From positions 1 to 31,144 of the IMG/VR virus record IMGVR_UViG_3300048118_000055: 31,144 nucleotides of DNA; one strand, written 5' to 3'. The position numbers and the translations under genes are program-made. Each line of letters starts with the position of its first letter. Positions within the stretch are counted from its first letter, which is position 1. This document shows, piece after piece, positions 1 to 31,144 of the stretch. Source of the DNA: a virus. The notes beneath the pieces are model-generated. The model made no database searches and was not told where the DNA came from. It worked only from the letters and a program-made list of their open reading frames with translations.

Positions 1-1133
1 ATGTCGATACCGTATTGTGTAGATGCACTAGTATTTGATCCAATTGCAATTGTGTTCGAAGTAGTTGCGCTCGCCCCATGACCTAATGCCAGAGCACTTG
101 CCCCCCAAGCATTCGCTTGCATTCCAACTGCGGTAGCATTGCTACCATTCTTGGTTGTAGCGTTTGGTCCAATCGATGTACCGGCATCTCGCTCAACGAC
201 CGCGCCAGTTCCGATTGCGACGCCATTATTTCCGCCCTGACTAGAACCTACTCGAGCGTCGTTTCCGACTGCAGTTCCAGATGTCCGACTAGATTGTACC
301 TTTGCATTTCTACCGATAGCGACGTTAAATTGGCCGTTTGAAGATGCAGTTGGACCAATTACTACTTGTTGGAGTTCACTACTAGAAGCAGAAGCATCTG
401 GACCGATAGTTACACCAGTATTCCCTACGCTACCCAAAATGTTGTCATCTACAATGCTTTGTACACCAGCAGAGTCTAGACCGCCGCCAGTACCAAGGTT
501 ATCTATTTGAGACTGAATGTCATCTGTAACTGATTTGACCGCAGCCGCAGAAGGCACTTCTGTAGAAGTTGCTCCGTCCAGATCTTGAACGAATGACTCC
601 ATGCCAGGATTGACGCCATCAAAATCGTCTTGTAGACGCAGAGGGTGTCCTGTCTTGATGTAAGTATCGCCGTCCAACTCAATATAATCGGATGTCTCTA
701 AGTCGATCTTGCCTTCTGCAGTGAGGTATATATTATCTTCGGAAATAATATCCATATAATCGACGGAAGTGATATTGACATTTTCAGCAGCGGAGATATC
801 AACATCATCACCAGCAGTTAGTTCGATATCGTCACCAACATCAACGCTAAAGTCGTTTAAAGCTTCGAAATCAACGTCCCATAGAGAACTACCGCCAATA
901 GAGAGTAACTTTGGATCAGAAGGTGCGTCGCTATCCCCATTAAGATCAGCAGATGTGAATAGTTTTGCAAAAGATTCACCACTAAGAACGATCAGGTCTC
1001 CATTGACCATCATGTTAGTATCTACAGTAAATGTTTTTTTGTTTGACATATTAGGTGTCCCGCTTTGTTCAGAAAGAAGGTTTGGGTTATTTGTTTCACC
1101 TGAATTTACATCAGGCGCATCTACATTTGACAT
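1..1133 (-). CDS. Tail-fibre/adhesin-like structural protein, C-terminus cut by window edge
   Basis: The frame is open from an ATG at 1133 to the window edge, giving 377 residues with no stop. Residues 103-158 form seven clean eight-residue repeats, each starting with I, V or M and followed by x-[IL] (starting at I103, V111, V119, M127, I135, I143 and I151). This is the periodicity of triple-stranded beta-helix phage spikes such as the T4 gp5 needle. Residues 241-370 hold about nine repeats of the YadA/Hep_Hag head type (xAIGxxA, e.g. VAIGRNA at 271, VAIGTGA at 305, IAIGSNT at 362), known from trimeric adhesins. I infer a trimeric fibre or spike with a receptor-binding left-handed beta-roll. 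An AAAGG ribosome site lies about 9 bases before the ATG and a late promoter (1175-1182) precedes it, as expected for a virion gene. The exact virion position is unknown. Confidence 0.75.
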   Translation of the reverse strand, partial: MSNVDAPDVNSGETNNPNLLSEQSGTPNMSNKKTFTVDTNMMVNGDLIVLSGESFAKLFTSADLNGDSDAPSDPKLLSIGGSSLWDVDFEALNDFSVDVGDDIELTAGDDVDISAAENVNITSVDYMDIISEDNIYLTAEGKIDLETSDYIELDGDTYIKTGHPLRLQDDFDGVNPGMESFVQDLDGATSTEVPSAAAVKSVTDDIQSQIDNLGTGGGLDSAGVQSIVDDNILGSVGNTGVTIGPDASASSSELQQVVIGPTASSNGQFNVAIGRNAKVQSSRTSGTAVGNDARVGSSQGGNNGVAIGTGAVVERDAGTSIGPNATTKNGSNATAVGMQANAWGASALALGHGASATTSNTIAIGSNTSASTQYGID

Positions 1134-1174
1134 TTTGTTATACCTTTGGTTTATTCAATTGTGCAAATCGCTGA

Positions 1175-1182
1175 TATTTATA
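1175..1182 (-). promoter_or_regulatory. T4-type late promoter (TATAAATA)
   Basis: The minus strand reads TATAAATA, an exact match to the T4 late -10 box recognised by gp55, and the window encodes a gp55 homologue. It lies just beyond the stop of the membrane gene and 42 bases before the fibre ATG, with no sigma70 -35 box. This is the only such box placed correctly before a gene in the window. Confidence 0.75.
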
Positions 1183-1183
1183 A

Positions 1184-1522
1184 CTAGCCTTCTTTTTCTA
1201 AATCCCAAGCGACTCGACGTGCTGGTAGTGGGGGTGTCTTAGGACGTTGTACCCACAAGTGACCATTCTTCTCAGCATCGCTGAATATAGCAACGGTGAT
1301 AAAGAATGCACCAAGCACTGCAAGGTGGCCACCCACACTATAAATGCCATACTTCCACGTGTAACCGGCCCAGAAAGTAAACACTACTGACCACATCACT
1401 GACAAGTAAAACATGAGAATAAACTGTACAAGTTCATTCGGAATGTGTCTCAGTGGATTGACTTTCAAATCAAAGAAAAATCTGTAAAGATCGTAAATTG
1501 CAAATCCGACACTCTTGAACAT
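1184..1522 (-). CDS. Small two-helix membrane protein of the isocitrate lyase operon
   Basis: This 112-residue protein has an aromatic N-terminus, two likely membrane spans (about residues 30-51 and 62-80) and a charged C-terminal tail. I do not recognise a family. A good ribosome site (AGAGGAA) sits 6-7 bases before the ATG. It is the last gene of a unit that starts with tRNA-Glu and continues through isocitrate lyase and cytochrome c, with only 23 bases between it and the cytochrome gene. That placement suggests it works with the cytochrome at the inner membrane, perhaps as an anchor or a subunit of a respiratory complex, but nothing in the sequence proves this. The tail ends on a TAG that abuts the late promoter of the next gene. 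Confidence 0.75.
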   Translation of the reverse strand: MFKSVGFAIYDLYRFFFDLKVNPLRHIPNELVQFILMFYLSVMWSVVFTFWAGYTWKYGIYSVGGHLAVLGAFFITVAIFSDAEKNGHLWVQRPKTPPLPARRVAWDLEKEG

Positions 1523-1545
1523 TTCACTATTCCTCTATAAATTGT

Positions 1546-1857
1546 CTACTTTGATGGTAGACCTTCCTGAATGAAAACACCAAGCGTACCGATCTGTCCT
1601 TCAGACAAACCTTTTGCTTGACCCCACATAAGACCAGACAATGGGCCGCGAGTCTCACCATTCCTATATGATAAGAGAGCGTCGATAATATAATCAGCGT
1701 CCTTTCCTACTAATGCGGGAAACGAACCCATACCCTGACCTTCTGTTCCATGACAACCTGCACAAACCATCCATGTACCACGAACATCTTCAAACCGATC
1801 TTCGTCTGCAAATACTGGTGCACTGATTAGTAACATTGATAATAATAAGTTTTTCAT
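1546..1857 (-). CDS. Secreted class I cytochrome c
   Basis: This 103-residue protein has a cleavable Sec signal (hydrophobic residues 4-16, likely cut after A17 in VFA-DE) and one haem c attachment motif, CAGCH at 32-36. It is followed by GTEGQG and a plausible axial methionine at M77 in a GLMWGQ segment. Size and layout match small monohaem c553/c4-like electron carriers of the periplasm. Haem would be attached by the host Ccm system, since none is encoded here. It starts 13 bases after the isocitrate lyase stop with an AAAGGA ribosome site, so it is in the same unit. A role in carrying electrons to or from a membrane partner is inferred; the next gene is a membrane protein. Confidence 0.88.
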   Translation of the reverse strand: MKNLLLSMLLISAPVFADEDRFEDVRGTWMVCAGCHGTEGQGMGSFPALVGKDADYIIDALLSYRNGETRGPLSGLMWGQAKGLSEGQIGTLGVFIQEGLPSK

Positions 1858-1870
1858 AACTATTCCTTTC

Positions 1871-3112
1871 TTAAAACTGGTCTTCTTCGGTCGAACCCGT
1901 CATAGCTGCGGTAGACGTAGAACCCAATGTAGTTGTAATGGCATCGAAGTAACCGACACCCACTTCTCTCTGGTGCTTCGCACCTGTGTATCCACGTGAC
2001 TCTGCAGCAAACTCTTCTTCTTGTAACAACGAGTATGCGTACATACCTTCATCTTTGTATCGGTTTGCGAAATCAAAGACAGAGTAGTTGGTCTGGTGGA
2101 ATCCTGCAAGTGTGATAAACTGGAACTTGAATCCCATCTTACCCAACTCACGTTGAAAATCTTTTAGTTCTTGATCGCCTGGAATTGATTTGCGCCAGTT
2201 GAATGACGGTGAACAGTTGTATGCCAACATTGCGTCGGGCACTGCACCTTTGACTGCGTCAGCGAAACGCTTCGCATCCTTCAAGTCGGGTGTCGATGTT
2301 TCACACCAAACGAGGTCTGCGTATTCTGCGTATGCCTGACCACGCACACAACCGAACTCTAGTCCCTTGCCCTCTTCGAGCATATAGAAACCTTCTTGTG
2401 TGCGACATTGAATAGATCCCGCAGTACCCTGCGCGACTCTCTTGATAAATGGTTTGTCGATGAGCGAAACATCACTAGAGATTAGTTTAGCAGACTCAGC
2501 ATCGGTACGAGCAATAACGACTGTATCAGTGCCAGCAACGTCACTAGCAAGGCGAGCGGCATTAAGGTTGCGTAGAGCTTGACTAGTCGGTATGAGAACT
2601 TTTCCTCCCAAGTGGCCACACTTCTTCTCGGCAGCAACTTGGTCTTCAAAGTGAACAGCGGCAGCACCTGCTTCAATAAGATTTCTTGCAAGTTCATACG
2701 CATTTAGAACCCCACCGAATCCTGCTTCAGCATCGGCAATAATAGGGGCAAATTCAAACCCGTTTCCATTTTCCAGATATTCGATCTGGTCTTGGCGTCT
2801 AAATGCATTATTGATGCTACGCACAACATTAGGAACGCTATCGACAGCATATAACGACTGATCCGGATAAACTTCGCCATGAGAGTTGGCCGACGCAGCC
2901 ACTTGCCATCCCGAAAGATATATCGCTTTGAGTCCTGCTTTAACGTGTTGTACTGCTTGTTGTCCATTATATGCTCCAAAAGTATTGATGTACTCATTTT
3001 CTTCAAAGAGTTGACGTAGTTTGGTTGCACCCATCTTTGCGAGGGTGTGATCGATTGATACGGTGCCTTGAAGACGACGAACGTCTTGGGGTGAGTAATC
3101 TCGTTTTTTCAT
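1871..3112 (-). CDS. aceA: Isocitrate lyase
   Basis: The enzyme splits isocitrate into glyoxylate and succinate, the first step of the glyoxylate shunt. The 413-residue protein aligns along nearly its full length with bacterial AceA (about 430 residues in E. coli). The signature KKCGH is at 163-167 with catalytic C165. Metal and substrate segments DAEAGFGG (127-134), WCETSTPDL (269-277) and NCSPSFNW (299-306) are present, and the C-terminus keeps the TGSTEEDQF end. No truncation or damaged motif is visible, so an active enzyme is expected. The ATG follows an AGGAT ribosome site 20 bases after tRNA-Glu, and cytochrome c follows after 13 bases. No malate synthase is in the window, so the fate of glyoxylate must depend on the host or on genes outside. 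The early-type promoter at 3218-3245 should drive it. Confidence 0.96.
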   Translation of the reverse strand: MKKRDYSPQDVRRLQGTVSIDHTLAKMGATKLRQLFEENEYINTFGAYNGQQAVQHVKAGLKAIYLSGWQVAASANSHGEVYPDQSLYAVDSVPNVVRSINNAFRRQDQIEYLENGNGFEFAPIIADAEAGFGGVLNAYELARNLIEAGAAAVHFEDQVAAEKKCGHLGGKVLIPTSQALRNLNAARLASDVAGTDTVVIARTDAESAKLISSDVSLIDKPFIKRVAQGTAGSIQCRTQEGFYMLEEGKGLEFGCVRGQAYAEYADLVWCETSTPDLKDAKRFADAVKGAVPDAMLAYNCSPSFNWRKSIPGDQELKDFQRELGKMGFKFQFITLAGFHQTNYSVFDFANRYKDEGMYAYSLLQEEEFAAESRGYTGAKHQREVGVGYFDAITTTLGSTSTAAMTGSTEEDQF

Positions 3113-3131
3113 AACAAATCCTGTAATAATA

Positions 3132-3207
3132 TGGTATCCAGTAGGGGGTTCGAACCCCTGTTCCCGCCGTGAAAGGGCGGTGTCCTAGACCACTAGACGA
3201 ACCGGAC
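3132..3207 (-). tRNA. tRNA-Glu (anticodon TTC)
   Basis: A complete cloverleaf of 76 bases including an encoded CCA. The acceptor arms GTCCGGT and ACTGGAT pair over 7 positions with two G-T wobbles. The anticodon stem CCGCC/GGCGG encloses loop CTTTCAC (anticodon TTC), the T arm is GGGG-TTCGAAC-CCC-like, and the discriminator is A. It reads GAA codons. It is the first gene of the isocitrate lyase unit, starting about 10 bases downstream of the promoter -10 box. Confidence 0.95.
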
Positions 3208-3217
3208 GTTTCACTGC

Positions 3218-3245
3218 ATTATATAGAGTTACTTTAAATCCTCAA
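3218..3245 (-). promoter_or_regulatory. Sigma70-type promoter of the tRNA-Glu/aceA unit
   Basis: The minus strand has TTGAGG (3240-3245), a 16-base spacer and a perfect TATAAT (3218-3223). The predicted start is a few bases before the tRNA 5' end. It overlaps the 3' end of the upstream small gene. Confidence 0.6.
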
Positions 3246-3480
3246 TAAGGATAGTAACCTTTCCCTTTTCCCCTTCTACGAAAATAGCAAAGTCGGACAC
3301 TTCGACATGAACCTGATCGCAAAAGTGTTTTGACACTTCTCCGGCAGACTTGTCGATAGCAGTCTCAATACACTGATATACGCCAATGATTGTTCCCATA
3401 GGATCAAATGCGACGTAGACCTGTTGAGTACTCAGCTTACCATCATTAAAATATGCGGATGGATATGCTAATTTTTCCAC
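3229..3480 (-). CDS. Hypothetical protein, 83 residues
   Basis: The protein is not recognised. It is a soluble, mixed alpha/beta-looking small protein with two cysteines (C37 and C54), no signal sequence and no membrane span. An AAGAGG ribosome site stands 8 bases before the ATG, and a promoter (3506-3534) lies just upstream, so it may be a separate early unit. Its last codons contain the -35 region of the tRNA-Glu promoter. Confidence 0.65.
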   Translation of the reverse strand: MEKLAYPSAYFNDGKLSTQQVYVAFDPMGTIIGVYQCIETAIDKSAGEVSKHFCDQVHVEVSDFAIFVEGEKGKVTILIEDLK

Positions 3481-3505
3481 TTTCGTTACCTCTTAGGATG
3501 TTGTT

Positions 3506-3534
3506 ATTATATCATATATCGAAGTAGTATACAA
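3506..3534 (-). promoter_or_regulatory. Sigma70-type promoter before the 83-residue gene
   Basis: TTGTAT (3529-3534), 17 bases, TATAAT (3506-3511) on the minus strand. The predicted start lies about 19 bases before the ATG at 3480. The -35 box is weak, and the element overlaps the end of the upstream gene. Confidence 0.5.
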
Positions 3535-3748
3535 CCGATAAGAACTCTTTATTCTTAAATCTCACGACAAAATCTGTACGATCCTCTATAGGAACAATTA
3601 CCTTTCTTGTCTTGAGAATCGATCGTTTTTCTTCGTACGACTTCTCAAATAACTCCCTTACAATTCTTTGTGTGTCCGTCTCCAACGGAACAAAATCTTC
3701 GGGAGTAGTAGTATTTAGATAAAACGCAATTGCAAGTTCAGGTAACAT
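3512..3748 (-). CDS. Hypothetical protein, 78 residues
   Basis: The function is not recognised. I chose the ATG at 3748, one base after the TAG of the hydrolase gene, because a GGAAG ribosome site lies 6 bases before it. A longer frame reaching 3790 would overlap the hydrolase by 41 bases with no ribosome site. The protein is charged, rich in E, R and K in the middle (about residues 25-55), and ends in aromatic VVYYFDI. It is translationally coupled to the SleB-like hydrolase, so a link to lysis or to controlling the hydrolase is possible but unproven. Confidence 0.6.
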   Translation of the reverse strand: MLPELAIAFYLNTTTPEDFVPLETDTQRIVRELFEKSYEEKRSILKTRKVIVPIEDRTDFVVRFKNKEFLSVVYYFDI

Positions 3749-3749
3749 A

Positions 3750-4277
3750 CTATTCTTCCACGTAAAATATATGGTCACCAATGCGGCCAACCAACGTCAT
3801 CTTTCTACTAAAACTCCAATCAGGTTCTACATAATCGGCGTGGTAGTGCGTAGCACCTTCTGTGATACCCCTGAACTTCCTGTAAGAAAGAATATCTTCT
3901 GCAATACCCTTTGACCTCAACCAAGCGTAGGTCTCTACTGGAACGTCTGATTGTCCATCACAGTACCAACTAAACTGACACATGTTTCTCTTAGGAATGA
4001 ATCGTCCACGCTGTACACCCCAATCACTAAACACAGCTTGTTTAACAACACCACATATCGTATCTGGATACTTATCATTCTTAACACGATTGAGAGTAAC
4101 GTCTGCGACAGCATATTGGCCTGCAAGACTTTCACTCCGTGCTTCGTGATAGATGTTTAGAGATAGACACTCAAGTTCGTCCATGGCGTTAATCTTAACA
4201 TTCTCGGCATTTACATATCCGACATATCCGAAGATTGATAACAAAGTTAATGTACACACGCCACGGAAGATTTTCAT
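3750..4277 (-). CDS. SleB-like cell-wall hydrolase with signal peptide
   Basis: This 175-residue protein has an N-terminal hydrophobic signal (about residues 5-22, possible cleavage after VNA at 24). A Hydrolase_2/SleB-type domain follows: LNIYHEARSES with the likely catalytic E45, then QYAVADVTLNRVKN, CQFSWYCDG and the terminal GATHYHADYVEPDWS block typical of the family. Members cut glycan strands of peptidoglycan. The export signal suggests either a signal-arrest-release endolysin or a periplasmic hydrolase that needs no holin. The ATG overlaps the preceding small gene as ATGA. No holin or spanin is obvious nearby. Confidence 0.85.
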   Translation of the reverse strand: MKIFRGVCTLTLLSIFGYVGYVNAENVKINAMDELECLSLNIYHEARSESLAGQYAVADVTLNRVKNDKYPDTICGVVKQAVFSDWGVQRGRFIPKRNMCQFSWYCDGQSDVPVETYAWLRSKGIAEDILSYRKFRGITEGATHYHADYVEPDWSFSRKMTLVGRIGDHIFYVEE

Positions 4278-4399
4278 AGAGTCATCCTTAAAAGTTTCTC
4301 CAACTTCTTAATCTTCTTCAGTTGTTTAGGAGTTGGATTCTCTCCAGCTTTACGACGAAGAATCGCATACTCTCTAGTAAGATTAGCTTGATATACCAT
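4274..4399 (-). CDS. Very small basic protein, 41 residues
   Basis: The start at ATG 4399 is preceded by a strong GAGGAGG ribosome site about 9 bases away, which lies inside the end of the upstream gene. The 41 residues are strongly basic and predicted helical, with PTPKQLKKIKKLEKLLR near the end. The stop overlaps the hydrolase ATG as ATGA. No family is recognised. Coupling on both sides and the ribosome site make it a credible gene; nucleic-acid or membrane-surface binding is only a guess from charge. Confidence 0.55.
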   Translation of the reverse strand: MVYQANLTREYAILRRKAGENPTPKQLKKIKKLEKLLRMTL

Positions 4400-4607
4400 T
4401 CTGCATTTCCTCCTCACTATACATAAACCCAAAAGAACTTTGGACCATACTAGGTTGGGCACTAAAATAGTTTCTAACCATCATGAATGCTCTGCGCAAC
4501 TCAGGGTCGGTGTCGAGTTCTTTATCTTCTAGGATAGCGAAATCTAGTTCGTCAACAACTATTTTATCGAACTGATCATCGTCGACGTAAACGTCTAGGT
4601 AAGGCAT
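4383..4607 (-). CDS. Acidic hypothetical protein, 74 residues
   Basis: The start at ATG 4607 is supported by a GGAG ribosome site 8 bases upstream and by the promoter at 4639-4667; a longer frame running back to 4787 would cross the promoter. The N-terminus is very acidic (VYVDDDQFDK), and a central helix-like segment follows. No family is recognised. It is the first gene of the hydrolase unit and overlaps the 41-residue gene by 17 bases. Confidence 0.6.
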   Translation of the reverse strand: MPYLDVYVDDDQFDKIVVDELDFAILEDKELDTDPELRRAFMMVRNYFSAQPSMVQSSFGFMYSEEEMQNGISS

Positions 4608-4638
4608 AGTACTACTCCACTTTTTGATTGATGCGAGT

Positions 4639-4667
4639 ATTATACTATAATAGATGTCACATGTCAA
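4639..4667 (-). promoter_or_regulatory. Consensus sigma70-type promoter of the hydrolase unit
   Basis: Perfect TTGACA (4662-4667), a 17-base spacer and perfect TATAAT (4639-4644) on the minus strand. The expected start is about 4632, giving a 25-base leader to the ATG at 4607. It occupies most of the gap after the SGNH-like gene. Confidence 0.85.
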
Positions 4668-5427
4668 TGAATTTTTTAAACAGAATGTCAGAAAATATGA
4701 CTTGAGTCTTTTCGCCAGGGTGGCCATGAGGTTTAAGATCATTATTCTCAACTGCGATCGTGTATAGATCCTTTTCCTTTCCCGCACCTATGCGGCTTGT
4801 ATTTTTGAGATCTATGATGGAATTCTTTAACCAAGACGAATACGCTGGCATACTTCCTGTCAAAACACTATCATCTGCATCAGGCTTTTCGTCGCGTAAG
4901 ATAGACATAATGTTTGTCCAACATCTTCTGTGGAAGAACCCCTGCACAAGTTTGATGTCCATGCTGTCGCATAAAAGTTCTAGGGTTTTGATTTTAGTGA
5001 GGGTGTGCATCACGTCTGTACGTGAGTCATAAGCGTTATCAAACCAATCTTCTATAACACTACGTTTTCTACGATCGTATATTCCCTGAGTACGCAGTGG
5101 AGAAAATTGAGTAACATCATTTTGTCGTTGAATCTTAATCTCTCTTTCTTTAGGCATGTACTCGACAAGTTCGGCGCGTTGGAATGCAGACCATATTACA
5201 ACGATATGTGTAACAGGCGTTTCTTGTCTAGGACGATGGAGATAATCCGTAACTTCACGAAATATTTTATCATTACCGGCACCACAAGAACCCAAGTTGG
5301 TATAGGGTATCGCCATTTTACCCGCAAGAATATGAGTGAAAGTCAAAGGCCAATGTGTGGGTGGATTGTTATCAAAACCTTTCAGTTCGTCTCCCCAGAC
5401 GAAACTACACCCTGCGGTCAGTAACAT
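4657..5427 (-). CDS. SGNH/GDSL-like hydrolase family protein
   Basis: This 256-residue protein starts with GCSFVWGDE, where S8 fits the block I nucleophile. SCGAGNDK (47-54) carries the glycine and asparagine of the oxyanion hole blocks, and a late PHGHPG (233-238) could supply the catalytic histidine. That order matches SGNH esterases and acyl hydrolases. Similar proteins in T4-like marine phages are usually left unnamed. Its ATG overlaps the iscU stop as TAATG, placing it at the end of the long run beginning near 12368. The substrate is unknown; carbohydrate or lipid deacylation is possible given the nucleotide-sugar genes upstream. Confidence 0.65.
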   Translation of the reverse strand: MLLTAGCSFVWGDELKGFDNNPPTHWPLTFTHILAGKMAIPYTNLGSCGAGNDKIFREVTDYLHRPRQETPVTHIVVIWSAFQRAELVEYMPKEREIKIQRQNDVTQFSPLRTQGIYDRRKRSVIEDWFDNAYDSRTDVMHTLTKIKTLELLCDSMDIKLVQGFFHRRCWTNIMSILRDEKPDADDSVLTGSMPAYSSWLKNSIIDLKNTSRIGAGKEKDLYTIAVENNDLKPHGHPGEKTQVIFSDILFKKFIDM

Positions 5428-5801
5428 TAGTTTTTCTCTTTATAGTCTTTGATCGCAGCCTTGATCGCATCTTCTGCGAGAACACTGCAGTGAATTTTTA
5501 CGGGTGGAAGTGCGAGTTCTTTGGCGATGTCTGTATTACGGATATTCCCTGCGTCTTCGATATTTTTACCTTTGACCCATTCGGTGAGCAAAGAACTAGA
5601 AGCAATAGCACTACCACAACCATAAGTTTTGAATTTCGCATCTTGAATAATTCCATCATCACCGACAAGAATCTGGAGTTGCATAACGTCACCACACGCG
5701 GGTGCACCGACCATGCCAGTACCAACGTTGTCGTCTTCTTTGTCCATCTTTCCCACGTTGCGTGGGTTCTCGTAGTGGTCTAGAACCTTGTCGGAATACA
5801 T
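5427..5801 (-). CDS. iscU: IscU Fe-S cluster assembly scaffold
   Basis: IscU receives sulfur from IscS and builds [2Fe-2S] clusters for transfer. The 124-residue protein is full length (bacterial IscU is about 128). The three cluster cysteines C36 (APACGD), C62 (YGCGSA) and C105 (KIHCS), the assembly aspartate D38 and H104 are all present. LPPVK at 98-102, the motif bound by the chaperone HscA, is intact, implying it can use host HscA/HscB. No IscS, IscA or chaperone is encoded here. It is coupled by TAATG overlaps to a 2OG-Fe(II) oxygenase upstream and an SGNH-like gene downstream. Confidence 0.95.
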   Translation of the reverse strand: MYSDKVLDHYENPRNVGKMDKEDDNVGTGMVGAPACGDVMQLQILVGDDGIIQDAKFKTYGCGSAIASSSLLTEWVKGKNIEDAGNIRNTDIAKELALPPVKIHCSVLAEDAIKAAIKDYKEKN

Positions 5802-6481
5802 TACTCTGTCTCAATCTCTTCAATCAACATGTCACGCATGGCACGTGCCTGTGCGTCTTCAGGGTTATCTACACTACCATTATTCACAAACTTATATGCG
5901 AGGGTAATGCGTTGACACTCTGTATATGCGGCGTGCCAACAGTGTAGGTCTTCTTCATGACCTGCACCGAAATAATAGTGACGACACTGCCATCCAGGCA
6001 CATCATCAATCTTGATAATCTCATCTGTCTTCTTGTCATAGTACTCAAAGAACCCGTCTCCGGTCTCTGACCACGTAAACAAGACTTGGTACGCATTGGC
6101 ATCAAAGTTAGTATGCCAACCCACAAAACCGCCTGGCGGATAGTAAGATAGTAGAGCGGACGTATGTGCGCCAAGTTCTGACGCAAAGTCATATTTGACC
6201 TTTTGCATAAATCCACCCCACATCTCCTTATCTTCGCGCACCATCTTAGAGATTGGTTGTGCGAAGTATCTATCGGGCGGGCCAACCAGACCATCACGGC
6301 CGCGAGACAAACAGTCTTCGAGGTACTCACGAGATGTGTAGTACGACCCCAAGTCTACATCCTTGCGTTCGTGGTAGGTCCAATACTTTTCGTCGTTGTA
6401 CGACGGTTTAGACAGCATCTCATCTGAGAAACTGTTTAGAGTCTCTAACAACTCTTTATTACGAATTACTACTTCAGTCAT
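5801..6481 (-). CDS. 2OG-Fe(II) oxygenase-like protein (copy 1)
   Basis: A 226-residue protein with a double-stranded beta-helix pattern like phage 2-oxoglutarate/Fe(II) oxygenases: YYPPGGFVGWHTN (113-125), FTWSETGDGFF, then CWHAAYTECQRITLAY with H183 and R191. H123 and H183 fit the iron histidines, and R191 fits the 2OG carboxylate arginine. The usual acidic ligand (HxD/E) is replaced by N125 (WHTN). A second protein at 30275-30922 shares the whole core including the same asparagine. The substrate is unknown; such phage enzymes may act on proteins, nucleic acids or metabolites. Its stop overlaps the iscU ATG. Confidence 0.75.
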   Translation of the reverse strand: MTEVVIRNKELLETLNSFSDEMLSKPSYNDEKYWTYHERKDVDLGSYYTSREYLEDCLSRGRDGLVGPPDRYFAQPISKMVREDKEMWGGFMQKVKYDFASELGAHTSALLSYYPPGGFVGWHTNFDANAYQVLFTWSETGDGFFEYYDKKTDEIIKIDDVPGWQCRHYYFGAGHEEDLHCWHAAYTECQRITLAYKFVNNGSVDNPEDAQARAMRDMLIEEIETE

Positions 6482-6665
6482 TGTCGCGAATAATCACCAT
6501 TGAATAACGATCTTTCAGTGTATTTTTAAATACAATAGTATCACCAGATTTTAAATTTAATTGGTCCATCAAATCATCATTCAGTTCAAAGGCAATTTCG
6601 CCATCTTCAACTTCAACTACTGGACAAATCCAAGAACTAGAAATTATCTTGTTCGAATTCTTCAT
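6474..6665 (-). CDS. Small SpoVT/AbrB-like fold protein
   Basis: I took ATG 6665 (63 residues); a longer frame to 6698 overlaps the upstream gene further without a better ribosome site. After W12 the sequence has the swapped-hairpin pattern GEIAFELNDDLMDQL-LKSGDTIVF, as in AbrB/MazE-type DNA-binding or antitoxin domains, where the beta strand is followed by a short helix and GD. No toxin partner is adjacent. Short proteins like this are common in marine T4-like phages. Regulatory function is inferred only from the fold. Confidence 0.55.
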   Translation of the reverse strand: MKNSNKIISSSWICPVVEVEDGEIAFELNDDLMDQLNLKSGDTIVFKNTLKDRYSMVIIRDND

Positions 6666-6819
6666 TTGCTTTCTTAATATCTTCTTCAGTACACACACCC
6701 ATATGTAGTAGGAATGAAACTGTCGAATTAATACCTCTCTGTGTTCCTGTGGATTGTCCCACCTTATATGTTGTAAACATTAGTGCGACGGCTATAAAAG
6801 TATGCAAGTACGGATCCAT
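6637..6819 (-). CDS. Small membrane-anchored hypothetical protein, 60 residues
   Basis: One hydrophobic segment (about residues 5-18) is followed by a polar glycine/threonine stretch and an acidic C-terminus. An AAGGAG ribosome site lies 8 bases before the ATG, 11 bases after the gp41 stop. No family is recognised. It overlaps the AbrB-like gene by 29 bases. Confidence 0.6.
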   Translation of the reverse strand: MDPYLHTFIAVALMFTTYKVGQSTGTQRGINSTVSFLLHMGVCTEEDIKKANEEFEQDNF

Positions 6820-6830
6820 TGTTGGACTCC

Positions 6831-8225
6831 TTATATTTTGAAGCCAGCAAACTTTTCACTATCTATTCGCTGACCAGAGTTGGAGTTATCAAAGGCTGGT
6901 CCATTATCTACTTCTTTATTTAGGGGTGAGTCGTTTTGATCAACGTCAAAAAGTCTCATTTTAGCTCGGTCAATACCCACGACAAACCTCTGATTCATAT
7001 GAGGGTCGTTATATCTATTCTTTAACTGTTTCACTAAAATCTGATTATGAGAACTCAGTTCGTCGTTTGAGATAAGTGCGAACATGAGATCAGCGGTTGC
7101 GGGTAGTCCAAAAGACTCGGACGTATCTTCAAGCCCCAAGTCATCATTAGAGTAACCAGAACGAGTCGTCTGCGTTGCAGACACGACCGGCACGTCAAAT
7201 TCCACGGCAAGACCACGTAGCTCTTCAGCAATAGACTTGATATACGTATACGAGTTAATAGCACCGCCCATACTCTTCATTCGGGAAGAAGCGCAGATAT
7301 TCAGATAATCAATGAAGATTAGATCCGGAATAAACTTCTTCTTCAGTTTCAATTCATTCAATAGCGCACGGAAATGATTCGAGTGTGCACTACCCGTTGG
7401 ATACTCTTTGATGATCAACTTGCCATTGGTCTTATCTGCGATACCTTTGACACGATTTGAAAACATCTCTTTACTAAGATTTTCTAACTGGTCTATCGGG
7501 ACGTTAAGTAAATTTGCGTCGATCCTTTCTGCGATGCGTTCTTCAGCCATTTCCATAGTGATGTAAAGGACATTTTTCCCCTGTGACAGGGCAGCACCAG
7601 CACAATGACACATGAAGAGAGACTTACCGACACCCGTACCCGCCAGTGCGATGTTGAGGGTCTTATTAGGTAGTCCACCCTTAGTGATTCGGTTAAAGTA
7701 GTCCAGATCAAATGGAAGGCGTTCTTCATCTTTCGTATAAAAGTCATAACGTGCGTCCACCGATTCAAGGTAGTCGTGACCGATGTTAGTATCAAACGTT
7801 ACTGACAACGCTTTAGATAGAACGTCGGGTATTGCATTGCGTGACATCGATTGGTGATTGCCATCAATAATAGTTATAGATTCCATAACTGCATTGAATA
7901 CCGCACGATCCTGACACCACTTCTCAGTGCGTTCTACTAACCACGCAAGGTCTTCTTCCGCATACTTAAAGATGTCGGGGAGTATCTCCATCGCAACACG
8001 ATAGTGATCATCTGATAAACGATCTGCCGCATCAATCTCAATCTTCAGGGCTTCTTTGCTAGGAAGATTGTTGAACTTAGCAATATAAGTAGTGAACTCT
8101 TTGAAGAGTCCTTTGTAGACCCCCTCAAAGTATTCGGGGGAGAGGAAGGGAGCAACCTTCCTCATATAAGAATCGTTAGTCAGTAGATTCCGTAGAATCG
8201 TCTGTTGTAGATTTATTTCTGTCAT
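6831..8225 (-). CDS. 41: Replicative DNA helicase, T4 gp41/DnaB family
   Basis: This hexameric helicase unwinds DNA ahead of the polymerase on the lagging strand. The 464-residue protein resembles T4 gp41 throughout: an N-terminal LSPEYFEG region, GHDYLESVDARYDFY linker, Walker A AGTGVGKS at 195-202, ITMEMAEERIAERIDAN, LLNELKLKKKF, and Walker B LIFIDYLN near 302-309. I chose ATG 8225 because T4 gp41 starts at the matching point; an ATG at 8243 is possible. It overlaps the upstream small gene by about 50 bases. The primase partner gp61 is not in the window. Confidence 0.95.
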   Translation of the reverse strand: MTEINLQQTILRNLLTNDSYMRKVAPFLSPEYFEGVYKGLFKEFTTYIAKFNNLPSKEALKIEIDAADRLSDDHYRVAMEILPDIFKYAEEDLAWLVERTEKWCQDRAVFNAVMESITIIDGNHQSMSRNAIPDVLSKALSVTFDTNIGHDYLESVDARYDFYTKDEERLPFDLDYFNRITKGGLPNKTLNIALAGTGVGKSLFMCHCAGAALSQGKNVLYITMEMAEERIAERIDANLLNVPIDQLENLSKEMFSNRVKGIADKTNGKLIIKEYPTGSAHSNHFRALLNELKLKKKFIPDLIFIDYLNICASSRMKSMGGAINSYTYIKSIAEELRGLAVEFDVPVVSATQTTRSGYSNDDLGLEDTSESFGLPATADLMFALISNDELSSHNQILVKQLKNRYNDPHMNQRFVVGIDRAKMRLFDVDQNDSPLNKEVDNGPAFDNSNSGQRIDSEKFAGFKI

Positions 8226-8514
8226 ATGTCTTAACCGCCGCATCTAAGATATCTTGTAGTACTTCGGCTGCAAACTGCTGAAGTCCAGTATTTTCAATAT
8301 TATACACACTTGTATCGGGTGTGTCAATAACATCAAAGTTAAAAGTTATCTGTGCGTTATCGGCATCAATTTTAACATTATCATAACGGATAGTGACATT
8401 TTCATATGGCGCACGTAAAAGATTCACATTCCATACATCTTTGTTCTCAACAACAACGGGTTCTAGCTTATAGTCTAGAAACTCTGACGGTTTGTCTAGG
8501 TTTAATTCACTCAT
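8176..8514 (-). CDS. Hypothetical protein between uvsX and gene 41
   Basis: This 112-residue protein is coupled to uvsX by an ATGA overlap and overlaps the start of gene 41. It is acidic, with alternating hydrophobic residues (about 35-75) suggesting beta strands, then a short helix and a serine/threonine/aspartate-rich tail. T4-like phages commonly have a small gene here. No function can be assigned; location suggests a replication or recombination accessory role. Confidence 0.7.
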   Translation of the reverse strand: MSELNLDKPSEFLDYKLEPVVVENKDVWNVNLLRAPYENVTIRYDNVKIDADNAQITFNFDVIDTPDTSVYNIENTGLQQFAAEVLQDILDAAVKTYDRNKSTTDDSTESTD

Positions 8515-9566
8515 GCTTCCTCCAGTTCTCCAATAAGTTCTGCATTGACTTCACTAGAATACCCGATCTTATAAGTCTTCTGTAAAAAGTCTGCGAAGTT
8601 AGTTGTTTCAAAAACGGGTTCCCAGAACTCTGCATTCAGGGTGTCTTTTGTTCGTACTTTAGTCCCAACGACTTCACCTGTAGATGTGTCAACTTTCTGA
8701 TACCACCCATTAGAAGGCTTAATAACATAACCACCAGCGAGCGCAACGTCAAGTAGTCCTGAGTACTTCTGCACTCCACCTTCCCATGAGACGCCAATCG
8801 GGATCTTAGACTTCTCTTTGACATATCGGGACTTCTCTACGTTGATCACAAAGTCATAACCAACGATCTCAGTACCCTGTTTCTCTTGACGACGACCGAT
8901 GATCCAGATGTTGTCGGCAGAATAATAGATACCAGTACCACCACTCACGATATCTTTTGGAAACAAACCAATCTCTTTGTAAGTGTGATTGATTGCAAGC
9001 ATCGGAATGTTCTTCATCGCAAGGTATGGTGTTGACATACGGAACAGACCTTTCAGTGCCTTCGCACGTGACATGTCTGCGACACCCTTCTCGTTCAGTG
9101 CGTCCTCTAGTTCTTTCTTAGACGCAAGGTTACCGATAGAGTCAATGACAATAATGACATCATCTTCACGGTCTAGCTGTTCTAACTGGTTGATCATATC
9201 AAACTTGAGTTCTTCAACGTTTGCGATCGGTGTGTGCAATACCCGACTAGTATCAATACCGAACTGAGTGAAGTATGACTGAGGGGAACCAAACTCAGAG
9301 TCATAGAACAACATGACTGCGTCTGGTTTCGCGTTAAGATATGCACCCGCCATAAGTAAGGCAAATGATGTCTTAAAGTGTTTTGATGGGCCCGCAAGGA
9401 CGGTAAGTCCTGGCGAGATACCACCGTCTACGGAACCAGATAACGCGACGTTCACCATCGGAACGTCGGTTGGTACCATATCTTTTTCTGTGAAGAACTT
9501 ACTAGTCGAGAGAGTCGCCGTCTCCTTGATCTTGCTGTTCTTCTTTAGTTTGTCCATTATCGACAT
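8511..9566 (-). CDS. uvsX: UvsX recombinase (RecA family)
   Basis: UvsX coats single-stranded DNA and drives strand invasion for recombination-dependent replication and repair. The 351-residue protein matches T4 UvsX closely: TASKFF-like start region, LSGSVDGGISPGL, Walker A GPSKHFKT (variant shared with T4 GPSKSFKS), LFYDSEFGS, VIDSIGNLASKKE Walker B region, GGTGIYYSAD and VEKSRYVKEKSK. The start is ATG 9566, set by a GGAGG site 8 bases upstream; a TTG at 9581 lies inside that site. It begins within the last 65 bases of the UDP-glucose dehydrogenase gene. Its mediator UvsY is at 29798-30241. Confidence 0.96.
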   Translation of the reverse strand: MSIMDKLKKNSKIKETATLSTSKFFTEKDMVPTDVPMVNVALSGSVDGGISPGLTVLAGPSKHFKTSFALLMAGAYLNAKPDAVMLFYDSEFGSPQSYFTQFGIDTSRVLHTPIANVEELKFDMINQLEQLDREDDVIIVIDSIGNLASKKELEDALNEKGVADMSRAKALKGLFRMSTPYLAMKNIPMLAINHTYKEIGLFPKDIVSGGTGIYYSADNIWIIGRRQEKQGTEIVGYDFVINVEKSRYVKEKSKIPIGVSWEGGVQKYSGLLDVALAGGYVIKPSNGWYQKVDTSTGEVVGTKVRTKDTLNAEFWEPVFETTNFADFLQKTYKIGYSSEVNAELIGELEEA

Positions 9567-10485
9567 TCTTTTTGCCTCCAAAATCTACGAATGTAATATT
9601 GTTTACTTTTTCACGTTCATCGAGGTCATATTGTACACGATAAGACGTGTTGATGTCAAGTACTTTTTGCAACAAATCAAAACTTATTATTCCTCCATCT
9701 TCATGTTCATGTGTGGAGAAATTCAGAAACGCTCTCGTATCTTTTGGAAGACATGCGCCACCAAATCCGCGTTTACCGTCAAAGCCGGGCACTCTCGTGT
9801 GACCCATCCCAACACGGTCGTCTTTACCCACAGCACGAACTATAGTATTGTAGTTACAACCATATAAGTTGACGAGATCATACAACTGGTTAAAAAATGT
9901 GACCTTAGTTGATAAGAAAGAGTTGATGGTATACTTAACGAATGAGGCTTCATATGCAGTCATCTTGTGATAGTCATTTGACTCACACGAACTGAATATT
10001 TCGTAAATATCAATCGTCTCTATAATTGCAGACGGCGTACCACCAACAACATGGAAATCTGCAGAAACAAAATCTGCCTTAGCATTCTTCTCTGTGAGGA
10101 ACTCTGGGTTATATGCAAATCGGTCTTTCTGTTCTTCGTTCATTGCAGAGTACAACCGATGTACCACATCTGGCGTAATAGTTGACTTGACAATGACCAT
10201 AGCATCCGTATAGTTCAAACACTTGATAACTGCAGTCTCAACAATAGAGGAGTTTACCGATCCGTCGTCATTGGACGGAGTCGGAGCACAAATGAAAAAA
10301 CACTGCGGATGATCTTCGCGATCCATCTCTTCCAGTTCTTCTACATCTGTATTGTATTTTGGATCATACAATCTAAACTGAACAATTGGATGAGTAAATG
10401 CATACTCTACAGCTTGTCCAACAAAACCATGTCCCACTATACCCAATCGAAACATTGACGATTCTTTTACTGGGTTACTCGACAT
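9502..10485 (-). CDS. UDP-glucose 6-dehydrogenase-like protein, short form
   Basis: The family oxidises UDP-glucose to UDP-glucuronate with two NAD+. The Rossmann loop GIVGHGFVG is at 15-23, YNPEFLTE at 125-132, a lysine at 194 in INSFLSTKVTF and the catalytic cysteine C245 in GFGGACLPKD. At 327 residues it is about 60-110 shorter than usual and lacks the C-terminal UDP-binding domain. Instead it ends in a Q/D/G-rich tail that overlaps uvsX. A GAGGTGA ribosome site precedes the ATG. With the next gene upstream (4-epimerase) it would make UDP-galacturonate from UDP-glucose. A GDP-mannose or UDP-ManNAc dehydrogenase activity is not excluded. Confidence 0.85.
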   Translation of the reverse strand: MSSNPVKESSMFRLGIVGHGFVGQAVEYAFTHPIVQFRLYDPKYNTDVEELEEMDREDHPQCFFICAPTPSNDDGSVNSSIVETAVIKCLNYTDAMVIVKSTITPDVVHRLYSAMNEEQKDRFAYNPEFLTEKNAKADFVSADFHVVGGTPSAIIETIDIYEIFSSCESNDYHKMTAYEASFVKYTINSFLSTKVTFFNQLYDLVNLYGCNYNTIVRAVGKDDRVGMGHTRVPGFDGKRGFGGACLPKDTRAFLNFSTHEHEDGGIISFDLLQKVLDINTSYRVQYDLDEREKVNNITFVDFGGKKNVDNGQTKEEQQDQGDGDSLD

Positions 10486-11425
10486 TAGTCACCTCGTGAT
10501 ATTCTTTGTACCATTCATAGAATTTTGCGACACCTTCTGCGATACTTACTCTTGGCGAATATCCCAGTGATTGCAACTTGGTGGTATTAGACCAAGTTTC
10601 AAGTGTGTCTGCCGGATGTTTGGGTGCAAGGTTTTTGATTGCTTCTTTACCCGTGTTCTTCTCAATCTCACCGATAAAGTCCATCAACGCAACCTGTTCA
10701 CCACGACCAATGTTAAAAATCTCTCCCGCATCAATTCCCGTGTTATTCAATACAACTTCAATACCATCTAGGATATCATCCACATAGGTAAAATCTCGTT
10801 TCATATCACCGTAATTGTACACGGTTATTTCTTGTTCGTCAAGGATGTTCTTGGTAAAATCAAACAACGCCATGTCTGGTCGTCCCCAAGGACCATATAC
10901 TGTAAAGAATCGTAGACCAACTGTGTTCAATCCAGATGACTGCATCTGACACTCGTTTGCCCATTTTGTATAACCATATGCGTTTAACTGTTTACCAGTC
11001 TCTTTACCTTCTATCCAAGGCACCGGAGAACCTGCGTAGACACAAGACGTTGACGCATAAACGATGCGAACATCCGGTAAATGTGCCTTACAAACATCGA
11101 TCAAGTTCTGGGTGGCATCGATGTTGTTAGCGTGATACTGTTTCTCTTTACCTAGCGAGTCACGCACACCCGCCATTGCAGCAAGGTGGATAATAGTATC
11201 TGGTTGAAAGTCTCGTAAGAGGGCTTCAACTTTAATTTCGTCGCGAAGGTCACATCCCCAGATATCAATGCCGAAGTGTACCATGCGGTCTCTTTTCAGT
11301 GATGGGGTGTATAGATGACTATTAAAGTTATCAATACCCTTCACAGTCAGTCCGCGTTTCTGAAGTCTATCGCATAACTGACTGCCGATAAACCCCGCCG
11401 CACCTGTTACTAACACTCTTTCCAT
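10475..11425 (-). CDS. NAD-dependent sugar epimerase, probable UDP-glucuronate 4-epimerase
   Basis: This 316-residue short-chain dehydrogenase/epimerase has GAAGFIG at 8-14 for NAD binding, the catalytic pair Y150-x3-K154, and the STSCVY segment supplying the active-site Ser/Thr. GPWGRPDMALF and RDFTYVDDI are typical of UDP-glucuronate 4-epimerases, which convert UDP-glucuronate to UDP-galacturonate. It overlaps the dehydrogenase gene by 11 bases, so the two steps are coupled. The product could modify host surface sugars, phage DNA or virion glycans; the sequence does not say which. Confidence 0.88.
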   Translation of the reverse strand: MERVLVTGAAGFIGSQLCDRLQKRGLTVKGIDNFNSHLYTPSLKRDRMVHFGIDIWGCDLRDEIKVEALLRDFQPDTIIHLAAMAGVRDSLGKEKQYHANNIDATQNLIDVCKAHLPDVRIVYASTSCVYAGSPVPWIEGKETGKQLNAYGYTKWANECQMQSSGLNTVGLRFFTVYGPWGRPDMALFDFTKNILDEQEITVYNYGDMKRDFTYVDDILDGIEVVLNNTGIDAGEIFNIGRGEQVALMDFIGEIEKNTGKEAIKNLAPKHPADTLETWSNTTKLQSLGYSPRVSIAEGVAKFYEWYKEYHEVTNVE

Positions 11426-11426
11426 A

Positions 11427-12368
11427 TCAATTATTCCTGTAAATATATTCCAATGCCCTATCCGCTTCTACGATCAAGGGCCTATTCTCATACCAATTAC
11501 CAGTCTCACGATCAAACTCACGGCACATATCTGCAATCTGAGTTGATGTTATAGGATAACCTTTAGAGTATGCGTTACCCGCAACCGCAAGCATTATCTT
11601 ATACATCTTGAAATACCAACCAGTTTCACTAATAGTTTGGTACTCAACCGCAAGGCGTTTTGGCCAAAACGGACAGTCGCGGTATGACGACCATCTGTAG
11701 TCGGTGTTATTTAGACTGTCTTTACGATGTTGTATTATCGCCTGTTGCATAGATACAGGAAGTCTATCTAGGAAAGAGTTCCCCGTCTTTTCGTGATACG
11801 GATGTTTTGCCATCAACTCAGATATATTAAGAGCATCTCCCGAATTGACTATGAAGAACGAATACGCATCTGGATACTGTCCTGGCGCATAATACATACG
11901 TGCTAGGTCTTTGGTCTGTGGATCACCCAACTCACCTAGTTCGGTGTTGAGAGCGTGCCAGAACGACTTGATACGGTTGTTCTCCACCTGTTCATCGAGA
12001 CGGAATATGATGCGAAATTTAAGGTTGTCTCTCCTACATCCTGCTGTATTATAAACGATATAGTCATACTGACCATACTGACCTTGCAACCAAGTTTTTA
12101 AGGACTCAGTATCATTGCAACCGTCAATAGGGTCATCCACATCAACGCAACACCAACTACTCCAATATAGAACAGACTTGTTACTACGCGTCGTACCGTC
12201 TTCGAAAACAGAAGGAGTAAGAAGAGGAGAACTATTGGGTCCACCTTTTTCTCCCGGCTTAGTGTAAGAATCACGAAGACACTCCACGAAGTCCATCCAG
12301 CTAAGGAATGTTGTCCGTCGATGTGTCTTGTTATCAAACTGGTTTTTAAAAATAGTTAATTCATACAT
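11427..12368 (-). CDS. Archaeo-eukaryotic primase-like protein (tentative)
   Basis: A 313-residue protein with a pattern like small AEP/PrimPol domains of mobile elements: an hhDxDD acidic motif (VDVDDP near 75-80), then YNTAG, an RxxxR-like strand KFRIIFRLD (117-125), and D149 leading to DLARMYYAPG (154-163), matching the usual R-hhY-hP segment. The histidine normally found in the second motif is not evident, so activity is uncertain. The last 120 residues look helical with several tryptophans. ATG 12368 is chosen because the promoter -10 box lies at 12376-12381; a GTG at 12389 would be upstream of the transcript. There is no ribosome site, so a leaderless message is likely. Confidence 0.5.
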   Translation of the reverse strand: MYELTIFKNQFDNKTHRRTTFLSWMDFVECLRDSYTKPGEKGGPNSSPLLTPSVFEDGTTRSNKSVLYWSSWCCVDVDDPIDGCNDTESLKTWLQGQYGQYDYIVYNTAGCRRDNLKFRIIFRLDEQVENNRIKSFWHALNTELGELGDPQTKDLARMYYAPGQYPDAYSFFIVNSGDALNISELMAKHPYHEKTGNSFLDRLPVSMQQAIIQHRKDSLNNTDYRWSSYRDCPFWPKRLAVEYQTISETGWYFKMYKIMLAVAGNAYSKGYPITSTQIADMCREFDRETGNWYENRPLIVEADRALEYIYRNN

Positions 12369-12375
12369 TGGGGGT

Positions 12376-12405
12376 ATTATATCATACACTAAGTGTATAT
12401 GTCAA
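12376..12405 (-). promoter_or_regulatory. Consensus promoter with inverted repeat in its spacer
   Basis: Perfect TTGACA (12400-12405), 18 bases, perfect TATAAT (12376-12381) on the minus strand. The spacer holds ATACAC-TTA-GTGTAT, a 6-base inverted repeat that could be an operator. The predicted start (about 12369) touches the ATG at 12368. It probably serves the long run down to about 4657. Confidence 0.8.
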
Positions 12406-12896
12406 CCAAAAAACTTTGGGATAAACTCATAGTAGTTAGTAAATTCTAGAACAACACCCGACCTATTGCATAATTTTTGCCAACGTTTTGCTTTCTTACG
12501 TTCGCCTTCAAGTTTTTGTTGGTGGTTCAAATTACCAGTATCATATACGTCATACAATAAACAAAATCGACCACCATAGGCGAGTAGTTCAGCCATATCG
12601 TAATGCGCCGTTGTTTTGTCTTTGTGAGTACCTAAGTCACTCAACTGTTTGCACTCTAAAAACCATCGGTTGTCTTCGGTATCCCAAAATACAAAATCAC
12701 AGAACCTTCTACGTCCCGAATAAGGACATTTGAAAGGCGCACGGCGCCGATATCGGACATTATAAGCTTTGAGTTGTTCCTCAACTCGATCCTCAAAACG
12801 TTGGCCTTCTTCTTGACCTCTAGAACCAGCAGTTATATATTTGGTCTCATTGTCGAAGAGAGATTCCTCTCCCATAAATTCACATAAATTGTTCAT
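12402..12896 (-). CDS. PD-(D/E)XK nuclease-like protein
   Basis: A 164-residue protein with the nuclease core: conserved E35 in an N-terminal helix (RFEDRVEE), then D67 in RFCDFVF and E81-x-K83 in FLECKQL, spaced as in PD-(D/E)XK enzymes. A basic stretch RYRRRAPFKC precedes the core and could contact DNA. ATG 12896 is fixed by a GAGGAG site 7 bases upstream, which follows directly after the terminator of the DUF262-HNH gene. Resolvase, repair or restriction-type activity are all possible; its place beside two defence-like genes makes a nuclease used against DNA competitors a reasonable guess. Confidence 0.6.
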   Translation of the reverse strand: MNNLCEFMGEESLFDNETKYITAGSRGQEEGQRFEDRVEEQLKAYNVRYRRRAPFKCPYSGRRRFCDFVFWDTEDNRWFLECKQLSDLGTHKDKTTAHYDMAELLAYGGRFCLLYDVYDTGNLNHQQKLEGERKKAKRWQKLCNRSGVVLEFTNYYEFIPKFFG

Positions 12897-12911
12897 TTCA
12901 CACTCCTCTGT

Positions 12912-12934
12912 AAAAAAGGGAACCGAAGTTCCCT
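12912..12934 (-). terminator. Rho-independent terminator with UUCG loop
   Basis: On the minus strand AGGGAAC-TTCG-GTTCCCT forms a perfect 7-base stem with the very stable TTCG tetraloop, followed by six T. It begins 6 bases after the stop of the DUF262-HNH gene. The ribosome site of the next gene starts a few bases beyond the T-run. Confidence 0.9.
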
Positions 12935-12939
12935 CTTGA

Positions 12940-14292
12940 CTACGCACTGACAGTTTTTATGGGATTCTTACCTAATTTACGGTTATCCTCTTTGGTTTGA
13001 ATCGCAAAATTTGACAGTTCGGTCTTTCCACCGTCAGCGTGTGGAATGATGTGTCCGATTTCAAATTCAGTAGTTAAGACATCTTCCATAAGAATCTCAA
13101 CACCTTCCGGAGTTACCCAATCTTGTCCCTTGGCGGTAATCAACTTCTCTTCATTATTTCCACTCCTACGAGCATCTAGTTGGATAAAGTACTTAGAAGC
13201 ATCGAACTTTTTAGTGATCAACGAGTTGCGGAGTTGGTTGAACCTGACCTCACGCGAACGTAACAATTCTGAAAAGTTCGCTGAACGACCGTTCTTGTTA
13301 TATGAATGTTCAGTCTTGTCTTCGATCAAATCAATTTGTGCATTGATGTAGTCTTTCACAAAACTTTCTGGATTCTTAATTTTCTTACCTGACCTTAACT
13401 GATCTAGGTAAATAACAAACAGATCAAGCAATCCATTTTCACGTTTGAAGATCGACAACCTTTTACCAACAATATTAATGAATTGAGTAAATTCATTGGC
13501 GAATTTATTGACAAGTTTATTAGCGCTTACGTCATAATACATCAACTCCAGATTCTTATTGGTTATTTTAGACTCTAAACCTTCGATGTAGATCATACAC
13601 AATCCAGCAACATAATCATCCAGTTTGCGGCGATTCAGTTCTTTTTGAGTAAAGACTTTAGAATTTAAGAAATTTTTCATATTGTCTGTAGCGACTTTCC
13701 TAATTCGATCAGATACATCAGAAAGAATTGGGTTTCTCAATTCTGCAGCATTTAACGTGACGCCACTATTTACAACCAAAAAGATACGAGTGATATCTTC
13801 CTTAGTAGCGTTTAGATAACTTTCCAAAGTTATCTTGCGAGATTCTAGGACAGTTTTTAACCCCAAAGGAAGAGTTGAATACCTGTTATTAGAAGGAGTA
13901 ATTGCGTAGACTTCCTCACCTACCACATAGTTACCTTCTGGAATACCGAACTCATTTTTTTTATAAGAATCAATGCACATTGTACGGTTATTGGAATCTA
14001 GATTTAGGTACCCATACTTACCTATAAACTGAGAAAAGTATTCGATAGATTGCGTATCATTGTTCAGTTCAGCAGCTGCCAAACAAGATGGCACATGCGA
14101 AAGGATGAACTTAGATGGTGCGGTATTCAGTATTAGAGAAATAATAAACTCTTGTTTATCCGACACCTCCCAACGAGTTACCGACTGACAATTCAAGTCA
14201 GCATGTATAGATGGGATGATTGAAGCGTATGCCCCAAAAGTTGTGTTTGATGTTCTCGATTCAACAGATTTGTAAGTTTTTAAGTTTTTCAT
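12940..14292 (-). CDS. DUF262-HNH endonuclease-like protein
   Basis: A 450-residue protein joining an N-terminal DUF262 domain to a C-terminal HNH nuclease, as in GmrSD-type (type IV restriction) and related proteins. The DUF262 hallmark is ITRIFLVVNSGVTLNAAELRNP (split here: ITRIF at 167-171, NSGVTLNAAELRNP at 175-188). The N-terminal QSVTRWEV (36-43) corresponds to the usual QRxxxW motif but has lost the adjacent arginine. The HNH core is GHIIPHADGG (413-422) with H414 and H418, then LSNFAIQ and N437. It has its own promoter (14371-14399), a long leader and its own terminator (12912-12934), so it is an autonomous unit. A phage-encoded exclusion nuclease or homing-type element are the main options. 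Confidence 0.75.
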   Translation of the reverse strand: MKNLKTYKSVESRTSNTTFGAYASIIPSIHADLNCQSVTRWEVSDKQEFIISLILNTAPSKFILSHVPSCLAAAELNNDTQSIEYFSQFIGKYGYLNLDSNNRTMCIDSYKKNEFGIPEGNYVVGEEVYAITPSNNRYSTLPLGLKTVLESRKITLESYLNATKEDITRIFLVVNSGVTLNAAELRNPILSDVSDRIRKVATDNMKNFLNSKVFTQKELNRRKLDDYVAGLCMIYIEGLESKITNKNLELMYYDVSANKLVNKFANEFTQFINIVGKRLSIFKRENGLLDLFVIYLDQLRSGKKIKNPESFVKDYINAQIDLIEDKTEHSYNKNGRSANFSELLRSREVRFNQLRNSLITKKFDASKYFIQLDARRSGNNEEKLITAKGQDWVTPEGVEILMEDVLTTEFEIGHIIPHADGGKTELSNFAIQTKEDNRKLGKNPIKTVSA

Positions 14293-14370
14293 AATATACC
14301 TTTATATGTAAGTTAGGTTTTGTAGGAAGAGAAGGAGTCGTCATGAGTCGTTCTTCGAACCTACAGTCAT

Positions 14371-14399
14371 ATAGTACCAAAGTATAACCACTTTGGCAA
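14371..14399 (-). promoter_or_regulatory. Promoter of the DUF262-HNH gene with overlapping inverted repeat
   Basis: TTGCCA (14394-14399), 17 bases, TACTAT (14371-14376) on the minus strand. The inverted repeat CCAAAGT-6-ACTTTGG (14377-14396) covers the spacer and part of the -35 box, exactly where a repressor would block RNA polymerase. The leader to the ATG at 14292 is about 70 bases and holds no other gene. Confidence 0.55.
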
Positions 14400-14405
14400 C
14401 ACTTT

Positions 14406-15542
14406 TTATCGAATAATATCGATATCTTCAGGGTTGGTGTTCCACGTCTCAACAGTGTAACGTAGTCTACCTTCGTTCTTGAGTGTCTCATATCGTTTGG
14501 AGGCTTTGTTCTTCCACCACTCAATGATATTCTCAGTCTCGAATCGGTCAAAGTTCTCAGCGGATTTGAGTTCGTCGGTTCGAAGATTCATGTAATCTTT
14601 TACCGACTGTGCCTCGTGTCCGTAAGTACTATAGTATGATCTCTTACGTTCGGTAAGACTCTTCGCATCAAGGAAGGTCTGACAGAACTTTTGATATGCA
14701 TCATTATCCACACCCTTGAGTGAGGCCTTGATGATCGATGCCATCTTTGTCTGTGTCTTCAGTTTACGAGATGACGCATCGGCGGGAACCAAATACTCAC
14801 CCTCGTTTCGTTCCTTGAACCAGTCGTTCAGTGTACGAAACTTTTCATCATTAATCAAAGGCGCAAAGTTGCTGTCAGTCAATCCATTGTGGCGTAGGAA
14901 TGGACGCATACCGTCATACATCGATGATGACTTAGATGAACCATACAAACTAGTTGTTTCGAAAAGACATATGTTTGCATCGTACTTTTTGTTTAACGCA
15001 CGACGCACTAGATGCGAACAACAAATGCCCGCCAACAGTTTACCACCAAGGTAGTTATATCCTACAGGCTGGACAGGAACAATATTAAAACCCATTATAG
15101 CAGACTTGTTAAATCTTCTCATAACATCTGGATTCATGGTGTCAAGAGGCGCACCCAACCATTCGTTACGTGGACGCGAATTAATCGTAGGTGACCCAAA
15201 ACGGATCATCCCAAATACTTGACCAGTGTTCTTCTCTTTGACGATGTAGAGAAGTTGTTTGCCTGGGATCGACGACTCGACTGGAGCGGATGTCGTGATC
15301 TCCATGTATGTCATGAAGTGATCCTGACGACACTCGTATATTGAGAATTCCATGTCGTTGGGATGAATAGAGAAGTCGTCAAACAAATCCGTCTCTGGGC
15401 CCATGCCAGGCAGAGATGCTGGAAAGGTTGCCATACGATCCATTTTGATAGAACGTTGGTATTCATCGATGCGATCGAAGCTGCCAAAGAAATCAGAAAA
15501 GACATTCGCCGCATGGATTGCGTCTGGCTTAGATAGAATCAT
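14406..15542 (-). CDS. DUF4338/DruA-like protein
   Basis: A 378-residue protein. The centre reads GQVFGMIRFGSPTI, RPRNEWLGAP and, after a short gap, GFNIVPVQPVGYNYLGGKLLAG, then a cysteine/histidine pair (ICCSH), LFETTSLYGSSKSS and a glycine-rich region. This order is that of DUF4338, the family of DruA in the Druantia anti-phage system, where RNEWLG and the 'GGKLL' helix are characteristic. The C-terminal 130 residues are charged and helical. ATG 15542 follows a GGGAG site by 7 bases and its own promoter. Whether it defends, counteracts defence or processes DNA is not known. Confidence 0.6.
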   Translation of the reverse strand: MILSKPDAIHAANVFSDFFGSFDRIDEYQRSIKMDRMATFPASLPGMGPETDLFDDFSIHPNDMEFSIYECRQDHFMTYMEITTSAPVESSIPGKQLLYIVKEKNTGQVFGMIRFGSPTINSRPRNEWLGAPLDTMNPDVMRRFNKSAIMGFNIVPVQPVGYNYLGGKLLAGICCSHLVRRALNKKYDANICLFETTSLYGSSKSSSMYDGMRPFLRHNGLTDSNFAPLINDEKFRTLNDWFKERNEGEYLVPADASSRKLKTQTKMASIIKASLKGVDNDAYQKFCQTFLDAKSLTERKRSYYSTYGHEAQSVKDYMNLRTDELKSAENFDRFETENIIEWWKNKASKRYETLKNEGRLRYTVETWNTNPEDIDIIR

Positions 15543-15565
15543 GTATTACTCCCATTACGAAACAC

Positions 15566-15594
15566 ATTATACCAAAATATTGTCGGTCTGTCAA
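15566..15594 (-). promoter_or_regulatory. Consensus promoter of the DUF4338-like gene
   Basis: Perfect TTGACA (15589-15594), 17 bases, perfect TATAAT (15566-15571), minus strand. The start is expected near 15559, giving a leader of about 17 bases. The -35 box overlaps the last codons of the DNA polymerase gene. Confidence 0.85.
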
Positions 15595-18074
15595 CCGAAG
15601 AAGTCTTCAAGTGATGCCTGTGGTTCTGCGTCCCACCCCACTGCATCTAGGATTGGAATCAAAGGGTCTAGAAAAGTCTTGTCAAACATTAGATTATAAT
15701 CAACATATTTGTGAAGACCAAGTTCCTTCGGTAAGTTGAGAGGATATGACACAACATTCTGACCTAAACGATTAGGCATCTTGAGATAAACAAACTTTAT
15801 CTTCTCACCTTGTTTTACGGTCTCATAACGTTTACCAAGATTCTTCTCTCCAATCGCATTGTTATAACACAGGGCACCACGCACATGGATAGGAGTTCCC
15901 TTCTTAAAGATATTTTTGCGGTCTTGCCATTTGGTGAGGTTTGACACACCGCGTGGGAACGACACATCTTCGGGCGGAAGAGTCCCAAAGTGGGCCCGGA
16001 AGTCACGAATGTATCCTTGAGTGTCAGATTCGGTGCCTTCTACAATGACGCGGAAGATCTCTTTGAACTTATCACGGACAACCTGTGGGGTCGATGACTT
16101 GATCGCCTCAATACCCATCATCTTGAGTTTAGGTTCTGCGTACTGAACACCCTCATTGTTGTGCACGTTTAAGATGTATCGTTTCTTCGCCATCCAGATA
16201 CCACGGTCTGCGATGACCTCACGACCCATCTCCATGCGATTCTCATAGGCACCCGTCACTTCGGCCATAGTCGCATAAGAGTCCGCAAGAACCTTCTCGA
16301 AGTGGTCTGCGCAAATCTTATCTAGGAACTTGACGGGATTGTTTGGCGCAAACTTCTCGACCAGATCACCCATGCGAATATACACGGAGTCGGTATCAAT
16401 TGCGACGACGTAGTCCTCATCTGTTTTGAGAACATCTTGCATCGCACCATTGACCGCACGTTCTGCCCACTTGATTGCAAGTTGACCAGCAAGAGTAATA
16501 GACTCTGCGACACGTTGGTCAAAGTACCGGAACCAACGATTACCGAGCGCACCATAAAGAGAGTTCATAAGAATCTTAATGGCCATCTGTTGATTGTCAA
16601 GAGACGATATCCGGTATTCCAATTCTTTGGAAGGATTTTTCTGCATCTCTTGTTGCGCCTTGATCATATTGTCCTTTATCACACGACGCTCAGAATAGTA
16701 TTGTTTAATGATTGTCGGGATGACCCCTTCACGATCATGCGAGAACCTAACTCCTGTGGGGGCCACAGAGTGTTCTTGTTGACCAACATCTACAGTCCCA
16801 TCAAGGAACTTATCCACGGAAACACCATTCTGGAACCCGTCTAGGACAGTCTCAGGTGACATGTTATATTGAACAATGATGTTCGGATACAGAGAGTTCA
16901 AGTCAAACGATGTGACCCAATCGTGTGACCCTACCTGTGGGTCTTTCACATAACCGCCAGGATATGGAGTTTTTGGTTTTTCGGTCTTAGGGGGAACCGC
17001 AATCTTCTGTTTGTTTAGCAGTCGATAGATGATAGTGTCCCAGATGGCAGTGGTGCCTAGAGTATCATTATAGTTGACACCCGCCTTGTAAGCCATAGTG
17101 AATATGAGATCAAGCAAGTCGAGTTTGACATCTAGTTTATGAACTAACTCAACGTCCTTCACGTTATAGTCAATGAACTTCTGGTAGTCCTGTTCATAGA
17201 GCGTGTGAAGATTTCCGTGTTCTTCATAAGAGAGTTTACGTTCTCCTAGAACTACGTGCGAGATATGATCGAGACGATACGATTCTTGTTGGCCAAGAGT
17301 ATTGTATGTGAACTTCTTGAAAACCTCTAGGTAGTCAAGTTGCTCGATACCATTGATGATATACTCTTGGTTCTGTTTACCATTGATGGTGATATTACGT
17401 TCTTTAATAAGTCCCCAAGGAGACATACGCTTTAGTAACGTGTCGTTACCGAATAACTTATAACAACGATTGACGATATATGGAATATCAAAGAATCGCG
17501 TGTTCCATCCGGTGATCACATCAGGCGCATACTCTTCGAATCTTCGGATAAACTTGCGGACAAGATCAATCTCATTATCGCACTTAATGTAAAGTACATC
17601 CTCGCGGGTGGGCGTGTAGTCACCACAACCCCAGACCCAGTAAGTCCCCGTGTCTTCACGCATACAGACAGCAGTGATGGGGTGTGCTGCATCTTCGGGA
17701 GAAGGAAAACCATCGGCAGAAAATACCTCAATATCTATGTTGGCAGTTTTGATTAAACTACGATCATAGGGGATTCGTTCAGGCCATTCTTCCGCGATGA
17801 ATTGTGCGGTGTAGTTTGTATTGCCTGCGATTTGAAAGTTAGAAACATTTTCATAACGTTTGACAAAGTCTTTCGCTTCTGACATAGACTCGAAGATGAC
17901 AGGTTGCATCGGGAGTCCGTCTAGAGTAGTCCAACCTTCTTGGCTTTCTCCAGACATGAATAGTGTAGGTTTAAATGGGATACGCGATTTGACAGAACTT
18001 CCTGTCTCATCGTACCCACGATATAGTAGTTTGTCGCCATATCGGACGACAGATGTATAGAATTTTTTAGTCAT
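15591..18074 (-). CDS. 43: Family B DNA polymerase, T4 gp43
   Basis: The replicative polymerase with proofreading. Of 827 residues, the exonuclease domain holds NIDIEVF (112-118), [11 protein letters not shown] and [10 protein letters not shown]. The polymerase palm has [10 protein letters not shown] (motif A), [13 protein letters not shown] (motif B) and AIDTDSVYI (motif C). The end, ASLEDFFG, resembles a clamp-binding tail. It is slightly shorter than T4 gp43 (898). ATG 18074 is chosen because the promoter occupies 18082-18110; a frame reaching 18110 would cross it. The predicted transcript starts at or beside the ATG, so translation may be leaderless, unlike T4 gene 43, which is controlled through its leader. 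The glycosyltransferase-like gene ends 33 bases upstream. Confidence 0.97.
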
Positions 18075-18081
18075 GTCCACC

Positions 18082-18110
18082 ATTATACACGAAGTAATAG
18101 GGGGTGTCAA
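18082..18110 (-). promoter_or_regulatory. Consensus promoter of DNA polymerase
   Basis: Perfect TTGACA (18105-18110), 17 bases, perfect TATAAT (18082-18087) on the minus strand. The predicted start (about 18075) is next to the ATG at 18074. The -35 box overlaps the end of the glycosyltransferase-like gene. Confidence 0.88.
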
Positions 18111-18907
18111 TCAATAACGTGAAAAAATTTATGTCTATTCCAAGGTTCCTGTATCTTTCTATCACTATATCCATGATGATCCTGTGTGACTAAAAGACGT
18201 TTTGAAATCACCTGCGTTGTCGGCGTAGGGATTCCTGTCATATGTTGATCGGAATAATTAAAGTAAATTCCGATATCTCGACCAACACCTATAGTATCAC
18301 ATTTAGTCCAAGGATGTAAAGCGGTATTTTTGATTCCGTAATAATTAATTTCTGGTAGTTCTAGATGACGTGTAGTGTATGTTCTGAAAAGACGTTGCAA
18401 CACACAGTAAGGTCCACAGTTGATAGGAAATGCATTGTTCAGAAGCATGTGATGGGCCCAGTGCGCAAATCTCTGATCCATGCAATACATACCCATGAAC
18501 AATCCTATGTTTGCGTAGAGCGTGTTCTCTGCGTACTCAGAGAGTAGTTTGAACGTTTCGTAACGTTCTTCGATCAACCATGTGTCATGTTCCATGATCC
18601 AAAACTTTTCTTCTGACTCACCCTGTCGACGCATCAACTCCCAGTGAGAACACATACCTGCTTTCTCTGTAGGCGAGTGGTCATCCTTTTCTTTACCAGA
18701 TAATATGTCTAGAGTCATGAGACTTTTGGACCAAGTGTACTTATCTACATGGTCTTGGAAGTCTTCTGATTGAGGGGTAATGGCGTCAAAGGTTTCGATG
18801 GAGTCGATATAACCTTCGTCGATCGCGCGTTGAAAAGACTGACGGGAGAGTGCAGCGTACTCTTCAGACCGTTCGTCTCCTTTCATTACAATCTGTATTG
18901 CTTTCAT
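18107..18907 (-). CDS. Glycosyltransferase-like protein (GT25-like, tentative)
   Basis: A 266-residue protein. The order KGDERSEEY near the start, ETFDAITP, then [10 protein letters not shown] and [10 protein letters not shown] recalls family 25 glycosyltransferases, where an 'SHxxxW' helix is followed by a strand ending in an EDD-type metal motif, here EHD (106-108 from ATG 18907). The rest has many aromatic residues. I chose ATG 18907; a GTG at 18916 is immediately behind the terminator T-run. There is no good ribosome site. Expression would need read-through of the terminator at 18917-18942. The substrate is unknown. Confidence 0.5.
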
Positions 18908-18916
18908 ATCACTCAC

Positions 18917-18942
18917 AAAAAAGGGGGATGTTACTCCCCCTT
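18917..18942 (-). terminator. Strong rho-independent terminator after hsp20
   Basis: On the minus strand AAGGGGGA-GTAACA-TCCCCCTT is a perfect 8-base stem with a 6-base loop, running into a T-run. It ends the hsp20 transcript and lies immediately before the start of the glycosyltransferase-like gene. Confidence 0.92.
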
Positions 18943-18950
18943 ATTTATTA

Positions 18951-19019
18951 CTACATTAGTTGTTGTAAACAAGCGCCCATTACAAATACGCTTGAAAAAC
19001 ATGCTATCATAAAACCCAT
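18951..19019 (-). CDS. Possible 22-residue hydrophobic peptide
   Basis: A short frame starts at ATG 19019, 14 bases after hsp20, and stops at 18951, just before the terminator. The peptide is almost entirely hydrophobic (MGFMIACFSSVFVMGAC...), enough for one membrane span. A GGA lies 5 bases before the ATG. It fills the gap between hsp20 and its terminator, which favours a real gene, but a frame this short can occur by chance. Confidence 0.3.
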   Translation of the reverse strand: MGFMIACFSSVFVMGACLQQLM

Positions 19020-19032
19020 ATTATCCAACTGA

Positions 19033-19524
19033 CTAGTTCTCAGTCCGAGAGGTTCCTTCCGTGATTGCATTATTACTCTCCTCGTTTAAAAGTTGTGGTC
19101 TCAATGTTTGAGTCCTGTTAATTTCAACCTTACGAGGCCGCTGAGAATCAGGGATTATTACCTCCAAACGGATGGCAAGTAACCCGTTCCTGAAATCAGC
19201 TCCCATTACTTCAACATACTCCGACATGCGGAATTGTCTTTCGAACTTCTTCGTTGATATACCCTTGTGGATATACTCTCGATCAGAATCTTTTATCTGC
19301 CCTCTAATGGTCAGTGTTCGGTTCTTTACTTCGATTTCGAGTTCGTCTTCCGTGAAACCGGCGACGGCTAGCTCGATTAGGTATTGATCCTCTCCCGTCT
19401 TTAGAATATTATGCGGGGGGAACGTATCACCAGAGTTGCGTGAGATTCGATCTAATTCATCAATCATGGTATCAAAACCAACGAATGCTGAACGTGGGAA
19501 CAATTGCTTTGCTGTTAATGTCAT
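19033..19524 (-). CDS. Small heat shock protein, Hsp20 family
   Basis: A 163-residue ATP-independent chaperone that holds unfolding proteins. The N-terminus (AFVGFDTMIDELDR) resembles IbpA. The alpha-crystallin domain runs about 37-130, with YLIELAVAGFTEDELEIE, LTIRGQ, an RQFRMSEYVE strand and GLLAIRLEV. A short charged tail follows. An AGGAG site lies 7 bases before the ATG. Hsp20 genes are common in T4-like marine phages and are thought to aid virion assembly or protect host proteins. It is bracketed by terminators (19554-19584 and 18917-18942) and preceded by an interlocked repeat element, so special regulation is likely. Confidence 0.93.
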   Translation of the reverse strand: MTLTAKQLFPRSAFVGFDTMIDELDRISRNSGDTFPPHNILKTGEDQYLIELAVAGFTEDELEIEVKNRTLTIRGQIKDSDREYIHKGISTKKFERQFRMSEYVEVMGADFRNGLLAIRLEVIIPDSQRPRKVEINRTQTLRPQLLNEESNNAITEGTSRTEN

Positions 19525-19553
19525 GTTGTGACTCCTAAATAATTAGCAAGTTT

Positions 19554-19584
19554 AAAAAAGAACGCCCGATCATTCGGCACGTTC
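19554..19584 (-). terminator. Terminator or attenuator before hsp20
   Basis: On the minus strand GAACG...CGTTC extends through a single bulged G to a 10-base stem with loop ATGA, then six T. It lies 30 bases before the hsp20 ATG and after the 82-residue gene, so it either ends the clamp-loader/RegA transcript or acts as an attenuator for hsp20. Confidence 0.75.
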
Positions 19585-19596
19585 GATAGTATATAT

Positions 19597-19646
19597 ACAA
19601 GTTATGAGAATAAAAGTAACGTATAACTTGTGAATATGTTACTTTT
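19597..19646 (-). promoter_or_regulatory. Interlocked inverted repeats before hsp20 (possible pseudoknot or switch)
   Basis: Two perfect 9-base inverted repeats alternate. GTTACTTTT/AAAAGTAAC pairs 19638-19646 with 19612-19620. ACAAGTTAT/ATAACTTGT pairs 19597-19605 with 19623-19631. Each has a 17-base loop, and the arms are ordered A-B-A'-B', so in RNA they form an H-type pseudoknot or two mutually exclusive hairpins. The element overlaps the stop codon of the upstream gene and precedes the terminator-like hairpin. Confidence 0.65.
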
Positions 19647-19887
19647 CTGGATAATCTTCGTCATCATCAATTTCTATTAATGGCAAAGAATCATCTACCG
19701 ACACAAGAGTCTCATTCTCAAGTAGATCGATGATGTCTTTTGTAACCCGCATATCCATTTCTAGAAAAGACATTCTTTGGTTAATCATATCCAGATGTTT
19801 ATAATAAAAGTTTAACTCTTTTTCTTTTTCTAGTTTTTTGGCACTTATCTCTTTAAACGGGATAACGTTATTCTTCTTGTCGGCCAT
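19639..19887 (-). CDS. Hypothetical coiled-coil protein, 82 residues
   Basis: A lysine/glutamate-rich N-terminal half with a likely helix or coiled coil (about 14-60) and an acidic C-terminus (IEIDDDEDYPEK). An AAGGA ribosome site precedes the ATG, 11 bases after the cupin-like gene. No family is recognised. Position among clamp loader, RegA and hsp20 suggests an early accessory protein. Confidence 0.65.
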   Translation of the reverse strand: MADKKNNVIPFKEISAKKLEKEKELNFYYKHLDMINQRMSFLEMDMRVTKDIIDLLENETLVSVDDSLPLIEIDDDEDYPEK

Positions 19888-19898
19888 ACAACTATTCC

Positions 19899-20438
19899 TT
19901 AGTAATACATTGACGGGTCTGGAGTTCCTTCTACCCCAAAAGAAAATGATACACGAGACTCCCTAGGAAATACTTGATGATGTGTTCCTCTAGGGAGATA
20001 AACGTACATGCCCGGTTCAAAATCAAATGGTTCTTCGTTATTGACACCCTCTACCTTAAGACCGACAGTACTGATAACTTGGACCAGAAACACATCCATA
20101 GAATCTTTGTGCCATGGATAAGAACCACTTGCACGGCCGAATCCACTAAATGCAATGTTTGTGATTTTGTTTGCATGTAAAGCAAAGACATCCTGCATTT
20201 CTTCATAGATCTTCTTCGCAAAGCCCGGCGCACTACCGCGACTGTGAAACGAATTTAATCCTATACGCATTTTGTCTGAGTTGCGATCGTAGAGATCATC
20301 CGGATGTGAGTCCATCATTTGCATGTACTCATTCCAATTATAGGTTTCTTCCATATCAAACGGCAAGTTACCTACGAATGGTGTTTTAGTTCGAATGTTC
20401 TCATCACGATCGTCAAAAATACCATAATATTCTGACAT
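19899..20438 (-). CDS. Cupin/JmjC-type Fe(II) oxygenase-like protein
   Basis: A 179-residue protein whose C-terminal half has the iron-binding jelly-roll pattern of Cupin_4/JmjC-like oxygenases: H110-x-D112 in YPWHKDSMDVF, the VGLKVEG strand, PFDFEPGMYVYLPRG, H153/H154 and SRVSFSFG with R162. All three metal ligands are present, unlike the two HxN proteins in this window. Relatives hydroxylate ribosomal or other proteins; the target here is unknown. The ATG follows the regA stop by two bases. Confidence 0.7.
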   Translation of the reverse strand: MSEYYGIFDDRDENIRTKTPFVGNLPFDMEETYNWNEYMQMMDSHPDDLYDRNSDKMRIGLNSFHSRGSAPGFAKKIYEEMQDVFALHANKITNIAFSGFGRASGSYPWHKDSMDVFLVQVISTVGLKVEGVNNEEPFDFEPGMYVYLPRGTHHQVFPRESRVSFSFGVEGTPDPSMYY

Positions 20439-20440
20439 TA

Positions 20441-20815
20441 TCAGTTGTTTCCAATATTATACTTCGGTTGCAAGTTCCAGATAGACTTGTCTTTGTATGA
20501 GATAATTTTGATTTGTCTCATTGGCGCACAATCAAGTGCAACCTCTTTATTAACTATTGCAACCAATCCCCAGTCTGCAAGTAAAGTCGCGATGGTGTTA
20601 CGTCGTTCCATGTCGGAAACTTCCAAGTTTGATTTCTTACCGTCTAATAGAAACAATTCTTTGAAGTGGACGATGAAGTACCTACCCTGCTTATGCAAGA
20701 TATGGCACGATTGAAATAGGGTATTGTCTCTACGCGAAGCAACCCCTATACGCGTTAATGTTTCTCTGACTTTCAGGAAGTCATCTGGTTCTGATAGACT
20801 GATTTCTAACATCAT
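20441..20815 (-). CDS. regA: RegA translational repressor
   Basis: RegA binds the start regions of early mRNAs and blocks translation. The sequence matches T4 RegA through EISLSEPDDFLKVRETLTR, LFQSCHILHKQGRYFIVHFKE and LLADWGLVAIV to the end PKYNIGN (T4 PKYTIGN). I chose ATG 20815 because the T4 protein starts at the same point; a GTG at 20851 would add 12 residues and overlap gene 62. Its likely targets, genes 44, 62 and 45, are in the same neighbourhood. Confidence 0.93.
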   Translation of the reverse strand: MMLEISLSEPDDFLKVRETLTRIGVASRRDNTLFQSCHILHKQGRYFIVHFKELFLLDGKKSNLEVSDMERRNTIATLLADWGLVAIVNKEVALDCAPMRQIKIISYKDKSIWNLQPKYNIGNN

Positions 20816-20837
20816 ATCAGAATTCCACTGAACGAGA

Positions 20838-21218
20838 TTATTCTCTTCCACCTTTGGATACCTTATTTTTAATAGTTTTTATTTGTGATTCCGTCAAGAG
20901 CCCTACAACTTGTTTCGCTTTCTGTTCACTGTAACCAAAATATTCCTTGATACACTCCATATCAGCTCTTTGCTCAGGTTTATCCCATTTAGAGAATCGC
21001 TTCTTCTTACGTACAATATTTATAAGAAAATCATATTGCATCTTAACATCTAAGTGGTGCAAACGGTTCATTTCGTTAGATAATAGTATCGTATCCGGAA
21101 AATATGACAATGATCTATTCACAACGAACCCATTATAATGATTGGAGTTGTCGGGATCTTGGTCAATTAAGTTTATCTTTGTGTCGTTTATAGTCTTTAA
21201 GAAGTCGAAGGGACTCAC
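20838..21218 (-). CDS. 62: Clamp loader small subunit, gp62
   Basis: gp62 joins four gp44 subunits to load the gp45 clamp. The 126-residue protein matches the short gp62 form of marine T4-like phages: FVVNRSLSYFPDTILLSNEMN, HHLDVKMQYDFLIN, RKKKRFSKW and the C-terminal EYFGYSEQKA block. It is shorter than T4 gp62 (187). Its ATG overlaps the gene 44 stop as ATGA, so the two are made in a fixed ratio. Confidence 0.9.
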   Translation of the reverse strand: MSPFDFLKTINDTKINLIDQDPDNSNHYNGFVVNRSLSYFPDTILLSNEMNRLHHLDVKMQYDFLINIVRKKKRFSKWDKPEQRADMECIKEYFGYSEQKAKQVVGLLTESQIKTIKNKVSKGGRE

Positions 21219-22159
21219 GCTTTAATCTCCACAGCTGCCATAACTTCGGTCATACATGCGACAAGATTCAGTTCGTGATCAGCAACAAACGCATTCTTGT
21301 ATTGGTAATCCGCAAGGATAAGAACCAACTGAGGAATACTATTTGGTGCAACGAAGTCGTACATCTTATCATAAACACCACGGAAGATTGAAGCTGGTTC
21401 AACATCAATATTGTTGACTACCCACGATCTCATCTTCTTAAAGTTCTTCTCACGGATTGCGCTGAATAACTGTGTGTAAGTATCAGAAATATCCACACTC
21501 ACGCTATTAGACACATTGAGTGTACCGGAGACCGATCCCTTCTGACACTCATTCAACACACGCCTCCAATCTGGTGCATGTTTCATAATAATATTAGCTA
21601 ACACATTCTTGTCGAACTCCACACCTTCTTCTTGCAAGATTCCTTGGAGTCGCTGCATAAACCCACCACATAACGAGGTCATAGTTTTCTTATCGAAATT
21701 GAAAACGTATTTAGAACACCTTGAATGCAAAGGCGCTATAATTTTATTCTCGAAGTTACACGTCATGATGAAACGACAGTTGTTAGAGAACTCTTCGATG
21801 AACCCACGGAGAGCAGGTTGCGTCGATTGGGGATTTAGGTAATCTGCCTCATCTAGGATGACAACCTTGTAACCGCCGGACAAAGACACGGACGATGCGA
21901 ACTGTTTGATCTTACCTCGCAGTGTGTCGATATTACCTTCTTCCGACCCGTTGATGACGATGTAGTCTAGGTCTAGTTCCTCACATATCGCACGTGCGAC
22001 TGTGGTCTTACCAGTACCGGCAGTGCCGGTGAACATCATGTTGAGGATTTCACCACCATCCACAATGTTTTGAAATGTTTGTTTTAGATCATCCGGAAGG
22101 ATAGTCTCAGAAACTTTCTTCGGGCGATACTTTTCAACCCACAAAAACTCATTGCTCAT
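21215..22159 (-). CDS. 44: Clamp loader AAA+ ATPase, gp44
   Basis: The ATPase subunit that opens and loads the sliding clamp. The 314-residue protein has VEKYRPKKVSE at the start, Walker A GTAGTGKT (45-52), Walker B VVILDEAD (99-106), and the SRC arginine-finger motif at 146-148. ATG 22159 is chosen for its GGAG site 8 bases upstream; an ATG at 22171 lacks one. A promoter lies at 22196-22225. Confidence 0.97.
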   Translation of the reverse strand: MSNEFLWVEKYRPKKVSETILPDDLKQTFQNIVDGGEILNMMFTGTAGTGKTTVARAICEELDLDYIVINGSEEGNIDTLRGKIKQFASSVSLSGGYKVVILDEADYLNPQSTQPALRGFIEEFSNNCRFIMTCNFENKIIAPLHSRCSKYVFNFDKKTMTSLCGGFMQRLQGILQEEGVEFDKNVLANIIMKHAPDWRRVLNECQKGSVSGTLNVSNSVSVDISDTYTQLFSAIREKNFKKMRSWVVNNIDVEPASIFRGVYDKMYDFVAPNSIPQLVLILADYQYKNAFVADHELNLVACMTEVMAAVEIKA

Positions 22160-22195
22160 GTACAACTCCATAATGTAAAATAATGCGTGGGGTCT

Positions 22196-22225
22196 ATTAT
22201 ACTACAAACCCCCCTTTCATGTAAA
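22196..22225 (-). promoter_or_regulatory. Sigma70-type promoter of gene 44
   Basis: TTTACA (22220-22225), 18 bases, perfect TATAAT (22196-22201), minus strand. The predicted start is near 22189, giving about a 30-base leader. It drives clamp loader, regA and the genes beyond. Confidence 0.75.
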
Positions 22226-22244
22226 CCATTTTAGACAATATTTG

Positions 22245-22838
22245 TTACAATTTTTCGTTAGCATATCCGTGATTGATCTTTGCATGATACATTTCATCAC
22301 GACGAACACACACAATCATATCAGAGAGCATTGCACCCTTCTGTAAATCTATGTAATAATCTATGGCGATCTGTGGAGCAGGAACATTTTCAATCTTGCC
22401 CGACTCAATCAGATATAGGTAGTTAGTATAACTTTGTACAGCCTCTTCTTCAAAGTATCCCGTCATACGATGCGCGGTGCGAGGGAATAACATATACATC
22501 AACAAGTAGTAATGCCAGAATACAAACTGCACGAAGATGATCAGAACCCTCTCTAGAATAGAAGGTGAAACAATCTCCATGAAGAACATCAAGTGTTTGC
22601 GTTCATTGGTCGCCTCATCAAGTAGTTCTTGGATCTTGGTACCGTTACCCTTCTGCAGTCTGCGTAGACTATATAGGTGAGTGAGCATACCACCGACCAT
22701 GCCGGGAACACCCGCTACGGTCTCTAGAATAAGAGCACGTTTACCATAGTTCTGTCGGAAAAAAGTATCTGCAAAAAACCTAAAAAAAGCGGTCATTGAT
22801 CTTGCAAACGCATCTGATATTTTTGTAGTAATATTCAC
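22245..22838 (-). CDS. Alternative oxidase (ubiquinol oxidase)
   Basis: AOX passes electrons from ubiquinol straight to oxygen, by-passing the proton-pumping cytochrome chain. The 197-residue protein is the catalytic core. All six diiron ligands fit: E39 (LETVAGVPG), E79 and H82 (NERKHL), E130 (YFEEEAV), E182 and H185 (DEMYH). The family blocks IENVPAPQIAIDYY and RRDEMYHAKINH are present. Plant-type regulatory cysteines are absent, as in prokaryotic forms. It is an interfacial membrane protein. The start is GTG 22838 with a GGA site 6 bases upstream; no better ATG exists. It begins 14 bases after tRNA-Thr, as isocitrate lyase follows tRNA-Glu. Confidence 0.95.
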   Translation of the reverse strand: MNITTKISDAFARSMTAFFRFFADTFFRQNYGKRALILETVAGVPGMVGGMLTHLYSLRRLQKGNGTKIQELLDEATNERKHLMFFMEIVSPSILERVLIIFVQFVFWHYYLLMYMLFPRTAHRMTGYFEEEAVQSYTNYLYLIESGKIENVPAPQIAIDYYIDLQKGAMLSDMIVCVRRDEMYHAKINHGYANEKL

Positions 22839-22852
22839 GTCTTATCCAAAAA

Positions 22853-22918
<66 letters not shown>

Positions 22919-22928
<10 letters not shown>

Positions 22929-23167
22929 ATGTTCTGTTTCAGTTTTTCCTTACTTCTTTCTGTAAGGGACCTTACTATGTATATGCGCGTGAACGCTACA
23001 AACGATATTCCAACAGTAAGAATTGTGGACAAAGTTAGAGGATCTGTAATGTTCCACTTAACAACCGCTAACCATGTGTAGAAAATGTTAAGTGGATAGT
23101 TAATGACCGTCCCAAGTGCAACATGAATAGATGTTTCTTTGAAAATGAGAGGATCATAAAACTTCAT
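22919..23167 (-). CDS. Two-helix membrane protein, DUF7220/DUF2061-like
   Basis: An 82-residue protein with two membrane spans (about 17-36 and 44-61) and a terminal TRIYIVRSLTERSKEK segment. The layout (ES-V-G-N...span...T-S-F-R-Y-R-R) recalls the small phage membrane family DUF7220. The stop codon TAG is inside tRNA-Thr. The ATG at 23167 directly follows the T-run of a large hairpin (23168-23237) and has no ribosome site. Function unknown. Confidence 0.6.
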
Positions 23168-23237
23168 AAAAAAGGGTTCGTGGGTATATAAACATTATAA
23201 AAAAATCATTCGCAGGCAACAGGTAACCCACGAACCC
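23168..23237 (-). repeat. 12-base inverted repeat with 40-base loop and T-run
   Basis: GGGTTCGTGGGT (23226-23237 on the minus strand) pairs perfectly with ACCCACGAACCC (23174-23185). Six T follow, then directly the ATG of the membrane gene. This could be a large-loop terminator after the 67-residue gene. A TATAAT (23194-23199) lies inside the loop, so the loop may also hold a promoter, though no good -35 is present. Confidence 0.7.
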
Positions 23238-23244
23238 AAACTAG

Positions 23245-23448
23245 TTACTCGGCAGATTCTTCTGCCTTTTGTTGCGTAAGAGTCTCATAAAGAGCCACAA
23301 CCTGAATCGCTTGGTCGCGCAACTGGCCAATGGTAGTAAGTTCTTCACCTTTGAAACCGCCACGAGTCACGACGGTATCTACAACCGCGACACAGGAACG
23401 TGATACGCGATTTGCAAGTTCGTTGAATGTTGCTTGTTCTTCAGTCAT
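23245..23448 (-). CDS. Hypothetical helical protein, 67 residues
   Basis: ATG 23448 follows the gp45 stop by one base and has a CGGAG site 6 bases upstream that lies in the last gp45 codons; a frame to 23484 is not supported. The protein is mostly helical and ends in a Q/E-rich tail. No family is recognised. Coupling to the clamp gene suggests a replication accessory protein. Confidence 0.65.
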   Translation of the reverse strand: MTEEQATFNELANRVSRSCVAVVDTVVTRGGFKGEELTTIGQLRDQAIQVVALYETLTQQKAEESAE

Positions 23449-23449
23449 A

Positions 23450-24127
23450 TTAAGCTCCGTATGTTGATGACTTTTCAAGTGCAATAAAATATTGCGTGTT
23501 AGAATTAATTGATCGGAAGTGTGATATCAACTTAGTTGAAATTGACACCTCGTAGTCTTCTCCCATCAACTTCATGTTACCCACACCCATGACAAAGTTG
23601 AAATCGGTATCCACAGAGAATTGACCTTCAACCAAAATAGAGTATGAGTTGGAAGTCGAATCATTGGTATCAATCACAGACACTTCAATAGAGTTCCCAT
23701 TGGGACGGATTGAGATGTTGTCATATCCAAGAGCAGACGACGCACGTTTGATCTTACTTAGGGTTTCGTTAGTAAGCAAGAATTTGACTTCACACTCAGG
23801 CATGACAATATCTTTCTTAGGTGCAGAGAGCATCTCAGGGTCAGAGTAGAAGTATTTCACCGATGATAAACCACTGCCATCGGATACAGTGCAGAAGTTA
23901 TCCCCGAAAGTAATTGAAGGATTGTCAACTAAAGACAATACAGACAAAAATTCTGACAGGTCATAAATCCCAAATGTGTTCGGGAAGTTTTCTTCGATCT
24001 CAGCACGGGAGACGATGTTTTTTGCGATAGACATAGTCTTCAGGACGTTACCGCCATTGACTACAATGTTTGGATTGATAGTCGAGAAGTTACGCAGTAT
24101 CTCGACCGTGCGACTAGATAGTTCCAT
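23450..24127 (-). CDS. 45: Sliding clamp, gp45
   Basis: The trimeric ring that tethers the polymerase and activates late transcription in T4. The 225-residue length matches T4 gp45 (228). Recognisable parts are the N-terminal helix region with INPNIVVNGG, the YDLSEFLSVLSLV strand-helix, ITFGDN, and the C-terminal YFIALEKSSTYGA. A GAGGAAAG site precedes the ATG and a promoter lies at 24157-24186. Likely partners here are gp43, gp44/62 and gp55. Confidence 0.92.
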   Translation of the reverse strand: MELSSRTVEILRNFSTINPNIVVNGGNVLKTMSIAKNIVSRAEIEENFPNTFGIYDLSEFLSVLSLVDNPSITFGDNFCTVSDGSGLSSVKYFYSDPEMLSAPKKDIVMPECEVKFLLTNETLSKIKRASSALGYDNISIRPNGNSIEVSVIDTNDSTSNSYSILVEGQFSVDTDFNFVMGVGNMKLMGEDYEVSISTKLISHFRSINSNTQYFIALEKSSTYGA

Positions 24128-24156
24128 TGTTTCTTTCCTCAGTTAATATGGTGACC

Positions 24157-24186
24157 ATTATATAACACTTCATACCCACTTGTCAA
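24157..24186 (-). promoter_or_regulatory. Consensus promoter of gene 45
   Basis: Perfect TTGACA (24181-24186), 18 bases, perfect TATAAT (24157-24162), minus strand. The expected start is near 24150 with a leader of about 22 bases. It may also drive the downstream genes to alternative oxidase. Confidence 0.82.
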
Positions 24187-25907
24187 GTGGTTTCTCTCAT
24201 TCGACTGAAGTTTTTGTCCTTAACGAAAGTAAGTTTACGTTCAAAGTGGGCATCTTCAAGTTCAGTCTTGTGTGAGATTACAAACACATTAGTGTCTTCC
24301 TTTAATGTGTCAATAATCTTCATAAGGTTGTCGACACCCTCCCCATCGAGAGACGAATCAAAAGTCTCATCAAGGATCAACAGGTTGGTCGACACAGAAT
24401 TTTTCATCTTGGCTATTTGTCGCCAAGTGAATAGTAGGGACAAATCGATACGTTGTTTCTCACCCTCGGAGAAAGAATCATATGAGAACGTGTCGCGGTA
24501 ACGTGACCGGATAGTCTCACTAAAACTATCGTCCAACTCAAAGTGGACAAAGAAATCTAGAATCTGTAAGTATTTGTTGGTCAACTCATTGATGACCGGC
24601 ACGTACTGTCGAATGATTTTAGTCTTGATTCCGGTATCACGAAGCAACTCACTAGCGATACGATTGTATGAAGATCTTTCGGTCAATTTAAATTTATCAT
24701 CGGTCAGTCCATGTAATTTAGAGTCCATCGTCGTTAGATCTGTATTAGCTTGACCCATATCACCATCACTATCAACCATGTTCTGCAAATCTTGTTGGAT
24801 CTTACCGATGGATCGTTGAAGTCGGCCGATAGTCTGATTGTTGTTATTCAGAGTATTCTGATCTGCAAGACAACTGGACATCTGTTCTTCTAAGGAATTA
24901 ATCTCTTCTTGATATTGTTTCTGTTGAACCTCAGCTTTATCCATTGCAGACTTCAGTTCTTTTGCCTTAGAAGTTGCAGCGTCCTTCTTATTATTACGCA
25001 AGTCTTCTGCGATATCCTGATCACATGTAGGGCACACCTCATTATCATCAAAGAACTTTGCCTCTTTAACCACAGATCTTACCTGCGACTTAAACTGGGC
25101 ATAGTATTCGTCTAACTTACTCTTATTGGTACGTATATTGCATAAACTATCTGTGATGGTCGGCATCAAATTATTGACGGTTTCGGACAGTACTTCATTT
25201 GCAAGATTGAGCTCCGCAATCTCTGACTGAAGATCTGCAATATCCCTTTCCTTGTCTTTACGTTGCTGGGTGTTAATAGCAGTGAGATCACGAATGTACT
25301 TCTTTTGAGAAGATATACGTGTCTTGACCATCTCAATAGAGTGGTTGTTGTTCTCAAGCTCGCCTTTGAGGAGAGAGATTTTCTCCTTGAGTATCACATT
25401 CATTTTGGAAAATATGTTAATATCAAGAAGGTCTTCTATCACGTCACGCCGAGAGGTTGAGTTGAGTTGCATGAACGGGACAAAAGACGACGAGCCGAGA
25501 ACAACAATTTGGTGAAAACTCTTGTGAGACATCTGTAGGACGTTCTTCTCAAGAATCTCTTGATATTCTCTTGCGTGTGAACTCTGGTCGATCATAGTAC
25601 CATCTTTCCAGATTTCAAACTTGGCGGGTTTGATTCCCCGCACTACACGGTACTGTATACCATTTACAGTAAAGTTAACTTCGGTGATACATCCCTTATT
25701 GTTGATAGTGTTAACCAACTGGTTCTTGGTGATCTTACGATGTGCCTTACCAAACAACGCAAACGATAACGCGTCTAACATTGTGGACTTCCCCGCGCCG
25801 TTCTCACCAACGATTAGGTTAGTGGAACTATCTAGGAAGTTAATTTCATTATAATAATCACCAGTAGAGAGGAAGTTTTTCCACTTCAAGGTTTCAAATT
25901 TAATCAT
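24183..25907 (-). CDS. 46: Recombination nuclease ATPase subunit, gp46 (Rad50-like)
   Basis: With gp47 it resects DNA ends for recombination. Of 574 residues: Walker A GENGAGKS (34-41), coiled coil about 170-280, the zinc hook CPTC (292-295), a second coil, the ABC signature FSEGEKQR (479-486) and Walker B LLILDE (509-514). Length is close to T4 gp46 (560). Its ATG overlaps the gp47 stop as ATGA. Confidence 0.96.
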   Translation of the reverse strand: MIKFETLKWKNFLSTGDYYNEINFLDSSTNLIVGENGAGKSTMLDALSFALFGKAHRKITKNQLVNTINNKGCITEVNFTVNGIQYRVVRGIKPAKFEIWKDGTMIDQSSHAREYQEILEKNVLQMSHKSFHQIVVLGSSSFVPFMQLNSTSRRDVIEDLLDINIFSKMNVILKEKISLLKGELENNNHSIEMVKTRISSQKKYIRDLTAINTQQRKDKERDIADLQSEIAELNLANEVLSETVNNLMPTITDSLCNIRTNKSKLDEYYAQFKSQVRSVVKEAKFFDDNEVCPTCDQDIAEDLRNNKKDAATSKAKELKSAMDKAEVQQKQYQEEINSLEEQMSSCLADQNTLNNNNQTIGRLQRSIGKIQQDLQNMVDSDGDMGQANTDLTTMDSKLHGLTDDKFKLTERSSYNRIASELLRDTGIKTKIIRQYVPVINELTNKYLQILDFFVHFELDDSFSETIRSRYRDTFSYDSFSEGEKQRIDLSLLFTWRQIAKMKNSVSTNLLILDETFDSSLDGEGVDNLMKIIDTLKEDTNVFVISHKTELEDAHFERKLTFVKDKNFSRMRETT

Positions 25908-26962
25908 GCGATTTCTACAGCCTGCGCCTCAATCATTAGTTCAGATACCACAGACTTGATACGATCTTTGTCTAAGTCTGTTTCTACTTCTTGGATGTAA
26001 TTATACACCAAAGTTTCGGTGTCGTCAACAGTAATATTACTATCACTTACATTCTCTCCACGGAACTCTTTAAAGTCTTCGGCGATTTTCAACTCATGTA
26101 ATTTCTGTTGTTGGATTCTATCCACATATCGTTCAAACTTCTGCATGTCGGATCGGTTAGAGACAATAAGCTTAACGAACTTACCGTCGAGGTACGAAAG
26201 ATTTTCAAAGTAATTGATAGTATCTTCGTCATAGTAGATCTTATGAAACAGAGTGACATCATTTTGAACTGGTGTCAACTCGCGCGTTTCTGTGTCATAG
26301 ATGTGAAAGTACTTGGGATCGTGTGCGTCGTTCCAGAAGAACTCCATCTGTGCACCAAGGTAGTGAATGTTACCTTTGCTTGACTTGGTGTGGAAGTGCC
26401 CGGATAAAACAGTTTCAAACTTTTGTAGTGGTTTAGGGTCCATACCCTCTTTACAGACTAGACCCTTATCCATCTCAAATCCAGCCAACTCAAAGTGACC
26501 GCCGATAACATCCGCACCACAGTTATCTAGAAACGTCAAAATCTCTTTCTCATTTTCAGGACAGATCCAAGGGACAAGACCGAACTTGACGCCGTCATAC
26601 TCACGCACGATCGGGTCCATGAGGATGTCCACCTCATTCATATAGTGACCCATCAACTCTTTGAGAGAGTTAAGACCGTTGGTATTTTTGTAGTAGACAT
26701 CGTGGTTGCCAGGAATGATGTCCATATGGATATTATATTCCCGCAACCTGTCTAAGAAAATTCTTCGGTTATGACTGAGCGCCTTGAGGTTGACAGTCTT
26801 ACGGTTATCATAATAATCACCTAGGTGAAGGATCTGGGTGATGCCATTATCTTTCAAATAAGGAAAGAACACTTCACCGTAGAATCGTTCTTGATAATCC
26901 ATAAAGATATCAGAAGAATTACGACACCCACAGTGAGTATCGTTTAGTATTGCGATTTTCAT
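25904..26962 (-). CDS. 47: Recombination nuclease subunit, gp47 (Mre11-like)
   Basis: The metallophosphoesterase nuclease partner of gp46. Of 352 residues the motif series is complete: NDTHCG (7-12), LGDYYDN (47-53), GNHD (85-88), GGHFE (about 154-158) and SGHFHTK (about 188-194). The size matches T4 gp47 (339). A tRNA-like element and a promoter occupy the leader upstream. Confidence 0.95.
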   Translation of the reverse strand: MKIAILNDTHCGCRNSSDIFMDYQERFYGEVFFPYLKDNGITQILHLGDYYDNRKTVNLKALSHNRRIFLDRLREYNIHMDIIPGNHDVYYKNTNGLNSLKELMGHYMNEVDILMDPIVREYDGVKFGLVPWICPENEKEILTFLDNCGADVIGGHFELAGFEMDKGLVCKEGMDPKPLQKFETVLSGHFHTKSSKGNIHYLGAQMEFFWNDAHDPKYFHIYDTETRELTPVQNDVTLFHKIYYDEDTINYFENLSYLDGKFVKLIVSNRSDMQKFERYVDRIQQQKLHELKIAEDFKEFRGENVSDSNITVDDTETLVYNYIQEVETDLDKDRIKSVVSELMIEAQAVEIA

Positions 26963-26976
26963 AAACTCTCAGTAAT

Positions 26977-27045
26977 TGGAGCGGGATGTAGGGATTTCAC
27001 CTACTACAGGGAAGGGTATTCCCTGTCTCCATAACGAACTCCCGC
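26977..27045 (-). tRNA. tRNA-Gly-like element, shortened and atypical
   Basis: The ends are those of bacterial tRNA-Gly: GCGGGA pairs with TCCCGC, followed by discriminator T and an encoded CCA. A 5-base T stem GTAGG/CCTAC encloses a 7-base loop TGAAATC. An anticodon-like hairpin AGGGA-ATACCCT-TCCCT would give anticodon ACC. The D arm is reduced to about 3 base pairs (GTT/GAC) and the total is only 69 bases. Position 37 is C rather than a purine. It could be a minimal tRNA, a decayed tRNA or a tRNA-like leader of gp47. Confidence 0.45.
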
Positions 27046-27072
27046 GTTAAACTTTTACTAATTTAGACACAC

Positions 27073-27101
27073 ATTATACTATAGTGTGAGGGGTTTGTCA
27101 A
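27073..27101 (-). promoter_or_regulatory. Consensus promoter of the tRNA-Gly-like element and gp47/46
   Basis: Perfect TTGACA (27096-27101), 17 bases, perfect TATAAT (27073-27078), minus strand. The start is near 27066, about 20 bases before the tRNA-like 5' end and 104 bases before the gp47 ATG. Confidence 0.87.
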
Positions 27102-27103
27102 GT

Positions 27104-27169
27104 TTAATCTGAAAATCTTCCGTCCTTTATGAGGTGGTGTAGTCGGTGTGTGAAGATAGTCCACATCAT
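27104..27169 (-). CDS. Possible 21-residue peptide coupled to gp55
   Basis: ATG 27169 overlaps the gp55 stop (ATGATG/TGA), and the frame runs to TAA at 27104, just before the next promoter. The peptide is basic in the middle (HRLHHLIKDGR). The exact fit between the gp55 stop and the promoter suggests a real coupled gene, but the length makes chance likely. Confidence 0.28.
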   Translation of the reverse strand: MMWTIFTHRLHHLIKDGRFSD

Positions 27170-27759
27170 TCTATAAAGTCCGATAAGTCCGAATCAACAT
27201 TTACTGCGCGGCGTTTGCGTTTCTTCTCTTCTTTGACATACTCTTTGAATTCATGATCAGAAGATTTAACTGCGTCAATCCTCATACGTAAAGAGTCTAT
27301 GAAGGGAGATGCTTGTTGAGAAGTATATCCATCATCCTCGAGTGATTCTGCCAGAAAATCCATTACATCGGCTTCAGCAATAAACTTAAGTTTGATGTTC
27401 TGCTGTTTCTTCTCTTTCTCAATCCTACGAAGAAAGGCAAACCAAGATATCTGAGTGAAATATGCGAACGCATTTGGTTTGCCACTACGAGTTGCGGCTT
27501 CTATATTATAATTCTCAATCGCTTTGAGCATGTTTTCTACTGCATCCATGACCATCTCTTCGCGGTAAGTGTATCGAACAAAGTTTCCTTTATGAGACAG
27601 ACCCTCGGCGATCTTAAGAAAGCAAGATGCGATATAATCCGTAACAACCGGAACTGGACTTTCATTGGATTTAGCTTCTCTAGCTTCAGTGCAGTACTCC
27701 ACTACCGCGTTTGAGAACTCTCTATTACTTACGTAATGTGGTTTTTCTTTTGGTTTCAT
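27166..27759 (-). CDS. 55: Late transcription sigma factor, gp55
   Basis: gp55 replaces sigma70 to read TATAAATA late promoters with help from the gp45 clamp. The 197-residue protein resembles T4 gp55: YVSNREF near the start, IAEGLSHKGNFVRYTYREEMVMDAVENMLKAI (read in parts), the NAFAYFTQISWFAFLRRI sigma region 2-like helix, and a C-terminal hydrophobic tail DLSDFIE like the T4 clamp-binding end. ATG 27759 is chosen over a TTG at 27768. Promoter 27788-27816 lies upstream. Confidence 0.93.
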   Translation of the reverse strand: MKPKEKPHYVSNREFSNAVVEYCTEAREAKSNESPVPVVTDYIASCFLKIAEGLSHKGNFVRYTYREEMVMDAVENMLKAIENYNIEAATRSGKPNAFAYFTQISWFAFLRRIEKEKKQQNIKLKFIAEADVMDFLAESLEDDGYTSQQASPFIDSLRMRIDAVKSSDHEFKEYVKEEKKRKRRAVNVDSDLSDFIE

Positions 27760-27787
27760 AATATACAACTCGATTAATTAAGAACAT

Positions 27788-27816
27788 ATTATACTATAAT
27801 TTACAGTGTTTGTCAA
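27788..27816 (-). promoter_or_regulatory. Consensus promoter of gene 55
   Basis: Perfect TTGACA (27811-27816), 17 bases, perfect TATAAT (27788-27793), minus strand. The start is near 27781, about 20 bases before the ATG. Its -35 box lies 5 bases from that of a promoter facing the other way. Confidence 0.88.
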
Positions 27817-27821
27817 TGCGC

Positions 27822-27850
27822 TTGACAGATTGCGTTTTATAGTGTATAAT
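27822..27850 (+). promoter_or_regulatory. Consensus promoter on the plus strand, no gene downstream
   Basis: Perfect TTGACA (27822-27827), 17 bases, perfect TATAAT (27845-27850) on the plus strand. The start should be near 27857. It faces the 3' end of a minus-strand gene at 27879, and no plus-strand gene is visible, so an antisense or small RNA is expected. Confidence 0.72.
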
Positions 27851-27878
27851 ATATTTGTTGCCGAGGCAGGATAATATA

Positions 27879-28307
27879 CTAATTAATTGTCATCCCACTA
27901 ATGTCGGAATCAATATCTTCATCACTAAATTTAATATCCATTTCATCAAGAAAATCATCTAAGGACAATGACTCATTAAAGTCATCTTCCAGTTTATTAT
28001 TTTCATCTTCTTCAAGATATTCAGACATTTCTTTTAATGCGTTACCATATTGATTTGTCATCTCCTCTGTTGGAACAGCGATGGACATTATCTTGTCGGT
28101 AAATACCATAATTACATTCATCGGTGAGTCTTGATAAACCATATATGTTTTAAAAGCAAAAAACTTAGTGCCATCATTCATTGTTTTAGCTGTAAGACTC
28201 AATGCATTTCGCACTATAAAAGAGTCTTTCATTTCACTAACTAACTCACAAATAAGTTCCTCACCCGTTACTAATTTCAAATGTTTAATCGAAGAGGTCG
28301 TCTCCAT
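27879..28307 (-). CDS. Sm-like small phage protein with acidic clamp-binding-like tail
   Basis: A 142-residue protein. The N-terminal part (KLVTGEELICELVSE, then FIVRNALSL) has the strand pattern of Sm/LSm-like proteins seen in T4-like marine phages. The C-terminal 50 residues are very acidic and include SLSLDDFLDEMD (about 114-125), like the clamp-binding ends of T4 gp33 and gp55. It lies between uvsW and gp55. A role as transcription co-activator like gp33 is a speculation from the motif and neighbour. It overlaps uvsW by 23 bases. Confidence 0.6.
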   Translation of the reverse strand: METTSSIKHLKLVTGEELICELVSEMKDSFIVRNALSLTAKTMNDGTKFFAFKTYMVYQDSPMNVIMVFTDKIMSIAVPTEEMTNQYGNALKEMSEYLEEDENNKLEDDFNESLSLDDFLDEMDIKFSDEDIDSDISGMTIN

Positions 28308-29805
28308 ATTCTTCTACTCTTATGGGTTTAAGGTCAATAGGATAGATCTTATAATCAAATCCTTCTCTAGTATATATCTTGATTCTTTCAGCGCTATGTT
28401 TCAGTGTAAAATTCTTATGAGATTTGATATGGAGATCATCAGCGATATCAATAAGCCTAGTACTCCTACCGTCGTCAGACTGACGAAGGCCACGACCAAT
28501 CGATTGGAGCACTTTAACTTGAGATTTTGATGGTGTCGCAAATACAATATTATGCAAGTTGCGGATGTTGATGCCAGTGCTGAAAGTGCCAAGAGAAGCG
28601 ACAATAATAGCGTCATTTTCTTTTTCTACGATCCCTCGTATTTGTTCACGATCAGTAGCATCTACTTCTCCGGACACGTAAAATACTTTACGGTTTTCGG
28701 AAGATAACTTACTGATCATATCGTATAATACCTTTCCGTGTTTCTCTACAAACTGAAACATTACTAAGGTATTCCCTGTTTGATCCAACGCAACTTTGCT
28801 AATAAACTTATTGCGCGGTTCATATGTAACAATGTAATCAAGTTCTTCTTGATAACCTTTGTCTTTCATCATGTGACAGATATCGTTGTGATATCGTAAT
28901 AACAAGATAGATATGTCCAACTCTGCTAGTTCTTTAGACTTTTGCAGCTCCACCGTGCGGGTAACAGTAAGTGTTGGACCAAACAGTCCTTCTAGGACCA
29001 GTTTGTTAGTTTCGGTACCATCGAGAGTACCTGTGAGACCAAATCTGTATTTGGCATTGATACACTTGTCCATCATGGTAGTGAGGGACTTTGCTTTAAA
29101 AAGGTGTACTTCATCACCAAAGACAGTGCCAAATTGTTCGAACCATTCTCGGCCAAACTTATAGATAGATTGCCATGTGGAAATGATGATGCGTTTTTCG
29201 GTAGTCTTTTCTTTACCTGAGTAGATACGATGACAGAACTCATCTACATCATACCCATAGTCTTCGAAGTCTTTGTACATTTGTTCTACAAGAGATGTGG
29301 TAGGGACGACTACCAGAATTTTTTCATTAGTGACCTCAAAACAGTACCGAAGAAGATTATATATGATAAATGATTTACCGCTACCAGTAGGACTAAGAAG
29401 AATACAGCGTCGGTGCTCAACGCCGTGTGAAATAGCTTTGTACTGATAGTCTCTAGGTTTGAAGGGTGAGTCAAGAAGAGATAAAAACTCGACCAAAGCA
29501 GGATGATCGATGTCTTCTCTAAACGACGGAATTCCATACGTTTCATGTTCAAGTATCTCTAACTGGTAAAATCTGTCCGCACAAAAACGACGCAGATGTT
29601 GGTATAATCCTACATTCATTTGTTTCGACACTATGTTGTAGAGCTTAACTCTACCGTCCCAGTGTCGAGACTTATACGCTGGCATATATTTGTAGCCAGG
29701 TACGAAAAAGGAGAAGTACTCCCTCAACTCGTTTTCTTGTGCCGGATGAGCCTCTACCATAAAATGGGAGTGGTCTTTCATCCGTATGCGAATCTTATTA
29801 TCCAC
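28285..29805 (-). CDS. uvsW: UvsW-type DNA/RNA helicase
   Basis: A superfamily 2 helicase that unwinds R-loops and branched DNA and controls recombination and origin use. Of 506 residues: N-terminal domain with YFSFFVPGYKY and HWDGRVKLY, Walker A SPTGSGKS (about 137-144), the DEVH box, FGLTGTL, FYVSGEVD and SIGRGLRQ (motif VI). The GTG at 29805 is chosen because M-D-N-K-I-R aligns with the T4 start MDIKVH; a TTG at 29829 and ATG 29781 are alternatives. It overlaps the uvsY stop. Confidence 0.95.
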   Translation of the reverse strand: MDNKIRIRMKDHSHFMVEAHPAQENELREYFSFFVPGYKYMPAYKSRHWDGRVKLYNIVSKQMNVGLYQHLRRFCADRFYQLEILEHETYGIPSFREDIDHPALVEFLSLLDSPFKPRDYQYKAISHGVEHRRCILLSPTGSGKSFIIYNLLRYCFEVTNEKILVVVPTTSLVEQMYKDFEDYGYDVDEFCHRIYSGKEKTTEKRIIISTWQSIYKFGREWFEQFGTVFGDEVHLFKAKSLTTMMDKCINAKYRFGLTGTLDGTETNKLVLEGLFGPTLTVTRTVELQKSKELAELDISILLLRYHNDICHMMKDKGYQEELDYIVTYEPRNKFISKVALDQTGNTLVMFQFVEKHGKVLYDMISKLSSENRKVFYVSGEVDATDREQIRGIVEKENDAIIVASLGTFSTGINIRNLHNIVFATPSKSQVKVLQSIGRGLRQSDDGRSTRLIDIADDLHIKSHKNFTLKHSAERIKIYTREGFDYKIYPIDLKPIRVEEYGDDLFD

Positions 29806-30241
29806 CGGCTTCGAACTTTCTCCAATCAATCATGTTCTTGATGGTCTGGTGTCTCCACTTAAGAGTGTCAACAATCTCTGTTGTGGTATTTAGTACTTCC
29901 TTAAGATACGCTAATCGTTCTTTTGATTTTTGGATTTCGGGGTCAGCATCATAGTATAAATCCATGTCGCCTTTTAAAACCTTTAATCCGTTAAGTGGGT
30001 CCAAGTCCCACCCTGTAGACCGAAGTTCTTCTTCGTCCATCTTACCATTATAGTACTTCCACTTCTGTAGAAGTAAAGTTTTCTGCGAATTTTCTGCACG
30101 CTCGATCTGTAGTTTTGCTAGAGACCGGTATCGCATATACTTCGCATGTAACATTGGTGTTTGTCGTGATATTTCATCTAGCTGGTGCTTAGGGATATCA
30201 CAGTCTTCTTTCCATTCTTGTTGAATAGATTCTAAATCCAT
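29798..30241 (-). CDS. uvsY: UvsY recombination mediator
   Basis: UvsY helps load UvsX on gp32-covered DNA. The 147-residue protein (T4 137) starts MDLESIQQEWKEDCDI (T4 MRLEDLQEELKKDVFI), has the HAKYMRYRS segment, and ends with LKWRHQTIKNMIDWRKFEAGG, matching the T4 ending IQDMRAFEAGK. A weak GAG ribosome site and a promoter at 30269-30297 precede it. It is coupled to uvsW. Confidence 0.9.
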   Translation of the reverse strand: MDLESIQQEWKEDCDIPKHQLDEISRQTPMLHAKYMRYRSLAKLQIERAENSQKTLLLQKWKYYNGKMDEEELRSTGWDLDPLNGLKVLKGDMDLYYDADPEIQKSKERLAYLKEVLNTTTEIVDTLKWRHQTIKNMIDWRKFEAGG

Positions 30242-30268
30242 AGTATAAACTCAAATAAATAAACGTAT

Positions 30269-30297
30269 ATTATATCATATATTGACTATATAATCAA
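30269..30297 (-). promoter_or_regulatory. Sigma70-type promoter of uvsY/uvsW
   Basis: TTGATT (30292-30297), 17 bases, perfect TATAAT (30269-30274), minus strand. It overlaps the end of the upstream oxygenase gene. The leader to the ATG at 30241 is about 20 bases. Confidence 0.6.
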
Positions 30298-30922
30298 TAC
30301 AATCTTTCCAATAATCTTCATTGTGACCAAGTACATAACTCAGGGTCATTCTGTAACAGTTAGTTCTCGCAGCATGATAAACTACTTGGTCGGTGTCGTA
30401 TGAACCAAAGTATCCAGCTTTTAACTGCCATCCTTGTTGATCGGGGATTTCAATAATCGCTTTTGTTTCCGGATCAACATATCTGAACCACCCGTCACCT
30501 CTCTCTGACCATGTAAAGATCAGATTAAAAGCAGATGCATTCGCGTTATTGTGCCACCCAATAAATCCGTTCGGTGGATATAGAGTAGACAACGCACTTG
30601 TTTCTAAACCAAGTTCTGTTTTTATTTTACCGTCAAGATGGGACCATGTCTTTGCATACTCTTCGGGATGCGTCCCACGATAAAACTCAACTTTGATAGG
30701 GTGACACACAGAGTTCTCTGCAGCGCCCAGATGTCGTTCTCCCATATTTATTATACGATGCATTTCATCTTCGCCCGTATAATGATCGGACATTCCTGCT
30801 TGATCGGATCTCAATACAAGATTAGTCTTTTCTGGTTGATAGAGTTCACGATAAGTGTAACGAAACTCTTCTAAAAGATCAAGAACATTTCTATTTTTGA
30901 TCTCGTATTTTGAAAGAGTCAT
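30275..30922 (-). CDS. 2OG-Fe(II) oxygenase-like protein (copy 2)
   Basis: A 215-residue paralogue of the protein at 5801-6481. The shared core is LYPPNGFIGWHNN (114-126), IFTWSERGDGWF and YHAARTNCYRMTLSY with H183 and R191. H124 and H183 fit the iron ligands, while the acidic ligand is again an asparagine (N126). The N-termini differ, so they are old duplicates or separate acquisitions. It starts right after the partial structural-type gene (TAA-ATG). Substrate unknown. Confidence 0.75.
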   Translation of the reverse strand: MTLSKYEIKNRNVLDLLEEFRYTYRELYQPEKTNLVLRSDQAGMSDHYTGEDEMHRIINMGERHLGAAENSVCHPIKVEFYRGTHPEEYAKTWSHLDGKIKTELGLETSALSTLYPPNGFIGWHNNANASAFNLIFTWSERGDGWFRYVDPETKAIIEIPDQQGWQLKAGYFGSYDTDQVVYHAARTNCYRMTLSYVLGHNEDYWKDCIDYIVNI

Positions 30923-31144
30923 TTAGTCGTTGTCTACCAAAATAATATCAAACGTTGCTGAAACTTGTGTTTGTTGACCAGCCACAACATCAATCTTGAT
31001 GTCGTTTTTTTCTGGAATAACTAATGGGACTGGATATTCAATATCCAAACTTTGACCACCTGCAGCGTTTAGGTTTGCTTTGATTCGGAATACGCCACCA
31101 TTTAAAATTTCACGACAAAACAAACGATAGGTCATACGTGAGTT
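30923..31144 (-). CDS. Probable C-terminal end of a structural-type protein (cut by window edge)
   Basis: The frame stays open to the right edge. An ATG at 31133-31135 would give 70 residues, but the upstream codons are also open and no ribosome site is visible, so it is more likely the end of a longer gene. The residues alternate hydrophobic and polar (beta-rich; e.g. IKIDVVAGQQTQVSATFDIIL), as in small virion or internal proteins. No family can be named. Confidence 0.55.
   Translation of the reverse strand, partial: NSRMTYRLFCREILNGGVFRIKANLNAAGGQSLDIEYPVPLVIPEKNDIKIDVVAGQQTQVSATFDIILVDND

What the first reader, a model, noticed from the sequence alone, without database searches (positions are those of the whole stretch)
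12402..15542. Candidate phage defence/exclusion island: DUF4338 + DUF262-HNH + PD-(D/E)XK
Three consecutive genes resemble anti-phage or restriction proteins: a DruA-like DUF4338, a GmrSD-like DUF262-HNH and a PD-(D/E)XK nuclease. They are inserted between the polymerase and the UvsX run, with separate promoters and a dedicated terminator. This could be an undescribed phage-carried system against competing phages or host DNA. It may equally be three unrelated cargo genes.
Basis: partly seen in the sequence, partly recalled or inferred. Interest (0 to 1): 0.78.

Follow-up and report, generated by a model that had tools for sequence, protein, structure and literature searches.

The report
Phage acyltransferase gene with swappable nucleases
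Next to its DNA-copying genes, a marine T4-like virus carries a mobile two-gene unit, a probable DNA-tagging enzyme (a relative of the bacterial defence protein DruA) and a DNA-cutting enzyme, and in related viruses the tagging gene stays while the cutting gene is repeatedly swapped, which suggests a virus-borne 'mark self, cut other' system that has not been tested.

Summary
The three reading frames are real. The 378-aa protein is DUF4338/DruA with a GNAT acyltransferase fold; phage Mu Mom, a DNA-modification enzyme, is the best or best-named structural match in two libraries, but other GNATs are close and sequence profiles do not link them. The 450-aa protein is a DUF262(GmrSD_N)-HNH nuclease of the GmrSD/SspE/DndI type. 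The third is PD-(D/E)XK by motif only. The trio does not travel together; the first two genes do: all 15 testable loci with a close DUF262-HNH relative have DUF4338 99-155 bp upstream, at three genomic places. DUF4338 carries its own consensus promoter and, behind its stop codon, a palindromic promoter that serves whichever partner follows. Phages whose DUF4338 is 94-98% identical carry four different partner arrangements. In cultured cyanophages and a pelagiphage DUF4338 stands alone. Best reading: a phage-borne DNA-modification 'writer' with a plug-in slot for modification-sensing nucleases. Main rival: homing-type nucleases parked beside DUF4338. No chemistry, target or anti-phage effect has been shown. 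It is not a Druantia system: no DruE-type helicase lies nearby.

The parts
14406..15542 (-). DUF4338/DruA-family protein, 378 aa, GNAT acyltransferase fold; candidate DNA-modification enzyme (phrog_19197)
   Evidence: Pfam 2e-9 over cut-off; phrog_19197 3e-153; AlphaFold2 model pLDDT 86.6; phage Mu Mom is the top VIA match, Z 9.9, other GNATs 8.3-9.2; Mom of phage FSL SP-031 in the viral library, E 4.9e-4; QPxGxNxLGGKLLA and FETTSLYG invariant or nearly so in 37 relatives
12940..14292 (-). DUF262 (GmrSD_N, ParB-like) - HNH nuclease, 450 aa
   Evidence: HNH weak in Pfam; relatives L132 and L147 hit GmrSD_N at 7e-10 and 1.6e-9; D99, N101, N102, R103 and N175-x-G177-x-x-L180-N181-x-x-E184-x-R186-N187 invariant; HNH profile matches Cas9 HNH at 8.5e-6; BrxU Z 7.1, SspE 6.8
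12402..12947 (-). candidate PD-(D/E)XK nuclease, 181 aa as listed (about 165 aa from the ATG at 12898); accessory, not conserved with the pair
   Evidence: D84-x13-E98-C-K100 motif conserved in L028 at 29% identity; no family or PDB hit; found only on the window contig and, distantly, behind DUF4338 in L028
15566..15594 (-). consensus sigma-70 promoter of the DUF4338 gene (TTGACA-17-TATAAT, TG at the extended -10 position)
   Evidence: 12 of 12 matches; a promoter scoring 10-12 of 12 stands 52-57 bp before the DUF4338 ATG in the close relatives (72% identity or more), whatever the left-hand neighbour
14371..14399 (-). second promoter directly behind the DUF4338 stop codon, with an inverted repeat (CCAAAGT..ACTTTGG) between its -35 and -10 boxes; serves the partner gene
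   Evidence: only copy in the window; the same element behind DUF4338 in L006, L007, L009, L011, L012, L013, L020 and L086, in front of DUF262-HNH, ParB-like c15 or ParB-like c11 genes alike; two pairs with changes on both sides
14321..14365 (-). conserved hairpin in the leader of the DUF262-HNH mRNA (UGUAGG...CCUACA)
   Evidence: leader 87% identical on average across four loci while the coding parts are 69-80% identical in most pairs; predicted stem (folding z only -1.5); a 23-mer of it occurs in 16 viral contigs, each of which carries the nuclease gene

Best explanation
The locus is a phage-borne 'writer plus exchangeable nuclease' unit. Shown here: the DUF4338 protein has a GNAT acyltransferase fold, and the downstream protein combines a ParB/DUF262 domain with an HNH nuclease. 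The two genes are linked wherever a close relative of the nuclease was found with enough flank; DUF4338 brings its own promoter and a second promoter for the partner; the partner is exchanged while DUF4338 stays. Inferred: DUF4338 transfers an acyl group from an acyl-CoA to bases of the phage's own replicating DNA, as Mu Mom does, which would explain its home in the replication cluster and its solo occurrence in other phages (protection against host restriction). The DUF262-HNH protein, like SspE, DndI, BrxU and GmrSD, reads DNA modification with nucleotide hydrolysis and nicks or cuts DNA of the wrong status: host DNA, or DNA of a competing phage without the mark. The strong promoter makes the writer first; the palindromic promoter and structured leader delay or limit the nuclease. 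The PD-(D/E)XK gene is an optional second effector.
For: GNAT fold with Mom as the top or best-named match in two structure libraries; a published statement that DUF4338 is a GNAT domain (PMC10853773). DUF262-HNH: relatives over the GmrSD_N cut-off; BrxU, SspE, ParB and DndI among the best folds; the Asp and Arg of the NTPase motif (DGQQR in DndI, Arg essential, PMC11662687) are kept as D99-S-N-N-R103. Linkage: 15 of 15 evaluable loci, gaps of 99-155 bp, at three genomic places. Own promoter at a fixed distance and a partner-independent second promoter. Writer constant, partner variable: window, L003, L005 and L006 share DUF4338 at 94-98% but carry DUF262-HNH + PD-(D/E)XK, YunG + ParB-like, YunG + another DUF262-HNH, and ParB-like c15; L009, L011 and L013 share it at 97-98% but carry ParB-like c15, an HNH allele, and an HNH allele 70% identical to that one. 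Selection: pN/pS 0.06-0.24 (DUF4338) and 0.14-0.27 (HNH). Analogy: true Mom genes lie beside ParB-like or HNH genes or the DNA polymerase in some phages, and Mom domains fused to REase domains in jumbo phages were predicted to protect phage DNA and attack other DNA (PMC7824862).
Against: No modified base, nuclease activity or anti-phage effect has been shown. Mom is not separated from other GNATs by a wide margin (Z 9.9 against 9.2 and below), and sequence profiles do not link DUF4338 to Mom (hhalign probability 1.4%), so the substrate could be a protein or small molecule. In cultured S-SSM7, Sf-FS3 and HTVC008M DUF4338 has no adjacent nuclease, so the pairing is not obligatory. The HNH alleles do not follow the DUF4338 phylogeny, so writer and nuclease are not matched allele by allele. 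A distant DUF262-HNH in phage Sf-FS3 lies about 100 kb from its DUF4338 gene, and DUF262/ParB-like nucleases also occur behind a YunG-like gene without DUF4338. The 15 linked loci represent only about five distinct alleles.
Confidence: 0.4

Rival explanations
1. The DUF262-HNH gene (like the ParB-like, GIY-YIG and PD-(D/E)XK partners) is a free-standing homing-type selfish nuclease. It persists beside DUF4338 because its homing site is there, and DUF4338 does something unrelated.
For: Free-standing homing nucleases beside replication genes are well known in T4-like phages (established knowledge). Partners are swapped and recombine independently of DUF4338, and nuclease types are mixed. The gp43 allele of the window (75-76% identical to L003, L005 and L006 while its neighbours are 82-97%) shows local gene exchange.
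Against: The nuclease moves with DUF4338 and its promoters to three genomic places; a homing gene would be expected to keep one target locus. DUF262 is a modification-reading NTPase domain in its characterised relatives (PMC11662687; PMC12707154). No contig carries the leader 23-mer without the nuclease gene, though an insertion could have split such a site.
Confidence: 0.3
2. DUF4338 is a stand-alone anti-restriction or DNA-modification gene of T4-like marine phages, and the neighbouring nucleases serve a separate purpose such as host genome degradation.
For: Solo copies with overlapping ends inside the replication operon in S-SSM7, Sf-FS3 and HTVC008M; no partner of the tested families within 2.6 kb in 29 of 85 distinct copies.
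Against: Linkage of the close DUF262-HNH family to DUF4338 in 15 of 15 evaluable loci, and a partner promoter embedded behind the DUF4338 stop codon.
Confidence: 0.17
3. The protein acylates a non-DNA target (for example a host or phage protein, a tRNA-charged amino acid or a small molecule), and the pair is a toxin-like or host-takeover module.
For: GNAT toxins such as TacT and AtaT2, and protein acetyltransferases, are among the GNAT matches; no sequence link to Mom.
Against: Mom leads the structural lists that name a function; the gene is placed among replication genes and has nuclease partners.
Confidence: 0.1

Closest known systems
Druantia DruA (DUF4338, Pfam PF14236)
   Same: Same Pfam family, over its cut-off; a structural match of six Synechococcus phage proteins, including one of S-PRM1, to DruA has been published (PMC12774648), and the S-PRM1 gene found here is 49% identical to the window protein.
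   Different: No DruE-type helicase or other Druantia gene nearby; the match to the PADLOC DruA models is weak (1.3e-5).
Phage Mu Mom and the Mom-REase proteins of jumbo phages
   Same: GNAT fold, Mom as the top structural match; phage-encoded; sits by replication genes or nucleases as some Mom genes do; the 'protect self, attack other' idea was proposed for Mom-REase fusions (PMC7824862).
   Different: No detectable sequence homology; much longer, with added N- and C-terminal helices; separate genes with a swappable DUF262/ParB-like nuclease rather than a REase fusion.
SspE, DndI, BrxU and GmrSD (DUF262-HNH modification-sensing nucleases)
   Same: N-terminal DUF262/ParB-like domain plus C-terminal HNH; linked to a candidate modification gene as SspE and DndI are (PMC11662687).
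   Different: Phage-encoded, shorter (450 aa); motif D-S-N-N-R in place of DGQQR; EIGH-type HNH; the partner is a GNAT, not a phosphorothioation complex.

Membership tests
DUF4338 / DruA protein family (PF14236) | profile match over the curated cut-off | tested here: met
   37.5 bits against 27, 2e-9; 37.4 bits in the six-frame search
Druantia defence system | DruE (YprA-like helicase) and the other dru genes beside druA | tested here: not met
   The neighbouring genes are gp43, a primase-like gene, sugar-nucleotide genes and UvsX; PADLOC finds only weak DruA matches in the trio
GNAT acyltransferase superfamily | GNAT fold and motif A (pyrophosphate-binding loop after strand 4) | tested here: met
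   147 chains at Z 8 or more, the 50 listed nearly all GNAT or related acyltransferases; Q158-P159-x-G161-x-N163-x-L165-G166-G167 invariant or nearly so in 37 relatives
Mom DNA-modification family | sequence or profile similarity to Mom | tested here: not met
   hhalign A1 against 11 Mom proteins: probability 1.4%, E 0.037 over strands 1-3 only
Mom DNA-modification family | closest fold is Mom rather than another GNAT | tested here: inconclusive
Mom DNA-modification family | acyl modification of DNA adenine | not testable with these tools
   needs nucleoside mass spectrometry
GmrSD/SspE/DndI (DUF262 + HNH) | N-terminal DUF262 (ParB-like) domain | tested here: met
   aligned relatives over the GmrSD_N cut-off, invariant motifs, BrxU/SspE/ParB top folds with Z 6.7-7.1
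GmrSD/SspE/DndI (DUF262 + HNH) | C-terminal HNH nuclease | tested here: met
   HNH_4 and HNH at about 1e-3 in the window protein, below cut-off; family profile matches Cas9 HNH at 8.5e-6; H414, N428 and N437 invariant in the four close relatives
GmrSD/SspE/DndI (DUF262 + HNH) | NTP-dependent activity that senses DNA modification | not testable with these tools
   inferred from the family only
PD-(D/E)XK nuclease superfamily (third gene) | D-x(n)-(D/E)-x-K catalytic motif on the PD-(D/E)XK fold | tested here: inconclusive
   D84-x13-E98-C-K100 conserved in L028; fold not predicted; no library match
free-standing homing endonuclease | target site present in alleles that lack the nuclease gene | tested here: inconclusive
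   leader 23-mer only in the 16 contigs with the nuclease gene; DUF4338 alleles of L003 and L005 end without the spacer; a site split by insertion was not searched

The most novel reading that the evidence does not exclude
T4-like marine phages carry a mobile, self-promoted acyltransferase 'writer' that marks phage DNA and has a plug-in slot for different modification-reading nucleases: a phage-owned, modular restriction-modification-like weapon based on a DruA/Mom-like acyl mark, which would also give a first biochemical role for DruA-family proteins.
Probability: 0.33. Interest if true: 0.82.

Novelty: new variant of a known kind. Interest (0 to 1): 0.6.

Why it matters
DruA-like proteins are widespread in T4-like cyanophages and pelagiphages, yet no role for them turned up in the papers searched. 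This locus gives a testable role (DNA acylation) and ties them to the modification-sensing nuclease world of SspE, DndI and GmrSD. A fixed modifier with interchangeable nucleases would be a compact design for phage-phage or phage-host conflict and would point to what DruA may do in bacterial Druantia. Cultured phages with the gene exist, so the key prediction, an unusual base in their DNA, can be tested directly.

Tried and rejected
Druantia membership: no dru neighbours. Trio as a conserved unit: a single-protein scan found the PD-(D/E)XK gene only on the window's contig, plus one 29%-identical copy in L028. Direct PDB sequence search for the HNH protein gave nothing; the profile of its family gave mainly Cas9-type HNH domains. 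Profile search of DUF4338 against PDB: nothing up to E 10. YunG-like companion (PF24585) against PDB: only hits above E 0.09, some of them IgG-degrading cysteine proteases, not significant. GapS1 match of the third gene: E 0.027, far under its cut-off, not pursued. 'Dedicated terminator': no excess over shuffles. Bacterial origin of this DUF4338 type: only 11 metagenome-assembled contigs among 85,000 genomes, probably phage contigs binned with hosts (inference). Literature search for DUF4338 with Mom: nothing held.
Full report
What is in the window. The window is part of a T4-like phage replication cluster on the minus strand; the record is a 31,144-base virus contig. Between gp43 polymerase and a primase-like gene lie three ORFs: DUF4338 (14406-15542), a 450-aa protein (12940-14292) and a 181-aa protein (12402-12947). 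UvsX lies beyond three further genes.

The first protein. It matches Pfam DruA/DUF4338 above the curated cut-off and is phrog_19197. It occurs in 31 phage records, mostly Synechococcus phages and HTVC008M, and in at least 104 stretches of viral contigs, but in only 11 metagenome-assembled contigs of 85,000 prokaryote genomes. Mean column identity over 37 relatives is 69%. An AlphaFold2 model (pLDDT 86.6) is a GNAT fold. In the viral library the first DNA-modification protein is Mom of phage FSL SP-031 (E 4.9e-4), behind mostly uncharacterised giant-virus and phage proteins. A published analysis calls DUF4338 a GNAT domain (PMC10853773). Profile-profile comparison with 11 Mom proteins is not significant. 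So the acyltransferase fold is firm, and DNA as substrate is an inference.

The second protein. Weak HNH hits only by itself, but an alignment with relatives from other phages (19-23% identity) joins it to proteins that pass the GmrSD_N/DUF262 cut-off (L132 7e-10, L147 1.6e-9; L143 1.1e-5 is below it). The signature positions D99, N101, N102, R103 and N-x-G-x-x-L-N-x-x-E-x-R-N are invariant. The family profile matches Cas9 HNH domains (8.5e-6). The model (pLDDT 78, C-terminus poor) is most like BrxU (Z 7.1), SspE (6.8) and ParB (6.7), with DndI at 5.2. These Z values are modest, but the list is headed by ParB-superfamily proteins. In DndI the Arg of DGQQR is needed for ATPase activity and defence (PMC11662687).

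The third protein. It has no family match. A D-x13-E-C-K motif is kept in a 29%-identical relative which also lies behind a DUF4338 gene, in L028. PD-(D/E)XK is plausible, not proven.

Do they travel together? Scanning 2.9 million viral contigs with the DUF262-HNH alignment gave 17 loci. In all 15 with enough upstream sequence DUF4338 is the gene before it, 99-155 bp away. These 15 represent only about five distinct alleles and include the window's own virus. The pair sits after gp43 (window), between a glycosyltransferase-like gene and gp43 (L007, L084, L090-L095), or beside the uvsW block (L086-L089, L097). The PD-(D/E)XK gene does not follow it.

Partner exchange. Window, L003, L005 and L006 are near relatives (DUF4338 94-98% identical) but carry DUF262-HNH plus PD-(D/E)XK, YunG-like plus ParB-like, YunG-like plus a different DUF262-HNH, and ParB-like c15. 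L009, L011 and L013 share DUF4338 and gp43 at 97-98% but carry ParB-like c15 plus a further gene, one HNH allele, and another HNH allele only 70% identical to it. The names ParB-like, GIY-YIG and (for the partners in L029 and L060) PD-(D/E)XK rest on reading the sequences; Pfam does not confirm them. Both genes of the pair are under purifying selection.

Regulation. A promoter matching the sigma-70 consensus at 10-12 of 12 positions stands 52-57 bp before DUF4338 in the close relatives, whatever lies to its left; most of the divergent clade that overlaps gp43 or gp41 lacks one. Behind the DUF4338 stop codon a second element, TTGCCA-palindrome-TAYTAT (TAATAT in L007), stands before DUF262-HNH, ParB-like c15 and ParB-like c11 partners alike, with two pairs changed on both sides. 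The DUF262-HNH gene has its own conserved leader with a predicted hairpin; a 23-mer of it occurs only in contigs that carry the gene. The partner gene is therefore plugged in behind a fixed, promoter-bearing DUF4338 module.

DUF4338 without partner. In S-SSM7 and Sf-FS3 it lies between gp44 and gp62, in HTVC008M behind gp43, overlapping its neighbours and without a nuclease. Among 85 distinct copies, 29 have no partner of the families tested within 2.6 kb; other partner families were not counted there.

Mechanism. I favour a writer and nuclease unit: the GNAT marks phage DNA, and the DUF262-HNH protein senses DNA status and cuts what is wrong. Published parallels are Mom-REase proteins of jumbo phages (PMC7824862) and SspE/DndI with phosphorothioation (PMC11662687). 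Some true Mom genes also sit beside ParB-like or HNH genes or the polymerase. The main rival is a homing-type nuclease that lives beside DUF4338; allele incongruence and partner turnover fit that too. Moving as a pair to three sites, and a partner promoter built into the DUF4338 end, speak against it but do not exclude it.

Novelty. DruA-like proteins in Synechococcus phages have been reported (PMC12774648), and Mom-plus-nuclease systems have been predicted. The DUF4338 plus DUF262-HNH pairing, its mobility and the exchangeable partner slot were not found in the papers searched, which cover open-access papers only.

Noticed in passing
window 1871-3112 (-): Isocitrate lyase gene (Pfam ICL 2.8e-91, KKCGH motif) in a T4-like phage contig.
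   Followed up: partly
window 22245-22838 (-): Alternative oxidase gene (Pfam AOX 3.1e-68) among replication genes.
   Followed up: partly
window 1546-1857 (-) and 5427-5801 (-): Small c-type cytochrome with a CxxCH motif (9.4e-5) and an IscU/NifU_N iron-sulphur scaffold (2.6e-53); with the two genes above this is an unusual respiratory and glyoxylate gene set for a phage.
   Followed up: partly
window 15591-18110 (-): The gp43 allele is 75-76% identical to those of L003, L005 and L006 although flanking genes are 82-97% identical: local replacement of the polymerase gene.
   Followed up: partly
window 15583-15598 (-): The TTGACA box of the DUF4338 promoter lies in a small hairpin at the end of the polymerase gene.
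   Followed up: no
L019:4222-4722, L113, L132, L143, L147, L172 and others: A YunG-like gene (PF24585; invariant GHC, HWW and a later Asp) is often followed by a DUF262-HNH or ParB-like gene, with or without DUF4338: a second companion type for these nucleases.
   Followed up: partly
BFVD A0A3G4ZXG3 (Faunusvirus), A0A5K0UAJ3 (Yasminevirus), A0A3G4ZRA1 (Dasosvirus): Uncharacterised giant-virus proteins are among the closest structural matches of the phage DUF4338 protein (E 1e-12 to 2e-7).
   Followed up: no
L025:2231-3199 (and L023), behind DUF4338: In this lineage the slot behind DUF4338 holds a DUF932 gene (2.3e-35).
   Followed up: no
L103, L104, L106, L196: ParB-like c11 genes that are several kb from DUF4338 or have none in their flanks: exceptions to the linkage of that family.
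   Followed up: no
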